From: Hymenobacter sp. CRA2
Lineage (GTDB): Bacteria > Bacteroidota > Bacteroidia > Cytophagales > Hymenobacteraceae
DNA: 64,000 nucleotides
NCBI RefSeq assembly: GCF_002007105.1
Contig: NZ_MVBC01000016.1
Span: 1 to 64,000 of the forward strand
Direction of reading: 5' to 3'
The notes under the pieces were generated by a model. It was given only the letters and a program-made list of their open reading frames with translations, was not told the origin of the DNA and searched no databases. The translations under genes were made by a program, and so were the position numbers. Position 1 is the first letter of the stretch; every line of letters starts with the position of its first letter. Below, in pieces: positions 1 to 64,000 of the stretch.

Positions 1-139
1 GTTAAGCCCCGGAGCGCCCATGGTACTGCCTTCGCCGGCGGGAGAGTCGGTCGCCGCCAACCTTGTCCCTCGCTTCGCCCCCTCGCGGTTCGCCCGCCGA
101 GGGGGCGTCGCTGTTTCTACCCCCCCCCACGGCCCCGCC
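1..139. other. left-edge non-coding stretch with GC-rich hairpin
   Basis: No convincing gene is visible. An inverted repeat pairs 76-85 with 98-107 (10 bp, perfect, 12-nt loop). It lies just downstream of the minus-strand gene remnant that stops at 140, so it could be that gene's old terminator. No U-tract follows on the minus strand and only a weak T-rich stretch follows on the plus strand, so termination is uncertain. Confidence 0.35.
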
Positions 140-275
140 CTAGGCGCACTCCTCCCGCGTGAGCTGCTCGTTGCAGCTGATGGCCGCCTGCGCCCCTTCC
201 GCCGCCGCCACCAGCGCCTGCTGCGCCGCCGGCGTGGTGTCGCCCGCCGCGTACACCCCTGGAACTGTCGTTAGA
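140..275 (-). pseudogene. 3' remnant of a thioredoxin-reductase-like FAD/NAD(P) oxidoreductase
   Basis: Read on the minus strand, 140 to about 275 gives roughly 40 residues that look like the C-terminal end of the thioredoxin reductase family: VPGVYAAGDTTPAAQQ, then a helix rich in VAAAEGAQAA, then a stop (CTA on plus at 140-142). In intact family members the GVYAAGD segment binds the FAD pyrophosphate and the following helix closes the protein. Upstream the frame soon runs into AT-rich DNA and meets an in-frame stop near 310, so the remaining 250 or more residues are missing. I infer a deletion or insertion junction near 262-280. The family assignment comes from the motif alone; a chimeric assembly join would look the same. 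Confidence 0.6.
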
Positions 276-477
276 ATTAGAGCATTATGGGCAACTTTTG
301 CTGTAGCCTATGCCTACACGATATATAGGGCCTGGGTACGTCATGGCCTACGGTATACTATGTATAAGGACGAATCGAGTATTATGAAGTGGCATGCGGG
401 AGTGTGTTGCTCGCCTTAGTCGTATTCTATCGACTGTAAAATCATATACCTAAACTGCTACCATCAGGTACAGATCT
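276..477. other. AT-rich gene-free stretch
   Basis: About 200 bases with clearly lower GC than the rest of the window (21 of 60 on the line at 421). No credible reading frame, RNA gene or repeat was recognised. It separates the truncated oxidoreductase remnant from the terminator of the M16 gene and may mark a past insertion or deletion. Confidence 0.5.
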
Positions 478-513
478 AAAAAAGGGAACCTGCATTAATG
501 CAGATTCCCTTTT
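478..513 (-). terminator. intrinsic terminator of the M16-like gene
   Basis: On the minus strand, AAAAGGGAA (505-513 read in reverse) and a CTGCAT/ATGCAG core (490-503) pair with TTCCC and a run of T that reads as the U-tract. The hairpin starts 5 nt past the stop codon of the M16-like gene at 518. Confidence 0.75.
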
Positions 514-517
514 GCAG

Positions 518-1792
518 TTAGAGCTGGGGGCCAGCTATTACTTCGGTTAAAGAGCTCGGCGACAGATATTCTTGAGCCAGGTTTAGTAACTGTTCAGAAT
601 TAACTGATTCTACCTCCGTCAGGAAGCGAGTGTAAAAGTCTGTTGGTAGGCCTAAAAGGACCGTGGAGCGATATTTATCCGTTTGTTCGAAGATGGTACC
701 CAACTCGTTCAAGAACTTGCCCAGAATGTAGTTTCGGACGGTTTCCAGTTCATCAGTCGGGATGGGTTCCTCCTGTAGACGAGCCATTTCTTTGTGTATT
801 TCCGCTACGGCTACAGAGGCATTGCTGGCGTTGACATCAGAACCGATGATTAATGAGCTGGCGTGCTCACGATGCGAGATGCTAGCGTAGATACCGTAAG
901 TAAGCCCCTTGTCTTCGCGAATGTTCTTCATTAGACGTGAGCCAAAGTAGCCGCCTAAGACTTTAACGAGTACTTGGAGGCGGTGGGTCTCGCTGTACTG
1001 CGCATTAGGCCATAGACGCCCTAAACGCAAGCTTGCCTGGAGGCTTTCAGCTACAGTTACGTGGTCTAAGCTGGGACCCGGGGTAATGGTCGCGTTAGAG
1101 GAAAGAGGAGAGGTGTCGTTTGACGCAGTACCCAAAGCATCGGCAAGTTCACTGATCTGCGTAGGGCTTACATCGCCACAGAGAAATATCTCAGCTTGGG
1201 TTAAGTTGTAAGCTTGCTGATGAAATGCTTGCACAGCTTCCGCCGACAGTTGCTGGAAAGTGCTTTCGTTGAAGGCAGAGCCGTAGGGGTGCGTGGGGCC
1301 GTAGAGGTTCTGAGAGAATCGCTCAACGGCGCGGTAGCTGGTTTTTTGGCGCTCAACCTTAATGTTCTGAATGGTGCGGGTTTTTATCTGCTCAATTTCA
1401 AAAGCCGGGTAAGAGGCGTTGAGCAGTATATCCTGCACCAGCGGCAGCAACTGGCTGAAATGCCGCGACAAACAGAAGAGCGTAAGGGTAGCACGGTCAA
1501 ACCCTTGTTCGCACTCAAGCGAGGCACCATAAAACGCAACCTGCTCGGCAATCTGCCGAGCGGTACGGGTAGGAGTTCCTTCGAGTATTGCGCGAGCAGC
1601 CAGCAGCGACGTGCCGGGCGCGGTGTCGTACCAGCGGCCGGCGGGCAGCACTACCTGCAGGCGAATTACGGGTTGGGCATCGTGAAGCAGCACGTGTAGG
1701 CGGGCACCGTTGGCCAGCTGCGACACTTCGGCCGTAGGCAAATCGACCCGGCCAAGTGGCCGGGTCGGGGGAGGAGCAAGACGGTTGAGCAT
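518..1792 (-). CDS. M16 (pitrilysin/insulinase) family protein, catalytically degenerate subunit
   Basis: 424 residues with the two-lobed fold of bacterial M16B peptidases. Active members carry HxxEH in the N-terminal lobe; here the equivalent stretch near residues 64-73 reads LAARAILEGT, so both His and the catalytic Glu are missing. The C-terminal lobe keeps the Arg/Tyr region typical of the partner subunit (SRLMKNIREDKGLTYGIY, about residues 285-302). In known M16B pairs one subunit supplies HxxEH and the other Arg/Tyr, so this is probably the non-catalytic half. It starts 4 nt after the porV stop and is likely co-transcribed with it. No HxxEH partner is in the window. The 3' half is much lower in GC (about 45-52% on sampled lines) than the 5' end (60-67%). 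No signal peptide is evident. Confidence 0.85.
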   Translation of the reverse strand: MLNRLAPPPTRPLGRVDLPTAEVSQLANGARLHVLLHDAQPVIRLQVVLPAGRWYDTAPGTSLLAARAILEGTPTRTARQIAEQVAFYGASLECEQGFDRATLTLFCLSRHFSQLLPLVQDILLNASYPAFEIEQIKTRTIQNIKVERQKTSYRAVERFSQNLYGPTHPYGSAFNESTFQQLSAEAVQAFHQQAYNLTQAEIFLCGDVSPTQISELADALGTASNDTSPLSSNATITPGPSLDHVTVAESLQASLRLGRLWPNAQYSETHRLQVLVKVLGGYFGSRLMKNIREDKGLTYGIYASISHREHASSLIIGSDVNASNASVAVAEIHKEMARLQEEPIPTDELETVRNYILGKFLNELGTIFEQTDKYRSTVLLGLPTDFYTRFLTEVESVNSEQLLNLAQEYLSPSSLTEVIAGPQL

Positions 1793-1795
1793 AGA

Positions 1796-3028
1796 TTAGT
1801 TGGAGGGCGTGTCGCTGGGAGCCGTGTCGTCGTTTTGGTTGCCGTTGAAGTTGAAGTGCAACGATACGCGGATGGTGTTGGCCAGCGGATTGGCCTGGGA
1901 ATTGGGAACCAGATAGGCAGCGTCGACGCCGAACACCTGGTACCGCAGGCCCAGACCCAACGACAAGTAGCGACGGTCGCCTTTCATGGGGTTTTCGTAG
2001 AAGTAACCTACGCGGGCCGATAGTAGGTCGTTGTACCAATATTCGGCACCGGCCGAGATGTTGATTTCTTTCAGCTCTTCTTTGAAGCCGCCGGGAGCGT
2101 CACTGAAGGAGCCGAGAATACCGCTAACAACGCCTTTATTGGCAATTTCCTGGTTTTTGGCTACCACCTGGGCATTGTTGTTGGGCACACCGTCAATGTA
2201 GTACGGCGTAGGCACCAGCAGCTTGTTGGCATCGACGGTGAGGGTAATCTTGTTGTAAGCATCCAGCTCGCGCGTGATGGCGGTACCCAGCTTCAGGTTG
2301 GTCGGCAGGAAGTCGGCCTGATTGGCGCGCGTGTAGGTGATTTTGTTGCCGATGTTGGACACCGCTGCCCCGAACGAGAGATTATAGTCGGAGGCGGCGA
2401 TGGTGACGTCGCGGGAATAGTAGGCTCCCAGATCAACGGCTACGGCGTTGCCCGGGCGGCTGTCCTGGCCCTGGTTGCCGGTGAGGTTGGAGCGGATGTA
2501 GCGCGCCGTGGCCCCGATGCCAAAGTACTCGCTAAGCTTCTGGCCATACGATACACTGACCGAGTACTCCTTCGGGTTGAAGGTGCCGGTTTCGATGTTG
2601 TTGTTGTCGCGGAACTGAATTTCGCCCAGATCAAAGTAGGTGAGCGAAGCAGCCAGCGCCGACCGTTGGCCGAACTTTTTGTACCCCGACAGTGCCGAAA
2701 TGCTCATGTCGTCGGTCACGTTGCGCAGCCACGGCGTGTAGGAAGCCGATGCGCCGTAAGGGTTCTGCAGAAACCCAAGCTTGCCCACGTTGTGAAAGGG
2801 CGCATTGGCATCGGGTGACGTTGCTGCTCCCGCATCACCGAGGGCGGCAGCCCGGGCATCGGGGCTGATCGTGACGAACGGAACGGCCGTAGTGATGGTG
2901 TTAGGCTGTTGCTGGGCCTGAGCAGAGGCAGCCCAAGCGAGCAGGGCGGGCAGCAGCAAATGCGAAGCCGTCGGTTTCGGGAAAAACATACGCGAAAGAA
3001 GAGTTCGGGAAAGTCGGAAGGTAGACAA
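1796..3028 (-). CDS. porV: T9SS outer membrane protein PorV
   Basis: 410 residues. An N-terminal signal peptide ends near residue 38 (AQAQ). Just after it comes the PorV hallmark TITTAVPFVTISPDARAAALGDAG, followed by alternating beta strands of a FadL-like outer membrane barrel. In Porphyromonas gingivalis PorV shuttles T9SS cargo from the translocon to the PorU sortase and is needed for LPS attachment. It lies 14 nt beyond porU on the same strand, which supports the call and suggests one transcript. A later Met at residue 14 (MFFPKPTAS) is an alternative start that still leaves a signal peptide. The fold is inferred from sequence pattern only. Confidence 0.93.
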   Translation of the reverse strand: MSTFRLSRTLLSRMFFPKPTASHLLLPALLAWAASAQAQQQPNTITTAVPFVTISPDARAAALGDAGAATSPDANAPFHNVGKLGFLQNPYGASASYTPWLRNVTDDMSISALSGYKKFGQRSALAASLTYFDLGEIQFRDNNNIETGTFNPKEYSVSVSYGQKLSEYFGIGATARYIRSNLTGNQGQDSRPGNAVAVDLGAYYSRDVTIAASDYNLSFGAAVSNIGNKITYTRANQADFLPTNLKLGTAITRELDAYNKITLTVDANKLLVPTPYYIDGVPNNNAQVVAKNQEIANKGVVSGILGSFSDAPGGFKEELKEINISAGAEYWYNDLLSARVGYFYENPMKGDRRYLSLGLGLRYQVFGVDAAYLVPNSQANPLANTIRVSLHFNFNGNQNDDTAPSDTPSN

Positions 3029-3042
3029 AAGGCAGAAAGTGG

Positions 3043-6000
3043 TTAGTTGAGCAACACCAGCTTTTCGAATTTGCTGACTTGCGCGTCGCGGGAGGTGCGC
3101 ACGCTGATGCGGTACACATAAACGCCCCGCGCCAGCTGATCATTGTAATCGTCGCGCCCGTCCCACGAGATGCTGCGCACGTGCGAGTCGCTATTGGGAA
3201 TATTAGCAATCAGGGTACGTACAAGCTTACCGGAGACGGTGAAGATTTGTACCTGCACGTCCAGGTCCTCGCCGAAGCGGTTGTGGTCGAAGTGGAAGGT
3301 GGTGTGGTTGGCAAACGGGTTGGGGTAGTTCAGCACGTGGTCCAAGGCCATCTTATCATTCTTGGCCACGATGAACTCAATTTCCTTCTCGGACGAGTTG
3401 TTGAACGTATCCCAGGCCTTGACACGTAGCACGTGAGGCCCTACGGTCAGGTTTTTGAACAGGTACCGCACTTCCCCGCGCGTCAGGCTATCGGTATCGG
3501 CTGAGTAGAACTCGTTCAGGACCGTTACCTTGGTGGGGTCGTTGTCGAGGGTAGCGGTCAGCTCGTGGCCGATGCCGGTGCCGGCCGTATTGATGCCACT
3601 CGCGTCGCGGAGCTTGGCAATAAGCTTGGTATCTGTCTTGGTCAGGCCACCAAACACGAATGCCTCGGTATCCATGGCCAAGCGGATGTTGGGCGGAATG
3701 GTGTCGTTGAGGGCCGTGGGGGCAGCGCCGCCTACCACTACGCGCGGGCTGGAGCCGTGCGCATCGACGTTATTCTGCTCGTCGTAGGCGTAGAAGCTGA
3801 TCTTGCCGAACCCGTAGCGGTAGTTAATGTCTTTGGGCACCACAAACTGCACGGAGAAGCGGCCGCCGGTGACGGTGGCTTTGCCGTCGTAAATCACGTC
3901 GCGCTGCACGCGCACCGACACCGTATCGTTTTCGTTGCCGAGGGTGCGTACGAGCGAGGGTTTCTCATATACCGTGATTTGGGCTTCTCCCTTGAAGCCC
4001 GCTTGCAGGACCCGCGAAGTCGGATCAATTACCTCCCCTTCCAGCTGCACCCGTTGCAGAGCCCGGATGGTGTCGAGGGGCGCGTGGTTGGGGTCGTTGG
4101 CGGCGCTGAGGCGCGTGGTGCGCACGGCGAGCTGTGGCAACGCCAGGCGCATGGTGGGGTCGCCAATCAGAGTGAAGTTGCGGTTGACGACATCCAAGCC
4201 ATCGTTGTTCTTGCCAAACACGATTACATCACCCAGACGCGGCCAGCTACCATTGGCGTTGCGCTTGAACTGAGCTTCGTAAAAGCGGCTGGCCAGGGCT
4301 TGGTTGTTGTTAGAGTACACCAGGCGAGTAGTAGTGAACAGCCCGATGGCCCCGGCGGGGGTATCAGTAAATACCTGTTCGCCCGCCGATACAAACTTCG
4401 GGTCGTCGTACCAGGCGAAGTCACAGGTAGCGGTGAGCAGGAAAGACAGGCGCTGCTGGTTTTGCAACTGCGCAATCGAGGCGTTGTTCAGGATCTGTTC
4501 GTCGGTCCAGCCCTGCGGCCCGCCGTGCCCCGAATAGCTGACCATCAGGGAGCCTTGCTCCAGGGCCGCATCCAGGGCCGCGCTGGCGTCCGGGGAGCGT
4601 TGGCCGCCCGAGGTGCTCAGCTGCGGGTACATATCCAGGTATACTTTATTGACCTGGAAATCTGGGCGGTTCTGAACAAACGGGGCCGTGGCGGTTTCCG
4701 AGTCGTAAAGGTGCAGGTTGGAGTCGCCGTCATCGGCCACGAAGGTGAGACGGTTGCGCCACTTGCCCTGGGTGCCGCTAGCTTCGCCAGCCCGGTCATA
4801 GGCTTTGATTTTGGCTACCAGCCCGGTTGCATCGAGCGTGGCCGTGCCCTGCGTATTGCGCAGGCGCACCGGCAGACGTCCAATCGCCGCATCCATCATA
4901 TCATTGCTGGCGGAGCCATCTTCCGCCCACTCGCCCTCCTCGTCGTCCAGGTAGCCGTAGTAGTCATCAGAGCAGTAGGAAGGCTGCACGCCTACCTTGG
5001 CGAAGGACGAGATAGACTCGTAAGTGGGAACGTAGTTCTGGTTGTCGGCATCCTTCAGCACGCGGTTGCTCCACCAAGCGGGCAAGTCGGCGACGCTGTT
5101 CGACGGGTCGCTCTTGTAGTCGTAGGACGCGTCGCCGAAGAGGAGCACGTACAGCTTGCCGGTCCGGCCGGTGGGCCGGTCGTAGATCATCTTGATAAAG
5201 TCGCGGATAGCGGTAACGTCCTGGCCACCCGAGCTGAACTCGTTGTAGATCTGGTTGGTCGTAACGACCTGCGGGTGAAACCCGTCGTGCGTTTCGCGGT
5301 AGCGACCCAACTCAGTGGCCTGCGCCACAAATGCCGGCGACGTAATAATGAGGAGGTCAACGGGGGAGGTAGTGGCCAGCGCGTGCAGGTTTTGGCGGCC
5401 TACCCGGCCAAACGCACGCGGCGTGCTCGTGCTGGTGCTACCGGGCGTAAAGGCGACGTATTCGCGCACAGCACTGGTGCTGGCCAGAAAACGGCCGCTA
5501 CTATGTGCGACGTTTTGTACCTGCAGCGGGTTGGTAACGTCCCAGACAACGGTATTGGCGGCCACGTTCTGCACCTCAAAGGTGCTGAGGGCGTTCGGGG
5601 CTACGTTCGTGAGTGAGCGAAAGAGCAACGGGGTGCCGCCTAGCGTAAGTTGGCGCCGCGCCTGGATTTCGATGTAGTCGAGGTAACCAACGGCCGAGGG
5701 GTCGACGGCAGATCCGTTGAAGGTGAGTTCTACGGTCAGATCCGTCGTGCCAGCGGGGGCCAGCGTGGAGTACGTCTTTACGTCAGTATTGGCAAGCTCG
5801 GGGTAACAGTACGGCGTGCTGGGGTCGCAGCTGAGGCTACGAACAGTTTGCGGCGCGCCGAGGCTGGTGCCATTGAGCGTCAGACCGAAGCTACTGGGGG
5901 CAAAAACCTGCCCGGGCAGCGACGTGGCCGCTACCGATGAGGTAACCAGCAGCGGGGAGCCGGGCACCAGGTTGGTGATTTCGCGGAACGGCGCCGTCTT

Positions 6001-7017
6001 GGAGGTGTTCGGGTTCAGCCCTTCACCCAGCCACTGGCGGCCGGAGTGAAGCAGGTTGATGTACTCCCGTTCGTAAAAGAAGTGGTCGGTGTACTCGCGG
6101 ATGGTAGCCGTGGGCGTACCACTGACGGCAGGCCGGTTGGTCACGCGCCGGCCGTTGGTATTGCCGACCGTCAGAAAGTAGTAAGCGGTATCGGTGTAGA
6201 TGTTAAGCTGGTGGGCAAACTGCTGGTTCTGGAGCTTCCAAGTGTGCGGGCCCGACGAATAAAACAGGAAATACTCGTCGCTGTCGAAGGTGGCGTTGTT
6301 GCTGCCGTTATCGGCGAAGTAGATGGCATTTTCCACCAAGTCGTCGGGGCGGGCGGCGCGGTTGGACTGCGGAAGCATGCCGAGGCCGTAGCCATACAGC
6401 TGCAGGCGGCGCGGGTCAAGCGACTGAACAGGCAGGCCCAGGGCCTGTAGAAAGTTGCGGTCGAGCTTGAACACGCCCCCATTACCAACCTCGTTGCTGG
6501 GCACGCCAATCTTAAACCAGTCGCCGGTGTTCAGGGCCGAAGTGGTGGCGTACGTGCGCGTGGTGCGGGCCTGCGGCGGCGTTTCGGTGCGGAACGTGTA
6601 TTGGAAGCTGGTAAGCTTTTCCAGTTGCCCGCTGAGGGCATTGCGGCGTACGGCCGTCACGGAGGCCAGCGTCAGAGCCTGGTGGTTGGAGGTGCCGTGA
6701 TGCAGCGTAACCTGAGCGGCCGCCGGCACCTGAACGCCGGCAAAAGCGGCGGCTTCCTGGGTGGTAAAAGCCGCGTAGCGCGGCTCCACGATCTGTACTT
6801 CGCTTACGTAGCCGTCGAGGGACAGGCTCACGCTCGGAATGCGCTGGCCGGGCTCAAAAACGGCATCGGTGAAGCTAGGAACCCGGACGCCCGCGCCGCG
6901 CGTGGGAAATACCGTGGCCTGACCGCTCCAACTCAGCGTCACTGGCGCATTGGTAGCCTGGCCGTGCGCCTGCCACGTAAAGCTTACCAGTACCAACAAC
7001 AAAGTAAAAAGCCGCAT
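3043..7017 (-). CDS. porU: T9SS C-terminal signal peptidase (sortase) PorU
   Basis: 1324 residues from the chosen Met (MRLFTLLLVLVSFTWQAHGQ), which begins a clear signal peptide; an in-frame start 60 nt upstream would put a non-signal sequence in front. The central part is a gingipain-like C25 peptidase domain: LYVLLFGDASYDYKS, then SYSGHGG (catalytic His near residue 830), then LLTATCDFAWYDD (catalytic Cys near residue 864). The C-terminus has the YPNPF motif and an Ig-like sorting-type domain from about residue 1229. PorU removes the CTD of secreted cargo and links the product to anionic LPS on the cell surface. It works with PorV (next gene) and PorZ (44073-46403). The gene is intact with both catalytic residues present. 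Confidence 0.95.
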   Translation of the reverse strand: MRLFTLLLVLVSFTWQAHGQATNAPVTLSWSGQATVFPTRGAGVRVPSFTDAVFEPGQRIPSVSLSLDGYVSEVQIVEPRYAAFTTQEAAAFAGVQVPAAAQVTLHHGTSNHQALTLASVTAVRRNALSGQLEKLTSFQYTFRTETPPQARTTRTYATTSALNTGDWFKIGVPSNEVGNGGVFKLDRNFLQALGLPVQSLDPRRLQLYGYGLGMLPQSNRAARPDDLVENAIYFADNGSNNATFDSDEYFLFYSSGPHTWKLQNQQFAHQLNIYTDTAYYFLTVGNTNGRRVTNRPAVSGTPTATIREYTDHFFYEREYINLLHSGRQWLGEGLNPNTSKTAPFREITNLVPGSPLLVTSSVAATSLPGQVFAPSSFGLTLNGTSLGAPQTVRSLSCDPSTPYCYPELANTDVKTYSTLAPAGTTDLTVELTFNGSAVDPSAVGYLDYIEIQARRQLTLGGTPLLFRSLTNVAPNALSTFEVQNVAANTVVWDVTNPLQVQNVAHSSGRFLASTSAVREYVAFTPGSTSTSTPRAFGRVGRQNLHALATTSPVDLLIITSPAFVAQATELGRYRETHDGFHPQVVTTNQIYNEFSSGGQDVTAIRDFIKMIYDRPTGRTGKLYVLLFGDASYDYKSDPSNSVADLPAWWSNRVLKDADNQNYVPTYESISSFAKVGVQPSYCSDDYYGYLDDEEGEWAEDGSASNDMMDAAIGRLPVRLRNTQGTATLDATGLVAKIKAYDRAGEASGTQGKWRNRLTFVADDGDSNLHLYDSETATAPFVQNRPDFQVNKVYLDMYPQLSTSGGQRSPDASAALDAALEQGSLMVSYSGHGGPQGWTDEQILNNASIAQLQNQQRLSFLLTATCDFAWYDDPKFVSAGEQVFTDTPAGAIGLFTTTRLVYSNNNQALASRFYEAQFKRNANGSWPRLGDVIVFGKNNDGLDVVNRNFTLIGDPTMRLALPQLAVRTTRLSAANDPNHAPLDTIRALQRVQLEGEVIDPTSRVLQAGFKGEAQITVYEKPSLVRTLGNENDTVSVRVQRDVIYDGKATVTGGRFSVQFVVPKDINYRYGFGKISFYAYDEQNNVDAHGSSPRVVVGGAAPTALNDTIPPNIRLAMDTEAFVFGGLTKTDTKLIAKLRDASGINTAGTGIGHELTATLDNDPTKVTVLNEFYSADTDSLTRGEVRYLFKNLTVGPHVLRVKAWDTFNNSSEKEIEFIVAKNDKMALDHVLNYPNPFANHTTFHFDHNRFGEDLDVQVQIFTVSGKLVRTLIANIPNSDSHVRSISWDGRDDYNDQLARGVYVYRISVRTSRDAQVSKFEKLVLLN

Positions 7018-7152
7018 AAAGAGCAGATAAGTGGGTGGTGAAGCAGGAGCGGGGTATGCCGGGTGGCCCCTAAACAACTAAGCAGACTAGTGCGTTCAGT
7101 TAGCGGAACTTACAACTCACCGGCGCGCAAAATATTGTGCAGCTGCTATGCC

Positions 7153-7926
7153 TTAATGAGCCGGGGCGGGGCGGCTGACCAACGACAGCACCACGTACAG
7201 CAAGATAATCAGCGGGACGGCGGCGGCGTGCAGCAGCACCAGCAGGGCCACTGACAAGAGCAGAAACACGAAACGCAGGGAATTGTCGCGCCAGGTGAAG
7301 TTTTTGAACTTGAGCGCAAACAGCGGTAGCTCGGCCACCAGCAGGCCCGACATCAGGAACGTGAGGCCCAGCAGCACCCACGGGTTCAGGATAATATTGT
7401 GCAGGCCAAAGCTGTCGTAGGCCAGAATCACCGGCAGCGACACAATCAGCATGGTATTGGCCGGGGTAGGCACGCCGATAAAGGAATCGGACTGGCGGGT
7501 GTCGTTGTTGAACTTGGCCAGGCGCAGCGCGGAGAAGATGCTGACGGTGAAAGCCAGGTAGGCAAGGCTATTGGGCAGCTGCGTCTGCAGCAGCGCGTGC
7601 TGCAACATCTTAAACAGCACGGCGCCCGGCACTACGCCGAACGACACCATATCGGCCAGCGAATCCAAGTCCTTGCCGATGGGGGAAGAGACGTGCAGGG
7701 CCCGCGCCACGAGGCCGTCGAAGAAATCGGCCACGGCCGCAATACCGATCAGGTAGGCGGCCGGCACCAGCAGCGACCAGGGCGAGTAGCCGGGGTCGGT
7801 GGACAACTCCTTTTCGTGGACGATAAAGGTATCGGGCCCGTAGCTCAGGATGATGCTCAGCGCCACGCAGCCGCACAGCAGATTCAGGCAGGTGAGGGCG
7901 TTGGGTAGGTGGTTTTTGATAGCCAT
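7153..7926 (-). CDS. pssA: CDP-diacylglycerol--serine O-phosphatidyltransferase
   Basis: 257 residues, a polytopic inner membrane enzyme of the CDP-alcohol phosphatidyltransferase family. The signature D-G-x2-A-R-x8-G-x3-D-x3-D is complete (D70, G71, A74, R75, G84, D88, D92). It makes phosphatidylserine from CDP-diacylglycerol and serine, the precursor of phosphatidylethanolamine. At least six hydrophobic segments are visible. The stop of the upstream MBL-fold gene is 12 nt before this start, so the two probably share a transcript. The serine specificity is inferred from overall resemblance; the motif alone fits any CDP-alcohol transferase. Confidence 0.88.
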   Translation of the reverse strand: MAIKNHLPNALTCLNLLCGCVALSIILSYGPDTFIVHEKELSTDPGYSPWSLLVPAAYLIGIAAVADFFDGLVARALHVSSPIGKDLDSLADMVSFGVVPGAVLFKMLQHALLQTQLPNSLAYLAFTVSIFSALRLAKFNNDTRQSDSFIGVPTPANTMLIVSLPVILAYDSFGLHNIILNPWVLLGLTFLMSGLLVAELPLFALKFKNFTWRDNSLRFVFLLLSVALLVLLHAAAVPLIILLYVVLSLVSRPAPAH

Positions 7927-7938
7927 CAGCGAATAAGA

Positions 7939-8577
7939 CTAGCGCAGGAAAGGATTGGAAGCACGCTCGACGCCGACCGTGGTGGCCGGGCCGTGGCCGG
8001 GGTACACGGTGGTATCGTCGGGCAGGGTGAGCAGCTGATCCTGGATGCTGCGAATGAGCGTGTCGTAGTCGCCGCCAGGCAAATCGGTGCGACCGATGCT
8101 GCCGCGGAAGAGCACGTCGCCGCCGATGACGGTCTTGGTCGGCGCGTGGTAGAACACCACGTGGCCGGGCGCGTGGCCGGGCGCAAAGCGCACTTCCAGC
8201 TCCGTCTGGCCGAAGCGCAGCGGCTCGCCGGGCGTCAGAAAGCCCGTGGGCTCGGCGGGCGCGTAGAGCGGAAAGCCGTAGTTGGGCGCGTACGTCGGCA
8301 CGGCGCGCAGGGTGGCCAGGTCGGCTTCGTGGATGAGAAAGGGCGTGCCGGGGTAAGTATCGAGCACGAACTGGTTGCCGAACACGTGGTCGATGTGGCA
8401 GTGCGTGTTCAGCAGCAACTCCACCCGCAGGTTGTTGTCGGTGATAAACTGACGCAGGGCCTGCTGCTCGGCGCGGTCGTAGCAACCCGGGTCGACGACG
8501 GCGCAGGCACCGGAGGCATCGTGCAGCAGGTAAGTGTTTTCGGAAAAGGCGTTGAACGTAAAGCCTGAAACGGTCAT
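7939..8577 (-). CDS. MBL-fold metallo-hydrolase (glyoxalase II-like)
   Basis: 212 residues. The zinc-binding signature HCHIDH is at 59-64, preceded by the typical opening TFNAFSENTYLLHDASGACAVVDPG and followed by later His ligands (APGHAPGHVVFYH and YPGHGPATT near the C-terminus). This is the small YcbL/glyoxalase II-like subgroup, which binds two metal ions and hydrolyses thioesters such as S-lactoylglutathione; the substrate here is unknown. The start MTVSGFTF was chosen because the 8 residues upstream (MAGLFPIC) are not family-like. It lies directly upstream of pssA on the same strand and is divergent from the oxidoreductase at 8668. Confidence 0.85.
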   Translation of the reverse strand: MTVSGFTFNAFSENTYLLHDASGACAVVDPGCYDRAEQQALRQFITDNNLRVELLLNTHCHIDHVFGNQFVLDTYPGTPFLIHEADLATLRAVPTYAPNYGFPLYAPAEPTGFLTPGEPLRFGQTELEVRFAPGHAPGHVVFYHAPTKTVIGGDVLFRGSIGRTDLPGGDYDTLIRSIQDQLLTLPDDTTVYPGHGPATTVGVERASNPFLR

Positions 8578-8667
8578 GCAGATAGGAAAAAGCCCGGCCA
8601 CACGGCGGGCAAAGAAGGGGAGGGAAAGTTACACAATCAGCCGCGCAAAGTCCGTATTTTGCCCGGA

Positions 8668-9765
8668 ATGCAAGAACAAGCCGATTACCTGATAGTGGGC
8701 CACGGCCTGGCCGGCGCCACGCTGGCCTGGGAGCTGCGCCGCCGCGGCCGGAGCGTGCTGGTGCTCGATGCCTACCAGCCCGACTCGGCTACGCGCGTAG
8801 CTGCCGGGCTCATCAACCCGGTGGCCGGTAAGCGCTTTGCCCTGGCCTGGCGCATTGATGAGCTGCTGCCCGCCGCGCGGACTTTTTACCGCGCCCTCGA
8901 AGCCGAATTCGGCCAGCTACTCTTCTTCGAAAAGCCCATTCTGAAGCTATTTAGCTCGGTACGCGAGCAAAACGACATTCTGGCCCGCTCAGCCGGCAAC
9001 CCCTGGGGCGACTACGTGGCCGACCCCGTCCGGCCGCTGCCCGAGGTACCGGGCGTGCAGCAGCCCTTTGGCGGGCTGGAGCTGCGCCGCGGCGGCTGGG
9101 TGGATACCACGGCGGTACTGGAAAACCTGACGCAGGCAGGCCGCGAAAATGGCTGGCTGCGCGCCGAAACTTTTGTGCCGGAGCAGCTTGTTGCCGATGC
9201 AACCGGCGTCAGCTACGGCCCCGGCTTGCGCGTTGGGCGCGTGGTGTTCTGCGAAGGCGCCGCCGTGACGCGCAATCCGTGGTTTAACTGGCTGCCGGTG
9301 ACTCCCAACCAAGGCGAAGTGCTCGACGTGGAAGCGCCGGCGCTGCCCACCAATTACGTGCTCAACCGCGGCGCCTACGTGGTGCCGCTCGGCGACGGGC
9401 GCGTGCGGGTGGGGGCGACGTACCGCTGGCCCCCGTTTGCCACCGAACCCACCGCCGACGCCCGCCAGGAGCTGACCCAGCGCCTGCGCGAGTTGACCAC
9501 GGTGCCGTTCCAGGTAACGGGCCAGCGGGTGGGCGTGCGGCCCGCCGTGCGCGACCGGAAGCCACTGTTGGGCACGCACCCGGCGCATCCGGCGCTGGCC
9601 GTGTTCAACGGGTTGGGCTCGAAAGGCGTGCTGCTGGCCCCGCGGCTGGCGCAGGTACTGGCCGACGCTTTAGAAACCGGCGCGGAAGTGTGGCCGGAAG
9701 TCAATATTATTCGTTATCAGGCGTTGTATATGGCTGCGCCGCCTACGGCCGTAGCACCTGCCTGA
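8668..9765 (+). CDS. FAD-dependent oxidoreductase of the DAO family
   Basis: 365 residues. The N-terminal Rossmann fingerprint GHGLAGATLAWEL (GxGxxG at 11-16) and the following acidic strand end (VLVLDA) bind FAD. The rest matches the D-amino-acid-oxidase-like fold, with a late GxGSKGVLLAPRLA stretch that closes around the flavin. Substrate unknown; relatives include glycine oxidase and the MnmC oxidase domain. I chose the ATG at 8668 over an in-frame TTG at 8659. A TATTTTG box at 8655-8661 is nearly a Bacteroidota -7 element but is very close to the start codon. Confidence 0.82.
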   Translation: MQEQADYLIVGHGLAGATLAWELRRRGRSVLVLDAYQPDSATRVAAGLINPVAGKRFALAWRIDELLPAARTFYRALEAEFGQLLFFEKPILKLFSSVREQNDILARSAGNPWGDYVADPVRPLPEVPGVQQPFGGLELRRGGWVDTTAVLENLTQAGRENGWLRAETFVPEQLVADATGVSYGPGLRVGRVVFCEGAAVTRNPWFNWLPVTPNQGEVLDVEAPALPTNYVLNRGAYVVPLGDGRVRVGATYRWPPFATEPTADARQELTQRLRELTTVPFQVTGQRVGVRPAVRDRKPLLGTHPAHPALAVFNGLGSKGVLLAPRLAQVLADALETGAEVWPEVNIIRYQALYMAAPPTAVAPA

Positions 9766-9798
9766 TCTTCTTCTCATTCTGCCATTTCACGGCTGTTT

Positions 9799-12700
9799 AT
9801 GAAGCACTTGTCCTTACTGTCGCCCCGCCTGCGCTGGGGCGCGCTGAGCTTGCCGGTCCTGGGGCTGGCGCTGCTGGTCCCCGGTGGGCCGGTGCAGGCT
9901 CAAACGGCGCAGGAAAGCTTTGGCCGTACCCGCATTCAGTACAAGACGTTTGAGTGGCAGCTGCTGAGCACGGCCAACTTCAACGTGTACTACTACCAGG
10001 GCGGCGAGGCCATGGCCCGCCGCGCCGCCGAGTACGCCGAGCAGGAGCTGCAGCGCATCACCGCGCTCATCGGGTACTACCCGTACTCGAAGACCACTAT
10101 CATGCTCTACAACTCGGTGGGCGACCTGCGCCAGAGCAACATCGGGCTGAACGACGACAAGTACCAGATGGGCGGCGAAACCTCGCTGCTGCGCATGACC
10201 AAGGTGCAGCTGGCCTTTCAGGGGCAGCAAACCCAGTTCAAGCGCGACCTGAGCTACCAGGTGACCAAGGTGCTGCTCAACGACATGATGTACGGCGGCT
10301 CGCTCAAGGAAGTCATCCAAAGCAGCTACCTGCTACAGCTGCCCGACTGGTTCGTGTCCGGCGCTTCGGCTTACGCGGCCGAGGGGTGGAGCGTGGACAT
10401 GGACGACTACATGCGGGACATGACGCAGAAGATTGAGAAGGACAAAGCCGCTCAGTTCTTCGTGCGCAACCCCGAGCTGGCCGGCCAGAGCATGTGGAAC
10501 TACATTGCGGAGCGCTACGGCTACACCAGCATTCAGAACATCCTGAACCTGACGCGCATCACGCGCGACGTGGAAACCGGCATCAGCTCCTCGCTGAACG
10601 TGCCCTACAAGCAGTTTGTGCGCGACTGGCTGGGCTACTACCGCCAGCTGAACGCCCAGCCCGAAACGGCCTACGCCCTGCCCGACGAGCAACATCAGCT
10701 CATGCGCCGCAACAAGCGCGGCCTGAGCTACAACGAGCCCGTCATCAGCCCCAACGGGCAGCTGCTGGCCTACACCGAAACCGACCGCGGCCACTACCGC
10801 GTCATCGTGTCGAACGTGGACGGCTCGGGCAAGCACTTGGTGTACAGCGGCGGCTACCGTTCGCCCGACCAGGAGGTGGACCGCCGCCTGCCGGTGCTGG
10901 CCTGGCGCAACAACCAGCAGCTGGCCGTGGCCGAAGAAAGCCGCGGACACATGGTGCTGCGGTTGCGCTCGGCCAACGGTGGCGCTTTTGGTATTGTGGC
11001 CCGCTTAAAAGAAGCCCTGCCGTTTGTGGGCGACCGGGGCAGCAGTGTGTTTAATCCGTACTCGCAGGTGCTGAGCATGGGCTACTCGCCCGATGGCAAA
11101 GCCTTAGCCTTTAGCGGCGTGCGCAACGGGCAGGCCGATCTGTACCTGCTGCGTGCCGGCAGCCGGCAGCCCGAGCGGCTCACCAATGACGTGTTCGACG
11201 ACGTGCAGCCGGTGTTCCTGCCCGACGGGCAGTCCCTCGTGTTCAGCTCCAACCGCTGGCTCGACTCGGCCGGCACGGCCCGGGGCTCCTTCAAGGCCGT
11301 CGTCAACAACTACGACCTGTTTCGCTACCGCCTCGACGGCTCGGCGCAGCCCATCGAGCAGCTGGTGGCTACCATCTCCAACGAGTCGCGGCCGCGGGTG
11401 CTGTCGCAGGACGAGATACTGTACCTGAGCGAGGAAAGCGGCGTGCGCAGCGTGCAGCGCTACAACCTGACCACCAAGCAGCACACGCCCGTCACCAGCT
11501 TCTTGAACAACCTCAAGAGCTTCGACTACAACCCGACGACGGGCGCGCTGGGCTTCGTGGCAGCCGACCGCTCGCGCGACTTCGTGTACGCGTATCCCAA
11601 GTACGAGCTGCCGCAGGACCTGAAGCTGAGCAAAACGGCCCGCCAGGAAATTCTGGAGGACCGCTCGGCCGCCGCGGCCCGCCCCAAGCCCAAGCCGCAG
11701 CCGGCCCCGGTGCCAAACAACAGCGACGCGAACATTCAGCAGGCAGCGCCCCCGCGCAACCAGGGCGTGGACGTGAGCGACTACCAGTTTGAGGAGGATG
11801 CGCCCAAGTCGCGCCAGCGCCGCCCCGCCACCGTGGTGAAGAAACCCACCACGGCGCCGGCTCTGGGCGTGACCGGCCCCGTGCGCTACGACACGCGCTT
11901 CAGCCTCGACAACGTGGTGTCGACCATCTACACCGATCCGCTGCTGGGCTTTGGCTTTATCGGGCAGGCCAGCATGTCGGACTTGTTTGAGGACCACCGC
12001 ATTCGGGCGGGCATCTTCGCGCTGACGGACCTGCGCACCAGCAGCATGTTTGCGGAGTACACCAACCTGAAGCACCGCTACGACTGGAGCATCGGCTTCC
12101 AGAAGCAGAGCTACTACGTGAGCAACGAGTCCATTGCCAACATCTACATGGGCCGCTACGAGGTGACGCCGGGCATTTCCTACCCGCTCTCGCACAACGT
12201 GAGCGTGCGGGCCAACCTGCGCTACGTCAACACCACGTACTCGAACCTGGACGATATCGGCCTCTCCGACCGCCGCGACAATTTCCTGGGCGGCAGCGGT
12301 GAGCTGGTGTTCGACAACTCCATTGCCACAGGAGTAAACATGCTGGAAGGCACCCGCATGAAGGTGGGCGTGATGAAGCTGAAGGAGCTGGACAACCCCG
12401 ACGGTGACTTTGGCAAGGTGTACGTGGACCTGCGCCACTACCAGAAGGTGCACCGGCAGATCATTTGGGCCAACCGCGCCAGCTACGGGCAGTTCTTCGG
12501 CAACTCGCCCAAGGTGTTCCGGGTAGGCGGCATGGACAACTGGCTGAACTCGCGCACCGACGACGGCCGCGAAGTGGTGCCGCAAACCGGCGCCTCACCC
12601 GCCGACTTCTTCTACCAGCAGTTTGTGACCAATCTGCGCGGCTTCAACTACAACTCCCGCTCGGGTCCCAAGTTCGTGCTCTTCAACTCGGAGTTGCGCG

Positions 12701-13032
12701 TGCCGATAGTCCAATACCTGTCGCGCAAGCCTATTTACTCGGGCTTCTTCCGCAATCTGCAACTGACCGGCTTCGCCGATGCTGGCACGGCCTACAAGGG
12801 CGCTAACCCCTTCAACTTCAACAACTCGGTTAACACGGTGGATTACGCCGGCAACGGCAACTCCTTCTCGGGCACGGTGACCAACTTCCAGAACCCCTTC
12901 CTGATTGGCTACGGCGCGGGCATGCGCACCACGCTGCTGGGTTTCTACGGCAAGCTGGACGTGGCCTGGGGCCGCGAAAACGGGCAGGAGAAAGGACCGA
13001 AGTTCTACCTCTCGCTCGGCTACGACTTCTAA
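9799..13032 (+). CDS. secreted TolB-like beta-propeller protein with C-terminal Omp85-like barrel
   Basis: 1077 residues. A signal peptide ends near residue 34 (PVQAQ). Residues about 45-280 resemble a peptidase-MA-like helical region (NFNVYYYQGGEAMARRAAEYAEQEL) but no HExxH zinc motif is seen. Residues about 300-600 hold WD40-like/PD40 blades (EPVISPNGQLLAYTETDRG, MGYSPDGKALAFSGVRNGQADLYLL, PVFLPDGQSLVFSSNRW). After a Pro/Lys-rich linker (about 630-690) the C-terminal 380 residues have the alternating strands and terminal aromatic residue of a surface-antigen barrel (ending LSLGYDF). It is probably anchored in the outer membrane; its function is unknown. An intrinsic terminator follows at 13056-13087. 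Confidence 0.72.
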   Translation: MKHLSLLSPRLRWGALSLPVLGLALLVPGGPVQAQTAQESFGRTRIQYKTFEWQLLSTANFNVYYYQGGEAMARRAAEYAEQELQRITALIGYYPYSKTTIMLYNSVGDLRQSNIGLNDDKYQMGGETSLLRMTKVQLAFQGQQTQFKRDLSYQVTKVLLNDMMYGGSLKEVIQSSYLLQLPDWFVSGASAYAAEGWSVDMDDYMRDMTQKIEKDKAAQFFVRNPELAGQSMWNYIAERYGYTSIQNILNLTRITRDVETGISSSLNVPYKQFVRDWLGYYRQLNAQPETAYALPDEQHQLMRRNKRGLSYNEPVISPNGQLLAYTETDRGHYRVIVSNVDGSGKHLVYSGGYRSPDQEVDRRLPVLAWRNNQQLAVAEESRGHMVLRLRSANGGAFGIVARLKEALPFVGDRGSSVFNPYSQVLSMGYSPDGKALAFSGVRNGQADLYLLRAGSRQPERLTNDVFDDVQPVFLPDGQSLVFSSNRWLDSAGTARGSFKAVVNNYDLFRYRLDGSAQPIEQLVATISNESRPRVLSQDEILYLSEESGVRSVQRYNLTTKQHTPVTSFLNNLKSFDYNPTTGALGFVAADRSRDFVYAYPKYELPQDLKLSKTARQEILEDRSAAAARPKPKPQPAPVPNNSDANIQQAAPPRNQGVDVSDYQFEEDAPKSRQRRPATVVKKPTTAPALGVTGPVRYDTRFSLDNVVSTIYTDPLLGFGFIGQASMSDLFEDHRIRAGIFALTDLRTSSMFAEYTNLKHRYDWSIGFQKQSYYVSNESIANIYMGRYEVTPGISYPLSHNVSVRANLRYVNTTYSNLDDIGLSDRRDNFLGGSGELVFDNSIATGVNMLEGTRMKVGVMKLKELDNPDGDFGKVYVDLRHYQKVHRQIIWANRASYGQFFGNSPKVFRVGGMDNWLNSRTDDGREVVPQTGASPADFFYQQFVTNLRGFNYNSRSGPKFVLFNSELRVPIVQYLSRKPIYSGFFRNLQLTGFADAGTAYKGANPFNFNNSVNTVDYAGNGNSFSGTVTNFQNPFLIGYGAGMRTTLLGFYGKLDVAWGRENGQEKGPKFYLSLGYDF

Positions 13033-13055
13033 GCTGCTTCGCCGTGCTTATCATA

Positions 13056-13087
13056 CAAAACGCCCTGCCCATCGGCAGGGCGTTTTG
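13056..13087 (+). terminator. intrinsic terminator after the propeller/barrel gene
   Basis: A perfect 14-bp stem pairs 13056-13069 with 13074-13087 around a 4-nt loop. The right arm ends in CGTTTTG, giving a short U-tract. The element starts 24 nt past the stop codon at 13032. Confidence 0.85.
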
Positions 13088-13159
13088 CGTTTATGACTTG
13101 GCGGCGGCACAAGATGCCGTTCCGCTGTTTCTTTGTGGAATCACTTTCCCTCGCTCGCT

Positions 13160-14707
13160 ATGAAAAAACACCTACTGCTATTCCTGTTGCTACTCAGCAT
13201 CGTGCCCGCCTGGGCGCAGTACCAGACCCCCGGCACCGGCCGGCGCTTCACCCTGGCCCAGCTCAGCACCGCGGCCGGTGCCGGCTACGTGGCCCAGGCT
13301 GGCACTGAATGGCGCATCAACGACACCATTCGTCTCTCGCCGACGGATACGCTCAGCATCACCACCAACGAAACCATCCGGCTGGCGGCGCTGGCGTTGG
13401 TATACATTGATGGCACGCTACTGATCAACCCGCCGGACTCGGTGAAGCTGACGGCGCAAAACCCGGCCATGCCTTGGCACAGCCTCGCGTTTTCGAGCAC
13501 CAGCGGAGCCTCGCGCCTGCGCCGCACGGTGATTGAATATAGCGCCGGGGTGCGGGCCAACGGGGCCAATATTCAGCTGCTAGGTTGCGTGCTGCGGCGC
13601 AATGTGGCCACGCTGACCACGCCCTCGGGTACGCGTTCGATCAGCAACGGGGCCCTGAGCTTGTCGGGCAACCGGGCGCTGGTGCAGGGCTGCCGCTTCG
13701 TGGCTAATGCCCGCTCGGGTATTATTTCGCCGGCCAACATTGCCACGTCGCCCATCATTCAGGACTGCCAGTTTCTGCTCAACAACACCGACAACGGTAA
13801 CTACCCGCAGATCAACCTTGGTCCCGGCGACCCGGCGCAGCCCATTCAGGTGGAGCGTTGCCTGATTGTGGGCAGCCTGGCGACGAACATGGCCGGCGGC
13901 ATTGGCTTGTCGAACCTGCTGGGCGGCTCCTCGGTGACGCAGGCGGTGGTGCGGCGCAACATCATCCGCAACAACCGCTACGGACTGACGGTAACGGCCA
14001 CCAACTACAACGCCTACATCACCCAGAACCTCATCGAGAACAACAACACCAACCCCAACACCCAAACCGGCGGCAGCGGGCTGAACTTCACCGGCACCCA
14101 GTCGCAAACCGGCGTGGTGTCGCGCAACATCATCCGCGGCAATCAGTGGGGCGTGACCGTCCTGAAATCGAGTACCACGGCCGCGGGCGGGCCGCGCATC
14201 AGCTTCGGTAACTTGGCCAGCGCCGATACCACCGACCGCGGTTTCAACGTGCTGGCCGGCAACGGCAACAGCGGTGCGGTCTACGATCTGTTCAACAACA
14301 ACGTCACCACCGACACCATCCGGGCCGAAAACAACTGGTGGGGCACCGCCGTGCAGGCCGATATCGAGGCCCACATCATGCACAAGACCGACAACGCCAC
14401 GTACGGCTTCGTGGATTACCAGCCCTTCCGCACCCTGGGCCCACTGGCGACCCGCTCCGCGAAGCCACTGGCCCTGGAAGTATACCCCAACCCCGCCCGT
14501 GAGGCCGTGACGCTGCAAGCCCCGGCCGCCGGCCGCGTGGCCGTGACGCTGCTGGACGCCGCCGGCCGCGTGGTGCGCCAGCAAACCCTGATGGCTACTG
14601 CCGATGGGCGCGTAGCACTGAAGCTGAGCGGCTTAGGCAAAGGCTTGTACCTGTACCGTGCTACCCAAGGGGAGCGTACCGCCAGCGGGCGTCTGCTGGT
14701 CGAGTAA
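13160..14707 (+). CDS. T9SS-sorted right-handed parallel beta-helix protein
   Basis: 515 residues. MKKHLLLFLLLLSIVPAWAQ is a clean signal peptide and fixes the start. The body (about 90-400) has repeating short strands with Asn/Gly/Ile turns (NIIRNNRYGLTVTATNYNAYITQNLIENN), as in parallel beta-helix (pectate-lyase-like) proteins, with no catalytic triad recognised. The last 75 residues are a T9SS CTD: ALEVYPNPAREAVTLQ, then VTLLDAAGRVVRQQTL, then GLYLYRATQ. It should therefore be exported by T9SS and cleaved by PorU. It may bind or act on polysaccharide, but that is inference. It stands alone between two terminators. Confidence 0.85.
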   Translation: MKKHLLLFLLLLSIVPAWAQYQTPGTGRRFTLAQLSTAAGAGYVAQAGTEWRINDTIRLSPTDTLSITTNETIRLAALALVYIDGTLLINPPDSVKLTAQNPAMPWHSLAFSSTSGASRLRRTVIEYSAGVRANGANIQLLGCVLRRNVATLTTPSGTRSISNGALSLSGNRALVQGCRFVANARSGIISPANIATSPIIQDCQFLLNNTDNGNYPQINLGPGDPAQPIQVERCLIVGSLATNMAGGIGLSNLLGGSSVTQAVVRRNIIRNNRYGLTVTATNYNAYITQNLIENNNTNPNTQTGGSGLNFTGTQSQTGVVSRNIIRGNQWGVTVLKSSTTAAGGPRISFGNLASADTTDRGFNVLAGNGNSGAVYDLFNNNVTTDTIRAENNWWGTAVQADIEAHIMHKTDNATYGFVDYQPFRTLGPLATRSAKPLALEVYPNPAREAVTLQAPAAGRVAVTLLDAAGRVVRQQTLMATADGRVALKLSGLGKGLYLYRATQGERTASGRLLVE

Positions 14708-14734
14708 GGCGGCTGCGGCAGTAACATCTTTAGG

Positions 14735-14770
14735 CGAGCCGGCTCCTTCAGGGGGCCGGCTCGCGGCTTT
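14735..14770 (+). terminator. intrinsic terminator after the beta-helix gene
   Basis: CGAGCCGGC (14735-14743) pairs perfectly with GCCGGCTCG (14755-14763), followed by CGGCTTTTA as a short U-tract. It starts 27 nt after the stop and separates this gene from the ccm cluster. Confidence 0.8.
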
Positions 14771-14829
14771 TACGCGCGGCATGCCTCACATATTCAAGGG
14801 GCCACACCCCCTTTCCGGCTATTGGGTTG

Positions 14830-14837
14830 TATCTTTG
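14830..14837 (+). promoter_or_regulatory. Bacteroidota-type -7 box (TATCTTTG) before ccmB
   Basis: TATCTTTG matches the TAnnTTTG consensus used by the Bacteroidota housekeeping sigma factor. Transcription would start a few bases downstream, about 20 nt before the GTG chosen for ccmB. No good TTG -33 box is seen at the expected spacing. Confidence 0.55.
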
Positions 14838-14863
14838 CAGTCCCGCAACCCACCCGACTGGCC

Positions 14864-15526
14864 GTGCAGCTGTTACGCGAGATTTGGTACCTGATGCAGA
14901 AGGACTTCCGCCTGGAATGGCGGCAGCGCTCCGCCCTCAACGGCATGCTGTTGTACGTGGGGAGCACCGTCTACGTCTGCTACCTGAGCTTCGTGCGCGG
15001 GGGGCAATTGCCGGCGCCGGCCTGGAATGCTTTGTTGTGGATTATTTTGTTGTTCACGGCTATTAACGCCGTGGCCAAGAGTTTCCTGCAGGAAAGCCGG
15101 GGCCGCTTGCTCTATTACTACACCCTGGCGCGGCCCGAGGCCGTGATTCTGGCCAAGATTGCCTACAACACCCTGCTGCTGCTGGGCCTGGGGCTGGCCG
15201 CTTTCGGGGCGTACGCGGTGGTGCTCGGCAACCCGGTGCAGGACCTGCCGCGCTTCACGCTGGTGGTGGCGCTGGGCGCCGTAGGCTTCGCCACCGCCCT
15301 GACGATGATTTCCGGCATTGCTGCCAAAGCCGCCAACAGCAACACGCTGATGCCGGTGCTGGGTTTCCCGGTGGTCATCCCCATTCTGCTGCAACTCATC
15401 AAAGCCGCCAAAAACGCCCTGGATGGCCTCGATGCCTCCCCGCAACCGCTGTACATGCTGCTCGGGCTGAGCCTGCTGGTGGTAGCGGTGTCGTACCTGC
15501 TCTACCCTTTCCTGTGGCGAACCTGA
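14864..15526 (+). CDS. ccmB: heme exporter membrane subunit CcmB
   Basis: 220 residues from GTG (VQLLREIWYLMQKDFRLEWRQRSALNG). The charged N-terminal segment and six hydrophobic segments match CcmB, the permease that forms the CcmABCD complex with the CcmA ATPase during cytochrome c maturation. It opens a same-strand run ccmB-C-D-E-F. CcmA is not encoded here, so the ATPase must lie elsewhere if the system works. The GTG is preferred because the -7 box at 14830-14837 leaves a normal short leader and because family members begin QLLREIWYL; an ATG at 14894 (MQKDFRLEW) is the alternative. Confidence 0.88.
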   Translation: MQLLREIWYLMQKDFRLEWRQRSALNGMLLYVGSTVYVCYLSFVRGGQLPAPAWNALLWIILLFTAINAVAKSFLQESRGRLLYYYTLARPEAVILAKIAYNTLLLLGLGLAAFGAYAVVLGNPVQDLPRFTLVVALGAVGFATALTMISGIAAKAANSNTLMPVLGFPVVIPILLQLIKAAKNALDGLDASPQPLYMLLGLSLLVVAVSYLLYPFLWRT

Positions 15527-15608
15527 CTGGAGAGAGTTCAGGGCCGAAGGCTGAGTAGCTAGCTCCCGGCGTTCTGCAACTGGTTTCAGTTCTAACTTCT
15601 AACGTCTC
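15527..15608 (+). repeat. ccmB-ccmC spacer with pyrimidine-word arm
   Basis: This spacer starts with GAGAGAGTTCAGG and ends, directly before the ccmC ATG, with pyrimidine-rich words (TTCTAACTTCTAACGTCTC). Pairing of the two ends is only partial, so I treat it as a weak or decayed member of the purine/pyrimidine stem-loops described for 17061, 26445, 34025 and 62919. Confidence 0.35.
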
Positions 15609-16280
15609 ATGTCTAAAAACTGGTGGAAAGTGCTGACGGTGGTGCTGCTGGTGTACACCGTGGTGATGGGCCTGCTGGGCCAGGCGCCGCGGCTGGCCAT
15701 CCTCAACGAAACCATCCGCAACCTCTACTTCCACGTGCCGATGTGGTTCGGCATGACCATTATTCTGTTTGCCTCGGTGGTGTACTCGGTGCGCTACCTG
15801 CGCAAGCCCTCCGACCGGCTCGACGTACTGGCCCACCAAACGGCCCAAACCGGCGTCATCATGGCGGTACTCGGGCTGGCTACGGGCAGCATCTGGGCCC
15901 GCTTTACCTGGGGCACGTGGTGGACGGCCGATCCGCGCCTGAACGGCGCCGCCGTGGCCGTGCTCATCTACGGCGCTTACCTGGTGCTGCGCTCCTCCAT
16001 CACCGATGAGCAGCAGCGCGCCCGCATTTCGGCCGTCTACAACATCTTCGCCTTCTGCGCCGCCATTCCGCTGCTGTTCATCCTGCCGCGCCTGACGGAC
16101 TCCTTGCACCCCGGTGCCGGCGGCAACCCCGGCTTCAGCAAGTACGACCTCGACAACAACATGCGCTTGGTGTTCTACCCGGCCGTCATCGGCTGGACGC
16201 TGCTCGGAGTGTGGATTACCAACGTGTCGGCGCGCCTGACCTTCGTCAAACACAAGCTGTATGAAAAGCAACTGGCTTAA
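15609..16280 (+). CDS. ccmC: heme handling protein CcmC
   Basis: 223 residues with six hydrophobic segments and the tryptophan-rich WWD-type loop (FTWGTWWTADPRLNGAA, about residues 99-115) that holds heme in CcmC/CcmF/CcsA proteins. Conserved His residues sit in NLYFHVPMW and in LAHQTAQTG, as expected for axial ligands. CcmC loads heme onto CcmE at the outer face of the inner membrane. The last 20 nt overlap ccmD in another frame, pointing to translational coupling. Confidence 0.9.
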   Translation: MSKNWWKVLTVVLLVYTVVMGLLGQAPRLAILNETIRNLYFHVPMWFGMTIILFASVVYSVRYLRKPSDRLDVLAHQTAQTGVIMAVLGLATGSIWARFTWGTWWTADPRLNGAAVAVLIYGAYLVLRSSITDEQQRARISAVYNIFAFCAAIPLLFILPRLTDSLHPGAGGNPGFSKYDLDNNMRLVFYPAVIGWTLLGVWITNVSARLTFVKHKLYEKQLA

Positions 16281-16512
16281 CTGCCTCTCGCGCCGCGCCC
16301 TGCTGGCGCTGGCCGCCGTGCTGCTGCCGATGCTGTCGGCCGTAGCGCAGCAAACCGCTGCCGCCGGCCCCGAAATGGCCGACCAACTGCGCCAAGACGG
16401 CAAAATCTACGTGGTCGTAGCCGTCATCGTGGTCATCCTCGTCGGCGTGCTGGGCTACCTGATCAGCATCGACCGGAAAGTGAGCCGCCTGGAGCGGGAA
16501 CTGCGCGACTAA
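16261..16512 (+). CDS. ccmD: CcmD-family small membrane protein
   Basis: 83 residues. An N-terminal hydrophobic segment (possibly a signal, ending near VAQQ) is followed by one strong transmembrane helix (VVVAVIVVILVGVLGYLIS) and a charged tail (DRKVSRLERELRD), the layout of CcmD. CcmD helps release heme-loaded CcmE from CcmABC. It is longer at the N-terminus than classical CcmD. The call relies on position between ccmC (20-nt overlap) and ccmE as much as on sequence. Confidence 0.78.
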   Translation: MKSNWLNCLSRRALLALAAVLLPMLSAVAQQTAAAGPEMADQLRQDGKIYVVVAVIVVILVGVLGYLISIDRKVSRLERELRD

Positions 16513-16621
16513 CAAAAATCATTTCGAAGCGGCGGATTTTTTCCGCCCTTTGCGGTTGTTTCAATGGGCTGACTGCCGAGCGGTCGGTCCAATTTTACCG
16601 GCTGCTGTTGCCTTAAGCACC

Positions 16622-17050
16622 ATGAAAAAAACACATTTGCTCGCCCTCGTCGTCATTGCCATTGCCATCGGCATCGTGGTGGCCACCGCCGGCGACGCGT
16701 CCGTGTACGTCTCGTTCAAAGAAGCCAAGGAGCTGGCCGCCGACGGCGACCTGCGCAAGGTGCACGTGGTGGGCCGTCTGCCGCACGACGGGCAGAAAAA
16801 CATCATCGGGATGCAGTACAACCCGACGCTGGACCCCAACTATTTCACCTTTATGCTGGTTGACACCAACAAGGTGCAGCAGCAGGTGGTGTACTTCAAC
16901 CCCAAGCCTCAGGATTTCGACAAATCCGAGCAGGTGGTGATTACCGGCAACATGCGCAACGACGTGTTTGTGGCCGATAAAATCCTGCTGAAGTGCCCGT
17001 CGAAGTACGTGGAGAAAGACGTGAAAGGCGCCACGGCGTCCATCAACTAA
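16622..17050 (+). CDS. ccmE: cytochrome c maturation protein CcmE, cysteine (CxxxY) variant
   Basis: 142 residues. One N-terminal membrane anchor (about 5-22) is followed by the OB-fold beta domain (VYVSFKEAKELAADGDLRKVHVVGRL, VVITGNMRNDVFVADKILLKCPSKY). CcmE carries heme covalently from CcmC to the CcmF step. In most bacteria the heme-binding residue is His in an HxxxY motif; here the same position is Cys125 with Tyr129 (CPSKY). A CxxxY type is known from Desulfovibrio and archaea. The start MKKTHLLAL was chosen because the upstream in-frame codons are not family-like. The gene sits in line between ccmD and ccmF. Confidence 0.88.
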   Translation: MKKTHLLALVVIAIAIGIVVATAGDASVYVSFKEAKELAADGDLRKVHVVGRLPHDGQKNIIGMQYNPTLDPNYFTFMLVDTNKVQQQVVYFNPKPQDFDKSEQVVITGNMRNDVFVADKILLKCPSKYVEKDVKGATASIN

Positions 17051-17060
17051 CAACCATACC

Positions 17061-17109
17061 AATGAGCAACGACCGGAGCAGCTGCGTGCGGCTCGTGTCG
17101 TTGCTCATT
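17061..17109 (+). repeat. stem-loop element before ccmF (12-bp perfect arms)
   Basis: AATGAGCAACGA at 17061-17072 pairs perfectly with TCGTTGCTCATT at 17098-17109 across a 25-nt loop. A second hairpin, TGCTCA (17102-17107) with TGAGCA (17116-17121), overlaps the right arm and could form instead of the first. The element fills the ccmE-ccmF gap and ends 16 nt before the ccmF ATG. Confidence 0.8.
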
Positions 17110-17125
17110 GTTCATTGAGCAGAGC

Positions 17126-19708
17126 ATGAACATCGGCGACTGGGGACATTTAAGCGTTATCGTGGCCTTCGTGGCGGCGGTAGTGTCGACATTGGGCTAC
17201 TACATGGCCTCGCGCGGCCGGGCGCTGGGCGACACCGACGCGGCGTGGCTGCGCTTCGGGCGCGGCGCCTTCGTGGTGCACGGCGTGGCCGTTATCGGCG
17301 TCATTGTGGCGCTGTTTGGCATCATTCACGGCCACCGCTACGAGTACTACTACGCCTGGTCGCACTCCAGCAACCACCTGCCGGTGTACTACATGATTTC
17401 CTGCTTCTGGGAAGGACAGGAGGGCTCGTTCCTGCTGTGGATATTCTGGCACGTGGTCATCGGCGCCTTCATCATCCGCGGCTCGCGGCAGTGGGAAGCG
17501 CCGGTAATGGCCGTGTTTGCCTTCGTGCAGATCTTCCTCATGTCCATGATTCTGGGCGTGCTGGTGGGCGGCCTGAAGCTGGGCTCGTCGCCGTTTATCC
17601 TGATGAAGGAGTTCATGCCCGATCTGCCGGTGTACAAGCTCAACCCGGACTTTGTGCCGCAGGACGGCACCGGCCTGAACGCGCTGCTGCAGAACTACTG
17701 GATGGTGATTCACCCGCCTACGCTGTTCCTGGGCTTTGCCCTCACGCTGGTGCCCTTCGCCTACGCCGTGGCCGGCCTCTGGAAAGGGGAGCTGACGCAG
17801 TGGGTGTCGCCGGCCATTCGCTGGAGCCTCGTGGGCGGCGGTGTACTGGGTGTCGGCATCATGATGGGCGCTTACTGGGCCTACGAGACGCTGAACTTCG
17901 GCGGCTACTGGAACTGGGACCCGGTGGAAAACGCCGTGTACATTCCGTGGCTGGTGCTGGTAGCGGCCCTGCACGCACTGGTGCTCTGGCAGCGCGGCAA
18001 AACCGGCCTGCGCACGGCCTTTAGCCTGGTAGTAGCTACGTTCCTGCTGGTGCTGTACGCTACTTTCCTCACCCGCTCGGGCGTGCTCGGCAACGCCTCG
18101 GTGCACTCCTTCACCGACCTGGGCCTTTCGGGCCAACTGCTGGTGTACCTCATGGCCTTCGTGGTGCTGAGCATCGCGCTGCTGGTGTGGCGCTGGAAGC
18201 AGATTCCGGTATCGGAGAAAGAGTTGACGATGTACAACGCTGAGCTGTGGGTGTTTGTGGGCGCGACAGTGCTCTGCCTCGGGGCCTTCCAGGTGCTCTT
18301 CACCACCAGCATTCCGGTGTGGAATGCGTTGGTGGGCTTCTTCGGCATCAAGTCGAACCTGGCTCTGCCGGCCGATCAGATTGCTCACTACACCAAGTTC
18401 CAGCTGTGGCTGGGCGTGCTGGTGGCCCTGTTCTCGGGCATTGCGCAGCTGCTGTGGTGGCAGCGCAACGACAAGGAGACGGTGCTGAACTCGATTTCTA
18501 TCCCGGCCATTCTCACGCTGCTCGGCGCTAGCCTGGGCATCCTGCTGGTGCGCCAGAACGGGGCTCATCAGATGTCTCTGCCCTACATCGCGCTGCTGAC
18601 CACCGGCCTGTTCGGGGTGCTGGCCAACCTGAGCATGCTGCTGCAGCTGGTGCGCCGTGGCGTGCGCCTCTCGGGCGGCGCGGTGTCGCACATCGGTATT
18701 GCGCTCATGCTGCTGGGCATTCTGGCCTCGGCGGGCTACTCCAAGATTATTTCGCAGAATACCTCGGGCCTGCTCTACTCGCGCCAGTTCTCGGAGGAGG
18801 ACAACCGCGACAACGTGCTGCTGTGGCGCAACGACCCCGGCAAGATGGGCCCCTACGAGCTGACTTACACCGGCCAGTACTTCGACGCGCCCGGCGTGCC
18901 GGAGTACGTGAGCAAGGAGCTGCTCTTCCCTGTAGTCAACGACGAATACAAAGCCGTGGCCCGGGGCGAAATCAAGGTAGGGGAGAAGGTGTACTACAAG
19001 GCCGGCGACACGCTCGAAATCCGGCCCGAGGACACCTACTACCGCGTAGCCTACAAAAACCAGGAGTCCGGCGACGAGTTTGTGCTCTTCCCGCGTGCCC
19101 AGGCCAACGAGGAAATGGGCGGCCTGCTCGCCTCGCCCGACATCAAGCTGTTCTGGGACCACGACATCTACTCGCACGTATCGTCGGTGCCTGATCCGAA
19201 CAAGGAAAAAGACTGGTCGGAAGTGAAGCAGTACAGCGTGGCTATGAATGACACGCTGTTCCTGAACGACTACTTCGCCATCTTCAAGAACGCCGAGCCG
19301 GCGCACAACACCGCCGGGCTGGGCCTGAACCCCGGCGACGTAGCGGTGCAGGGCGACATCATCGTGTACGGCGAAAAGAACAAGCAATACCACGCGCACC
19401 CCATCTTCATTGTGGGCAAAAGCGGTATGGTGGGCCGCGTAGCCGACGAAGTCGAAGACCTGGGCCTGCGCATCACGCTCGACAACATCGACCCGCAGAA
19501 GGGCAAGTTCACTTTTGGCGTAGCTACCACCCAGAAGGACTACGTCATCCTCAAAGCCATGGAGAAACCCTTCATCAACCTGCTCTGGAGCGGCACGCTG
19601 CTCATGGGCCTGGGCTTTGGTATAGCGGTAGTGCAGCGCGGCCGCAAGCCGAAGCCCGTGCCAGCGGCCAAAGTGCCCCGCGGCGCCAAGCAGGTGCAGG
19701 CGGCCTAA
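17126..19708 (+). CDS. ccmF: cytochrome c heme lyase subunit CcmF
   Basis: 860 residues and strongly polytopic. The heme-handling WWD-type loop is present as ETLNFGGYWNWDPVENA (WNWD at 262-265), flanked by conserved His residues (YAWSHSSNHLPVYY; MVIHPPTLFLG). After about residue 540 a long periplasmic beta-rich region (LYTGQYFDAPGVPEYVSKE onwards) precedes a last transmembrane helix (LLWSGTLLMGLGFGIAVV) and a Lys/Ala-rich tail. CcmF transfers heme from CcmE to the apocytochrome, usually with CcmH, which is not seen here. The ATG at 17126 was chosen over one 18 nt upstream that lies beside the stem-loop. Confidence 0.92.
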   Translation: MNIGDWGHLSVIVAFVAAVVSTLGYYMASRGRALGDTDAAWLRFGRGAFVVHGVAVIGVIVALFGIIHGHRYEYYYAWSHSSNHLPVYYMISCFWEGQEGSFLLWIFWHVVIGAFIIRGSRQWEAPVMAVFAFVQIFLMSMILGVLVGGLKLGSSPFILMKEFMPDLPVYKLNPDFVPQDGTGLNALLQNYWMVIHPPTLFLGFALTLVPFAYAVAGLWKGELTQWVSPAIRWSLVGGGVLGVGIMMGAYWAYETLNFGGYWNWDPVENAVYIPWLVLVAALHALVLWQRGKTGLRTAFSLVVATFLLVLYATFLTRSGVLGNASVHSFTDLGLSGQLLVYLMAFVVLSIALLVWRWKQIPVSEKELTMYNAELWVFVGATVLCLGAFQVLFTTSIPVWNALVGFFGIKSNLALPADQIAHYTKFQLWLGVLVALFSGIAQLLWWQRNDKETVLNSISIPAILTLLGASLGILLVRQNGAHQMSLPYIALLTTGLFGVLANLSMLLQLVRRGVRLSGGAVSHIGIALMLLGILASAGYSKIISQNTSGLLYSRQFSEEDNRDNVLLWRNDPGKMGPYELTYTGQYFDAPGVPEYVSKELLFPVVNDEYKAVARGEIKVGEKVYYKAGDTLEIRPEDTYYRVAYKNQESGDEFVLFPRAQANEEMGGLLASPDIKLFWDHDIYSHVSSVPDPNKEKDWSEVKQYSVAMNDTLFLNDYFAIFKNAEPAHNTAGLGLNPGDVAVQGDIIVYGEKNKQYHAHPIFIVGKSGMVGRVADEVEDLGLRITLDNIDPQKGKFTFGVATTQKDYVILKAMEKPFINLLWSGTLLMGLGFGIAVVQRGRKPKPVPAAKVPRGAKQVQAA

Positions 19709-19727
19709 GCAGCCCATAGATCAATAA

Positions 19728-19769
19728 ACACAACGCCCCGGCCAGCAGCTGCTGACCGGGGCGTTGTGT
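19728..19769. terminator. strong terminator between ccmF and the convergent T9SS cargo gene
   Basis: A 14-bp perfect stem pairs 19728-19741 (ACACAACGCCCCGG) with 19756-19769, 20 nt after the ccmF stop. The plus side is followed by T-rich TTCGG. A second GC-rich hairpin follows at 19781-19802 (10-bp perfect stem, 2-nt loop), next to the stop of the minus-strand gene at 19812, and may serve that gene. Confidence 0.75.
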
Positions 19770-19811
19770 TTCGGGGCAAGGCCACCGCCCGTGGGCGGTG
19801 GCTCGTGCGCC

Positions 19812-21710
19812 TTACTTCTGGATGGACAGGTTACGAATCGTGAATTCGTTGCCGGCCTTCACCTTCAGCACGTACATGCCGTTGGCCAGGGCATCCAGCC
19901 GCAGCTTGTTCTCGAAGTTGTCGCGCACCGTGCTCTGGAATACGCGTTGGCCCAGCATGTTGGTGATTTCCACCTCCAGGCCGTTTTTGGCGTTGGCGTT
20001 GCGCACTTCCAGCGTAACGGCGCCCGTGCTCGGGTTGGGGTACACGTTGATGGCGCGGCTGAGGATTTCCGAGTTGCCCGTAACCGCCGTTTGCGTCACT
20101 TGCAGGTCGTCGACGGCGATGAAGAACTGATCCGCCAGGCTGTAGGCGTGGAAACCGATGTAGTACACGCCGTTGGCCGTCGGGGTGATGGCCGTAACGG
20201 CCGGAGCCGTACCCACACCCGTCGTAACGTAGGGGTTGGTGGCAATGTTGGCGTTCTGCCAGATGGTCGTCGTCTGGTCGGCGGGGGTAGCGCCGGTGCC
20301 GTACTTCACTTCCATGCGCTCGGGGTAGTTGGTGCCGCTGTTGCGGTACTTAAACGAGAGCTGGTAGGTGTAGCCGCTGCGCAGGAACAAGCCCGGCGTG
20401 AAGAACCAGTCGTCGGCCGGGGTGGTGCCGTCTTCGTTGTAGTAGTAGACGATGGCATTGGGGCTCGACGAGCTTACCGGCGCCGGGCCTTGGTCGGTGG
20501 GTACCGTGCTGCGCACAATCCACGGGGTGTTGTCGTTGTTGTTGTCGGCCACCGTAATATCGCAGGGCGTATCGCCGCTGGCCACGCCGTCGAAGTTCTC
20601 CGTGTAGGGGAACACCGACACGATGGAAGCCGGGCTGCAAGCGGCACGCAGGCGGAAGGGGCCGGCCAGCGTGCTTTGGGTGGTGCCTCCGCAGTTGGAG
20701 CGGATGTACACGTCGTAGACGTTACCCGCCGTCAGGCCGCTGAGCGTGTAGGGCGAAGCAGTGGCCGTAACGGTGGTGCCAGCCGAAGCCGGGTTGAAGC
20801 CCGACGGGCCGTAGATGATGCTGTAATCGGTACCGGCGCCGGGCACCGTGAAGTTGGCTACCGCCGAGGTGGTGGTGATGCTGGTGAAATTCAGGCCAGC
20901 GGGCGGCGAGCAGGCATCGGGTGCAAAGCGGAACGTCTGGCCGGCGGTGGGCAAGTTGTTCTTGTCGTACTCAAAGTACGTCGTGGTGTAGTTCGTGTTC
21001 TGGAACGTCGGCGAAGCCCACGGCGTGGCGGTCGTTTTGACGGCCAGCAGCAGCTGACCAGTCGCCGGACCCGAGCCCTTGAGGCCTACGCCGCCCACTT
21101 GCTCATCGGCGGTAGAGCCCGGGGTATTGGGGCCGTACACGAACTCGATGTTGTTCGTGGTTTCGTAGAGCTTGACCTGAAAGGTGAAGTTGGTGAACTG
21201 CGCCGGAATGGGGCTGGCCCGCGGAACGTACTCCGTCATGTTGCCCCACTGAATGGTGCACACGCGGTTGGGCGCGGTGCCGCTGGTGGCTACGCGGTAG
21301 CTGGTGCTGGTGCCCACCAGGTCATTGAAGAGCGGGAACAGCAGGTTGTTGTCAGCCGGGTCGCTGCTGCTGAAGAAGTCGTCAAACACGTCGCTGGTCG
21401 GCGTGTTGCCCAGCTTCATAAAGCCGTTGGTGCCCAGCACGAATTGGGTAAACACCTGCCCGTTGTAGGCAAACGGAAAGCCGATGCTTTGCGGGTTGGA
21501 AACGTCATCGTCCGGGTCGGCTACGTTGATAACCGTGCCGTTGGTGCCCAGGTCGACGAACGAGGTAGTGGTGCTGGTAGCACCGCTGGTACCGTAGTTC
21601 AGCCCTTGGGCTTGGGCGCCGACGGTGCCAGCCAGCGTGGCCAGCAGCGTCGCCAGGGTCAGGCGTTGCCAGGCCGAAGCCTTGCGCCCTGCTTGGTAGA
21701 GTTTGTTCAT
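19812..21710 (-). CDS. T9SS-sorted secreted protein with FN3 and cleaved-adhesin domains
   Basis: 632 residues from MNKLYQAGRK, which opens a signal peptide ending near VGAQAQ. Residues about 40-260 are a beta-rich N-terminal module shared with the protein at 22559-24511 (IGFPFAYNGQVFTQFVLGTNGFMKLGN; FQVKLYETTNNIEFVYG). A fibronectin type III domain follows (PPAGLNFTSITTTSAVANFT to VYIRSNCGG), then a jellyroll of the cleaved-adhesin type (YTENFDGVASGDTPCDITVADNN to FFIAVDDLQV). The last 80 residues are a T9SS CTD (INVYPNPSTGAVTLEV; NGMYVLKV). This is a surface or released protein exported by T9SS, probably adhesive; the ligand is unknown. Confidence 0.86.
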   Translation of the reverse strand: MNKLYQAGRKASAWQRLTLATLLATLAGTVGAQAQGLNYGTSGATSTTTSFVDLGTNGTVINVADPDDDVSNPQSIGFPFAYNGQVFTQFVLGTNGFMKLGNTPTSDVFDDFFSSSDPADNNLLFPLFNDLVGTSTSYRVATSGTAPNRVCTIQWGNMTEYVPRASPIPAQFTNFTFQVKLYETTNNIEFVYGPNTPGSTADEQVGGVGLKGSGPATGQLLLAVKTTATPWASPTFQNTNYTTTYFEYDKNNLPTAGQTFRFAPDACSPPAGLNFTSITTTSAVANFTVPGAGTDYSIIYGPSGFNPASAGTTVTATASPYTLSGLTAGNVYDVYIRSNCGGTTQSTLAGPFRLRAACSPASIVSVFPYTENFDGVASGDTPCDITVADNNNDNTPWIVRSTVPTDQGPAPVSSSSPNAIVYYYNEDGTTPADDWFFTPGLFLRSGYTYQLSFKYRNSGTNYPERMEVKYGTGATPADQTTTIWQNANIATNPYVTTGVGTAPAVTAITPTANGVYYIGFHAYSLADQFFIAVDDLQVTQTAVTGNSEILSRAINVYPNPSTGAVTLEVRNANAKNGLEVEITNMLGQRVFQSTVRDNFENKLRLDALANGMYVLKVKAGNEFTIRNLSIQK

Positions 21711-22009
21711 GGGTGGTGATTGAGGGGTAAACAAAAAGACGCTTGGTAGGTCAGCGCCGACTGCAAAGTAATAGGCAGGCAGTTAGCAACGGTTAAGCAA
21801 CACGGGTGATAAAGCATTTGGCCTGTATAGTACAATATGTGTGCTGAATTAAATGCAAAACGGTCGGCGCGCGAGAGCGGGCCGACCGTTTTGTAAGCTA
21901 AATACTCATTTAATATTGCTACCTGCGATAGGCAAAGTTGCCTTGTTTATGAAATAGTTACGAATAGATGAGTATTGATTATTATCTAAATTTTATATTA
22001 TATGATTAG
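21711..22009. other. AT-rich intergenic stretch with one hairpin
   Basis: GC content drops sharply in this stretch. It contains a good hairpin at 21856-21893 and otherwise no gene, RNA or repeat that I recognise. It probably also holds the promoter of the cargo gene at 21710, but no clear CAAAnnTA box was found on the minus strand. Confidence 0.5.
21856..21893. terminator. intrinsic terminator, 13-bp perfect stem
   Basis: CAAAACGGTCGGC (21856-21868) pairs with GCCGACCGTTTTG (21881-21893). It lies downstream of the minus-strand lipoprotein gene (stop at 22010) with a short U-tract (CCGTTTTGC) on that strand. The 117-nt distance from the stop is long but no closer candidate exists. Confidence 0.7.
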
Positions 22010-22540
22010 TCATATCTCACATATTGGGGCGTTGTTTGAATTATTTATTAAAATACCTTTGCTTGGGTCAGTTTCCCTAGAATCAGTTGATGAACGTAAA
22101 GGAATATTTTCAACTATTAAAGCGTAATTGTACCTAGGTGAGAATGGACTTGCAAATCCGCCAGGAATATTGGCTGGTATAATGGTATTGTGCGGAAAAA
22201 GACACTGAGAGCTAATAGCAACGTTAGATTCAATAAGGTATCGATTGCAATTGCCACCAAAGTCGGTTTGTTGTAGATAAACGTTGAAATACGTGGTAGA
22301 AGTAGGCTGACCTGTGCAAGGAAATTCTACTCGCCATTTTAAAAGGCTGCCAGCTGAAAAACCAGAGCTGAGCTCGGAAGGCGTATTAGTTATTACTAGA
22401 TTAAATAAATAATTTGTGCTGTTATTACTTGTTTTTGCAGAAATATCATAGCCTTTCGGGAGTAGCTGCTCTGATTCTTCACAACCACTAACTATTGAAG
22501 TTAGTGCAAAAGCGGCGATTAGGTATGCAAAAGATTTCAT
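22010..22540 (-). CDS. hypothetical lipoprotein in an AT-rich island
   Basis: 176 residues. The N-terminus MKSFAYLIAAFALTSIVSGC is a lipoprotein signal with Cys20 as the likely lipid-modified residue. The mature part is Ser/Asn/Thr-rich with four more Cys residues and predicted beta character; no family was recognised. Base composition is strikingly low (19 GC of 60 on the line at 22081) against about 58% just across its start in the neighbouring gene. It is on the same strand as two related T9SS cargo genes and sits between them, 18 nt after the stop-proximal end of the upstream one. Composition suggests horizontal acquisition. Confidence 0.75.
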   Translation of the reverse strand: MKSFAYLIAAFALTSIVSGCEESEQLLPKGYDISAKTSNNSTNYLFNLVITNTPSELSSGFSAGSLLKWRVEFPCTGQPTSTTYFNVYLQQTDFGGNCNRYLIESNVAISSQCLFPHNTIIPANIPGGFASPFSPRYNYALIVENIPLRSSTDSRETDPSKGILINNSNNAPICEI

Positions 22541-22558
22541 GGGGTTCTAGTGATTAGC

Positions 22559-24511
22559 TTACTTGCGGATGCTGATGCTGCGGGTCATGTACTGGTCGCC
22601 TTGGCTGAGCTTCAGCGTGTACAGGCCGTTGGCCAGGTTGGAGAGGTCCAGACGGTTCTCGAAGTTGTCCTTAGCCGAGCCGCTGTACACGCGCTGGCCA
22701 AGTAGGTTGGTCACCTCTACCTGCAGGTTGCCTTTGGCGTTGGCGCCGCGCAGCGCAAGCGTGAACTGGCCGTTGTTGCTCGGGTTGGGGTACACGCTCA
22801 CGGCCGCCTCCAACGCCTTCGATACGCCCGTCGTCGTGCTCATGACGGCTTCGATCATCGGAAGGCCTGCATTGCCGGCAGCCGCATCAGCTAGCACCTG
22901 CTGACCCGTGCCGGTGAAGGCCCGAATGGTGTAGCTCGCACCCGGACGGGTTGGCGTCTCATCCTGCAGCGTGATGGGATAATAAATCAGGTTGCTGGTG
23001 GCGTAGGTGGATACCAGGCCCACGAAGAAGTCGCCGGGGGTAACGGCTATCGGCGTGGCGAAGGTAAACGTCTTATCCGCCAAGATGTTGACGTCGTTGG
23101 CCTGAACTACGTAGTTCGGGGTGCGGCCCAGCACCGTGCCGGTGGCGTCCAGCGCCACGGCGTATACCGTCTGCCCAACCGTGGCGGCGTTGGTGCTGGA
23201 TGCGTTGGCGCTGGCCAGGCGCACGTTCACCGCCGTTATCGTGCCAGCCGAGTTGGTGGTATACTTCACCACGTTGGCCGTAGCGGTAGCCCCCGTAGCC
23301 GGCGAAGCCCCGAAGATATAGGTGCCAACGGTGCCGTTGTCGTAACGGAATGCGTTGCTCGTTACTGCTTGGCCGAAGAGCATCGTGTTGTTGGTCACGA
23401 CTTCATCGTTCGGGAGGCTCACCGTCACCACGTTGTTGCCAAGCGCAGAAACCGTGTACGGATCGAAGGTCACCGTAGTCGAAGCCCCGGCCGCCAACGA
23501 AGGAATGGTTTTGGTGTTGGTGTACGTGTTGACGCCTCGCACGTTCAGCGTGACCTGCAGCGACTGTTGTTCGTTGGTGCCGGCATTGCGAATAACTGCC
23601 TGCACCGCGTGGGGACTGGCAAGGCGCGGGAGCTTGCCAAGGGTGTAAATGGCCCGTACCTCGGCGTCGTTGGCCGGGGCCCCGTTGAAGCGGTAGGTCC
23701 GACCCTGGTCGGGCGGGAAGGTGTTGCGCACGAAGTGCGAAGGAGGGTACGTGATGCCATTCTGCACGACGTCGGCGCTGAAGGTCGTTACGCTCCACGG
23801 CGTAGCGCTGGAGGGCTTCGAGGCAAACAGACGGTCGGCCGAGTTAGGTGTGGATCCTTTCAGACCAATCAGGAAAGGCTGGCCGGTAGCCGTCGCCGAG
23901 TTGGGCGTCCAGGTGCCGTACACAAGCTCGATGTTGTTCGTGGTTTCGTACAGCTTGATCTGAAACTGCATGGAGACGAACTGCGCCGGAATAGTCGTGG
24001 TGCCCGACACCGTAGCTTTATCGGCTACGTTCTTAAACTGAATCGTGCACACGCGGTTGGGGGCCGTACCCGTGGTGACCATCCGGTACTCCGTCGGCGA
24101 AGGAGACTGGTTGGCAGCAGCCTGCAAATCCACCCCGCCAGCAGCCGAAATGATGTTTACGTCGGCGGGGCTGTTGGTTAAGAAGTTGATGAGGTTGTCG
24201 GCCGAGGGGCTGGTGTTGCCCAGCTTGATAAAGCCGTTGGTGTTCAGTACAAATTCAGTGAACTGCTGGCTGTTGTACCGGAAGGTAAACCCAATCTGCT
24301 GGGGCTGGGAGGTGGCATCGTCGTTGTTGGCCGTAACGATGGCAGTACCGGTGGCGCCCAGGTCGTTGTAGGTTCCGGTTACGTTCTGCGCGGTGGCTAC
24401 GGTATAGCCCAGAACCTGCGCGTTAGCGGCGGTGCCAGCAAAGCCAAGCAGGCCCAGCAGCGCCAGACCACGCCAGTTGCTCACACGGGCAACGTGCTGA
24501 ATGAAATCCAT
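22559..24511 (-). CDS. T9SS-sorted secreted protein, paralogue of the 19812 gene
   Basis: 650 residues. A signal peptide ends near TAANAQ (about residue 32). The first 250 residues resemble the N-terminal module of the protein at 19812-21710 (IGFTFRYNSQQFTEFVLNTNGFIKLGN; MQFQIKLYETTNNIELVYGTW). The middle has CARDB-like strands (VRAIYTLGKLPRLASPHAVQAVIRNAGTNEQQSLQVTLNVRG) instead of FN3 and jellyroll domains. The C-terminal 80 residues are a T9SS CTD (VSVYPNPSNNGQFTLAL; ANGLYTLKLSQG). I infer a shared ancestral N-module and CTD with a swapped middle. Function unknown, probably adhesion or surface binding. Confidence 0.83.
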   Translation of the reverse strand: MDFIQHVARVSNWRGLALLGLLGFAGTAANAQVLGYTVATAQNVTGTYNDLGATGTAIVTANNDDATSQPQQIGFTFRYNSQQFTEFVLNTNGFIKLGNTSPSADNLINFLTNSPADVNIISAAGGVDLQAAANQSPSPTEYRMVTTGTAPNRVCTIQFKNVADKATVSGTTTIPAQFVSMQFQIKLYETTNNIELVYGTWTPNSATATGQPFLIGLKGSTPNSADRLFASKPSSATPWSVTTFSADVVQNGITYPPSHFVRNTFPPDQGRTYRFNGAPANDAEVRAIYTLGKLPRLASPHAVQAVIRNAGTNEQQSLQVTLNVRGVNTYTNTKTIPSLAAGASTTVTFDPYTVSALGNNVVTVSLPNDEVVTNNTMLFGQAVTSNAFRYDNGTVGTYIFGASPATGATATANVVKYTTNSAGTITAVNVRLASANASSTNAATVGQTVYAVALDATGTVLGRTPNYVVQANDVNILADKTFTFATPIAVTPGDFFVGLVSTYATSNLIYYPITLQDETPTRPGASYTIRAFTGTGQQVLADAAAGNAGLPMIEAVMSTTTGVSKALEAAVSVYPNPSNNGQFTLALRGANAKGNLQVEVTNLLGQRVYSGSAKDNFENRLDLSNLANGLYTLKLSQGDQYMTRSISIRK

Positions 24512-24770
24512 GTCGGAGGGTAAAAGTGGGTGAATAAGAAAGAGAAAAGGTGAGTGAGCGGCCTGTAGGGCTCGTGCAAGCTATTTTGCGCCCCTAAAAT
24601 GCGGAATTTTCACCGGCGAAACGCTGATTCTAGCACCTAAATCTTTGCCGGAGCAGGCCACGCCAAGTCCATTTCCATACGGGTTGCTGGTTCTGCACCG
24701 TATGTAACAAGTACATAAGCGGGCTACGCTTCGGTCTGGCGGCCCCGTTCACGTCCTCCTTTTGCCCACC

Positions 24771-25559
24771 GTGCCAACGCCTTTTACCATCATCCTGCTA
24801 GGAGCCGGCCGGGTAGCCAGCCAGCTGGCTCCAGCCCTTGCCAGCGCCGGACACCGTCTGGCGGCCGTGTGGAGCCGCCACGAAGCCTCGGCCCGCGCCG
24901 TGGCCGCCCCGCTGGGCGGGGCCGTGCTCAGCGGCCCCGCCCCCGACTTCACCGCCCTGCCTTCGGCCGACCTCTACCTGCTGGCCGTACCCGATCATGC
25001 CGCGCCCGCCGTGATAAGCGCTGCCCGCTTTCCGGCCGGGGCGTTGGTAGCGCACACCTCGGGCGCATTGCCCCTGGCGTTGTTTGCGGCCCAGCCCGCG
25101 GTGCGGGGCGGCGTATTTTACCCCTTACAGACGTTCAGCCCCGGTCGCGTTATTGACTGGCCCGCCGTGCCCATGTGCCTGGAAGCCGCCGACGAAGCCG
25201 GAATGCACACACTTACGGCCGTAGCCCATACGCTGAGCCAGCGCGTGCTGGCCGTGGGCTCGGCGCAGCGGCAGCAGCTGCACGTGGCGGCCGTGTTTGC
25301 CAGCAACTTCACCAACCACCTGCTGGGCCTGGCCGATGCGCTGCTCAGCGAGGCCCGCTTGCCCGCCGACTTGCTCCATCCGCTGGTGCGCGAAACCGTG
25401 GGCAAGGCCCTGGCCAACCCGCCCTTCAGCGTGCAGACCGGCCCGGCCGTGCGCCACGACGAGGCCACCATTGCCACGCACCTGGCCGCCCTGGCGGCGC
25501 ACCCCAGCTGGCAGACGCTGTACGCCCAGCTGACGGCCAGCATTCAGGCAGTCAGCTAA
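24771..25559 (+). CDS. Rossmann-fold protein with DUF2520 domain
   Basis: 262 residues from GTG (VPTPFTIILLGAGRVASQLAPAL). The dinucleotide-binding GxGRVA motif is at about 10-15, with the rest of the NADP-binding Rossmann half to about residue 120 (LYLLAVPDHA, HTSGALPL). The C-terminal half is the all-helical DUF2520 domain (VFASNFTNHLLGLADALL). It resembles ketopantoate reductase or pyrroline-carboxylate reductase in layout, but the substrate is unknown. The start may instead be TTG at 24762; no ATG is available nearby. The downstream kdsC-type phosphatase is a common neighbour of DUF2520 genes in Bacteroidota. Confidence 0.82.
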   Translation: MPTPFTIILLGAGRVASQLAPALASAGHRLAAVWSRHEASARAVAAPLGGAVLSGPAPDFTALPSADLYLLAVPDHAAPAVISAARFPAGALVAHTSGALPLALFAAQPAVRGGVFYPLQTFSPGRVIDWPAVPMCLEAADEAGMHTLTAVAHTLSQRVLAVGSAQRQQLHVAAVFASNFTNHLLGLADALLSEARLPADLLHPLVRETVGKALANPPFSVQTGPAVRHDEATIATHLAALAAHPSWQTLYAQLTASIQAVS

Positions 25560-25682
25560 AAAGGGCCTTGCTGCGCAGTAAAGCCCGGGTTTGATTTACC
25601 GGGCCAGACGCTGCCGAGCCCAGACAAAGTGGCTGCCGCTCAAACATCTGCGCGGGTTTCGGACTTTATGCACCGGCCTGCG

Positions 25683-25690
25683 TACCTTTG
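25683..25690 (+). promoter_or_regulatory. Bacteroidota -7 box (TACCTTTG) of the ferredoxin gene
   Basis: TACCTTTG fits TAnnTTTG exactly. A TTTC at 25657-25660 is a weak -33 candidate. Transcription starting near 25697 would give a leader of about 30 nt to the GTG at 25729, which supports that start. Confidence 0.6.
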
Positions 25691-25728
25691 CGGCCTCATT
25701 TTGTACCCTGCACGCATTTACCTTTTCT

Positions 25729-26061
25729 GTGAAAGCCGTTAACATCACCTTCAAGTTTTCGGACGGGCAGCCCGAGCAGACCCACGTGGCCGCCGAGGGC
25801 GAATCGGTGCTCGACGTAGCGCTGAACAACGGCATCCAGCTGCAGCACAACTGCGGCGGCGTGTGCGGCTGCAGCACCTGCCACGTGTACGTGCTACAGG
25901 GTGGCGACGAGCTGCCCGAAATCAGCGACAAGGAAGAAGACTTCATCGACCGCGCCGTGAACCCGCGCCTGAACTCGCGCTTGGCCTGCCAGTGCGTCGT
26001 GCAGTCCGCTACCGAAAACCTCGTCATCGAGATTCCGCACCAGGACTTCCTGGGCCATTAA
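25729..26061 (+). CDS. adrenodoxin-type 2Fe-2S ferredoxin
   Basis: 110 residues starting at GTG (VKAVNITFKFSDG). The cluster motif is C42-x5-C48-x2-C51 with a fourth ligand at C87, and there is an extra Cys at 46, the pattern of Isc-type (Fdx) ferredoxins. These carry electrons for iron-sulfur cluster assembly. The next gene on the strand is iscX, another Isc accessory, so the pair likely supports cluster biogenesis. IscS, IscU and HscAB are not in the window. Earlier in-frame codons upstream belong to non-family sequence and lie before the promoter box. Confidence 0.88.
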   Translation: MKAVNITFKFSDGQPEQTHVAAEGESVLDVALNNGIQLQHNCGGVCGCSTCHVYVLQGGDELPEISDKEEDFIDRAVNPRLNSRLACQCVVQSATENLVIEIPHQDFLGH

Positions 26062-26067
26062 TTTTAA

Positions 26068-26193
26068 AATGTGCGGAATGTGGTTGAGTGTGAGTAATGT
26101 GCAGAATGCGGTTGGGCTGCATGTCTGATTGCTAGCACAGTAGCTCATCTTGATTTCCACATTTAAGCCCATTCACCCCACATTTTCCACATT
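26068..26193 (+). repeat. long imperfect stem-loop before iscX
   Basis: Between ferredoxin and iscX, AATGTGCGGAATGTGG (26068-26083) pairs with 26178-26193 at 13 of 16 positions. Inside, the words GAATGTGG, GAATGCGG and GTGTGAG recur. The right arm (CCACATTTTCCACATT) ends 6 nt before the iscX ATG. It shares the purine arm then pyrimidine arm then ATG plan of the elements at 26445, 34025 and 17061, but with different words. Confidence 0.65.
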
Positions 26194-26199
26194 CGAAAG

Positions 26200-26436
26200 A
26201 TGACCCACTTCGAGCCGCCGATAAACTGGCAGGACCATGAGGATATTGCCATGGCCCTCTACGAAAAGTTTGGCGACGACTTCACCGAAGCCAAAATCTA
26301 CCGCATCCGCTTCACCGATCTGCTGGAGTGGGTGCTGAGCCTCCCCAATTTCGAGGGCACCCGCGAACAGGCCAACGAAGGCCACCTGGAGCAGATCCAG
26401 GCCAAGTGGGTGTACGAGTGGCGCGACAACCAATAG
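26200..26436 (+). CDS. iscX: Fe-S assembly protein IscX
   Basis: 78 residues. The family pattern is clear: NWQDHEDIAMALYEKFGDDFTEAKIYRIRFTDLLEWVLSLPNF, with an acidic surface and the closing LEQIQAKWVYEW helix. IscX binds iron and the IscS cysteine desulfurase and modulates cluster assembly. Slightly longer than E. coli IscX (66 residues), with a 7-residue N-terminal extension and an insertion near EAKIYRI. It follows the ferredoxin gene on the same strand, as in isc operons, but without the core isc genes. Confidence 0.88.
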   Translation: MTHFEPPINWQDHEDIAMALYEKFGDDFTEAKIYRIRFTDLLEWVLSLPNFEGTREQANEGHLEQIQAKWVYEWRDNQ

Positions 26437-26444
26437 CAGTTGGA

Positions 26445-26513
26445 GAGTTAAAGAGGGTAGGAGTTTACGAGTTGTCGTGCTGATGACTCCTAAACTTCTA
26501 CCCTCTTCCACTC
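26445..26513 (+). repeat. long stem-loop between iscX and kdsC
   Basis: Positions 26445-26472 (starting GAGTTAAAGAGGGTAGGAGT) pair with 26486-26513 at 24 of 28 positions around a 13-nt loop. More pyrimidine words (CTCCCAAACTCCCAGACTCG, then TTAACTCCTAACC) continue to 26543, just before the kdsC start at 26556, and could offer alternative pairing with the left arm. Confidence 0.8.
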
Positions 26514-26555
26514 CCAAACTCCCAGACTCGTTAACTCCTAACCTTGATAGAGCCC

Positions 26556-27032
26556 ATGGCTCCTGACTTTTCCGCCATCGAGGCCTTTGTGTTCGACGTC
26601 GACGGGGTGCTGACCGACGGCACCCTGCTGGCGCTGAGCACCGGCGAGCAGGCGCGCACCTTCCACATCCGCGACGGCTACGCCATCCGGCACGCATTGC
26701 GCCGCGGCTACCGCGTGGTCATCATTTCGGGCCGCGAGGAGGAGGGCGTACGCAAGCGGCTACAGTCGCTGGACGTGACGGAAATCTACCTCGGCGTCGA
26801 CGACAAGGTGAAGGTATTTGCCGCCTGCGGGCTCGATGCGGCCCGCGTGGCGTACATGGGCGACGACATGCCCGACCTGGACGTGATGCAGCGCTGCCTC
26901 CTGCCGGCGTGCCCGGCCGATGCCGCCACCGACGTGCGTGCCATCAGCCAGTACGTAGCCGAGTTGCCCGGTGGGCGCGGCGCCGTGCGCGAACTGATCG
27001 AGGCGGTGATGAAAGCCCAGGGACGCTGGTAG
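26556..27032 (+). CDS. kdsC: KdsC-type HAD phosphatase (KDO-8-phosphate phosphatase family)
   Basis: 158 residues. HAD motif I is FVFDVDGVLTDG (D14, D16), motif II is VIISGRE, and motif IV is YMGDDMPDLDVM. No cap domain is present, matching the tetrameric KdsC class, which removes phosphate from 3-deoxy-D-manno-octulosonate 8-phosphate in lipid A core synthesis. The exact substrate is inferred from the family. ATG at 26556 was preferred to a TTG 12 nt upstream. It is on the same strand as iscX with only the stem-loop element between them. Confidence 0.85.
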   Translation: MAPDFSAIEAFVFDVDGVLTDGTLLALSTGEQARTFHIRDGYAIRHALRRGYRVVIISGREEEGVRKRLQSLDVTEIYLGVDDKVKVFAACGLDAARVAYMGDDMPDLDVMQRCLLPACPADAATDVRAISQYVAELPGGRGAVRELIEAVMKAQGRW

Positions 27033-27096
27033 CCCGGCGGGCTTCATAATTTGTTCACAAGACGTTGGTAAGGGGCTACTTGCAAGTGTGCGATAT

Positions 27097-27120
27097 TCCG
27101 GTACATTTACCGGACATTTG
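27097..27120 (+). promoter_or_regulatory. hairpin and near-consensus promoter box before cspA
   Basis: TCCGGTA (27097-27103) pairs with TACCGGA (27108-27114), and GACATTTG (27113-27120) is one base from TAnnTTTG. If the box is used, the hairpin lies within the promoter; if transcription starts further up, it lies in the leader. Either would suit cold-shock control. Confidence 0.35.
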
Positions 27121-27146
27121 TTCACCTTTCTCCTTTTCGCTTACCA

Positions 27147-27341
27147 ATGAAAACAGGAACCGTCAAATTCTTTAATGAGTCGAAGGGCTACGGCTTCATT
27201 ACGGAAGATGCCACCAAAGAGGATTTCTTCGTGCACATCACTGGCCTCAATGGCGTGCAGGTGCAACAGCACGACCGCGTCGAATTCGAGACGCGCGACG
27301 GCCGCAAAGGCGTTAACGCCGTTAACGTAAAGAAGGTCTGA
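27147..27341 (+). CDS. cspA: cold-shock protein
   Basis: 64 residues, a single cold-shock domain. RNP1 is KGYGFI (13-18) and RNP2 is DFFVH (26-30), the nucleic-acid-binding surface. The protein binds single-stranded RNA and DNA and keeps transcripts unfolded, often at low temperature. The 114-nt gap before it holds a hairpin and a possible promoter; a strong intrinsic terminator follows at 27371-27400, so it is its own unit. Confidence 0.95.
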   Translation: MKTGTVKFFNESKGYGFITEDATKEDFFVHITGLNGVQVQQHDRVEFETRDGRKGVNAVNVKKV

Positions 27342-27370
27342 GAAAACGCTACACGACTTCCCTATTGCAA

Positions 27371-27400
27371 AAGCCCTTGCCCCGCAGCAAGGGCTTTTTT
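27371..27400 (+). terminator. intrinsic terminator of cspA
   Basis: AAGCCCTTGC (27371-27380) pairs perfectly with GCAAGGGCTT (27387-27396), followed by TTTT. It lies 29 nt beyond the stop. Confidence 0.93.
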
Positions 27401-27431
27401 CTTGGCGGTAGGCCCGCCGGGGCGCAGCCCG

Positions 27432-27439
27432 TAATTTTG
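27432..27439 (+). promoter_or_regulatory. Bacteroidota -7 box (TAATTTTG) before the UbiA-family gene
   Basis: TAATTTTG fits TAnnTTTG. It lies downstream of the cspA terminator and 40 nt before the ATG at 27480, giving a plausible independent promoter. Confidence 0.55.
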
Positions 27440-27479
27440 TCGTCCGCCTATTGTTGTAGGTGCTGTTTCCGCTGCCGTT

Positions 27480-28388
27480 ATGCCTCCATCCGTGAGCGAG
27501 TCGCTGTCTTCGTCTGCCTCCGCAGGTGCCCGCTGGCGCCACCTGGTACGGCTGGTGCGCCTGCCCAACCTGCTCATCATGGCCCTGACGCTCACGCTCA
27601 CGCAGACCTGCCTGCTGGCGCCCGAGCAGCCGCTGGCGGCCCTCGTCGACGTGCGGTTTTTGCTGGTGAGCCTGGCCATGCTCTGCGTGGCGGCGGGCGG
27701 CTACATCATCAACGATTACTACGACGTCAAAATCGACGCCATCAACCGGCCGGGTACGCTGGTGGTGGGGCATACCGTGGGGCGGCGCACGGCCATGATG
27801 GCCCACTTGGTCCTTTCGTTTGAGGGCGTGGTAGTGGCGGCCGCGCTAAGCAAGGTAGTGGGGCTAGTGACGCTGGGCGCGGCGCTGCTGCTCTGGGGCT
27901 ACTCGGCTCGCTTCAAGCGCCTGGCCCTGGTCGGCAACCTGAGCATCGCGGCCCTGACGGCGGCGGCCGTGCTGCTGCCCGAGTTGCTGCGGCGCACCGG
28001 CGACTCGGCCGTGTGGGCTTACGCGCTGGCGGCCTTTCTGCTGACGGTGGTGCGCGAGATTGTGAAGGACATCGAGGATATGCGGGGCGACGCCCAGCAC
28101 GACTGCCGCACGCTGCCCATCGTGGCGGGCGTGGCACGCAGCAAGTGGGTGGCGGGCCTGTTTCTGCTGTGCCTGGTCACGCTGGTGGCGGGCGGGGTGT
28201 GGGCGGCCCTGCAGGTAGGGCACTGGCGACTGGGGCTGTGGCTGCTCGGCACGGTGCTGGCGCCGGCGCTGGTACTGGGTCAGCAGCTGCGCCGCGCCGA
28301 CCGCCGCCGCGACTTTGCCCGCCTGAGCATGATGTGCAAGCTGATTATGCTCGCGGGCGTACTTTCGATGCTGGTGCTCGGGCGCTAG
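27480..28388 (+). CDS. UbiA-family prenyltransferase
   Basis: 302 residues, polytopic. Both Asp-rich motifs for Mg-prenyl-diphosphate are present: NDYYDVKID (78-86) and DIEDMRGD (197-204). Family members attach a prenyl chain to an aromatic ring or, in Bacteroidota, to glycerol phosphate (geranylgeranylglycerol-phosphate synthase type, common next to kdsC and DUF2520 genes). The acceptor cannot be told from motifs. It has its own promoter box and follows the cspA terminator. Confidence 0.85.
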   Translation: MPPSVSESLSSSASAGARWRHLVRLVRLPNLLIMALTLTLTQTCLLAPEQPLAALVDVRFLLVSLAMLCVAAGGYIINDYYDVKIDAINRPGTLVVGHTVGRRTAMMAHLVLSFEGVVVAAALSKVVGLVTLGAALLLWGYSARFKRLALVGNLSIAALTAAAVLLPELLRRTGDSAVWAYALAAFLLTVVREIVKDIEDMRGDAQHDCRTLPIVAGVARSKWVAGLFLLCLVTLVAGGVWAALQVGHWRLGLWLLGTVLAPALVLGQQLRRADRRRDFARLSMMCKLIMLAGVLSMLVLGR

Positions 28389-28505
28389 CCGACAACCGTG
28401 GGGCGGGCGGGCCCGTTAGCGAAGCGTTGCCCGCTGCGTTGGCAAGCCGCCGAGGCGTAGAGGCCCGCGGCAAGCTGTCAGGCGCAGCCTAACCCGCTAC
28501 TACCC

Positions 28506-29693
28506 ATGCACACCCGCTACACCACACTACTGAGCCTGTCGCTACTGGCGCAGCTGGCTCAGGCCCAAAACACCAGCCCCGCCGACTCGCTGGCTACTAC
28601 TCCGGCTGCTGTCGCCCCCGCCAGCACGCTGCCGGAGCCGCCCAAGGACCCGCGCGACAAACCCAGCTTTATTCCGGCACCGGTGTTCTTCTACCAGCCC
28701 GAAACCGGCTTTGCCCTCGGCGCCGCCTTTCTGCCCGTCTGGCGCTTCGGCCGCGACTCCACCACCACGCGCAAATCCAACGCCCGCCTCATCGGCTGGT
28801 ACTCGCAGAAAAAGCAGACGAGCCTGCAACTGCTCCACAACGTCTTCACCCGTGACGAGCGGTGGCTGCTCACCGGCGAAATTAGCTACTACGACTACCC
28901 GATCTTCTTCTACGGCATCGGCAACGACACCAAAACCCGCGACGAAAGCGAAATTTCGTACCAGCTGCTCACCTTCGACCAGCGCGTGCTGAAGAACGTA
29001 GTGGGCCGTTGGTTTCTGGGTGCCCGCTACCGCCTCACCGACCTGCGCAACATCCAGGTCGATGAGCCCCTGACCAACGACGAAGGCTCGCAGCGCCCCA
29101 ACCTGCTCTACGACCTGCCCGCCCGGCAGCGCGAGAATACCATGGTGTCGGGGCTGGGGCCGAGCCTGATCCACGACGGGCGCGACAACATTCTGAACAC
29201 CTACCGCGGCCATTACCTGGAGCTGCAGGGCCTGTTCAACACCAAAGGCCTCGGCTCGGACTACACCTTCACGCGCTACATCCTCGACGCGCGCCACTTC
29301 GAGCAGCTCGGCGGCACCAACACCATCTGGGCCTCGCAGCTGTACGCCCAGTTTCACAACGGCGACGTGCCGTTTCGGGAGCTGGCTACGCTGGGCGGTG
29401 CCAACCTGCTGCGCGGCATCTACGAAGGTCGCTTCCGGGGCCGGCAGCTGGTAGCCCTGCAAACGGAGCTGCGCAAGCACCTGTTCTGGCGCATCAACGG
29501 CGCGGCTTTCGTGGGCGTGGGCCAGGTGGCCAACCACCTCGACGACCTGCGCTTCACCGAATTCAACGTGGCTGGCGGCGCCGGCCTGCGCTTTCAGTTC
29601 AACCGCCGCGACCGGCTCAATATCCGTCTCGACTACGGGGTAGGCTCGGGCAAGTCCAGCGGCTTGTACTTCGGCGTGAGCGAAGCATTTTAA
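28506..29693 (+). CDS. Omp85/BamA-like surface antigen protein, first of a tandem pair
   Basis: 395 residues. A signal peptide ends near LAQAQ (residue 20), then a Pro-rich linker. From about residue 55 there are alternating amphipathic strands of an outer membrane barrel, with the Omp85-type late motif GLRFQFNRRDRLNIRLDYGVG and a final SGLYFGVSEAF ending in Phe. No POTRA domain is evident, so it is a short barrel-only type. It resembles the next gene closely throughout. Function unknown; a passenger-less membrane insertion or transport role is inference. Confidence 0.82.
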   Translation: MHTRYTTLLSLSLLAQLAQAQNTSPADSLATTPAAVAPASTLPEPPKDPRDKPSFIPAPVFFYQPETGFALGAAFLPVWRFGRDSTTTRKSNARLIGWYSQKKQTSLQLLHNVFTRDERWLLTGEISYYDYPIFFYGIGNDTKTRDESEISYQLLTFDQRVLKNVVGRWFLGARYRLTDLRNIQVDEPLTNDEGSQRPNLLYDLPARQRENTMVSGLGPSLIHDGRDNILNTYRGHYLELQGLFNTKGLGSDYTFTRYILDARHFEQLGGTNTIWASQLYAQFHNGDVPFRELATLGGANLLRGIYEGRFRGRQLVALQTELRKHLFWRINGAAFVGVGQVANHLDDLRFTEFNVAGGAGLRFQFNRRDRLNIRLDYGVGSGKSSGLYFGVSEAF

Positions 29694-29830
29694 TAAAGTC
29701 AGGTTTCGAACCCATAAAAGCCCCGCTGAATGCCTGCAAGAGCCTCAGTAGAACTTTAACTTAAAGTCTGATTCTGCCGACAATTGACACGTGCGGAGTA
29801 GGATAATCTGAACAATAATCAGGTACATTT

Positions 29831-29857
29831 AGCAGCCGTCCAAGTTGGGCGGCTGCT
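29831..29857 (+). promoter_or_regulatory. hairpin just before the second Omp85-like gene
   Basis: AGCAGCCGTCC (29831-29841) pairs with GGGCGGCTGCT (29847-29857) with one G-U pair and a 5-nt loop, 11 nt before the ATG at 29869. With only GTTGT after it, it is a poor terminator, so a leader or regulatory structure is equally likely. Confidence 0.5.
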
Positions 29858-29868
29858 GTTGTATTCCG

Positions 29869-31044
29869 ATGTATCCTCGATTTTATTACCTGGCAATAAG
29901 TGGGTTGCTGCTGACCGCCGCAGCGGCTACGCAGGCCCAAACCCTGCCACCGACCAGCACTCCCGAAACGCCATCGGATGTGCCCGTGCCCGCGGCGCCC
30001 CGTAAGGAGCGGCGGGTGAAGGTGGCGGCGCTGCCCATCGTGTTTTCGCAGCCCGAAACCGGCATTGCCTACGGCGCGGCTGTGCTGCCCGTGTGGCGCT
30101 TTGGTACCGATACCACCACGCGCAAATCCACTGCCCGCCTGCTGGGCTACTACACGCAGCGCAAGCAATCCAGCCTGTCCCTGACGTACACCGTCTTCAC
30201 GCCGCACGAACGGTTTATCCTGGGCGGGGAGGCCTTTTACTTCAACTTTCCCTATTACTACTACGGCATCGGCAACAACACGCGCAAGGCCGAGAAAAGC
30301 GACATCTCCTACAAAGTCATCATCGTCACGCAGCGGGTGCTCAAGAAGCTGCGCCCGCACACCTTTGCCGGCCTGGGCTTCCGCCTCACCGACCTGCACC
30401 ACATCCGCCTCGACGATGACTCGACCGACGACCGAACCCGGCCCAACCTGCTGCTGCTGCGCGACCCGCGCGAGCGGCAAACCACCCTCACCGCGGGCCT
30501 GGGCCCCACTTTTCTCTACGACAGCCGCGACAACGTACTAAGCACCTACCGCGGCAGCTACCTGGAAACCAGTGCCCTGTTTATGGGCCGGTACCTCGGC
30601 AGCGACTACCGGTTTTCGCGCTTCCTGCTCGATGCGCGCCACTTCCGCTCCCTGCGCAAGACCGACAACCGCACCATTCTGGCCGGGCAGCTGCTGGCGC
30701 AGTTTCACACCGGCAAGGTGCCCTTCCGCGAGCTGGCCAACCTGGGCGGGGAGAAGATGATGCGCGGCATCTACGAAGGCCGCTTTCGCGACCGGCAAGC
30801 CGTGGCCGCGCAGCTGGAGCTGCGCCAGCAGCTGTTCTGGCGGCTAGGCGCCGTGGTATTCGGGGCCGCTGGGCAGGTGCACGACCAACTCGACCAGTTC
30901 CGACCCAACGACTTCAACGTAGCCGCCGGAGCCGGCTTGCGCGTGGCCGTGAACCGCGCCGACCGCCTGGCCATCCGCATCGATTACGCCGTGGGCTCGG
31001 GGCAGTCGAGCGGGCTGTACTTTGCTTTCAACGAGGCGTTTTAG
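29869..31044 (+). CDS. Omp85/BamA-like surface antigen protein, second of a tandem pair
   Basis: 391 residues from MYPRFYYLAISGLLLTAAAATQAQ, a clear signal peptide. It aligns with the 28506 protein along its length: QPETGIAYGAAVLPVWRFGTDTTTRKSTARLLGYYTQRKQ against QPETGFALGAAFLPVWRFGRDSTTTRKSNARLIGWYSQKKQ, and the same NFDY-like C-terminal strands ending EAF. Barrel-only, no POTRA seen. The two genes are a diverged tandem duplication separated by 175 nt. The ATG was chosen over one 24 nt upstream, which falls inside the hairpin. Confidence 0.82.
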   Translation: MYPRFYYLAISGLLLTAAAATQAQTLPPTSTPETPSDVPVPAAPRKERRVKVAALPIVFSQPETGIAYGAAVLPVWRFGTDTTTRKSTARLLGYYTQRKQSSLSLTYTVFTPHERFILGGEAFYFNFPYYYYGIGNNTRKAEKSDISYKVIIVTQRVLKKLRPHTFAGLGFRLTDLHHIRLDDDSTDDRTRPNLLLLRDPRERQTTLTAGLGPTFLYDSRDNVLSTYRGSYLETSALFMGRYLGSDYRFSRFLLDARHFRSLRKTDNRTILAGQLLAQFHTGKVPFRELANLGGEKMMRGIYEGRFRDRQAVAAQLELRQQLFWRLGAVVFGAAGQVHDQLDQFRPNDFNVAAGAGLRVAVNRADRLAIRIDYAVGSGQSSGLYFAFNEAF

Positions 31045-31181
31045 CTGGGCCAATACCCTGCTGGGGCCCGCGTGCCGTCCGAGAGGTAGAATGCGTGCAG
31101 CCGGGCACTAGTATCAGGCACAAACAAGTGCGGTAACAATTCGGTAATACAGGCGGGGCCGCCGCTCCCGGCCGCGCGGCC

Positions 31182-31189
31182 TACCTTCG
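31182..31189 (+). promoter_or_regulatory. near-consensus -7 box (TACCTTCG) of purH
   Basis: One base from TAnnTTTG, 34 nt before the purH ATG. No strong -33 box is seen. Confidence 0.4.
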
Positions 31190-31223
31190 CGGCGCGTTTC
31201 ACCCCCAAACCTTTCTGTTTGCC

Positions 31224-32804
31224 ATGAGTTCGTCCCCGTCGTCATCCGCCACTCTGGAGCCGACCACCGCGGAGCGTTTGCCCATCCGCGGGGCCCTGGT
31301 TTCCGTGTACTACAAAGACCGGCTGGAGCCGCTGGTGCGCCTGTTGCAGCAGCACGGCGTGCAGATGTATTCCACCGGCGGCACCCTAAAGTTCATTCAG
31401 GAGCTGGGCCTGGACGTGACGGCCGTGGATGCGCTGACGGGCTTTCCGGAGGTGTTCAGCGGCCGCGTGAAGACCCTGCACCCGAAGGTATTCGGCGGTA
31501 TTCTGCACCGCCGCCACGAGGCCGGCGACGTGCAGCAGGCCCAGGAGCACCAGATTCCGCCCATCGACCTGGTCATCGTTGATCTGTACCCCTTCGAGGA
31601 AACCGTGGCCAGCGGCGCCACGGAGCAGGACGTCATCGAGAAAATCGACATCGGCGGCATTTCGCTGCTGCGCGCCGCCGCCAAGAACTTCCGCGACGTG
31701 CTGGTGGTCAGCTCGCGCGACCAATACGCCGCCGTCACGGAGCTGCTTGAAGCGCAGGGCGGGGGCACTACCCTGGAGCAGCGCCGCCACTACGCCGCCG
31801 CCGCCTTCCAGCAGACTTCGCACTACGACACGCATATCTTCAACTACCTCGCCCAGGGCACCGATGTGGCCGGCACGGCGCTGAAAGTCAGCGAAGGCCC
31901 AGCCACGCCGCTGCGCTACGGCGAGAATCCGCACCAGCAGGGCACGTTCTACGGCGACCTGTCGGCCCTGTTCGAGCAGCTGCATGGCAAGCAGCTCAGC
32001 TACAACAACCTGGTGGACGTGGACGCGGCCGTGCTGCTGATGCAGGAGTTCCAGGACGGGCAGCCCGCCGTGGCCATTCTTAAGCACACCAACGCCTGCG
32101 GCGTGGCCCAGGCTGCTACCCTGCACGAGGCCTACGTCAACGCCCTAGCCTGCGACCCGATTTCGGCCTTCGGTGGCGTTATCATCGTCAATAAGGAAGT
32201 TGACGCGGCCACGGCTGAGGAGCTGAACAAACTCTTCTTCGAGGTGCTCATCGCCCCAGGCTTCGCGGCTGACGCCCTGCCGACGCTGCAGAGCAAGAAA
32301 AACCGCATTCTGCTGCGCCAGAAGCCGGTGCAGTTCCCCGCCAAGCAGGTGAAAACGCTGCTCAACGGCTTCGTGGAGCAGGACTTCGACCGCGTGGTGG
32401 AAGGCCGCAACGAGTTCCGCGCCGTCACGGAAACCACCCCGACGGCGGAAGAAGTGGAAGCGCTGGAATTTGCCCTCAAAGTCTGCAAGCACACCAAGAG
32501 CAACACCATCGTGCTGGCCAAGGCCGGGCAACTGCTGGCCTCCGGTGTGGGCCAGACCTCGCGCGTGGATGCCCTGAAGCAGGCCATCGAAAAAGCCAAA
32601 TCCTTCGGCTTCGACTTGCAAGGCGCCGTTATGGCCTCGGACGCCTTCTTCCCTTTTCCGGACTGCGTAGAAATTGCCGGTGCCGCCGGTATCCGCGCCG
32701 TGGTGCAGCCTGGCGGCTCCATCAAGGATCAGGATAGCATCGATGCCTGTAACCGCCTCGGCATGGCCATGGTGCTGACGGGCGTGCGCCATTTTAAACA
32801 CTAA
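31224..32804 (+). CDS. purH: bifunctional AICAR transformylase / IMP cyclohydrolase PurH
   Basis: 526 residues, near the usual family length. The N-terminal MGS-like domain (about 22-170: ALVSVYYKDRLEPLVRLLQQHGVQMYSTGGTL, GRVKTLHPKVFGGIL) is the IMP cyclohydrolase. The C-terminal part (about 220-526: LRYGENPHQQGTFY, ILKHTNACGVA, SDAFFPFPD) is AICAR formyltransferase with the key Lys-His pair in KHTNACG. It catalyses the last two steps of purine synthesis. Single-gene unit with an upstream promoter box and a strong terminator. Confidence 0.96.
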   Translation: MSSSPSSSATLEPTTAERLPIRGALVSVYYKDRLEPLVRLLQQHGVQMYSTGGTLKFIQELGLDVTAVDALTGFPEVFSGRVKTLHPKVFGGILHRRHEAGDVQQAQEHQIPPIDLVIVDLYPFEETVASGATEQDVIEKIDIGGISLLRAAAKNFRDVLVVSSRDQYAAVTELLEAQGGGTTLEQRRHYAAAAFQQTSHYDTHIFNYLAQGTDVAGTALKVSEGPATPLRYGENPHQQGTFYGDLSALFEQLHGKQLSYNNLVDVDAAVLLMQEFQDGQPAVAILKHTNACGVAQAATLHEAYVNALACDPISAFGGVIIVNKEVDAATAEELNKLFFEVLIAPGFAADALPTLQSKKNRILLRQKPVQFPAKQVKTLLNGFVEQDFDRVVEGRNEFRAVTETTPTAEEVEALEFALKVCKHTKSNTIVLAKAGQLLASGVGQTSRVDALKQAIEKAKSFGFDLQGAVMASDAFFPFPDCVEIAGAAGIRAVVQPGGSIKDQDSIDACNRLGMAMVLTGVRHFKH

Positions 32805-32827
32805 GCGACGAGCAACTTAGCCTGAAA

Positions 32828-32860
32828 AAGGCCCGGCCGGCACACTACCGGCCGGGCCTT
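32828..32860 (+). terminator. intrinsic terminator of purH
   Basis: AAGGCCCGGCCGG (32828-32840) pairs perfectly with CCGGCCGGGCCTT (32848-32860) around a 7-nt loop, 23 nt after the stop. The U-tract is weak (CGTCGTTT). Confidence 0.8.
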
Positions 32861-32880
32861 CGTCGTTTAGGGCGCCCGCC

Positions 32881-32918
32881 TCGCCGAAGGCCAATACGAA
32901 AGGGTTGGCCTTCGGCGA
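32881..32918 (+). promoter_or_regulatory. 14-bp perfect palindrome overlapping the mreB promoter
   Basis: TCGCCGAAGGCCAA (32881-32894) pairs with TTGGCCTTCGGCGA (32905-32918) around a 10-nt loop. The first bases of its right arm (TTG at 32905-32907) fall 19 nt before the TACCTTTG box, the place expected for the -33 element. The palindrome could be an operator or a second terminator. Confidence 0.6.
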
Positions 32919-32926
32919 AGGTTGCT

Positions 32927-32934
32927 TACCTTTG
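32927..32934 (+). promoter_or_regulatory. Bacteroidota -7 box (TACCTTTG) of mreB
   Basis: Exact TAnnTTTG with TTG 19 nt upstream. A start just downstream gives a leader of about 45-50 nt to the mreB ATG at 32989. This is the best-formed promoter in the window. Confidence 0.7.
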
Positions 32935-32988
32935 CGCACCTTTTTGCAAGCGCGCAACCCGCGCTGTTTCTTTTAATTGCCGCACTCA

Positions 32989-34014
32989 ATGGGATTCTTC
33001 AATTTCCTGACCAGCGACATTGCCATCGACCTGGGAACGGCTAATACGCTCATCATTCACAACGACAAAATCGTGGTGGATGAGCCGAGCATCATCGCGA
33101 AGGACCGCACTACCAATAAAGTCATTGCCGTGGGCCGGCAAGCGCAGCAAATGCATGAGAAGACCCACGACAACATCAAGACCATTCGTCCGCTGAAGGA
33201 CGGCGTCATTGCCGACTTCCACGCCGCCGAGGAAATGATCAAGGGGCTGATCCGCATGATTGACACGCGCAGCCGCTTGTTTCAGCCTTCGCACCGCATG
33301 GTTATCTGCATCCCCTCGGGCATTACGGAGGTAGAGAAGCGCGCCGTGCGCGACTCCGCCGAGCATGCCGGGGCCAAGGAGGTGTGGATGATTCAGGAGC
33401 CCATGGCCGCCGCCATCGGCATCGGCATCGACGTGGAGCAGCCCGTGGGCTCGATGATCATTGACATCGGGGGCGGCACTACCGAAATTGCGGTTATCGC
33501 CCTGTCGGGCATCGTCTGCGACCAGTCCATCAAGACGGCCGGCGACGTGTTCAACCAGGACATCCTCGACTACATGCGCCGCCAGCACAACCTGCTGATC
33601 GGCGAGCGAAGCGCCGAGAAAATCAAAATCGAGGTGGGCGCGGCCCTGACTGAGCTGGAAACCACCCCGCCCGACTACGAGGTGCGCGGCCGCGACCTGA
33701 TGACCGGTATTCCGAAAGTTATCAAGGTGACTTCGGCCGAAATTGCCATTGCCCTGGACAAGTCGGTGGCCAAAATCGAGGAAGCCGTACTGAAGGCGCT
33801 GGAAATTGCCCCGCCCGAGCTGTCGGCCGACATCTACGACAACGGCATTCACCTCACGGGCGGCGGCGCCTTGCTGCGCGGCCTCGATAAGCGCTTGGCC
33901 GCCAAGACCAAGCTGCCCGTGCACGTGCCGGAAGACCCGCTGCGCGCCGTGGTGCGCGGCACCGGCGCGGCCATCAAGAACATCACCGGTTTCCGCAGCG
34001 TCCTGCTTTCCTAG
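32989..34014 (+). CDS. mreB: rod-shape actin homologue MreB
   Basis: 341 residues. The actin-fold nucleotide motifs are present: DIAIDLGTANTLI (phosphate 1, D14), MIIDIGGGTTEIAVI (phosphate 2) and LTGGGALLRGLDKRL (adenosine). MreB filaments under the inner membrane guide the elongation machinery (MreCD, RodA, PBP2). The short MGFFNFLTSD N-terminus fits the family; a TTG 12 nt upstream was rejected. First gene of mreB-C-D-mrdA-rodA. Confidence 0.97.
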   Translation: MGFFNFLTSDIAIDLGTANTLIIHNDKIVVDEPSIIAKDRTTNKVIAVGRQAQQMHEKTHDNIKTIRPLKDGVIADFHAAEEMIKGLIRMIDTRSRLFQPSHRMVICIPSGITEVEKRAVRDSAEHAGAKEVWMIQEPMAAAIGIGIDVEQPVGSMIIDIGGGTTEIAVIALSGIVCDQSIKTAGDVFNQDILDYMRRQHNLLIGERSAEKIKIEVGAALTELETTPPDYEVRGRDLMTGIPKVIKVTSAEIAIALDKSVAKIEEAVLKALEIAPPELSADIYDNGIHLTGGGALLRGLDKRLAAKTKLPVHVPEDPLRAVVRGTGAAIKNITGFRSVLLS

Positions 34015-34024
34015 AAATGAGAGG

Positions 34025-34089
34025 TGAGACATGAGAAGTGAGATGGATGCCCCGCGCGGCCGGGCGTCAGTCTTACTTCTCATGTCTCA
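34025..34089 (+). repeat. stem-loop between mreB and mreC (19-bp arms)
   Basis: TGAGACATGAGAAGTGAGA (34025-34043) pairs with 34071-34089 at 18 of 19 positions; the odd pair can form G-U in RNA. The 27-nt loop is GC-rich. Further words (GAGGTGAGA on the left, TTTTCTCATGTCTCC on the right to 34104) extend the pairing loosely. The mreC ATG is at 34111. Confidence 0.85.
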
Positions 34090-34110
34090 TTTTCTCATGT
34101 CTCCACCGCC

Positions 34111-35034
34111 ATGGGTAATCTGCTCGCCTTCCTCTTCCGCTACCGGGGTGCCCTGGTATTTGCGTTGCTGGAAGTCGTGAGCCTGATTTTGCTGGTGCGC
34201 AACAGCTCGTACCAGCGGGCGGCGTTCTTCAACTCATCGAATGCCTACGTAGGGCGCGTGCTGGAAGTGCGCACCCAGATTTACGACTACTTCCGCCTTG
34301 TCGACGTGAACCAGGCCCTGGTGGCCGAAAACGCCCAGCTACGCCGCCAGCTCTACCGCTCGGACCAGGCTGGCCGCATGCCCGATAGCCTGCGGGCCAC
34401 GGGCGACTCCACCGGTACCCGCCTCGGCCCCGATACGGTGCTGCTGGGCATGCAGCCCCTGCTCACGCGCGCCGCCGATTACCCGCTTATCCCGGCCCGC
34501 ATCGTCAACCAGACGCTGCGCCGCGTGGATAACTACCTGACCCTGAACGCCGGCACCGCGCAGGGTGTACGGCCGGGCATGGGCGTGCTCAGCGCGGCGG
34601 GCGTGGTGGGTCGGGTGCGGCAGGTCAGCGAGCATTACGCCACCGTCACCTCGGTGCTGCATTCCAAAACCAACATCTCGGCCAAGCTGCGGCGCGACGG
34701 TACCTTCGGCACCATCAAGTGGCTGGGCGAGGACCCCACGCACGTCATCCTCGACTATATTCCGCGCCAGAACAAGCTGCTGCGCGGCGACACGGTGGTC
34801 ACGTCGGGCTACAACCAAGTGTTTCCGGAAGGCGTCATGATTGGCACCGTCGATTACTTTGCCAAGGAGCAGGACAAAAATTTCTCGACGGTGCGCGTGA
34901 AGCTGGCCGTTGACTTTTCAAAGCTAACCTACGTGTACGTAGTCGGGCCCCAGCCGCGGGCCGCCGAGCGCGACACGCTGGAAGCCCGCTCGGGGCTGCG
35001 CGCCGCCGGCGAGGAAGGAGGGGAGCAACCCTAA
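34111..35034 (+). CDS. mreC: rod-shape protein MreC
   Basis: 307 residues. A short cytoplasmic start, one membrane helix (ALVFALLEVVSLILLV), a coiled-coil stretch (about 60-90, QALVAENAQLRRQLY), then two beta-barrel domains of the periplasmic MreC core (NAGTAQGVRPGMGVLSAAGVVGRV; LLRGDTVVTSGYNQVFPEGVMIGTVDYF). MreC links MreB to PBP2 in the periplasm. The TAATG overlap with mreD shows tight coupling. Confidence 0.95.
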   Translation: MGNLLAFLFRYRGALVFALLEVVSLILLVRNSSYQRAAFFNSSNAYVGRVLEVRTQIYDYFRLVDVNQALVAENAQLRRQLYRSDQAGRMPDSLRATGDSTGTRLGPDTVLLGMQPLLTRAADYPLIPARIVNQTLRRVDNYLTLNAGTAQGVRPGMGVLSAAGVVGRVRQVSEHYATVTSVLHSKTNISAKLRRDGTFGTIKWLGEDPTHVILDYIPRQNKLLRGDTVVTSGYNQVFPEGVMIGTVDYFAKEQDKNFSTVRVKLAVDFSKLTYVYVVGPQPRAAERDTLEARSGLRAAGEEGGEQP

Positions 35035-35558
35035 TGGGCAACGCGCTGCAACTGCTGCTTTCGGCCCTGCGCTTTTTCCTGTACGCGGGCATTCACGTGC
35101 TGCTCATCAGCCGGCTGGCCCTCTTCGACGTAGGCTGGTGTTTCTTTTACTTGGGCTTTCTGCTATTTCTGCCCATTGCCACGCCCGTGGTGCTCACCTT
35201 GCTGCTCAGCTTCCTGATGGGCTTCACCATGGACCGCTTCTACGACACGGGCGGGGTGCACGCCGCGGCCGCCTTGCTGCTGGGCTACCTGCGGCCCTGG
35301 GTGCTCCGCCTGCTCACCCCCCGCGACGGCTACGACGCGCAGGACGCGGTGAACATCCACCAGATGGGCTGGCAGTGGTTTCTGGTGTACCTGATGCTGC
35401 TGGTGAGCATTCACCACTTTGCGTTTTTCTTTCTGGAGCTGGGTTCGTTCTCCGCCGTTGGCCTGACGCTGCTTAAGATTCTGGCCAGTACCTTGTTTAC
35501 GGGCGTTACCATGCTCATCGTGCAGCTGCTCACGTTTCCGGCCCGGCGCAGGCGCTGA
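35034..35558 (+). CDS. mreD: rod-shape protein MreD
   Basis: 174 residues, four to five membrane helices and little else (LLLSALRFFLYAGIHVLLISRLALFDVGWCFFYLGFLLFLPIATP, MGFTMDRFYDTGGVHAAAALLLGYLRP). The FYDTxGxHAAAxxLLGYLRP stretch is typical of Bacteroidota MreD. It is part of the elongasome with MreC, and its start overlaps the mreC stop by one base (TAATG). Confidence 0.88.
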   Translation: MGNALQLLLSALRFFLYAGIHVLLISRLALFDVGWCFFYLGFLLFLPIATPVVLTLLLSFLMGFTMDRFYDTGGVHAAAALLLGYLRPWVLRLLTPRDGYDAQDAVNIHQMGWQWFLVYLMLLVSIHHFAFFFLELGSFSAVGLTLLKILASTLFTGVTMLIVQLLTFPARRRR

Positions 35559-35662
35559 ACTTTCGCTCGGCCGGACATCGTTTCCGGGGTCAGATTGGGA
35601 AACGGCTGATTCAAAACGAACGGCTGTTTGCCCGGTTGCTGGCAAGCGACGCCTTCATGCAG

Positions 35663-35670
35663 TACCTTTG
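35663..35670 (+). promoter_or_regulatory. internal -7 box (TACCTTTG) before mrdA
   Basis: Exact TAnnTTTG in the 163-nt gap between mreD and mrdA; a TTG lies at 35636-35638 (24-nt spacing, somewhat long). A leader of about 45 nt would precede the TTG start of mrdA. It implies mrdA-rodA can be transcribed apart from mreBCD. Confidence 0.5.
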
Positions 35671-35721
35671 CGGGCTGATTGCATTCGAGGCAGTCAACTC
35701 ACCTTCAGTTCGTAACGCGTC

Positions 35722-37569
35722 TTGCAGTACTTAGAAGGCCGCAAATTTGTCGTGCTGGGTATTTTCCTGGCGGTGGCGTTGGTGTTTGCGGTGCGGCTCT
35801 TCCACATTCAGGTGCTCGACGGCAGCTACAAGCTAGCGGCCGATAAGAACACGCTCCAGCGCATCGTGCAGACGCCGTATCGCGGCGTCATCTACGACCG
35901 GAACGGGCAGATACTGGTGCAAAACACGCCGGTATACGACCTCATGGTCATTCCGCGCGAGGTAAAGAAGCTGGATTCGGCCCGCTTCTGCCAGCTGCTG
36001 CAGATGCCCCTGCAGGAGCTGCGCGACGGGCTGCGCGCGGCCAAAACCTACTCCCGCGGCAAGGCCTCGCCCCTGGTGCAGAACCTCTCGACGCAGGAGT
36101 TGGCCGCCATTCAGGATAACCTCATCGACTTCCCGGGCTTCAGCATAAAGCCCCGCATGGCCCGCTCGTACAAGACGCAAAACCTGGCGCACGCCCTGGG
36201 CTACGTCGGGCCGGTGTCGCCGACGATGCTGGAGAAGCCCAAGTACGCCAAGTACGTGCCCGGTGACTTCCTCGGCATCAGCGGCATCGAGTCGTACTAC
36301 GAGAAGGAGCTGATGGGCCGCCGCGGCGTGCAGTACCGCATGGTCAACGTGCGCGGCATCGAGAAGGGCGCTTTCCGCGACGGGGAGTTCGATACGCTGT
36401 CGGTAGCGGGTCAGGATTTGCACCTGAGCATCGACCCGGAGCTGCAGAAATACGGCGAGTTCCTGATGCAGGGCAAGAAAGGCTCGGTGGTGGCTATCGA
36501 CCCGAAGACCGGCGAAATTCTGGCTTTCGTTTCGGCTCCGTCGTTCGACCCGGCCATGCTCACCGGCAAGGGCTCGGGCAACCGCTACATGGAGCTGCTG
36601 CGCGACACGGCCCGGCCGCTGTTCGACCGGCCGCTGGCGGCGGCCTACTCGCCGGGCTCGGTGTTTAAGCTCGTCAACGAGGCCATTGCTTTGCAGGAAG
36701 GCGTGGTGACGCCCCAGACGGGTTTTCCATGCAACTGGAAGCTGGTGCGCTGCACCCACCGCCACGAGTACCCGGCCAACCTGACCCTGGCCACCAAGAA
36801 CAGCTGCAACCCGTACTTCTACCAGGTAATGTTTGCGGCGCTGCGCCAGGGCCGCTCGCCCAGTAAGTACGAGGACGTAGCCATCGGCCTGACGGAGTGG
36901 CGCAAGCACGTTACCTCCTTCGGGCTGGCCCAGCACCTAGACGTGGACCTGCCCGGTGAGCGGATGGGGCTGATTCCGTCGCGCAACTTCTACGACAAGC
37001 GCTACGGCCATCACCGCTGGACCTACAAGACCATTTATTCGTTGAGCATCGGGCAGGGCGAGGTGCAGGTGACGCCGCTGCAGATGGCCAACCTGATGTG
37101 CATCTTCGCCAACCGCGGCTACTACTACGCTCCGCACTTCGTGCGCTCCGTCGGCAACGGCGGCCCGCTGCCGCGCTTCCGCGAGAAGCACTTCACTTCC
37201 GTGGATCAGCGGCATTTTGAAGATATCATTCCCGGCATGCAGGCGGTGGTCGACGGCCGCGGCGGTACCGGCAACTACGCCTCCCTGCTCGACGTGGGCA
37301 TTTCGGTGGCCGGCAAAACCGGTACCGTGCAAAACCCCCACGGCGAGGACCACGCCACCTTCGGCGCCTTTGCCCCAGCCGAAGACCCGCGCATTGCCAT
37401 TTCCGTGTTCATCGAAAACGCCGGCTTCGGTGGCTCTTCGGCCGCGCCGCTGGCCGGGCTGATGATGGAAAAGTACCTGCGCGGCAAAGTAGCCCCCTGG
37501 CGGCAGCGCTGGGAAAACTGGTTGCCCGGCTCCGCCGACCGTTTCGTGACTCACCGCAACCGCCGCTAG
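35722..37569 (+). CDS. mrdA: penicillin-binding protein 2 (elongation transpeptidase)
   Basis: 615 residues. An N-terminal membrane helix (KFVVLGIFLAVALVFAVRLF) is followed by the dimerisation domain (TPYRGVIYDRNGQILVQNTPVYDL) and the transpeptidase domain. The active site is complete: S313-x-x-K316 in SPGSVFKLV, S361-C-N in KNSCNPYF, and K532-T-G in AGKTGTVQ. PBP2 cross-links peptidoglycan during elongation with RodA, encoded next. The start is TTG; no ATG or GTG is nearby in frame upstream of the membrane helix. Confidence 0.94.
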   Translation: MQYLEGRKFVVLGIFLAVALVFAVRLFHIQVLDGSYKLAADKNTLQRIVQTPYRGVIYDRNGQILVQNTPVYDLMVIPREVKKLDSARFCQLLQMPLQELRDGLRAAKTYSRGKASPLVQNLSTQELAAIQDNLIDFPGFSIKPRMARSYKTQNLAHALGYVGPVSPTMLEKPKYAKYVPGDFLGISGIESYYEKELMGRRGVQYRMVNVRGIEKGAFRDGEFDTLSVAGQDLHLSIDPELQKYGEFLMQGKKGSVVAIDPKTGEILAFVSAPSFDPAMLTGKGSGNRYMELLRDTARPLFDRPLAAAYSPGSVFKLVNEAIALQEGVVTPQTGFPCNWKLVRCTHRHEYPANLTLATKNSCNPYFYQVMFAALRQGRSPSKYEDVAIGLTEWRKHVTSFGLAQHLDVDLPGERMGLIPSRNFYDKRYGHHRWTYKTIYSLSIGQGEVQVTPLQMANLMCIFANRGYYYAPHFVRSVGNGGPLPRFREKHFTSVDQRHFEDIIPGMQAVVDGRGGTGNYASLLDVGISVAGKTGTVQNPHGEDHATFGAFAPAEDPRIAISVFIENAGFGGSSAAPLAGLMMEKYLRGKVAPWRQRWENWLPGSADRFVTHRNRR

Positions 37570-37589
37570 GCGCCGCACTTCTTCGCCGC

Positions 37590-38882
37590 ATGTCCGCCAC
37601 CGTCCGTTACTCGCGCAGCATCGATTGGGTCACCCTGCTCATCTACATCCTGATGGTGGGCGTGGGGCTGCTCAACGTGTACGCCGCGTCCTACTCGGCC
37701 GAGGTGCCCTTCTCGCGCGTGTTTTCCGCCGACTGGAGCGGGCTGATGGCCTTCAACTGGTTTAAGCAGCTGGTCTGGCTCGGCGTGGCCGTGGTGCTCA
37801 TCGTGGTGCTCGTGGTCATCGACTACAAGGCCTACGACACCTTCGCCTACGTGCTCTACGGCGGCATGATTGTGCTGCTGCTGCTGACGCTGGTGGTGGC
37901 GCGGCCCATTGCCGGGTCGCGCTCCTGGCTGGAGCTGGGCCCCATGCGCCTGCAGCCGGCCGAGTTTGCCAAGTTCACCACGGCGCTGGCGGTGTCGCGC
38001 TTCATGGCGGGCATCAACCTGCGCCAGCAAGCCTTCAAGCAGCAGCTGGTGCTGGCGGGCCTCACCCTGCTGCCGCCGCTGCTCATCATTGCCTCCAACG
38101 AAACCGGGCAGGCGCTGGTATTCGGCGCTTTCCTGCTGGCTTACTTCCGGGAGGGCATGTCGCCGCTGATCCTGCTGATTCTGGCCGCCGCCGGCATCGT
38201 GCTCATCCTGTCGCTGCTGGTGCCCAAGCTCTGGTTGGTGGGCGCATTTACCGTGATTCTGGCCCTGGTGTTCGTGTTCAATACCCGGGTGCTGCGCCAC
38301 CATTTGCCGCTGGCCCTCTCCACGTACGCGGTGGTGCTGGGCATGGTCTTCGGCGTCGATTTCTTCTACAACAACGTGCTGCAGCCCCACCAGCGCAAGC
38401 GCATCGAGGTGTTGCTGAACCCCTCGGCCGACCCGCTGGGCGTGGGCTGGAACGTGACGCAGTCTAAAATAGCCATCGGCTCGGGTGGGCTGGCCGGCAA
38501 GGGCTTCCTGGAAGGCACCCAGACGCGCTTCGACTTCGTGCCCGAGCAGAGCACCGACTTCATCTTCTGCACCGTGGGGGAGGAGTGGGGCTGGCTGGGC
38601 ACCATGACGGTCATAGTCCTCTTTATGAGCTTACTGGGGCGGGTTATCTTCGTGGCTGAGCGGCAGAAATCCGTGTTTGGGCGCACCTACGGCTACTGCG
38701 TCGCCAGTATTATCTTTTTCCACTTCTGCGTCAACATCGGCATGACCATCGGGCTGGCGCCGGTGGTGGGCATTCCGCTGCCGTTTTTCTCCTACGGCGG
38801 CTCCTCGCTCTGGTCGTTCACCATCCTGCTCTTCATCCTGCTGGCCATTGATGCCTACCGCAAGCAGGACCTCGTGCGCTAG
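37590..38882 (+). CDS. rodA: SEDS glycosyltransferase RodA
   Basis: 430 residues, ten or so membrane helices. Typical SEDS motifs are present: RPIAGSRSWLELGPMRLQPAEFAKF, then ETGQALVFGAFLLAYFREGM, then GIPLPFFSYGGSSLWSF near the C-terminus. RodA polymerises lipid II into glycan strands and works in a pair with PBP2, whose gene ends 20 nt upstream. RodA rather than FtsW is inferred from this pairing. Confidence 0.93.
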   Translation: MSATVRYSRSIDWVTLLIYILMVGVGLLNVYAASYSAEVPFSRVFSADWSGLMAFNWFKQLVWLGVAVVLIVVLVVIDYKAYDTFAYVLYGGMIVLLLLTLVVARPIAGSRSWLELGPMRLQPAEFAKFTTALAVSRFMAGINLRQQAFKQQLVLAGLTLLPPLLIIASNETGQALVFGAFLLAYFREGMSPLILLILAAAGIVLILSLLVPKLWLVGAFTVILALVFVFNTRVLRHHLPLALSTYAVVLGMVFGVDFFYNNVLQPHQRKRIEVLLNPSADPLGVGWNVTQSKIAIGSGGLAGKGFLEGTQTRFDFVPEQSTDFIFCTVGEEWGWLGTMTVIVLFMSLLGRVIFVAERQKSVFGRTYGYCVASIIFFHFCVNIGMTIGLAPVVGIPLPFFSYGGSSLWSFTILLFILLAIDAYRKQDLVR

Positions 38883-38924
38883 CGAGTAGGCAAGCCGAAC
38901 CGTTTCGGCGCTAACTTGCGGGCT

Positions 38925-40280
38925 ATGCCAGCGCCTCCGCCCCAGCCACTTTCTGCCAGTAAAGCTCCCGTAGCGCGGGTGCCCCGGTGGTTTTGGGCAG
39001 GACTGGTGCTGTTGCACCTGCTGGCTTTGGGCTACCAGCTCGGGCAGCGCCATTACCTTTTCCCCGACTCCGACCGTTACCTGACCGAAGCCGCCAACAT
39101 CGGCCGCGCCGGCGAGTTTTACGCCTGGCCGCTCAGCGGGCCGCGCTCGGTCCAGGAGTACACCATTCGGCCTCCCGGCTACCCGCTCTTTCTGCTGCTG
39201 ACGGGTGGCACGCTGGCCCTGCCCCTGGGCACGCTACTGCTCCAAAACCTGCTGAGCCTGCTGAATCTGGGCCTGATGGCGCAACTGCTACGCCGGTTTC
39301 AGCCTTCCGCGCGCGTTTGGGGCGCAGTGCTGGCCCTGATAGCCCTGTATCCGGCTCAACTCATTTATGCTAACGTGCTGATGAGCGAGCTGCTGTTGCA
39401 GACCTGCGTGGTGGGCTTGCTCTGCGTGGGCACGGCCTTTCTGGCGCACCACCGGCGCCGTGACGCGCTGCTACTAAGCTTGGTGGCATCGGCCGCCATG
39501 TTGATAAAGCCGGTATTCTACCCCTTCGCGGCGGTAGTGCTGGCCGTGAGCATGTGGGCCGCGTGGCAGCGGCGGTGTTGGCAGCTGGCTTTGTTTGGCA
39601 CAGTGCCGCTGCTGGTGGCGCTGCTCTACCAAGGCTGGAACTACCAGCGCACCGGCTACTTCCACTTTTCGAGCATTGCCGAAATCAACCTGCTGCGCTA
39701 CAACGTGCGCGGGGTATTGCGCAAAACGCAAGGCACAGAAGCCGCCGAACACTTCGTAGCCGCTACCGTGCGGGCCGGCGAGCAGCAGCCGAGCTTTGCG
39801 GCTCAGCAACGCTACATCACCGCGCAATGCGCTCAGGTGCTGCAGCAGCATCCCATGGCCTATGCTGCGCTGCACCTGCAGGGCATGGCCAACTTCTTTC
39901 TCGACCCCGGTCGGTTTGATCTGGTGCACTTCCTCGGGTTGCCCGAATCATCAGAAGGCGGCCTGCTGAACCGCTTCAACGCCCACGGTTACCGCGCCAT
40001 CTGGGAGTACCTGCAGACGGCCCCCATTGCCCTGCTACTGACGCTGGCCCTGGTAGCCCTCGGCAACGTGGTGCGCACACTGGCGTTTGCGCTGTTCCTG
40101 TTTGATAGCAAGGCGCCCGCAGCCCTACGGGTGGTAGCGGGCGGGCTGGTGCTCTACGTTGCGGCGCTGACTGGCCCGCTGGGTGCGGCGCGCTTCGCCG
40201 TGCCAGTGGCGCCGTTGTTGCTGTTGGGCGTGCCGTTCGCGCTAGCGCGCCTGCGCCGTTTCCGGGCGCGGCGCACCTGA
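38925..40280 (+). CDS. polytopic membrane protein, glycosyltransferase-39-like
   Basis: 451 residues with about ten hydrophobic segments. After the first helix comes a luminal loop with an acidic patch (YLFPDSDRYLTEAANIGRAGEFY) and RPPGYPLFLLL, similar to ArnT/PMT-type lipid-linked sugar transferases of family GT39. No full catalytic match was found, so sugar transfer is inference. The ATG was chosen over a TTG 9 nt upstream. Its 3' end overlaps the convergent gene at 40242-41360 by 39 nt. Confidence 0.65.
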   Translation: MPAPPPQPLSASKAPVARVPRWFWAGLVLLHLLALGYQLGQRHYLFPDSDRYLTEAANIGRAGEFYAWPLSGPRSVQEYTIRPPGYPLFLLLTGGTLALPLGTLLLQNLLSLLNLGLMAQLLRRFQPSARVWGAVLALIALYPAQLIYANVLMSELLLQTCVVGLLCVGTAFLAHHRRRDALLLSLVASAAMLIKPVFYPFAAVVLAVSMWAAWQRRCWQLALFGTVPLLVALLYQGWNYQRTGYFHFSSIAEINLLRYNVRGVLRKTQGTEAAEHFVAATVRAGEQQPSFAAQQRYITAQCAQVLQQHPMAYAALHLQGMANFFLDPGRFDLVHFLGLPESSEGGLLNRFNAHGYRAIWEYLQTAPIALLLTLALVALGNVVRTLAFALFLFDSKAPAALRVVAGGLVLYVAALTGPLGAARFAVPVAPLLLLGVPFALARLRRFRARRT

Positions 40281-41360
40281 CTCGACCAGAGGCGCATCGG
40301 TAGCTAAGCTTAAGCGCAGCCAGGCAAAGGCAGGATGATAGGTAATAACCAACGACAGAGCCGCGGCGAAAGCCGGTGCTGCCAAATAGCCCATGCGGCC
40401 TAGGTCGCCGGAAAGAAGCATGTGTACCAGCACCACCGCGGCTAAACCCAATTCGGGCCAGCCCAACAGGCCGAACCAGCGCTGGCGCATCGCCGAGCCA
40501 CCGCGCAGCCCCGCCAGCAGCACCAGCCAGAAGAAGCCAAAGATGCTGAACAGCTCGCCCACGCCCTTGATCGAGAACATGCGGCGCAACGAGTAGCCCA
40601 GATTTTCCAAGTGCTCCAAGGCGTTATTTACGCTTTCCTGGGGCGGAGCACCCACTTGCGCATCCACCCAGTGGCGTACCCCATAGGCCAGTCCTGCAGA
40701 TACGGCGAGTAGGGCTGCTTGAGCCGGCCAGCGCAGGGTGCGTTGCCCGAAAAGCAGCAGCCAGGGCGCCAGAAATACAAACGATTCCTTGGCGTGCGGC
40801 CCCAGCACGATGCAGGCCACCAAGGCGGGCACCGAGCCGCTGCGCACCGCGTACAGAGCCAAGGCAAACACCAGCATGTACAGGCTGTCCACCAGCGGTA
40901 GGCCGGCAATGTACACGGCCCACCGGCTCGTCAGCACCGCTACCAGGGCTACGGCGGCCGCGCCCGGCGAAGCTCCGTAGAACAGGCACGTGCGGAACAT
41001 CAGTAGTCCGGCCCCGGCGAGCAGAGCCGTGTTCACCAAGTAAAAAGCCAGGCGCAGGGGCCACTCATTGCTGGCGCGCTGCGGCCACAGGCGGACGTAT
41101 ACTTTCTCCACCGGCCAGGCCACGGCGGCGGCAGCCAGCGGCACCACCACCCGGTAACGGTGTGTGACGCGGACGCCCTCGAACTCGCCGCGGGCCATGC
41201 GCAGGTAGCTGCGCGTGTCGGGGGAGTGCGAGAAATCGAAGTGCACGTACATAGTGTAGGCACTGCCCGCCAGTACACCCACGGCCAGCACATACACCAG
41301 TAGCAGCTGCCGCCAGCGCAGGCGTGCGTTGCGCAGAACCGAGGCGGCCAGCTCCGTCAT
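40242..41360 (-). CDS. polytopic membrane protein of unknown function
   Basis: 372 residues with about ten hydrophobic segments. The N-terminal loop SPDTRSYLRMARGEFEGVRVTHRYRVVVP after helix one is reminiscent of GT39-like or bacterial EpsG/PMT transferases, but no family was firmly recognised. It converges on the gene at 38925 with 39 nt of shared coding sequence at the 3' ends. The upstream neighbour on the strand (41373) ends 12 nt before this start, suggesting one operon. Confidence 0.6.
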   Translation of the reverse strand: MTELAASVLRNARLRWRQLLLVYVLAVGVLAGSAYTMYVHFDFSHSPDTRSYLRMARGEFEGVRVTHRYRVVVPLAAAAVAWPVEKVYVRLWPQRASNEWPLRLAFYLVNTALLAGAGLLMFRTCLFYGASPGAAAVALVAVLTSRWAVYIAGLPLVDSLYMLVFALALYAVRSGSVPALVACIVLGPHAKESFVFLAPWLLLFGQRTLRWPAQAALLAVSAGLAYGVRHWVDAQVGAPPQESVNNALEHLENLGYSLRRMFSIKGVGELFSIFGFFWLVLLAGLRGGSAMRQRWFGLLGWPELGLAAVVLVHMLLSGDLGRMGYLAAPAFAAALSLVITYHPAFAWLRLSLATDAPLVESGAPRPETAQAR

Positions 41361-41372
41361 GCCGAGGTGGCG

Positions 41373-42701
41373 TTAGGCAAACTTCCGGTCGATGAGACGC
41401 AGCAGCTTGTTGACGTGCTCTTCCTTGCGCACCCACTGGTAGCGCTGGGCCAGGTCTTCCGTCACGTAGCGCTTGGCCGCATCGGCCGAGGGTAGCGCGT
41501 CGAGGTGCTCCACAGCGGCGTGGTATTCCATGTTTTCGCCGTTGAACAGCTCATTGATAAAGCTGAAGCGCTGGTTGATGGAAATGGCGCTGCGCAGCGA
41601 CTCCACCTTCGGCTGGGCCTCCGCCAGGATGGGGTGCGGCGCCGTGCTCGAAGCCAGCTTTTCGTTCAGCGTGCTCGTCGGGCCGGCCGTGGCGGCCAGT
41701 TTATCGGCGAGGGTACTGGCTGGGGCTACCGTAGCGGCCAGCGGCTTGGGCCGTTCGGCCGGCACTGGTTCAGGAGCGGGCGAAGGGGAGGGCACCGCTG
41801 GCTCGGCGGCTACGGCAACCACCGGCGTGGCCGATGCTGCTGGCACGGCAGGGACGGCTGGCTCCTCTACTTCAATTACTGGTTTAGCTTCAGCTACCGG
41901 CACGGCTACAACGGGTGCTGCCGTTACGGCGGGCGTAGGTGCTGCGGGAGTTGCTTCCGACACCGAGACGGCGGCGGGGGCAATAGAAGGCGTAATCGGG
42001 GCAGAGGGCGAAGCAGGCACCGGAGCTTGAGCCGCAGTGGCCAATGGCTCCGAAACTGGCGCTAGGCCCTTACGCAAGTCAGTTTCCTGCACCGGCAGCA
42101 CGGCGTTCAGCTCCGTCAGGAGGGTAGCGAGGGGTTGCTGCTCTTTGAAGTGCGCGTCGCGGTACAGGCGGAAGCGGCTCAACAGAAACTCCCGGTCCTG
42201 GGCCAGGTCGGCCGGCAGGCTGTCGATGAAATCCTGGAACAGCGGCTTGTTGATGTCCACGTAGCGCAGCGCATCGCGCAGCTGAGCCGGAGTGGCCGAG
42301 AGCTGATCCGATGGCAGTAGCTTATTTTCGAAGGTGGTTACCGGGTCGAGGGCCGTACGCAAGGTGTCGGCGACGGCCTGGGCCAGCAGCGGCTCGTAGG
42401 TAGCCCGCGTCAGCCGGATGCGGCGCGAGAGCAGGTTCATGAGTTGGGTGAGGGCCTGGCGCACCGCCGGGTCTTCGTAATCGAAGTACGGGCTGCGCAG
42501 GCGCGCCATTTCCTGCGTCCATTGCGCCAGCAGTTGCTGTACCACGTACAAGTTCAGCTGGCGCACTGGAGCCAGCCGGAGCACGGCGGGACCATCAAGC
42601 GTAGCGCCCACTGGTTGGGTGGCGAAGTATTGGTCGCAGAGGCGAGCGGCTAGCCGGCGGCCGTAAGCCTGCAGCTGGTCGTTGCTATACGTATCTTGCA
42701 T
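41373..42701 (-). CDS. hypothetical protein with Pro/Ala/Val-rich middle
   Basis: 442 residues. An N-terminal alpha-helical half (about 1-240: MQDTYSNDQLQAYGRRLAARLCDQYF, RRIRLTRATYEPLLAQAVADTLR) is joined by a low-complexity Pro/Ala/Val/Glu-rich linker (about 225-340, repeats of PAVPA and APTPAV type) to a C-terminal helical tail (FSFINELFNGENMEYHAAVEHLDALPSADAAKRYV). No signal peptide or membrane helix, so probably cytoplasmic. No family recognised. A terminator-shaped hairpin lies just before the start (42706-42729). Confidence 0.6.
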   Translation of the reverse strand: MQDTYSNDQLQAYGRRLAARLCDQYFATQPVGATLDGPAVLRLAPVRQLNLYVVQQLLAQWTQEMARLRSPYFDYEDPAVRQALTQLMNLLSRRIRLTRATYEPLLAQAVADTLRTALDPVTTFENKLLPSDQLSATPAQLRDALRYVDINKPLFQDFIDSLPADLAQDREFLLSRFRLYRDAHFKEQQPLATLLTELNAVLPVQETDLRKGLAPVSEPLATAAQAPVPASPSAPITPSIAPAAVSVSEATPAAPTPAVTAAPVVAVPVAEAKPVIEVEEPAVPAVPAASATPVVAVAAEPAVPSPSPAPEPVPAERPKPLAATVAPASTLADKLAATAGPTSTLNEKLASSTAPHPILAEAQPKVESLRSAISINQRFSFINELFNGENMEYHAAVEHLDALPSADAAKRYVTEDLAQRYQWVRKEEHVNKLLRLIDRKFA

Positions 42702-42705
42702 CCTC

Positions 42706-42729
42706 AAAAAAAAGCCTGCTTCAGCAGGC
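42706..42729 (-). promoter_or_regulatory. terminator-shaped hairpin directly before the start of the 41373 gene
   Basis: On the minus strand GCCTGCT (42723-42729) pairs with AGCAGGC (42714-42720) across 2 nt, followed by eight U (A-run at 42706-42713), then GAGG and the ATG at 42701. This is a near-ideal intrinsic terminator, but it sits between any upstream promoter and the start codon. It could act as an attenuator or serve as a terminator for minus-strand transcripts from the right. Confidence 0.6.
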
Positions 42730-42742
42730 AAGTTAAGCCAAA

Positions 42743-43069
42743 ATGCCTACACTGACCGTGCAAAACCTGCCCGGCGGCTCTATCAACGTAGGGCCCGGCC
42801 AGACGTTGCTTCGGGCCCTGCACGAGGCCGGCCACGACTGGATGCACGCCTGCGGGGGCAAGGGCCGCTGCACCACCTGCCGCATCGAGCTGGTAGCCGG
42901 TGCCGAGCACCTGGCCCCGCCCACCGCCAACGAGCTACGCTACCTCACCACCGGCCGGCTGGCGGCTACTGCTCGCCTCACCTGCCAGGCGCAATTGCCG
43001 GAAGGTCAGGTAGTAGGCCGCGTGCCCGAGGCTACCAAGTTGCCGCACGTGCAGTATATAGGCGAGTAG
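42743..43069 (+). CDS. 2Fe-2S ferredoxin
   Basis: 108 residues. Cluster ligands are C37-x5-C43-x2-C46 and C81 in MHACGGKGRCTTCRI and LTCQAQL. This spacing fits a beta-grasp 2Fe-2S ferredoxin, close to the adrenodoxin-like one at 25729 but shorter before the cluster and without the extra Cys. Partner unknown. It is divergent from the hypothetical gene at 41373, with a 41-nt gap that holds the hairpin at 42706-42729. Confidence 0.85.
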   Translation: MPTLTVQNLPGGSINVGPGQTLLRALHEAGHDWMHACGGKGRCTTCRIELVAGAEHLAPPTANELRYLTTGRLAATARLTCQAQLPEGQVVGRVPEATKLPHVQYIGE

Positions 43070-43085
43070 TAAGGACGAATACCCC

Positions 43086-43112
43086 TGTCATTGCGAGCAG
43101 AGCGAAGCAATC
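43086..43112. repeat. half-copy of a GTCATTGCGAGC-type repeat
   Basis: TGTCATTGCGAGCAGAGCGA and the following AGCAATC form a short hairpin (ATTGC/GCAAT). The opening TGTCATTnCGAGC matches the left end of the element at 59367. No facing copy follows, so only half of the usual inverted pair is present. Confidence 0.6.
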
Positions 43113-43142
43113 GGTCCTGGTCTCAGGCCAGACGACAAAAAA

Positions 43143-43187
43143 GCACCACCCGAAACCGGGTACTCCAGTTTCGGGCGGCGTTGTTTT
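43143..43187. terminator. terminator-like hairpin after the ferredoxin gene
   Basis: CCCGAAAC (43149-43156) pairs with GTTTCGGG (43168-43175), extended by CACC/GGCG mismatched pairs, then TTGTTTTGGG as a T-rich tail. It is 80 nt after the ferredoxin stop and also downstream of the convergent recO (stop at 43270). Confidence 0.55.
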
Positions 43188-43269
43188 GGGAAGATGTTGT
43201 GACGTCGTGCCGCGAGCGGGAAAAGTATCGGGGCTCGCATTTTCGCAGTAGCCGCGGAGCAGAGGGCTG

Positions 43270-43992
43270 CTACAGTTCGGCCAGCACTTCCGATAGCACA
43301 TCGAGTGAGCGAATATCGCCCAGACCTTCGACGTGCAACTGGTAGTAGCGCAGCAGAATCAGCAGTAACTCGCGCCGCACGCGGCCGTTGGGCACGGTCG
43401 CCGATGCTATGTCGCCCTGCAGCAGCTCGTCGAAGAAGTGCTCAAACTCCTGAAAGCGCAGCACCGTGGGGCGGCTGGTGGCCGTCAGGTTCACGTCGGT
43501 AGCAAAGGCCACCTGCTCGGTAATCTGCTGCCCGGAGTCGGGCCCGAAACCCAGGTAATGGGAGAGGTTCAGCAGAAACAGCAGGGCGAAATTCTCGAAG
43601 CCGGATTCCTGCTCGTCGAAGGCCACGATGCTGCGGTAGAGAAACTCAAACAACGCGGGGTTTTCTTCTTCCTCGCGCAGCGTGCGGCTCACCACTTCCG
43701 AGAGGAACAGCACCACGCTGCTCTTGCGCACATCGTAGGGCAGGGTACGGAACGGGCGCAGGCAGCGAAACTCGGAGAGGCGCGTGAGCCCGCCGCGCGG
43801 CGACACGTAGGCCACCATATCGAGCAGGGTAAAGGGCTGAAACAGGGCAATGCGGCCCGGCGGCTTGGCTTTGCGCACCCCGTTCACCACGTAGGACTGT
43901 ACGCCGCGCTGCTCGGTGTAAATGCGCGCAATGATGCTGGTTTCGCGGTATTTCAGGTAGTTCAGGACAATGCCCCGGGTCTTGATCAGCAT
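43270..43992 (-). CDS. recO: DNA repair protein RecO
   Basis: 240 residues from MLIKTRGIVLNYLKYRETSIIARIYT, an OB-fold N-terminal domain typical of RecO, followed by the helical C-terminal part (FLSEVVSRTLREEEENPALFEFLYRSI, NLSHYLGFGP). RecO loads RecA onto SSB-coated single-stranded DNA with RecR. No CxxC zinc motif is seen, as in some Bacteroidota RecO. In-frame sequence upstream of this Met overlaps the end of porZ and is not family-like. Confidence 0.9.
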   Translation of the reverse strand: MLIKTRGIVLNYLKYRETSIIARIYTEQRGVQSYVVNGVRKAKPPGRIALFQPFTLLDMVAYVSPRGGLTRLSEFRCLRPFRTLPYDVRKSSVVLFLSEVVSRTLREEEENPALFEFLYRSIVAFDEQESGFENFALLFLLNLSHYLGFGPDSGQQITEQVAFATDVNLTATSRPTVLRFQEFEHFFDELLQGDIASATVPNGRVRRELLLILLRYYQLHVEGLGDIRSLDVLSEVLAEL

Positions 43993-44072
43993 GCGGCTAG
44001 ACGGAAGGTGAGGAAGGCGTAAGGGAGAATAAACACAACAATTCCGGCGCGTGATTTTCTCCCGAGGCCTGC

Positions 44073-46403
44073 CTATTTCGTCAGTACGGCTACTTTGGAA
44101 ATGCAGCCGTTCTGCCCGTTGGCATCGGCCGTCAGCACCAGGTACACGCCCGACTGCACGCGGCGGCCGTTGTAGTCGGCCAGGTTCCAGACCACCGTGC
44201 CGCCCGCCGCGCGCGTCTGGTACACGAGCGTGCCGGTCACGTCGGTTATTTTCACCTCCGCATTGTTGGCCAGCCCCGAAATGCCCACCTGGCCCACAAA
44301 ATCCTGCCGCACGGGGTTCGGGAATACCTTGGCGCAGCTCGGCTTGCCCTCCGTGACGGTAGCCGAGCCACGGTAGCTCACCACGCCGGCCTCCGTGCCT
44401 ACCCACACCTCGCCGGTGCGGTCGTCCACGGCCACGTCCACGATTCTGTTGGAGGGCAACGGGCTGTTGTCGGTGGTGAAGTGCAGCAGGCTTTCGGTGA
44501 CGCCTTCGTTAAAGAGCCACAGCCCGTTGTCGGTGCCGAACCACTTGCGGTTGCCACCGTCGATGGCCACGCTCCGGACTACTTCCGAGTTCAGCGCGTC
44601 GAAGCCGGTGCCGGGGCCGCGCGTCACCAGGGGCTTGCGGAATTTGGAGGCGTCCGGCTCGAATACGTCGGCAGGGTTGTCGTACACGGCCACGCCCTGG
44701 CCGGTAGCCGCCCAGATGGCGCCGGTGCGGTCCTTGGCCAGGTCCCAGATGATGCCGCTCGGGAGCCCCCCGTCGGCCTGGGTAAAGTTGCGCGTCAGGT
44801 TGGTAGTAGGGTCGTAGGCTACCAGGCCGGCGCTGGTGCGCCGGGTGCGCCCCGTCCACGCGCGGCTGAGGTCGTCGAAGGTCAGGCGCTCCAGGCTTTC
44901 GGAGCCGGCGAAGGCCGACAGCGTCTGCCAGCGGTTTTCGGCCGGCACGAAGCGGAACAAGCCCGGCTGCCCCTGCTTTTCGTGGCGGTTCACCACCCAC
45001 ACGCTGCCGTCGGGCGCCACGGCCACGTCGGTGAGGCGGGTGTAGTTGGGGTCGGAGGGGATGGCGCTGAGCAGCGGCGAGCCGGGCGTACCCTGCGTAA
45101 ACTGCCGCCACTCGCCGGGGCCCTTCCACTCCAGCAGACCCGCTCCGTAAGCCGCGACGTACAGCGTGCCGTCGGGCGTGCGGGCGCCGCGGCTCAGGTC
45201 CTGCAGGTTCGGAAACTCCGCCGCGTTGTAGGTGCGCGAGGTGACGTTGGTCCACTGCCCGTCGGCATCGTAGATGTAAAAGCCGTCCCGGGCGTTCTGC
45301 TGAACCGAGTTTTCGTTGTAGCCGCCCGAGAATACCGTCACCGTGCGGCTGGGCGCATCAGTCAGGATGTTGAAGGCCTTGGCCGTGGCCGGCCCGTTGG
45401 CCACGAAGCGCTCCGCGTCGTTGCGGTCGGGCGTGGCGCGAACCAGGCCGTTGGTGAGGTCGGCCACGTACACCGGGCCGCTTTGCGAGCGAATGGCGTC
45501 CTGCACGTTGTCGAGCAGCGGACTCTGCACGCGGCTGCGCACGCGGTTGCTGCGCGGATCAAACACGTCGACCTGCCGCGGCATGCCCACCAGCAGGCCG
45601 GCAGCCGAAGAGCGCAACGAGCGGAAAATGTAGCTGCCGTAGCTCTGCGCTGCCCAGCCCGCGCCCACCGCGCGGTAAATGTTGTCGTTGTTGACGCCTG
45701 CGTACACCTTGCCCTGGTGCGTCACCAGCGTGCGGTACGGGTCGCCGGAGCGCGCACCGAAGCCCGTGGAGACGCGCCAGTTGGTGTAATCGAGCAGGTT
45801 GGTGCTGAGGCGACCCCGCATCAGGCCCGCGCTGGTGGCCGCGTACAGCGAGTCGTTTAGCACGGTGGTGGCGTATACCCGCGGCACGGTGCCGCCGGGG
45901 CCGAAGCTGCTGTAGGTGTCCTTGACCTGGTAGCGCTGCAGATCCAGCACCACAATGCCGAAGCTGGTGCCCAGGTAAGCCAGGCGCCGCGCGATGTTGA
46001 TGCTGTAGATGGTTTTTTCGCCCGCAATGGTCTTGCGCTTGATGTCCGTGATGGACGTGACCACGCGGCCGTCGGGCGCCAGAATGTCGATGGCGCCGTT
46101 GCCGTAAGCTACGACCACCTGCTGCGTGAGCGAGTCGTAAGCGAGGGCGCGCACGCCCACGTCGCTGAGTCCGTCGCGCCGCGACAGGCGCTGCACCGAG
46201 GCCGATTCCTTATCGAATGTGTAAAACGACGCTTCGGCGGCTACAAACAAGCGCTGGCCCGCATCCACCACCACGCGCGACTGGTTGGTGGGCAGGTGCA
46301 GCTGCCAGTCGCCGTACCCGGCGGTGCGTTGGGCCCAGGCCGAAGAACCCATAACGAGGCCAAAGCCCGCCACGAGGCAAGCAGTGCGTAGCGCTTGTGT
46401 CAT
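44073..46403 (-). CDS. porZ: T9SS component PorZ (two beta-propellers plus CTD)
   Basis: 776 residues from MTQALRTACLVAGFGLVMG, a signal peptide ending near WAQR. Two propeller regions are visible as repeated short strands: about 30-330 (YGDWQLHLPTNQSRVVVDAGQRLFVAAEASFYTFD, GNGAIDILAPDG) and about 340-680 (GTLYVAAYGAGLLEW, VWVVNRHE, RTGEVWVGTEAGVVSYRG). The C-terminal 80 residues are a CTD (KVFPNPVRQDFVGQVGIS, GVYLVLTADANG). In P. gingivalis PorZ is a surface part of the attachment complex that hands A-LPS to PorU; this protein has the same layout and similar length. The 12-nt-later tdk-side gap holds no strong signal. Confidence 0.87.
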   Translation of the reverse strand: MTQALRTACLVAGFGLVMGSSAWAQRTAGYGDWQLHLPTNQSRVVVDAGQRLFVAAEASFYTFDKESASVQRLSRRDGLSDVGVRALAYDSLTQQVVVAYGNGAIDILAPDGRVVTSITDIKRKTIAGEKTIYSINIARRLAYLGTSFGIVVLDLQRYQVKDTYSSFGPGGTVPRVYATTVLNDSLYAATSAGLMRGRLSTNLLDYTNWRVSTGFGARSGDPYRTLVTHQGKVYAGVNNDNIYRAVGAGWAAQSYGSYIFRSLRSSAAGLLVGMPRQVDVFDPRSNRVRSRVQSPLLDNVQDAIRSQSGPVYVADLTNGLVRATPDRNDAERFVANGPATAKAFNILTDAPSRTVTVFSGGYNENSVQQNARDGFYIYDADGQWTNVTSRTYNAAEFPNLQDLSRGARTPDGTLYVAAYGAGLLEWKGPGEWRQFTQGTPGSPLLSAIPSDPNYTRLTDVAVAPDGSVWVVNRHEKQGQPGLFRFVPAENRWQTLSAFAGSESLERLTFDDLSRAWTGRTRRTSAGLVAYDPTTNLTRNFTQADGGLPSGIIWDLAKDRTGAIWAATGQGVAVYDNPADVFEPDASKFRKPLVTRGPGTGFDALNSEVVRSVAIDGGNRKWFGTDNGLWLFNEGVTESLLHFTTDNSPLPSNRIVDVAVDDRTGEVWVGTEAGVVSYRGSATVTEGKPSCAKVFPNPVRQDFVGQVGISGLANNAEVKITDVTGTLVYQTRAAGGTVVWNLADYNGRRVQSGVYLVLTADANGQNGCISKVAVLTK

Positions 46404-46461
46404 GCGATAAGAAGAAGGCAACTAAGATACTACCGCGCCGCATAACGCCGCGCCTCCGGAA

Positions 46462-47088
46462 TTAGTGCTTCGTGGCTTCGGCCACCGCATCGGCCTCCGA
46501 TTTCTCCTGCTGCCCTTCCAGAAAGCAGTGCCGGCAGCGCGCTTCGTAGGAATCGGTTTCGCCCAGCAGTACCTGCTCGGCCGAGGCTGCCTTGCGGAAA
46601 GAGTAGGTGGCAATGTCGCCGCAGCGCACGCACACGGCGTGTACCTTGGTTACGTACTCGGCCACGGCCATGAGCTGCGGCATCGGGCCGAAGGGCTGGC
46701 CGAGGTAGTCCATGTCGAGGCCCGCCACGATGACGCGCACGCCGTGGTCGGCCAGCTGGTTGCACACTTCCACCAGCGAGTTGTCGAAGAACTGCGCTTC
46801 GTCGATGCCCACCACGTCGCAGCTGCTGGCGGGCAGCAGCATTTCCTGCGGGAAGGCAATGGGCGTGGAGCGGATGCTGTTCGCGTTGTGCGACACCACG
46901 TCCTCGGCGTGGTAGCGCGTGTCGAGGGCCGGTTTGAAGATTTCGACCCGCTGGCGGGCAATTTTGGCCCGGTTCAGGCGCCGGATCAGCTCCTCGGTCT
47001 TCCCCGAAAACATCGAGCCCACTACCACCTCAATCCAGCCCCGGCGGGGCAACTCGCGGCTAGTGCCGACGCGGGGTTCAATAAACAT
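46462..47088 (-). CDS. tdk: thymidine kinase
   Basis: 208 residues. P-loop GSMFSGKT at 24-31, Walker B-like [10 protein letters not shown] near 91-100, substrate lasso region and the zinc site (CVRCGD and CRHC). This is the type II, TK1-like enzyme, which phosphorylates thymidine in the salvage pathway. Same strand as porZ and the FKBP genes, but with a clear gap on both sides, so its transcriptional unit is uncertain. Confidence 0.95.
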
Positions 47089-47195
47089 GCTCAGGCGAAA
47101 AAGAGGCGGATTAGAAATCCGAAGTTACACCGACGAGCCGGGCATTTTCAAGCCACGGCCCGAAACCGTTGGCGCAGGCGGCGGCCTGGCTCAAA

Positions 47196-47237
47196 CAAAA
47201 ACCGGCCGAAACGTCTGAGGGTTAACGTTTCGGCCGG
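47196..47237 (-). terminator. intrinsic terminator of the FKBP gene cluster
   Basis: On the minus strand CCGGCCGAAACGT (47225-47237) pairs perfectly with 47202-47214, followed by five U (A-run 47196-47200). It starts 5 nt after the stop of the FKBP gene at 47242 and closes the three-FKBP run. Confidence 0.88.
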
Positions 47238-47241
47238 CCGG

Positions 47242-47673
47242 TTAATTCACGTGCACAATCTCCAGTTCGAACACCAAATCGGTGTTGGGCGGAATGCGGT
47301 ACTTGGTCTCGTCGTCGGGGTCGCGCTGTCCACCGGGGCCGTAGGCCAGTGCCGCCGGAATGCGCGCCCACACGCGGGCGCCGGCCGGCAGCAGGGGCAG
47401 CAGCTCGTCCCAGCCCGGAATGACTTCACCCCGGCCGAGGCGCACCCGCAGGGGCTTCCCGTACGTGGCCGAGGATTCGAAAAACTTGCCGTCGGGCAGA
47501 AAGCCGGTGTAGTGCACCCGCACCGCGCCCTTGGGCCCCGCTGCTTTGCCCGCGCCGGGCTGGCGCAGCACGTACTGCACGCCGCCGGGCGTACGCAGCG
47601 TGTCGGCGGGGGAGCCGGCCAACGCCGGCAAACTCAGCAGCAGCCCGGGCAGCAGACGCAGCAAAATTTTCAT
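47242..47673 (-). CDS. FKBP-type peptidyl-prolyl isomerase, secreted
   Basis: 143 residues from MKILLRLLPGLLLSLPALAG, a signal peptide with no lipobox Cys, so likely soluble in the periplasm. A single FKBP domain: VRVHYTGFLPDGKFFESSATYGKPLRVRLGRGEVIPGWDELLPLLPAG and a C-terminal LVFELEIVHV strand; the active-site aromatics are mostly conserved (Tyr, Phe, Trp). Third of three FKBP genes on this strand; the gap to the previous stop is 17 nt, so they are probably one operon. Confidence 0.88.
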   Translation of the reverse strand: MKILLRLLPGLLLSLPALAGSPADTLRTPGGVQYVLRQPGAGKAAGPKGAVRVHYTGFLPDGKFFESSATYGKPLRVRLGRGEVIPGWDELLPLLPAGARVWARIPAALAYGPGGQRDPDDETKYRIPPNTDLVFELEIVHVN

Positions 47674-47690
47674 TGCGGAGCCCGAAGCCG

Positions 47691-48215
47691 TTATTGCCCT
47701 ACATTTATCAGCTCGACGTCGAACATCAGCGGCGTCCACGCTGGAATAGCACCCCCTTGGCCCTGGTAGCTGTACGCCAGGTGCGAAGGAATCAGCAGCA
47801 GGGCGCGCTGCCCCTTGTAAAGCTTGGGGAAGGCCTCGTTCCAGCCGGCAATGACGCTGCCAAGCACGAAGGTAGTGCAGCCGCAGGGGGTGCCGTTGTC
47901 GACGGAAGCGTCGAAACGGAAGTTGTCGGATATGCGACGCCCGATGTACTTCACCGAAATCGAGCTGCCCTGAACCGGCTGCGGGCCAGAAGTCACCGTG
48001 TTCAGCCGTACGATGTACAGGCCCGTGCTGGTGCGCTCGTAGTTGGTGATGTTGTTGTCCTGCAGGTATTTCTGGATGGTAGCGTCGTCGAGAACTTTGT
48101 GTTCCTCGATCTGCTTCTCCAGTTCTTTCATGTCATCGGTTTTGTTGTCGCAGGCTCCGAGTACGAGCAGTAGCGGCAGCAAAGCCAGAAAAAAGCGGCG
48201 GGCAAAGGTGTACAT
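47691..48215 (-). CDS. FKBP-type peptidyl-prolyl isomerase lipoprotein
   Basis: 174 residues from MYTFARRFFLALLPLLLVLGAC, with a lipobox (VLGAC). A helical linker (DDMKELEKQIEEHKVLDDATIQKYLQDNN) leads to the FKBP domain (SVKYIGRRISDNFRFDASVDNGTPCGCTTFVLGSVIAGWNEAFPKLYKGQ). An ATG 18 nt upstream (48233) would also keep the signal. Second of three FKBPs. GldI of gliding flavobacteria is an FKBP lipoprotein of similar type, but orthology cannot be shown here. Confidence 0.85.
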   Translation of the reverse strand: MYTFARRFFLALLPLLLVLGACDNKTDDMKELEKQIEEHKVLDDATIQKYLQDNNITNYERTSTGLYIVRLNTVTSGPQPVQGSSISVKYIGRRISDNFRFDASVDNGTPCGCTTFVLGSVIAGWNEAFPKLYKGQRALLLIPSHLAYSYQGQGGAIPAWTPLMFDVELINVGQ

Positions 48216-48245
48216 AGAAAAAGGGGTACGCATAGGGTGTGAAAA

Positions 48246-48288
48246 CAAAAAAGCGGGCGGCCAGCTGGATGAAGAGCCGGCCGCCCGC
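48246..48288 (-). terminator. intrinsic terminator between the first and second FKBP genes
   Basis: On the minus strand GCGGGCGGCC (48279-48288) pairs with 48253-48262, followed by six U (A-run at 48247-48252). It lies 38 nt after the stop of the 48327 gene, and so would partly separate it from the two downstream FKBP genes. Confidence 0.82.
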
Positions 48289-48326
48289 CGGCGGGTTGCA
48301 CGAAGCCCCAGGGCTAATTTAACACA

Positions 48327-49346
48327 TTAGCGGCCTTGCGGAGCACCCTGCGGCATGCCGCCGGGCATCATGCCGGGAGCAGGAGCCGCAGCTGGCTTGA
48401 TGTCGACCAGTTCCACGTCGAAACGCAGGACGGCGTCGGCCGGAATGTCGGCGCCGGCGCCGCGCTGGCCGTATGCAAGGGCCGAGGGAATAATCAGCGT
48501 GGCCTTCGAGCCTTTGTTGAGCAGGGCAATGCCCTCGTCCCAACCCGGAATCACGGCGCCCACGCCCAGCGGGAATTCAATCGGCCGGCCGCCGTTGCCT
48601 TTAGCCGAAGAGTCGAACTCCTTGCCGCTGAGCAGCGTGCCGCGGTAGTTCACCGATACCGATTCGCCCTGCTTCGGCGTAGCGCCCGAGCCCGGCTGGG
48701 TAATCACGTAGTAAACGCCCGAAGCGGTTTTCTTGGCCGGCAGGTTGTTCTTCTGCACGTACTCTTGGATGGTTTTCTCATCCAGCGGCTTCTGCGCGGC
48801 TTCGTGCTGCTGCATTTTGGCCTGCATTTCCTGCATGGCTTTCTGCTGTGCGGCCATGGCGTCGGCCTGGTTCTGGATGGCGGCCACCTTCACGAACAGC
48901 GTCATCGTGTTGCCGTGCTTCTTGATCTGGGGCGGAGCCGGCTGGCCGGTGGTTTTCAGCGACAGGGAGTCGGCATTGAAGCGGAACACGCCCGAGTCGC
49001 CGGGCTGCAGCAGCGAAATAGCCTCTTCCAGACCACCCTTGCGGGTTACTTCCTGCAGCGGCACGCGCACCGGGAAGCCCATCTGCTGCTTGCGCGACTG
49101 GAACAGCACCGAGTCCTTGGCCGTGTGGTACTCCACGTGCAGGGCAATGATCTGCCCGACGTTCTTTTTGTAATCGGCGGCGGCGGTTTCGGGCTTGATG
49201 TCCTTGGCCTTACCGGACTTGTCGAAGATTTTGTATTCGATGCCCGACTTGGTCTTGGCAAAGTTGGCGTTGGCCTGGTTGCAGGCGTTCAGACCGACGG
49301 CACTGGCCACCACGGCCGGCCACAGAAGAAGGGATTTGCGGAGCAT
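48327..49346 (-). CDS. FKBP-type peptidyl-prolyl isomerase lipoprotein with N-terminal extension
   Basis: 339 residues from MLRKSLLLWPAVVASAVGLNAC, a lipoprotein signal with LNAC. Residues about 30-165 form an FKBP-like but degenerate first domain (EYKIFDKSGKAKDIKP, LHVEYHTAKDSVLFQSRKQQM, LQEVTRKGGLEEAISLLQPGDSGVFR). A Gln/Met/Ala-rich coiled-coil linker (MAAQQKAMQEMQAKMQQHEAAQ) precedes the canonical FKBP domain (VSVNYRGTLLSGKEFDSS, VGAVIPGWDEGIALLNKGSKATLIIPSALAYGQRG). The tail is Pro/Gly/Met-rich. It is first in the FKBP run; a TACCTTTA box at 49376-49383 on the minus strand may be its promoter. Confidence 0.88.
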   Translation of the reverse strand: MLRKSLLLWPAVVASAVGLNACNQANANFAKTKSGIEYKIFDKSGKAKDIKPETAAADYKKNVGQIIALHVEYHTAKDSVLFQSRKQQMGFPVRVPLQEVTRKGGLEEAISLLQPGDSGVFRFNADSLSLKTTGQPAPPQIKKHGNTMTLFVKVAAIQNQADAMAAQQKAMQEMQAKMQQHEAAQKPLDEKTIQEYVQKNNLPAKKTASGVYYVITQPGSGATPKQGESVSVNYRGTLLSGKEFDSSAKGNGGRPIEFPLGVGAVIPGWDEGIALLNKGSKATLIIPSALAYGQRGAGADIPADAVLRFDVELVDIKPAAAPAPGMMPGGMPQGAPQGR

Positions 49347-49459
49347 GAAAGAGGGAAAGAGAGACAATGCGGAGCTAAAGGTAATTAGCGCTCAGAGCTT
49401 AGCCGCAGCCAGCTGGAATTTAACGGGTAGGGCAACGGCCGGCGGCCGCCGCGCAATTA

Positions 49460-50500
49460 TTAGTGGGGCGGGGCCACGGCCAGCGGGGCCGTCACCAGTT
49501 GGGTTTGGTAGTCGGGCAGCAGGCTCAGGAAGCGCTGCACCGTGGCGTCCAGCGGCTCGTGGCTGATGCCGCCGGCCGCGTTGTGGTGCCCGCCGCCATT
49601 GAAGTGCCGGCGCGAAAACTCGCTGACTGAGAAGTCGCCCACCGAGCGGAAGGAAATCTTTACGGCGTTGACGCGGTCGATGAGGATGGCGGCGAAAACG
49701 ATGCCCTCGATGCTCAGGGCGAAGTTTACCAGGCCCTCGGTGTCGCCGGTTTTGGAGTGGTAGTGCTTCAGCTCGTCGGCCGTAATGGCGATGTAAGCCG
49801 TGTTGTACTCGCGCAGCACCGTGAGCTTATCCTTGAGCACGAAGCCCAGGAAGCGCAGCCGCTCCTCGGAGTGCGAGTCGTAGATGCGCCGGTGCACGGC
49901 CGAGAGGTTGATGCCCGCGTCGAGCAGCTCGGCAATGATCATGTGCACGTTGCGCGAGGTGCTGGGGTGGCGGAACGAGCCCGTATCCGTCATGATGCCT
50001 GCGTACAGGCACTCCCCGATTTCCGGCGTGATCAGCGCCTGGTCGCCCAGGTCGCGGATGAGCTCGAACACCAGCTCGGCCGTGGCCGCGGCCGTGGGGA
50101 ACGAGAAGGCGATGTCGGCGAAGGACTCCGGCTGCTCGTGGTGGTCGACGAGGACCTTGGTGGCCGAAGAGCGGCGCACAAACTCGCCCAGCTCGTGGAT
50201 GCGACTCAGAGCCGAGAAATCCAGGCAGAAGATGACGTCCGTCTGGTTAAGAATCTCCTGCACGCGCCGGTCGTTGCGACCGGGTTCGTGCACCACCACT
50301 TCTTCGTTGCCGGGCATCCAGCTCAGAAAGTCGGGGTAGTCGGATGGCGTGACCACCGTCACGTGGTGGCCCTTCTTGCGCAGGTAGCCCGCCAGGCCCA
50401 GCGACGAGCCCAGGGCGTCGGCGTCGGGTTTGTGGTGCGTGGTAATGAAAATGCGCTGCGGCTCCCGTAGGAGCTCCTTCAGTGCCGTGACGTCGTGCAT
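49460..50500 (-). CDS. DHH-family phosphoesterase (NrnA-like)
   Basis: 346 residues from MHDVTALKELLREPQRIFITTHHKPDADALGSSLG. DHH motifs: HHKPDADALGS (22-32), the DFSALSR site and LVDHHEQP; the DHHA1 C-terminal domain ends with GGGHHNAAGG. Bifunctional oligoribonuclease/pAp-phosphatase NrnA enzymes have this layout and degrade short RNA and 3'-phosphoadenosine phosphate. Its role is inferred from the family. It is divergent from ndk over a 367-nt gap. Confidence 0.9.
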   Translation of the reverse strand: MHDVTALKELLREPQRIFITTHHKPDADALGSSLGLAGYLRKKGHHVTVVTPSDYPDFLSWMPGNEEVVVHEPGRNDRRVQEILNQTDVIFCLDFSALSRIHELGEFVRRSSATKVLVDHHEQPESFADIAFSFPTAAATAELVFELIRDLGDQALITPEIGECLYAGIMTDTGSFRHPSTSRNVHMIIAELLDAGINLSAVHRRIYDSHSEERLRFLGFVLKDKLTVLREYNTAYIAITADELKHYHSKTGDTEGLVNFALSIEGIVFAAILIDRVNAVKISFRSVGDFSVSEFSRRHFNGGGHHNAAGGISHEPLDATVQRFLSLLPDYQTQLVTAPLAVAPPH

Positions 50501-50867
50501 TGCCGGCTGATAGGTGACTGACTTTGCGACCCTTACGGGGTAGCAAGGGGGCAAATTTCGGGAATGATTCCCAAAGTTGTTCTCGGGCTCAACAACCGGG
50601 CGGGTCTTTTCGGTTCGGCGGGGGGCCAGAACGACGCCCTGCGGGCCGGGCCGGGCGGCCTGCCGGTACCCTGGTTCGGGATTTTAGGGCCCGGCTGTCC
50701 CCACTAATCTCGTTGAGTAGCCAGTGTAACTTGCTTAATTACTTGCGTCCGGCACGGCGCTATCGGGACAAACCCCTAGTTTTGCGGCCGAAAATTAAAA
50801 TCTCCCGTAGCCGGCCGGGGTGCTTTCGGCACCCGGCGATTCTCATCCCTACATTTCCCTGACCGAC
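50501..50867. other. divergent intergenic region between nrnA-like gene and ndk
   Basis: No gene seen. It holds a short palindrome GGGAATGATTCCC (50560-50572), a possible operator for the DHH gene, GC-rich runs in the middle, and the ndk -7 box at 50777-50784. No repeat family element was recognised. Confidence 0.55.
50777..50784 (+). promoter_or_regulatory. Bacteroidota -7 box (TAGTTTTG) of ndk
   Basis: TAGTTTTG fits TAnnTTTG. No TTG at the expected -33 distance was seen; the nearest (50743-50745) is 31 nt away. It would give a leader of about 75 nt to the ndk ATG. Confidence 0.5.
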
Positions 50868-51287
50868 ATGGCAACGAACCGCACGTTCACGATGATTAAG
50901 CCCGACGCTACCCAGGAAAACCACATCGGTGGCATCCTGAGCATGATCGAGGCCGGTGGCTTCCGCATCGTAGCGCTGAAGAAAACCCTGCTGACGGCCG
51001 AGCGCGCCGGCCAATTCTACGCCGTTCACAAGGAGCGCCCCTTCTACGGCGACCTGGTGAAGTACATGTCGTCGGGCCCCATCGTGGCGGCCATCCTGGA
51101 GAAGGACAACGCCGTGGCTGACTTCCGTACGCTGATCGGCGCCACCAACCCGGCTCAGGCCGAGGAAGGCACCATCCGCAAGAAGTACGCGAAGAGCATC
51201 GAAGCCAACGCTGTACACGGCTCCGACTCCGACGAAAACGCCCAAATTGAAGGCGACTTCTTCTTCGGCTCGGACGAGCAGTTCTAA
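50868..51287 (+). CDS. ndk: nucleoside diphosphate kinase
   Basis: 139 residues, standard length. Catalytic His117 lies in NAVHGSDS, with TMIKPDA (9-14) and the phosphate-binding Arg residues in the usual places. It transfers the terminal phosphate of ATP to other nucleoside diphosphates. The ATG MATNRTF was chosen over an earlier in-frame codon whose product is not family-like. A strong bidirectional terminator follows. Confidence 0.97.
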
Positions 51288-51345
51288 GCTCTGAAACCCA
51301 AAGGCCAAAAGCTGCTTGTTTGGGTAGCTCTCGGTCTTAACCAAC

Positions 51346-51382
51346 AAAAAAGCCTCTCTGTATCATGCAGAGAGGCTTTTTT
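51346..51382. terminator. bidirectional terminator between ndk and the convergent AAA gene
   Basis: AAAAAAGCCTCTCTG (51346-51360) pairs perfectly with CAGAGAGGCTTTTTT (51368-51382), 7-nt loop. It gives a U-tract on either strand. Confidence 0.95.
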
Positions 51383-51432
51383 GTTATACTGGTTTTGTGC
51401 TCGATTTATACCAATTTTATACCTACGAGCTT

Positions 51433-52554
51433 TTACCGGCTGCCGAACCCGATGCGGGCGTTGCTGCCGGTAAGCTCGAAAGCGGGCGTTTCGCGGTTGT
51501 AAATATCCGCCAGGGCCGTGGCTTCGGTGAGAGCATCGGTATGCCCTAATTCGGCCGCCAGGGCTTGGGCTTTTTCCTGCACCAGCGGTTGAAAGTGGTA
51601 GGCGGCAATCAGGCGGCCCTTGCGCAGCAGCGCGCTGTCGATGCGCGAGAGGTCCGTGTTGAAGGTACACACAATCTGGATGTGAAAGCAATCAGCCAGC
51701 AGCCCGTCGGAGAGGTTGAGTAGGTTGCTCACGGCGCTGGAGCCGCCCTGGCCCGCGTCGCGCTTCATCAGCAGGGCTTCTGCATCCTCGATGACGAGGA
51801 TGGAGTTGGTGTTGTCGTGGAGCAGATTGATGAATTCCGGGTCGGCGATGCGCGCGGCCAGGTTGGGCGGGATGAACAGCTTGGGCTTGTCGGTGAGGCC
51901 GCAGAGGTGGCGGATGTAGCTGGTTTTGCCGGTGCCGGGCGGGCCGTGCAGGATGACGATGCCCTTGTCCTGGGGCTGCTGCAGGCGCTGCACGATGGCC
52001 TCGTGCACGGGCGGCAGATCGTCGTTGTAGTGCGTGGCCAGGTCCAGCGCCGGAATTTTGATGTTGAGCGGGGTAAACTCCAGGTCGTTGTAGGCCAGGC
52101 GCAGCACGTGGATGCGCTGCCGCTCCTGCTGCCCGATTTCCAGGTGCGTGTTTAGCAACTCGCGCAGGCTGGCCAGCTCAGCGGCGTCGGTGTCGGGGGA
52201 ATAGAATACCTGCACGCCCCGGTCGCTATAGGCGCCGTGGTCTTCTACCAGCACGAGCAGGTGCGGGGCCAGGTGCAGGGCCCACACGTTTAGCTCGGGC
52301 TCCTTGCCCACCTTCTCGATGTAAACGGAGTGCGCGACGGTGGCCGCTTCCAGGTCGTAGCGGGCGGCCAAGGTTTGGAGCACGGCTTGGCGGGCTTCGT
52401 TGCTGGCCAGCTGGAAGATGAGCTTGCGTGGCCGCACGCCGAAGTGCTGATGGAACCAAGCGACGGGCAGAAAGTAATTTGATTTATCGAACGTAGCGGA
52501 TAAGTCGACGGCAGCGGGCGGAGAAATAGCAGCTCGTAGGGTAGATGTACTCAT
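51433..52554 (-). CDS. AAA-family ATPase
   Basis: 373 residues from MSTSTLRAAISPPAAVDLSATFDKSNYF. The N-terminal 190 residues are a Bacteroidota-type variable domain with no recognised family. The ATPase core has Walker A GPPGTGKT (204-211), Walker B SILVIEDAEALL (252-263) and a possible Arg finger in SALLRKGRL, in the clade of BCS1/FtsH-like single-ring AAA proteins. Substrate unknown. It is on the same strand and downstream of the nucleoside transporter, which ends in its own terminator, so it has its own promoter. Confidence 0.8.
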   Translation of the reverse strand: MSTSTLRAAISPPAAVDLSATFDKSNYFLPVAWFHQHFGVRPRKLIFQLASNEARQAVLQTLAARYDLEAATVAHSVYIEKVGKEPELNVWALHLAPHLLVLVEDHGAYSDRGVQVFYSPDTDAAELASLRELLNTHLEIGQQERQRIHVLRLAYNDLEFTPLNIKIPALDLATHYNDDLPPVHEAIVQRLQQPQDKGIVILHGPPGTGKTSYIRHLCGLTDKPKLFIPPNLAARIADPEFINLLHDNTNSILVIEDAEALLMKRDAGQGGSSAVSNLLNLSDGLLADCFHIQIVCTFNTDLSRIDSALLRKGRLIAAYHFQPLVQEKAQALAAELGHTDALTEATALADIYNRETPAFELTGSNARIGFGSR

Positions 52555-52585
52555 GGTATAAAGAAAAGAAGAAAAAATAATAGAT

Positions 52586-52639
52586 GAAAAAAGAGGCGCC
52601 GTCGGCGGCCGCGTGTACCGCGGCCGCCGACGGCGCCTT
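52586..52639 (-). terminator. very strong intrinsic terminator after the nucleoside transporter
   Basis: On the minus strand a perfect 19-bp stem pairs 52619-52637 with 52595-52613 around a 5-nt loop, followed by about six U. It starts 43 nt after the stop at 52680. Confidence 0.95.
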
Positions 52640-52679
52640 CTGTAAGGGGCTGGCGGCGCTCCTTGTGCCGCCTCGGCAC

Positions 52680-53969
52680 TTAGGCCTGCTCTACCGACAG
52701 CACGGGCTCGGTGTGCTCGGCGTCCTGCACTTCCTGCGAGTTGTGCTTGTGGCGGAACAGCACCACGAACAGCACGGCAATGACCAGCGCGTAGGCAGCA
52801 AAAGCCAGCCAGATGCTGTGCCAGTCCTTCGTCACGCCATCGGCGGCGGTGAAGTACCGCTCGATAACGATGCCGCTGACTGAACTGCCGAGTACGGCCC
52901 CAAAGCCGTTGGTCATCATCATAAACAAGCCCTGGGCCGAGGCGCGGATGGACGGGGCCGTCTGCGTTTCCACGAACAGGGAGCCGGAGATGTTGAAGAA
53001 GTCGAAGGCCATGCCGTAGACGATGCAGGAGAGGATGATCATCCACAGGCCCGAGCCGGGGTTACCGTAGGCGAACAGGCCAAAGCGCAGCACCCAGGCA
53101 ATCATGCTGAAGAACATCACCTGCTTGATGCCGAAGCGGCGCAGGAAGAAGGGAATAGCCAGGATGAACAGCGTCTCGGAAATCTGCGAGATGGACATGA
53201 TGATGGCCGGGTAGCGCACCGTCAGCGTGTCCTGGTACTCCGCGTTCTTGTCGAAATCGTGCAGGAAGGTGTCGCCGTAGGCATTGGTGAGCTGCAGGGC
53301 GGCGCCGAGTAGCATGGCGAACAGGAAGAAGGTGAGCATCTTCGTGTCGCGCAGCAAGGCGAAGGATTTTAGGCCCAGTATGTCGACCAAGGAACGGCTC
53401 GGCGTGTCGCGCGCGGTGGGCGGGCACTTGGGTAGCGTAAACGAGTACACGCCCAGCAGAATGGCCGCGGCGGCCGCTACGTAGAACTGGTTGGCCGACT
53501 TTTCAAAACCCAACAGGCTCACCGTCCACATGGCCACCACGAAGCCGACGGTGCCCCACACGCGGATGGGCGGGTAGTCCTTCACCACATCAAGGCCCTC
53601 ACGCTTGAGCACCGAGTACGACACGGCAATGCTCAGGGCCAGCGTGGGCATGTAGAAAATCATGTTCAGCAGAATCACCCAGAAGAACATGCCCGGGTCG
53701 GTGACCAAGGGAATGGTCAGCAGCACCAGGCCGCCGAGGATGTGCAGCACGCCGTAGAGCTTCTCGGCATTCACCCACTTATCGGCCACGATGCCCATGA
53801 GCGAGGGCATGAAGATGGACGCGATGCCCATGGTGGAAAAGATGGCCCCAAACTGCGCCCCCGACCACTGCTTGGTCTGAAACCAGTACGCGCCGATGGT
53901 TATCAGCCACGAGCCCCAGATAAAGAACTGTAGAAAGCTCAGGATGGTGAGACGAAGCCTAGTACTCAT
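52680..53969 (-). CDS. MFS transporter of the nucleoside:H+ symporter type
   Basis: 429 residues from MSTRLRLTILSFLQFFIWGSW. Twelve hydrophobic segments. FLQFFIWGSWLITIGAYW in helix one and IFSTMGIASIFMPSLMGIVADKWVNAEKLYG after helix two match the NupG/XapB nucleoside:H+ symporters; the second half has ISQISETLFILAIPFFLRRFGIKQVM. It should import nucleosides, fitting tdk-style salvage. Inner membrane. The upstream sod gene ends in a terminator, so this gene has its own promoter. Confidence 0.88.
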   Translation of the reverse strand: MSTRLRLTILSFLQFFIWGSWLITIGAYWFQTKQWSGAQFGAIFSTMGIASIFMPSLMGIVADKWVNAEKLYGVLHILGGLVLLTIPLVTDPGMFFWVILLNMIFYMPTLALSIAVSYSVLKREGLDVVKDYPPIRVWGTVGFVVAMWTVSLLGFEKSANQFYVAAAAAILLGVYSFTLPKCPPTARDTPSRSLVDILGLKSFALLRDTKMLTFFLFAMLLGAALQLTNAYGDTFLHDFDKNAEYQDTLTVRYPAIIMSISQISETLFILAIPFFLRRFGIKQVMFFSMIAWVLRFGLFAYGNPGSGLWMIILSCIVYGMAFDFFNISGSLFVETQTAPSIRASAQGLFMMMTNGFGAVLGSSVSGIVIERYFTAADGVTKDWHSIWLAFAAYALVIAVLFVVLFRHKHNSQEVQDAEHTEPVLSVEQA

Positions 53970-54062
53970 GCGGGTGCGGTTGGGAGGGGAATGAATAAGC
54001 CCATAAAGATACAAGTTTTTGACAGCGGGAAACGTACCCGCCCAGCCGGGGCAGGCGGCAAT

Positions 54063-54096
54063 AAAAAGCCCCACAGCGGGGGCTGCGGGGCTTTTT
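54063..54096. terminator. terminator between sod and the nucleoside transporter gene
   Basis: AAAAAGCCCC (54063-54072) pairs with GGGGCTTTTT (54087-54096) and the inner CAGC/GCTG also pairs. U-tracts on both strands; it serves the minus-strand sod gene (stop at 54116). Confidence 0.9.
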
Positions 54097-54115
54097 GTGA
54101 GCAAGCGGAGGCGCG

Positions 54116-54730
<615 letters not shown>

Positions 54731-54869
54731 AGCAGTTTGGGGTAAGGAGGTTAAGGGGTTGAAGGCAAAGCGTCGCCGGACGGCCGGTACCAGCCCGCGG
54801 CGGCAAGCAATTTCGTCGGTAAGCTAACCGCCGAAGGGGCACGGGGGTTACAAAAAACGGCGCGGCGGC

Positions 54870-54877
54870 CAAAAGTA
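54870..54877 (-). promoter_or_regulatory. candidate -7 box (TACTTTTG) upstream of sodA
   Basis: On the minus strand, TACTTTTG fits TAnnTTTG. It is 140 nt before the sodA start, so the leader would be long. The sequence upstream of the box (AAATCCGTTTCATCTGTGG, read on minus) resembles a short word repeated in the gap after tadA. Confidence 0.45.
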
Positions 54878-54964
54878 ACCACAGATGAAACGGATTTCTA
54901 ACGGATGATAATGATTCGGGCGCTGTACCCCCAACCTCACCAGACCAGTACACCTTAGCAACAA

Positions 54965-55426
54965 TCAGCGCCGCCGCTCGGCAAAGAAGCGCTGCATGAG
55001 GGCGGCGCACTCCTCGGCCAGCACCCCCGTAACGACCTGGCAGCGCGGGTGCAGCAGCTGGCCGTGGCGCGAATAGCCTACTTTGGGCTCGGGCGTGCCG
55101 TACACCACGCGCGGCACCTGGGCCCAGGCCGTGGCCCCGGCGCACATCACGCAGGGCTCCACCGTCACGTACAGGGTGCAGTCGTGCAGGTACTTGTTGC
55201 CCACGAAGTTGGCGGCCGCCGTCAGGGCCAGCATTTCGGCGTGGGCCGTCACGTCGCGCAGCTGCTCGGTCTGGTTGTGCCCGCGCCCGATGATCTGGCC
55301 CGTGGCCGTGAAGGCCACCACCGCGCCGATGGGAATTTCGCCGGCCGCGTAGGCCCGCTCGGCCTCGCGTAGGGCCTGGCGCATGAGCCGTTCGTCGTTG
55401 GCGGCGGTCGGAGGGGACAGTTTCAT
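54965..55426 (-). CDS. tadA: tRNA-specific adenosine deaminase
   Basis: 153 residues from MKLSPPTAANDERLMRQALREA. The zinc site is complete: THAEM-type H62-A-E64 and P91-C92-V-M-C95. The C-terminal part is VGYSRHGQLLHPRCQVVTGVLAEECAALMQRFF, matching TadA rather than cytosine or guanine deaminases. It deaminates A34 of tRNA-Arg to inosine. A 6-residue longer start was rejected as not family-like. It stands alone between two spacers. Confidence 0.9.
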   Translation of the reverse strand: MKLSPPTAANDERLMRQALREAERAYAAGEIPIGAVVAFTATGQIIGRGHNQTEQLRDVTAHAEMLALTAAANFVGNKYLHDCTLYVTVEPCVMCAGATAWAQVPRVVYGTPEPKVGYSRHGQLLHPRCQVVTGVLAEECAALMQRFFAERRR

Positions 55427-55700
55427 GAGAAAAGACGCGGGCAAAGATACGCCGGGTGGCCCCGCACCCCGTTGCGGAACCTCGCCACCGGTGGCTGCTT
55501 ATGCCGAAGCCAACCAAAGCAAGCAGCTGGCGAAAGGCCGGTCAGAACTGTCGCAGAAGGAGAGGGCCCGTCGTGGCCGGGGCTCAAACGCAGTGGTGCC
55601 ACGACTTCCAAAGTCGTGGCACCACTGGTTTAATCGTCCACAAAATCCGTGAAATCCTAACTAAAGGTCGGCGTAGCTAAGAGTCCGTCTGACTCCGTGG
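55427..55700. other. intergenic spacer with repeat-like palindrome
   Basis: No gene. A 17-bp perfect palindrome at 55591-55627 is the only strong structure, described separately. AAAATCCGTGAAATCC at about 55638-55655 recalls the AAATCCGT words near sodA on the other side of tadA, pointing to remnants of a shared repeat. Confidence 0.5.
55591..55627. repeat. 17-bp perfect palindrome (GTGGTGCCACGACTT type)
   Basis: CAGTGGTGCCACGACTT (55591-55607) pairs with 55611-55627 around a 3-nt loop. It could be a terminator of the minus-strand ABC/M1 gene (no U-tract) or a REP-like palindrome. Only one copy is seen in the window. Confidence 0.7.
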
Positions 55701-58700
55701 TCAGGCTTTCTTCTCCTCCGGAATCTTCACGTTATCGTCCGGGTTGCGGTCGATGAGCTTGTTGAAGGGGTCGATGCCCACGCGCTCGGGCTTGCTGGGC
55801 ACGGTCAGCTCGATGCGGGAGCGGCCAGGCGGCAGGCGGCGCTTCTGCACCAGCACGGGCACGTCGTGCCACTTGCCGGCTTTGTCCTTCTCACGGCCCA
55901 TGATGCCTACGTCGATGAAGTCCTGGGTTTTGGCGGCCGTTTCGTTGCCCAGCGAGTCGGCGTAGAACTTCTTGGTATCGACGGTGAACTGCACGCGGTA
56001 CTGGCCGTTGGGCAGCTTGCGGTAGGAGGCCGAGTCGACCTTGTTCTCGTAGAGCGTAATCTTCTCGAACATGTCCGTGACCAGGTACTGCAGGGAGTCG
56101 GGCGTGTGCTTGCGCAGGTAGCCCACAAACTCCACCGAGTTGGTGTACGGGGCGCGCTGGAAGGCCACCTGCTGGCGGTATTCCTTGATGGCGGCGTTGA
56201 CGGCGTCTTCGCCCAGGTAGTCCTGCAGGGCGTACATCACCAAAGAGCCCTTGCGGTAGTGGATGTAGGGCTGGTTTTCAACCAGGTACAGCGGTACCTC
56301 CTTTTTCTGCTCCAGGCCTCGGCCCGAGAGGTAGGAATCCAGCTCGTAACGCAGAAACTTCTTCATCTTCTCCGCTCCGTAGAGGTGCTTCATCACCATC
56401 AGGGCGCTGTACTGGCTCAGCGTTTCCGACATCAGCGTGGAGCCCTGCACGTTGCCGCCGATGATCTGGTGGGCAAACCACTGGTGGGCCACCTCGTGGG
56501 CCGTCACGTAGAGCGGGTAGTCGATGTCCTTGGGGTCGGTGCTGTCGACTTCGGCAATGAAGCCGATGCTTTCCGAGAAGGGAATCGTGTTCGGGAACGA
56601 CTGCGCGAAGCCCGCGTAGCCCGGAAACTCCAGGATGCGCACCTGCCGGTGCTGGTAGGGGCCGAAGTGCGTGGTGTAGTACTGCAGGCCCTCTTTCACG
56701 CCCTTGGCCATGCGCTGGAGGTTGTACTCGTGGCCGGGGTGGTAGTAGATTTCAATCGGGACGTTGTTCCACTTATCCTTGTAGACCTGGTAGCGAGCCG
56801 AGAGGAAGGAGTAGAAGTTCAGGATGGGCGCGTCCATCTTGTAGTGGAAGTAGCGGCGGCCGTCCTGGGTCCATTCCTTCTGCAGGTAGCCCGGCGCAAT
56901 AGCAATCTGGTCGGGCGCGGTGCTGACGGTGGTTTCGAAGCGAATCCAGTCGGCGTCGTTGCTGATGTAGGTGTTCCGGCGCGCCACCGAGTCGTTGACG
57001 GCGGCCATGCGCGGCTTGGGCTTCAGGTCTTGCTCCTTGCGCGTGTCGTCGTCGCCCAGCTCCCAGTCGGGCTGGTAGCCGATGTGGGGCAGCAGCTGGG
57101 AGTTGACGAAGGTGCCGTTGTACACGATGCTGGTGTTGGCGCGGGCGTTCTTGAAGCCGGGGTTGGTGTAGGCTAGGTCGAAGTTGAGCTGCACCGAGTC
57201 GCCGGGCTGCAGGGGCTGCTGCAGGCGCAGAATGCGGTAATCCACGTCGCCGACCTTGTCGTGCAGCACTTCCTTGGCCGGGCGGGCCAAGGCCAGCTGC
57301 TTCACCTCGGCTTCGGCCACGCCCATCAGGTGCAGCGAGTCGATGGCCTGCCGGCTGCGGTTGACCAGCCAGTACGAGCCGCGGAAGCGCACGTCGCGCT
57401 CCTGGGGGAAGATATCCACATCTACCTTGACGGCCGAAATGCGCGGCTGCACGGCCTTCTCGTAGCGCTTGTACTTCCGCTCATAGCTGGCCGTAAGCTC
57501 TTCGTCTTCGTCGGAGGAGCGGTACTCGTTCAGCACGTTGGTGTTGTAGAAGATGTAGCCGCCCACGCCCACGAAGGCCAGCAGCGCGCCGCCCGCCACG
57601 CCCGCCAGGGCCGGCGAGAGGCCGTAGCGGGCCTGCTGCCAGCGCCACGAAAAGCGCGTTTCGGTGCCGCGGGGCCAGAGCAGGGCCGAGGCCAGGGCCA
57701 GCAGCACGGCAAAAGCGCCCCAGTAGAGCTTGAAGGCGAAGAAGGGCCACACGAAGTGCCCGTAGCCGTTCATGGCCGAGTAGAGCACCGAGGGGTTGGA
57801 GTTCGGAAACAGCAGGTTGTGCTCGATGCCCAGCGTGCCCTTGAAGATGTCCAGGGCGTAGTACAGGATCATGATGAAGTGGCCCATGTACTTGTTGTTC
57901 ACGAGCACCTGCACCGTCATGGCCAGCACGCACAACATCAACATCTCCACCAGCCGGAAGCCGAATAGCTCCTTCACGTACACGTCCAGCTCGTAGTGGA
58001 AATAGCCCTTGGCGGTTTGCAGCAGCAGCCCGCAGAGCATCACCACCGCCAGCAGCACTACCTGAATGGCCATCAGCGCCCCGAGCTTGGCCACGAAGGG
58101 CACCCAGGCGGGCATGGGCATGGCATCGTAAATCTGGTTGACCTTGCTGTCCCGCTCGCGCCACACCAGCTCGCCGGCGTAGAAGGTGATGATGATGAGC
58201 TGAAACAGGGCGTAGGTGCCAGCCAGCAGCTGCACCACCTGCGGGGTGGTGGGAAAGGTGTTGGTGCCGTACATCTTGCCCACCTGCAGGCCGGTCATCA
58301 GCAGCATCAGCACGCCGGCCCCGGCAATGCCGATGAAGTACACGCTGCGCACGGTGCTCAGAAACTCCAGGCGCAGCAGGCGGCTCAGCTGCGCCCAGGC
58401 CAACCCGGCCGTGAAGCGCGGGGTGATGCGGGGCAGCACCAGCTTGCCCGGCGACTCGACTACGCCCAGAGCGCCCTTGGGGCGCGGGCCCGAATCGGCC
58501 TTGTTGGCGAAGCTGAAGCGGAACACGAAAAAGCAGGCGGCCAGCGCCACGGCGCCTACCGACACCCACAGCAGGCGGTTTTGCACCACCCAGGTGCTCC
58601 AGGGCAGCAGTTGGGTGTTTTTCTCGGCCACCGTCCAGTAGCGCTGCGTCAGATCAATAGCCTGGCCGCCCAGCGGGTCGAGCAGGGCCTTGAGCAGGTC

Positions 58701-59321
58701 ATTGTCCAGATCCTGCTGCAGGCCGCCGCTGATGGAGTAGAGCACCAGAAACAGCACTCCGCCCAGGTAAATGGCCAGGGCCGAACGCGTGAGCGTGGCG
58801 GCGGTGAAGAAGATGGCCCCGGTCAGGAATACGTTCGGAATGACGAACTGCAGGTAGGGCATCAGGTAGGGCATCAGCCGGTTCGGCCCCAGCCGCGCGG
58901 CATCGATGCTCGGCCAGTAGGTGGCCAGCCAGGCGCCCAGGCCCGCGCCCAAAAACACGGCTATGGTCACCACGAACGAGCCCAGGAAGCGGCCGCCGAG
59001 GTAGCCGGCTTTGCTGATGGGGGCCGTGTAGTACAGCGAGTGGGTGCGGTGGTCGAAGTCGCGGAACACCGGCGTCCCCATCATGGCCGAGGTGATGAAT
59101 ACCCCGAACAGGCTGATAACCGTGAGCAGGGTGTTGATCTGGTAGGCCGAGTTGGCCAGCATCTTGCCCGAGCCGCCGCCCACCGTCAGGCTCACGCCGA
59201 ACACGCCAGACAGGGCCAGCATCAGCAGGAAAGCCATCAGGGCCATCAGCCCGAAGTAGATGTACGTCGCCGGCCGCTTCAGGCGGTAGCGCAGTTCGAA
59301 GAGGAATATTTCGAGGAACAT
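55701..59321 (-). CDS. ABC permease fused to M1-family aminopeptidase
   Basis: 1206 residues from MFLEIFLFELRYRLKRPATYI. The N-terminal half (about 1-620) is an ABC-2-type permease with two groups of membrane helices and a GFLLMLALSGVFGV-type core. The C-terminal half (about 640-1190) is a periplasmic M1 metallopeptidase: HEVAH at 942-946 with the downstream Glu in LMSETLSQYSALMVMKHLYG. Its ATPase partner is encoded 193 nt downstream at 59515. Both halves look intact. Peptide export coupled to trimming, or processing in the periplasm, is inference; substrate unknown. A repeat element lies between this gene and the ATPase. Confidence 0.9.
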   Translation of the reverse strand: MFLEIFLFELRYRLKRPATYIYFGLMALMAFLLMLALSGVFGVSLTVGGGSGKMLANSAYQINTLLTVISLFGVFITSAMMGTPVFRDFDHRTHSLYYTAPISKAGYLGGRFLGSFVVTIAVFLGAGLGAWLATYWPSIDAARLGPNRLMPYLMPYLQFVIPNVFLTGAIFFTAATLTRSALAIYLGGVLFLVLYSISGGLQQDLDNDLLKALLDPLGGQAIDLTQRYWTVAEKNTQLLPWSTWVVQNRLLWVSVGAVALAACFFVFRFSFANKADSGPRPKGALGVVESPGKLVLPRITPRFTAGLAWAQLSRLLRLEFLSTVRSVYFIGIAGAGVLMLLMTGLQVGKMYGTNTFPTTPQVVQLLAGTYALFQLIIITFYAGELVWRERDSKVNQIYDAMPMPAWVPFVAKLGALMAIQVVLLAVVMLCGLLLQTAKGYFHYELDVYVKELFGFRLVEMLMLCVLAMTVQVLVNNKYMGHFIMILYYALDIFKGTLGIEHNLLFPNSNPSVLYSAMNGYGHFVWPFFAFKLYWGAFAVLLALASALLWPRGTETRFSWRWQQARYGLSPALAGVAGGALLAFVGVGGYIFYNTNVLNEYRSSDEDEELTASYERKYKRYEKAVQPRISAVKVDVDIFPQERDVRFRGSYWLVNRSRQAIDSLHLMGVAEAEVKQLALARPAKEVLHDKVGDVDYRILRLQQPLQPGDSVQLNFDLAYTNPGFKNARANTSIVYNGTFVNSQLLPHIGYQPDWELGDDDTRKEQDLKPKPRMAAVNDSVARRNTYISNDADWIRFETTVSTAPDQIAIAPGYLQKEWTQDGRRYFHYKMDAPILNFYSFLSARYQVYKDKWNNVPIEIYYHPGHEYNLQRMAKGVKEGLQYYTTHFGPYQHRQVRILEFPGYAGFAQSFPNTIPFSESIGFIAEVDSTDPKDIDYPLYVTAHEVAHQWFAHQIIGGNVQGSTLMSETLSQYSALMVMKHLYGAEKMKKFLRYELDSYLSGRGLEQKKEVPLYLVENQPYIHYRKGSLVMYALQDYLGEDAVNAAIKEYRQQVAFQRAPYTNSVEFVGYLRKHTPDSLQYLVTDMFEKITLYENKVDSASYRKLPNGQYRVQFTVDTKKFYADSLGNETAAKTQDFIDVGIMGREKDKAGKWHDVPVLVQKRRLPPGRSRIELTVPSKPERVGIDPFNKLIDRNPDDNVKIPEEKKA

Positions 59322-59366
59322 GATTTCGGTCTTCTTGACCGTCACGTTGAGCTGCCTATTTCAGAA

Positions 59367-59506
59367 TGTCATTCCGAGCGAAGCCGAGGAATCTCGCGTG
59401 CTAACGTCGGAAATCATTCTTCCAACGACGCGGTAGAGATGCTTCGACAAGCTCAGCATGACGCCATGCAGCGACGTAGAAGCCGCCGGGCCAGCTCAGC
59501 ATGACG
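59367..59506. repeat. imperfect inverted-repeat element (GTCATTCCGAGC ... GCTCAGCATGACG)
   Basis: It opens with TGTCATTCCGAGCGAAGCCG (59367-59386), runs through AT-rich sequence, then carries GAGATGCTTCGACAAGCTCA up to about 59463 and a second shorter GCTCAGCATGACG end at about 59493-59506. Left and right ends are diverged copies in opposite orientation, and the ends match the elements at 43086 and 63669. The gap between the permease and ATPase genes consists almost entirely of it. Confidence 0.75.
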
Positions 59507-59514
59507 TTCGGTTT

Positions 59515-60414
59515 TTAGCCTTTCACCGCCTTGGCGGCCACCTGCTCGGCGGCGTGGATGCGGGCGAAATACACGTCTTCCAAGGTGGGCTCGACGCCCT
59601 CAAAGCCGTTGCCGGGCTGGGCCAGGCTGTGCACGTGGATGATGGTCTGCCCGGCAAACAGGCGCGAGGAAATCACCGAAAACTGCTGCTGGTAGCTCTC
59701 CAGCTCCTGCTTGGCAATGGTGCGCCGCCAGATCTGCCCGCGCATCTCCTCGATGGCGCGCAGCGGGTCGCCGGTGTAGAGCACCTGCCCCTTGTTGATG
59801 ATGGCGAACTGCCGGCACAGGTCCGACACGTCCGACACGATGTGCGTGCTCAGAATCACGATGCGGTCCTCGCCGATTTCGGCCAGCAGGTTGTGGAAGC
59901 GGTTGCGCTCCGTCGGGTCGAGGCCGGCCGTGGGTTCGTCCACGATGATCAGGCGCGGGTTGCCTAGCAGGGCCTGCGCAATACCGAAGCGCTGCTTCAT
60001 GCCGCCGGAGTAGCCGCCCAGGTTCTTGTTGCGCACGTTGTAGAGGTTGGTCTGCTGCAGCAGCGCGTCGACCACCTGTTTCCGTTCGCCCTTGTTGCTG
60101 ATGCCCTTGAGCACGGCAAAGTGGTCGAGCAGCTCGGCGGCCGTCACCTTGGGGTACACGCCGAATTCCTGGGGCAGGTAGCCCAGCACTTGGCGCACCC
60201 GCTCGGGCTGGCGCAGCACGTCGATGTCGCCCAGCTGAATCGAGCCCGCGTCGGCCTCTTGCAAGGTGGAAATCGTGCGCATCAACGAGGATTTGCCAGC
60301 GCCGTTGGGGCCCAGCAGTCCAAACATACCCGGCTCGATGCGCAACGAGACGTCGTTGAGGGCCTTGGTGCCGTTCGGGTAGGTCTTGGAAAGGTGTTCG
60401 ATGACCAGTTCCAT
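59515..60414 (-). CDS. ABC transporter ATP-binding protein, partner of the permease/M1 fusion
   Basis: 299 residues. Walker A GPNGAGKS (35-42), the signature YSGGMKQR and Walker B LIIVDEPTAGLD are all present, with the ABC-2 type regulatory C-terminal tail. It energises the permease encoded at 55701. Transcribed first, then the fusion gene follows past the repeat element. It is divergent from the LytS/LytTR pair, whose regulator may control it. Confidence 0.93.
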   Translation of the reverse strand: MELVIEHLSKTYPNGTKALNDVSLRIEPGMFGLLGPNGAGKSSLMRTISTLQEADAGSIQLGDIDVLRQPERVRQVLGYLPQEFGVYPKVTAAELLDHFAVLKGISNKGERKQVVDALLQQTNLYNVRNKNLGGYSGGMKQRFGIAQALLGNPRLIIVDEPTAGLDPTERNRFHNLLAEIGEDRIVILSTHIVSDVSDLCRQFAIINKGQVLYTGDPLRAIEEMRGQIWRRTIAKQELESYQQQFSVISSRLFAGQTIIHVHSLAQPGNGFEGVEPTLEDVYFARIHAAEQVAAKAVKG

Positions 60415-60816
60415 GGTGAGAGAAGGTTAGGATGTTGAGGCGTTGAAAGAATCAGGGATAAGATAGCAGCGGCGGCGACGCGGTTGCCCGGTAAATGCGA
60501 TTAACTCGTTGAATTCGTGCCGCAAGCACGTCTTTCGCCGGATGAGCACGACGGGCCGCTGCCCGGTAAGCAAACCTAACACGGGGCCCGGTGCGTCCGC
60601 CGGCAAATCGACCAACGCCGTGGCTCACGGCGGCAACACCGGCTGCCAGCGCCCCGCCGGGCGGCAAATGCCGTTGTCGGCTGCTGGGGTGGCGTTGCCG
60701 GCTGGCCGGGCGGGGCTGGTCGATTTGCCAGCCGGCTTACCCGGCGCGGGCCTTACATTCGTGAATGATGAACCCGGTGGCCTGGCCGCCGGACTGACGT
60801 TGATACTGCCTTTGTT
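60415..60816. other. 402-nt divergent intergenic region with long inverted repeat
   Basis: No gene. It holds an inverted repeat, GGCAAATCGACCA (60602-60614) with 60717-60729, around 102 nt of GC-rich sequence that itself contains partial palindromes. The outer flanks (GGCCCG words) also pair loosely, so the whole unit spans about 60590-60745. Promoters of the ABC operon and of the histidine kinase must lie in this region; no exact TAnnTTTG was found. Confidence 0.6.
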
Positions 60817-62112
60817 ATGGCCGAATTTCTGAGGCGAGGAGCCCACCAACTAGCTGCCTGGTGGCTGCGGCCGGCTGCCCCGCAAGCGGTGCCCGTAGGC
60901 ATCCACGTACTGCTGTGGGCGCTGCTGCTGGGGGCCAACCTGCTTCGGCTCAGCATCAAGTGGCTGGCCGAGGGGGCTGACACGTGGTCGTGGCCGCTGA
61001 TGCTGGCCGACCTGGCCGCTACCGTTGCCACCTACGCTTTGCTGTTTTACTTCACTTGGCTGGTGCTGGTGCCGCGCCACCTCAACCGGCAGAAGCCCGT
61101 GCGCTTTCTGCTGGTGGTGCTGCTGACGGTGATAGTCACCGCCATGGTGCGCTTCACCACCAATATCGGGCTGGGCCTGATGCCCTCCATGTGGCCGGCG
61201 CACGTGGAGGGGCCGCCCCCGCCCACCGGTTCGGTAACCGATTCGTTTTTGGCGGGCCTGCGCGCCGGTTACCGCCAAGGCTACAAATCGGCTTCGAGGG
61301 CGCAAGAATCAATGGGTGCCGACAAAACCACCGGCAAGAACATCGTGCCGGCCACACTGCTCATTATGCTACTGGGCATCTACCTGCGCCTCGGCAACGA
61401 CCACCAGCACGAGAAGCGCCGCCGCCGACAGGCCGAACGCGAGCGGCAGGAGCTGGAAAAGCAGCACCTCGCGGCCGAGTTGTCGCTGCTGAAAGCGCAG
61501 ATCAACCCGCATTTCCTCTTCAACACGCTCAACAACATCTACTCCCTGGCCACGGCCCACGACGTGGAGGCGCCCGCCGCCACGGCCGTGCTGCAGCTGG
61601 CCGACCTGATGCGCTACCTGCTCTACGAATCGGCCACCGATACCGTACCGCTGCGCAAGGAAATCGAGCACCTACGCAACTTCCTGAGCCTGCACCTGCT
61701 GCGCCTGCCCGGCGCGGGGCCCGAGCGGCTGCGCTTTGAGGTGGCCCCGGAGCTGGCCGAGGCCAACCTGCCCGTGGCGCCCATGCTGCTGCTGCCGCTG
61801 GTGGAAAACGCCTTCAAGCACGGCGACCTGACGGCTCGCCCCCACGCCGTGGAGCTGGAACTGACCCAAAACGGCGCTGAGCTGGTATTTTCGGTGCAGA
61901 ACCGGCGCCGCGCGCCGCGCCCCGGGCCGCCGCAGCCCGGGGGCGTGGGCCTGAGCAACCTGCGCCGCCGCCTGCACTTGCTGTATCCCTCGCGCTACGG
62001 CCTGCACATCGAGGAGACGGCCGACTATTACCGCGCCACGCTTACGCTGGTGCTCACGCCGGCTGGCGCTGCCCCGCTGCCGCTGCCCGCTGCCCAACTT
62101 GCTGCCGTTTAG
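60817..62112 (+). CDS. LytS/YehU-type sensor histidine kinase
   Basis: 431 residues. Four membrane helices in the first 190 residues, then a coiled stretch (EKRRRRQAERERQELEKQHLAAELSLLK) and the His_kinase domain with H232 in INPHFLFNTLNNIYSLA. The ATPase domain has LVENAFKHG and GVGLSNLRRRLHLLYP. It should phosphorylate the LytTR regulator encoded next; the sensed signal is unknown. It is divergent from the ABC operon. Confidence 0.92.
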   Translation: MAEFLRRGAHQLAAWWLRPAAPQAVPVGIHVLLWALLLGANLLRLSIKWLAEGADTWSWPLMLADLAATVATYALLFYFTWLVLVPRHLNRQKPVRFLLVVLLTVIVTAMVRFTTNIGLGLMPSMWPAHVEGPPPPTGSVTDSFLAGLRAGYRQGYKSASRAQESMGADKTTGKNIVPATLLIMLLGIYLRLGNDHQHEKRRRRQAERERQELEKQHLAAELSLLKAQINPHFLFNTLNNIYSLATAHDVEAPAATAVLQLADLMRYLLYESATDTVPLRKEIEHLRNFLSLHLLRLPGAGPERLRFEVAPELAEANLPVAPMLLLPLVENAFKHGDLTARPHAVELELTQNGAELVFSVQNRRRAPRPGPPQPGGVGLSNLRRRLHLLYPSRYGLHIEETADYYRATLTLVLTPAGAAPLPLPAAQLAAV

Positions 62113-62125
62113 CCCCGCCGCTGTT

Positions 62126-62914
62126 ATGGAATCCACACCCGCCCCGCCTACCCGCATCCTCACCTGCGTTGCCGTCGACGACGAGCCGCTGGCCACGGCC
62201 GTGATGCAGCGCTACTGCGCCCAGCTGCCGTTTCTGCAGCTGGTGGCCACTTTCCACGACGCCATGTCGGCCTTGTCCTTTCTGCAGGCCACGCCGGTCG
62301 ACGTGGTCTTCCTCGACATCGAAATGCCAGGCCTCACCGGCATGCAGCTGGCCCAGATTCTGCCGCCCGGCCGCACGCGCGTGGTGCTCACCACCGCCTA
62401 CGACCAGTACGCCGTGCAGGGCTACGAGCTGGGCGTGGCCGATTACCTGCTCAAGCCTATCGGGTTTCAGCGCTTCGTGCAGGCTGCCAACCGGCTGTAC
62501 CACAGCTTCCAGACCGAAACCGCGGCCCCGGCTCCGCCAGCACCCGGCCCGAGTGCCGCTGCAGCTACCGACGCCGCCCCGCCGGTAGCCGCCGATGCCA
62601 TGTTCGTCAAGAACGAGCACCGGCTGCAGCGCGTCGCCTTCGACGACATTCTGTACATCGAAGGCATGAAGGATTACCTGATGATTTACACCGCCGAGAG
62701 CGGCAAAATCCTCACGCTGCAGTCCTTTCGGCGAGTAGAGGAGGTGCTACCGCCGCAGCGTTTCGTGCGCATCCACAAGTCTTTTCTGGTGGCGCTGAAC
62801 CGCATCGAGCACGTGGAGCGCGGCCGCGTGCAGATAGCCGGCCGCCTGCTGCCCGTCGGCGACGCCTACCGCGACGCGTTTATGGCCTTGATCCGGGCCT
62901 ACAACCAGCTGTAA
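62126..62914 (+). CDS. LytTR-family response regulator
   Basis: 262 residues from MESTPAPPTRILTCVAVDDEP. The receiver domain has Asp64 in VFLDIEMPGLTG and a Lys in DYLLKPIGFQRF near residue 115. After an Ala/Pro linker, the LytTR DNA-binding domain covers about 160-262 (FVKNEHRLQRVAFDDILYIEGMKDYLMIYT, RFVRIHKSFLVALNRIEHVERG). It follows the kinase gene by 13 nt. By position its likely targets are the divergent ABC operon and its own promoter. Confidence 0.93.
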   Translation: MESTPAPPTRILTCVAVDDEPLATAVMQRYCAQLPFLQLVATFHDAMSALSFLQATPVDVVFLDIEMPGLTGMQLAQILPPGRTRVVLTTAYDQYAVQGYELGVADYLLKPIGFQRFVQAANRLYHSFQTETAAPAPPAPGPSAAAATDAAPPVAADAMFVKNEHRLQRVAFDDILYIEGMKDYLMIYTAESGKILTLQSFRRVEEVLPPQRFVRIHKSFLVALNRIEHVERGRVQIAGRLLPVGDAYRDAFMALIRAYNQL

Positions 62915-62918
62915 TGAT

Positions 62919-62997
62919 GAGACAAGAGTAGGGAGAGGTGAGAAATGAGACGACGTTCTGCGAAGTCTCGTTTCTCACCTCTCCCTACTCTTGTCTC
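62919..62997. repeat. 33-bp stem-loop between convergent genes
   Basis: GAGACAAGAGTAGGGAGAGG and the next 13 bases (62919-62951) pair with 62965-62997 at 32 of 33 positions around a 13-nt loop. It starts 4 nt after the LytTR gene stop and is followed by TAAAAAAAGC, 9 nt before the stop of the minus-strand gene at 63007. The arm words match those at 34025. It may work as a bidirectional terminator. Confidence 0.9.
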
Positions 62998-63006
62998 TAA
63001 AAAAAG

Positions 63007-63585
63007 CTACTTCAGCTCCACACTCTGCATGATGGCCTGGGCCACGGGCTGGTACTGCGCCTGCTCCTCCACCGGGCTGATGAAATGAAACACGTACTGC
63101 TGCCCGCCCTCGATGGCGTACTGCATCAGCTCGTAGCGGCGTAGCGGGGCCATCATTTCGCGGCCGCGGCGGGTGTCGCCCAGCGTCGAGACGAACTCCA
63201 GCACGATGAAGTCGCGCTTGTTGATGGTCTTGATGTCGTGGGTGAGGATGTCGACCTTGGTGTAGGTGCTCTTCAGCTTCGACTCGTAAATCTTCAGCAG
63301 CAGGGCGTAGTCCTGGTTGGTGAAGGTGGTGGGGCGGGCGGCAATGCTGTAATCGATGCGGCCGGCGGGGTTGCTGAACACAGCCAGCGGCTTGCGAGCC
63401 GCCGGGTACTTGGTGGCAATGGCGTCGTCGGGCAACGGCTGAAAGTCGGCCGGTACGCCTACGGTGAGGTTTTTGGCGACGTCCACCTTTTTCAGCTTGG
63501 GCGGGGCAAAGGCAGTCAGCAGCCACACCAGCGGCAGCAAGGCCAGGGCGCGGCGTAGCACGGAGAAACGGAATGCAGGGTTCAT
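63007..63585 (-). CDS. small secreted protein of unknown function
   Basis: 192 residues from MNPAFRFSVLRRALALLPLVWLLTAFAPP, a signal or membrane anchor. The rest is a mixed alpha/beta domain (KKVDVAKNLTVGVPADFQPLPDDAIATKYPAARKPLAVFSNPAGRIDYSI, YVFHFISPVEEQAQYQPVAQAIMQSVELK) in the style of small lipid- or stress-related proteins; no family recognised. A Met 9 nt upstream is an alternative start. Convergent with the LytTR gene. Confidence 0.6.
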   Translation of the reverse strand: MNPAFRFSVLRRALALLPLVWLLTAFAPPKLKKVDVAKNLTVGVPADFQPLPDDAIATKYPAARKPLAVFSNPAGRIDYSIAARPTTFTNQDYALLLKIYESKLKSTYTKVDILTHDIKTINKRDFIVLEFVSTLGDTRRGREMMAPLRRYELMQYAIEGGQQYVFHFISPVEEQAQYQPVAQAIMQSVELK

Positions 63586-63668
63586 GGCAATCATCGGCGG
63601 CAAAGTAACGCAGTCCGGCATGGGAAAATTTCAGGGTGGGACAGGCCTGCTGCAAGGACAAAAAAGAG

Positions 63669-63773
63669 CGTCATGCTGGGCCCGGCCGAAGCATCTCTAC
63701 GGATAGTAATCTGCTGGTTGAGATTAGTATCAGGCGAAGCGGGAGAGATGCTTCGGCCGGGCCCGGCATGACG
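63669..63773. repeat. 30-bp inverted-repeat element (CGTCATGCTGGGCC ... GGCATGACG)
   Basis: CGTCATGCTGGGCCCGGCCG and the next 10 bases (63669-63698) pair with 63744-63773 at 29 of 30 positions. The 45-nt centre contains a second pair (GATAGTAATCT with AGATTAGTATC, 10 of 11). The ends (GTCATGCTG, GAAGCATCTC) match the 59367 element. It fills the gap between two minus-strand genes. Confidence 0.85.
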
Positions 63774-63798
63774 TGCTGAAGACTTGCGTCTGAATGGC

Positions 63799-64000
63799 CT
63801 AGAACAGACCTTTCTTCTTTTTCTTGGCCGGCGCCGCTACCGACGGGTACTTGATGCTCACCTTCTTCCAGTACAGGTAGTTGTCGATTTTGGCTTCTAC
63901 CAGATACGTGCCAGCCGGAATGTGGCCCAGGTCGACGGGGGCGCCGGTGTGCGTGGCCGGGTCCAGGGCTTGCTCGTACACCACGGCCTTTTTGTAGTTG
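63799..64000 (-). CDS. hypothetical protein, partial (N-terminus beyond window)
   Basis: The last 66 or so residues are visible, beginning NYKKAVVYEQALDPATHTGAPVDLGHIPAGTYLVEAKIDNYLYWKKVSIKYPS and ending in a basic AKKKKKGLF tail. The reading frame stays open to position 64000, so the start lies outside. The AGTYLVEAK strand resembles the end of T9SS-type beta domains, but the Lys-rich end is not a CTD. No family recognised. Confidence 0.6.
   Translation of the reverse strand, partial: NYKKAVVYEQALDPATHTGAPVDLGHIPAGTYLVEAKIDNYLYWKKVSIKYPSVAAPAKKKKKGLF

Follow-up and report, generated by a model that had tools for sequence, protein, structure and literature searches.

Described systems that come closest to the locus reported here include several kinds of repeat. 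The CGTC-type REPs are short, dispersed, intergenic palindromes from Bacteroidetes among other phyla; each family has its consensus sequence, the stems measure 8–9 bp and a CGTC tag is left unpaired (Di Nocera et al., 2013, PMC3733652). The Correia/NEMIS, ERIC and YPAL elements are units of approximately 100–200 bp whose transcripts form long stem-loops; these families are recognizable by sequence, and several carry terminal repeats and target duplications (review PMC2229807). According to the same review, NEMIS RNA is a proposed target of RNase III, and ERIC is co-transcribed with its neighbours and has been linked to the stability of the upstream mRNA. Finally, the TAACTGA heptamer forms intergenic 7-nt direct repeats, also in five Bacteroidetes, in arrays of one exact heptamer that often lie near start codons (MacGregor, 2015, PMC4679880).

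Here we describe a long stem at position 62919 of a 64,000-nucleotide stretch of Hymenobacter sp. CRA2 (contig NZ_MVBC01000016.1, positions 1 to 64,000; hereafter the window), and the family of elements to which it belongs. Typically, such an element begins a few nucleotides downstream of a stop codon and ends a few short of the next start codon, or of the next stop where the genes converge; degenerate C-poor words of 7 nt, less commonly 8 nt, follow one another along its 5′ arm, its 3′ arm is their G-poor complement, and pairing is kept while the words change or are replaced. A description of such a word-built stem-loop family was not found among the best-ranked matches in the literature. We propose, with moderate confidence, that the 62919 stem belongs to a family of stem-loops, dispersed and quick to turn over, that are transcribed between cistrons and at 3′ ends and act as RNA structure. 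Membership of the family is well supported, and from placement and covariation we infer that such stems may act as double-stranded RNA, both between cistrons and where genes end.

The initial annotation had reported a near-perfect 33-bp stem at this site, and this is borne out: the two 33-nt arms are complementary at 32 of 33 positions around a 13-nt loop (Table 1). The one exception, T62946/G62970, makes a G-U wobble in a plus-strand transcript, which can therefore pair at 33/33. The surrounding 141 nt (62890–63030) fold at −75.6 kcal/mol, whereas shuffled versions average −34.05 (z −10.96) and none of 200 folded as well; the stem scores 30, compared with best scores of 10–15 in 20 Markov-1 random sequences of 64 kb. 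The left arm had also been characterized as almost purely purine; it is 85% purine with two C, and ‘C-poor’ fits the family better, as related arms also carry T. Two simple identities were tried and rejected: a known RNA family, as Rfam 15 gave no match at gathering score anywhere in the 64-kb window, and a recent copy of one mobile repeat, as there is no close second copy, the closest other place in the genome matching at 85% over 39 bp.

Table 1. Positions of the 62919 stem, its flanking genes, a sister element and an octad-word stem within the window.
Feature	Position	Strand	Basis or remark
Octad-word stem	26438..26520	+	Between IscX-like Fe-S assembly gene and HAD hydrolase gene
mreB–mreC spacer, sister element	34015..34110	+	Gene calls, Pfam MreB and MreC
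LytTR response regulator	62099..62914	+	PF00072, PF04397; stop codon ends 4 nt before stem
5′ (C-poor) arm	62919..62951	+	With 62917–62918, heptads ATGAGAC, AAGAGTA, GGGAGAG, GTGAGAA, ATGAGAC
13-nt loop	62952..62964	+	Stem search
3′ (G-poor) arm	62965..62997	+	Complementary to 5′ arm at 32/33
A7 tract after stem	62999..63005	+	Sequence
Convergent gene without Pfam match	63007..63621	−	Stop codon 9 nt beyond 62919 stem

The stem lies in the spacer between two convergent genes, the second of which is present in all eight genus genomes compared (own included). Three of the seven congeners have the same two genes with a GC-rich hairpin between them, A/T-flanked in two, and one has a REP-like palindrome in the same spacer; in the other three, the left neighbour of the convergent gene differs, the spacer is not the same one, and an 11-bp GC-rich hairpin is found there. 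It had been asked whether relatives share this spacer as an identical, conserved terminator, and these observations rule that out. As to gene order, the histidine kinase and LytTR genes (window 60817–62914) do not adjoin the convergent gene in G004, G005 and G007, where, judged by eye, the ABC-transporter gene (window 59515–60414) adjoins it directly. Beyond the convergent gene, before the next one, the window holds a CGTC-type REP-like palindrome (63669–63773) with 30-nt arms, 97% complementary, and a 45-nt loop; related palindromes occupy the same place in G003, G006 and G001.

The vocabulary of the 62919 stem recurs elsewhere in the window. As had been noted from the letters, it is held in common with the mreB–mreC element, whose left arm also consists of RTGAGAN heptads (ATGAGAG, GTGAGAC, ATGAGAA and GTGAGAT, facing their own complement). 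The stem at 26438 is built of octads instead, read by eye as GTTGGAGA, GTTAAAGA, GGGTAGGA and GTTTACGA. At 15527–15608, towards a start codon, lies a heptad array with one arm only, G-poor when read in the sense of the mRNA; no second array there exceeds the threshold.

A hairpin census covering 1.73 Mb of the 5.88-Mb genome (arms of at least 14 nt, score of at least 13, loop of at most 70) yielded 272 hairpins; shuffles, reversed patterns and other hairpins of the same genome served as controls. The 5′ arm is strongly G-over-C, that is C-poor, in 26 of them, and a 7–9-nt period is found in 18 of these 26, compared with 13 of 242 balanced hairpins and none of four C-rich ones (Fisher 5e-14); at p < 0.05 the period is 8 nt in nine stems, 7 in seven and 9 in two. 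As to placement, 23 of the 26 lie between codirectional genes, two in convergent spacers and one at the edge of a gene in a spacer between divergent genes, and the codirectional share exceeds that of the balanced hairpins (107/242; Fisher 1.4e-5). Leaving out one short stem (C11:35316) gives a word-stem set of 25, of which the 22 codirectional members start a median of 7.5 nt after the stop codon and end a median of 21 nt before the next start; the spacer remainder outside the stem is 40 nt or less in 18 of these 22, compared with nine of 98 other codirectional hairpins. A scan blind to pairing found 112 periodic C-poor 30-mers in 90 spacers, versus eight in shuffled spacers, and where arrays occur on both strands (21 spacers) the order is C-poor arm then G-poor arm in 21/21. 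Codirectional spacers with arrays on one strand divide into 41 antisense, like the array at 15527–15608, and 11 sense. With up to two mismatches, the degenerate heptad pattern RTGAGANRTGAGANRTGAGA has 50 matches in this genome, compared with five for the reversed pattern. The suggested search for similar structures elsewhere in the genome thus finds them in number, and the proposed membership of a stem-loop family is supported, with C-poor heptads and octads as its words and most members between codirectional genes.

That these stems are ordinary factor-independent terminators, merely long and in the case of 62919 bidirectional, is very improbable. GC-rich hairpins do occupy the 62919 spacer in congeners, as seen above, and words give way to a GC-rich hairpin at two other sites, A/T-flanked at C11:590433 (G004, G005 and G007) and, by eye, at C11:536206 (G006). 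Yet no U-tract follows the 62919 stem on either strand (both tails inspected), and a T-run of at least four at the 3′ foot is found in 3/24 word stems (the divergent one omitted), the corresponding figures being 6/19 for REPs and 113/212 for other hairpins. A terminator scan called nothing at 62919, a result to be read with the permitted loop sizes of 3–8 in mind, under which a 13-nt loop is hardly callable. Most members, moreover, lie within tightly packed codirectional gene pairs. A further candidate, arrays of stop codons in all frames, was also set aside: nine of the 26 5′ arms have stops in three frames, as against a shuffled mean of 1.7, start and stop triplets being C-free and frequent in such words.

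Copying between loci occurs, as some stems have long parts in common, loops included: the stem at C22:382157 matches the mreB–mreC element at 87.5% over 72 bp, and C22:64480 matches C11:541002 at 79% over 102 bp. This bears on a second reading, which we consider somewhat unlikely, namely that these are small palindromes of a selfish kind, akin to REPs or MITEs, which multiply through copying and which the host tolerates since a folded hairpin does little harm inside an operon, although they have no function for it. Dispersed copies that extend through the loop are what such elements would leave, and matches of at least 60 nt at 85% or better are not rarer among word stems (2/25) than among REPs, separated from them by CGTCAT-type words (0/19). 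One word has, furthermore, expanded in this genome, the 50 pattern matches here comparing with 0–11 in each of seven congeners, and REPs and word stems share the mreB–mreC spacer in different species. The copies of most word stems are nevertheless weaker and fewer than those of REPs, the best non-self match reaching 60 bits in three of 25 word stems but in 13 of 19 REPs (C40:189664 being in both sets). A common consensus palindrome with a GTAG or CGTC end tag is absent among the word stems.

The arms of the family have a fixed polarity, with a C-poor arm facing a G-poor one. In the two tenths nearest the start codon, GC skew is −0.33 and −0.40 for 281 codirectional array-free spacers of 60–140 nt, and it is −0.27 in the tenth adjoining the start codon in 225 divergent array-free spacers. 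Since G is avoided just upstream of starts, a stem that ends there needs a G-poor 3′ arm and therefore a C-poor 5′ arm, and the polarity of the word stems is probably set in this way in this genome. This argument does not apply to the convergent members, 62919 included, whose words may have been copied from words formed elsewhere. Two further thoughts are offered purely as ideas: that a C-rich, G-poor 3′ arm is concealed from Rho by the stem, and that the elements originated from telomere-like arrays fused head to head, the C-poor strand reading inward from both edges.

The mreB–mreC spacer allows the family to be followed across the genus. We compared 81 spacers, that of the window and 80 loci among the matches listed (78 Hymenobacter, one Solirubrum and one Cytophagales MAG). 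Among these, 78 are at least 40 nt long and the other three 7–14 nt; 76 of the 78 have a strong fold (z < −3; median −9.5), and the spacers of L322 and L305 have no fold below z −3. As the three shortest leave no room for a hairpin and these two lack a strong fold, the stem is dispensable there. The content of the 78 longer spacers comprises 12 word types or REPs, with REP-like sequence in 27. Of the 51 others, 45 contain an ungapped stem (14 nt or longer), with the 5′ arm G over C in 42 of these 45 and a period in 39; the REP spacers contain a stem in 25 of 27 and a period in none. The dialects include RTGAGAN, AATGGYTR, AATTAAR, AGCTAGR, AGTTATG, AATGAAG, CAATGAR and CATTTAA. The last has a C-rich 5′ arm and is found in three related species; in L313, L318 and L328 (H. 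nivis, H. coccineus and H. caeli) the polarity is reversed, with CATTTAA words in the 5′ arm. In six loci (L134 and L137, from G115 and G107, L285, L286, L298 and L335) REP hairpins are, by eye, nested in the loop of word arms.

Content switches rapidly in this spacer. A single quick tree built from the flanking genes, in which 22 of the 78 inner branches are open, requires no fewer than 31 changes of content for the 78 rows and 26 for the 50 word-type rows (shuffled labels, 32–38), and one sister pair whose flanking genes are 96.5% identical carries different dialects; there is thus some inheritance together with fast switching. Within the smaller set of genomes, in four congeners the mreB–mreC element is in the octad dialect (AATGGYTR) in two and in heptads in two, and at C11:592293 seven of eight genomes have an ungapped stem with changing words, while G001 has words without such a stem.

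For a wider view of turnover we set spacers of our genome against those of G006 (259 tried, 98 pairable, 13 with word stems). The 13 word spacers have a median identity of 0.65 (shuffled, 0.60) between flanks that are 89% identical, compared with 0.77 (shuffled, 0.62) between 85% identical flanks for 51 other codirectional spacers, and the description of the stem as ‘rapidly rearranging’ therefore holds for the family. Nine of the word spacers are codirectional; their G006 counterparts have a word stem in six (two by eye), in a different dialect in three (by eye), and no stem in three by the ungapped test. Across the spacers compared, content is mostly replaced from near the stop to near the start, no clean empty site was seen, and congeners have, in the same spacers, stems of another dialect, GC-rich hairpins or REPs, or lack a stem. 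Reuse of the same slot by another dialect (3/9, dialects by eye, against a background of 1/59; p 0.006) also counts against selfish spread. As a tentative extension of the RNA-structure reading, Hymenobacter operons might possess ‘hairpin slots’: positions at which a long RNA stem would be kept genus-wide, its filler interchangeable among 7- and 8-nt word dialects and REPs and refilled wholesale, with both arms written from short words.

In 11 of the 12 heptad-labelled mreB–mreC spacers (L307 omitted), changes on both sides occur in 12 of 27 pairs, compared with 6.7 after shuffling, and the covariation score was reached by none of 500 shuffles; 94.3% of cells are paired, versus 85.3% shuffled and at most 56% when slid, though kinship can inflate covariation. 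Covarying arms, too, are not what selfish spread would lead one to expect. Mispairs on the sense strand of word stems are G-U in 49 cases and A-C in 22 (p 0.0018; species counted separately, the window mreB–mreC element counted twice), but G-U also outnumbers A-C in REPs (22 versus 14) and in other codirectional hairpins (19 versus 9). An excess common to hairpins generally could fit RNA hairpins at large, or a strand-biased mutation such as deamination.

A process at the DNA level might produce paired change with no selection at all, if slippage made tandem words of 7–8 nt and template switching in hairpins copied one arm onto the other. The paired changes between G003 and G006 at C11:592293 include, judged by eye, double changes at neighbouring positions of each arm, as such copying would produce, and the period in the 39 periodic mreB–mreC stems is 7 nt in 35 and 8 in four across many different words; plain direct heptad arrays, moreover, exist in other Bacteroidia. 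We nonetheless regard this by-product explanation as improbable, as it predicts neither the codirectional placement (23/26), nor the filling of the spacer (18/22), nor the fixed polarity.

The words themselves are present in other families of the class too. With up to one mismatch, the heptad pattern is found in 40 of 150 genomes of a family sample and 55 of 247 of a class sample (our genome being in both), with up to 280 matches per genome and controls near zero in most genomes. Some genomes have plain direct heptad arrays, or word arms around a REP. Three genomes of one neighbouring genus (G097, G107 and G115) have 280, 138 and 124 RTGAGAN matches, some of them plain direct arrays, of which at least one (L138) seems to follow a stop codon immediately. 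In a few genomes it is the reversed control pattern that abounds, with 181 matches in G150 and 79 in G208, which seem to use another C-poor heptad word.

If the 62919 stem and its relatives act as RNA structure, as we favour, a transcribed hairpin would fold the spacer away and give the upstream mRNA a double-stranded 3′ end, which would block 3′-to-5′ decay and may be a cut site for RNase III, with the result that mRNA levels could differ between neighbouring cistrons. Members inside operons would separate cistrons, for example mreB and mreC, and both convergent mRNAs would end in the 62919 stem, in a place that a GC-rich hairpin or a REP takes in congeners. Point mutation alone would not account for the replacement of words, which would be copied from other elements or grown anew. 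The shape of an intergenic hairpin persists across many species while its sequence is replaced, and this opens two questions to testing: does selection act on intercistronic hairpins as RNA whatever their sequence, and by what means does a bacterium write both arms of a hairpin anew from 7-nt words? Hairpin slots, if real, would constitute a regulatory layer of structure without sequence that scans for conserved sequence miss; finders based on U-tracts or on a consensus will likewise miss such elements.

Set beside known systems, the word stems resemble intrinsic terminators in being hairpins that follow a stop codon, in spacers whose orthologues can hold a GC-rich hairpin instead, but differ in that a U-tract is rare, the stem is far longer and most lie within codirectional gene pairs. 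Like the CGTC-type REPs as outlined above (PMC3733652), they are short, dispersed, intergenic palindromes, and CGTC-like REPs take their place in the mreB–mreC spacers of many species; unlike those REPs, they have arms from 14 nt (the search floor) to about 37 nt, no common consensus, a 7–8-nt period and a C-poor-arm-first polarity. Stems of G003 and G006 contain a word similar in appearance to TAACTGA, namely GTTGTCA… (with CAACTGA/TAACTAG as its complement), but in contrast to the arrays described by MacGregor (PMC4679880) the units of word stems are degenerate and the arms are inverted into a hairpin. MITEs are marked by terminal inverted repeats of fixed sequence and by target-site duplications; the word stems have inverted arms whose sequence is not fixed. 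Word hairpins may be cut by RNase III, of which NEMIS RNA is a proposed target; unlike the NEMIS, ERIC and YPAL families as that review presents them (PMC2229807), however, they conserve their shape, while their sequence is often replaced from one species to the next.
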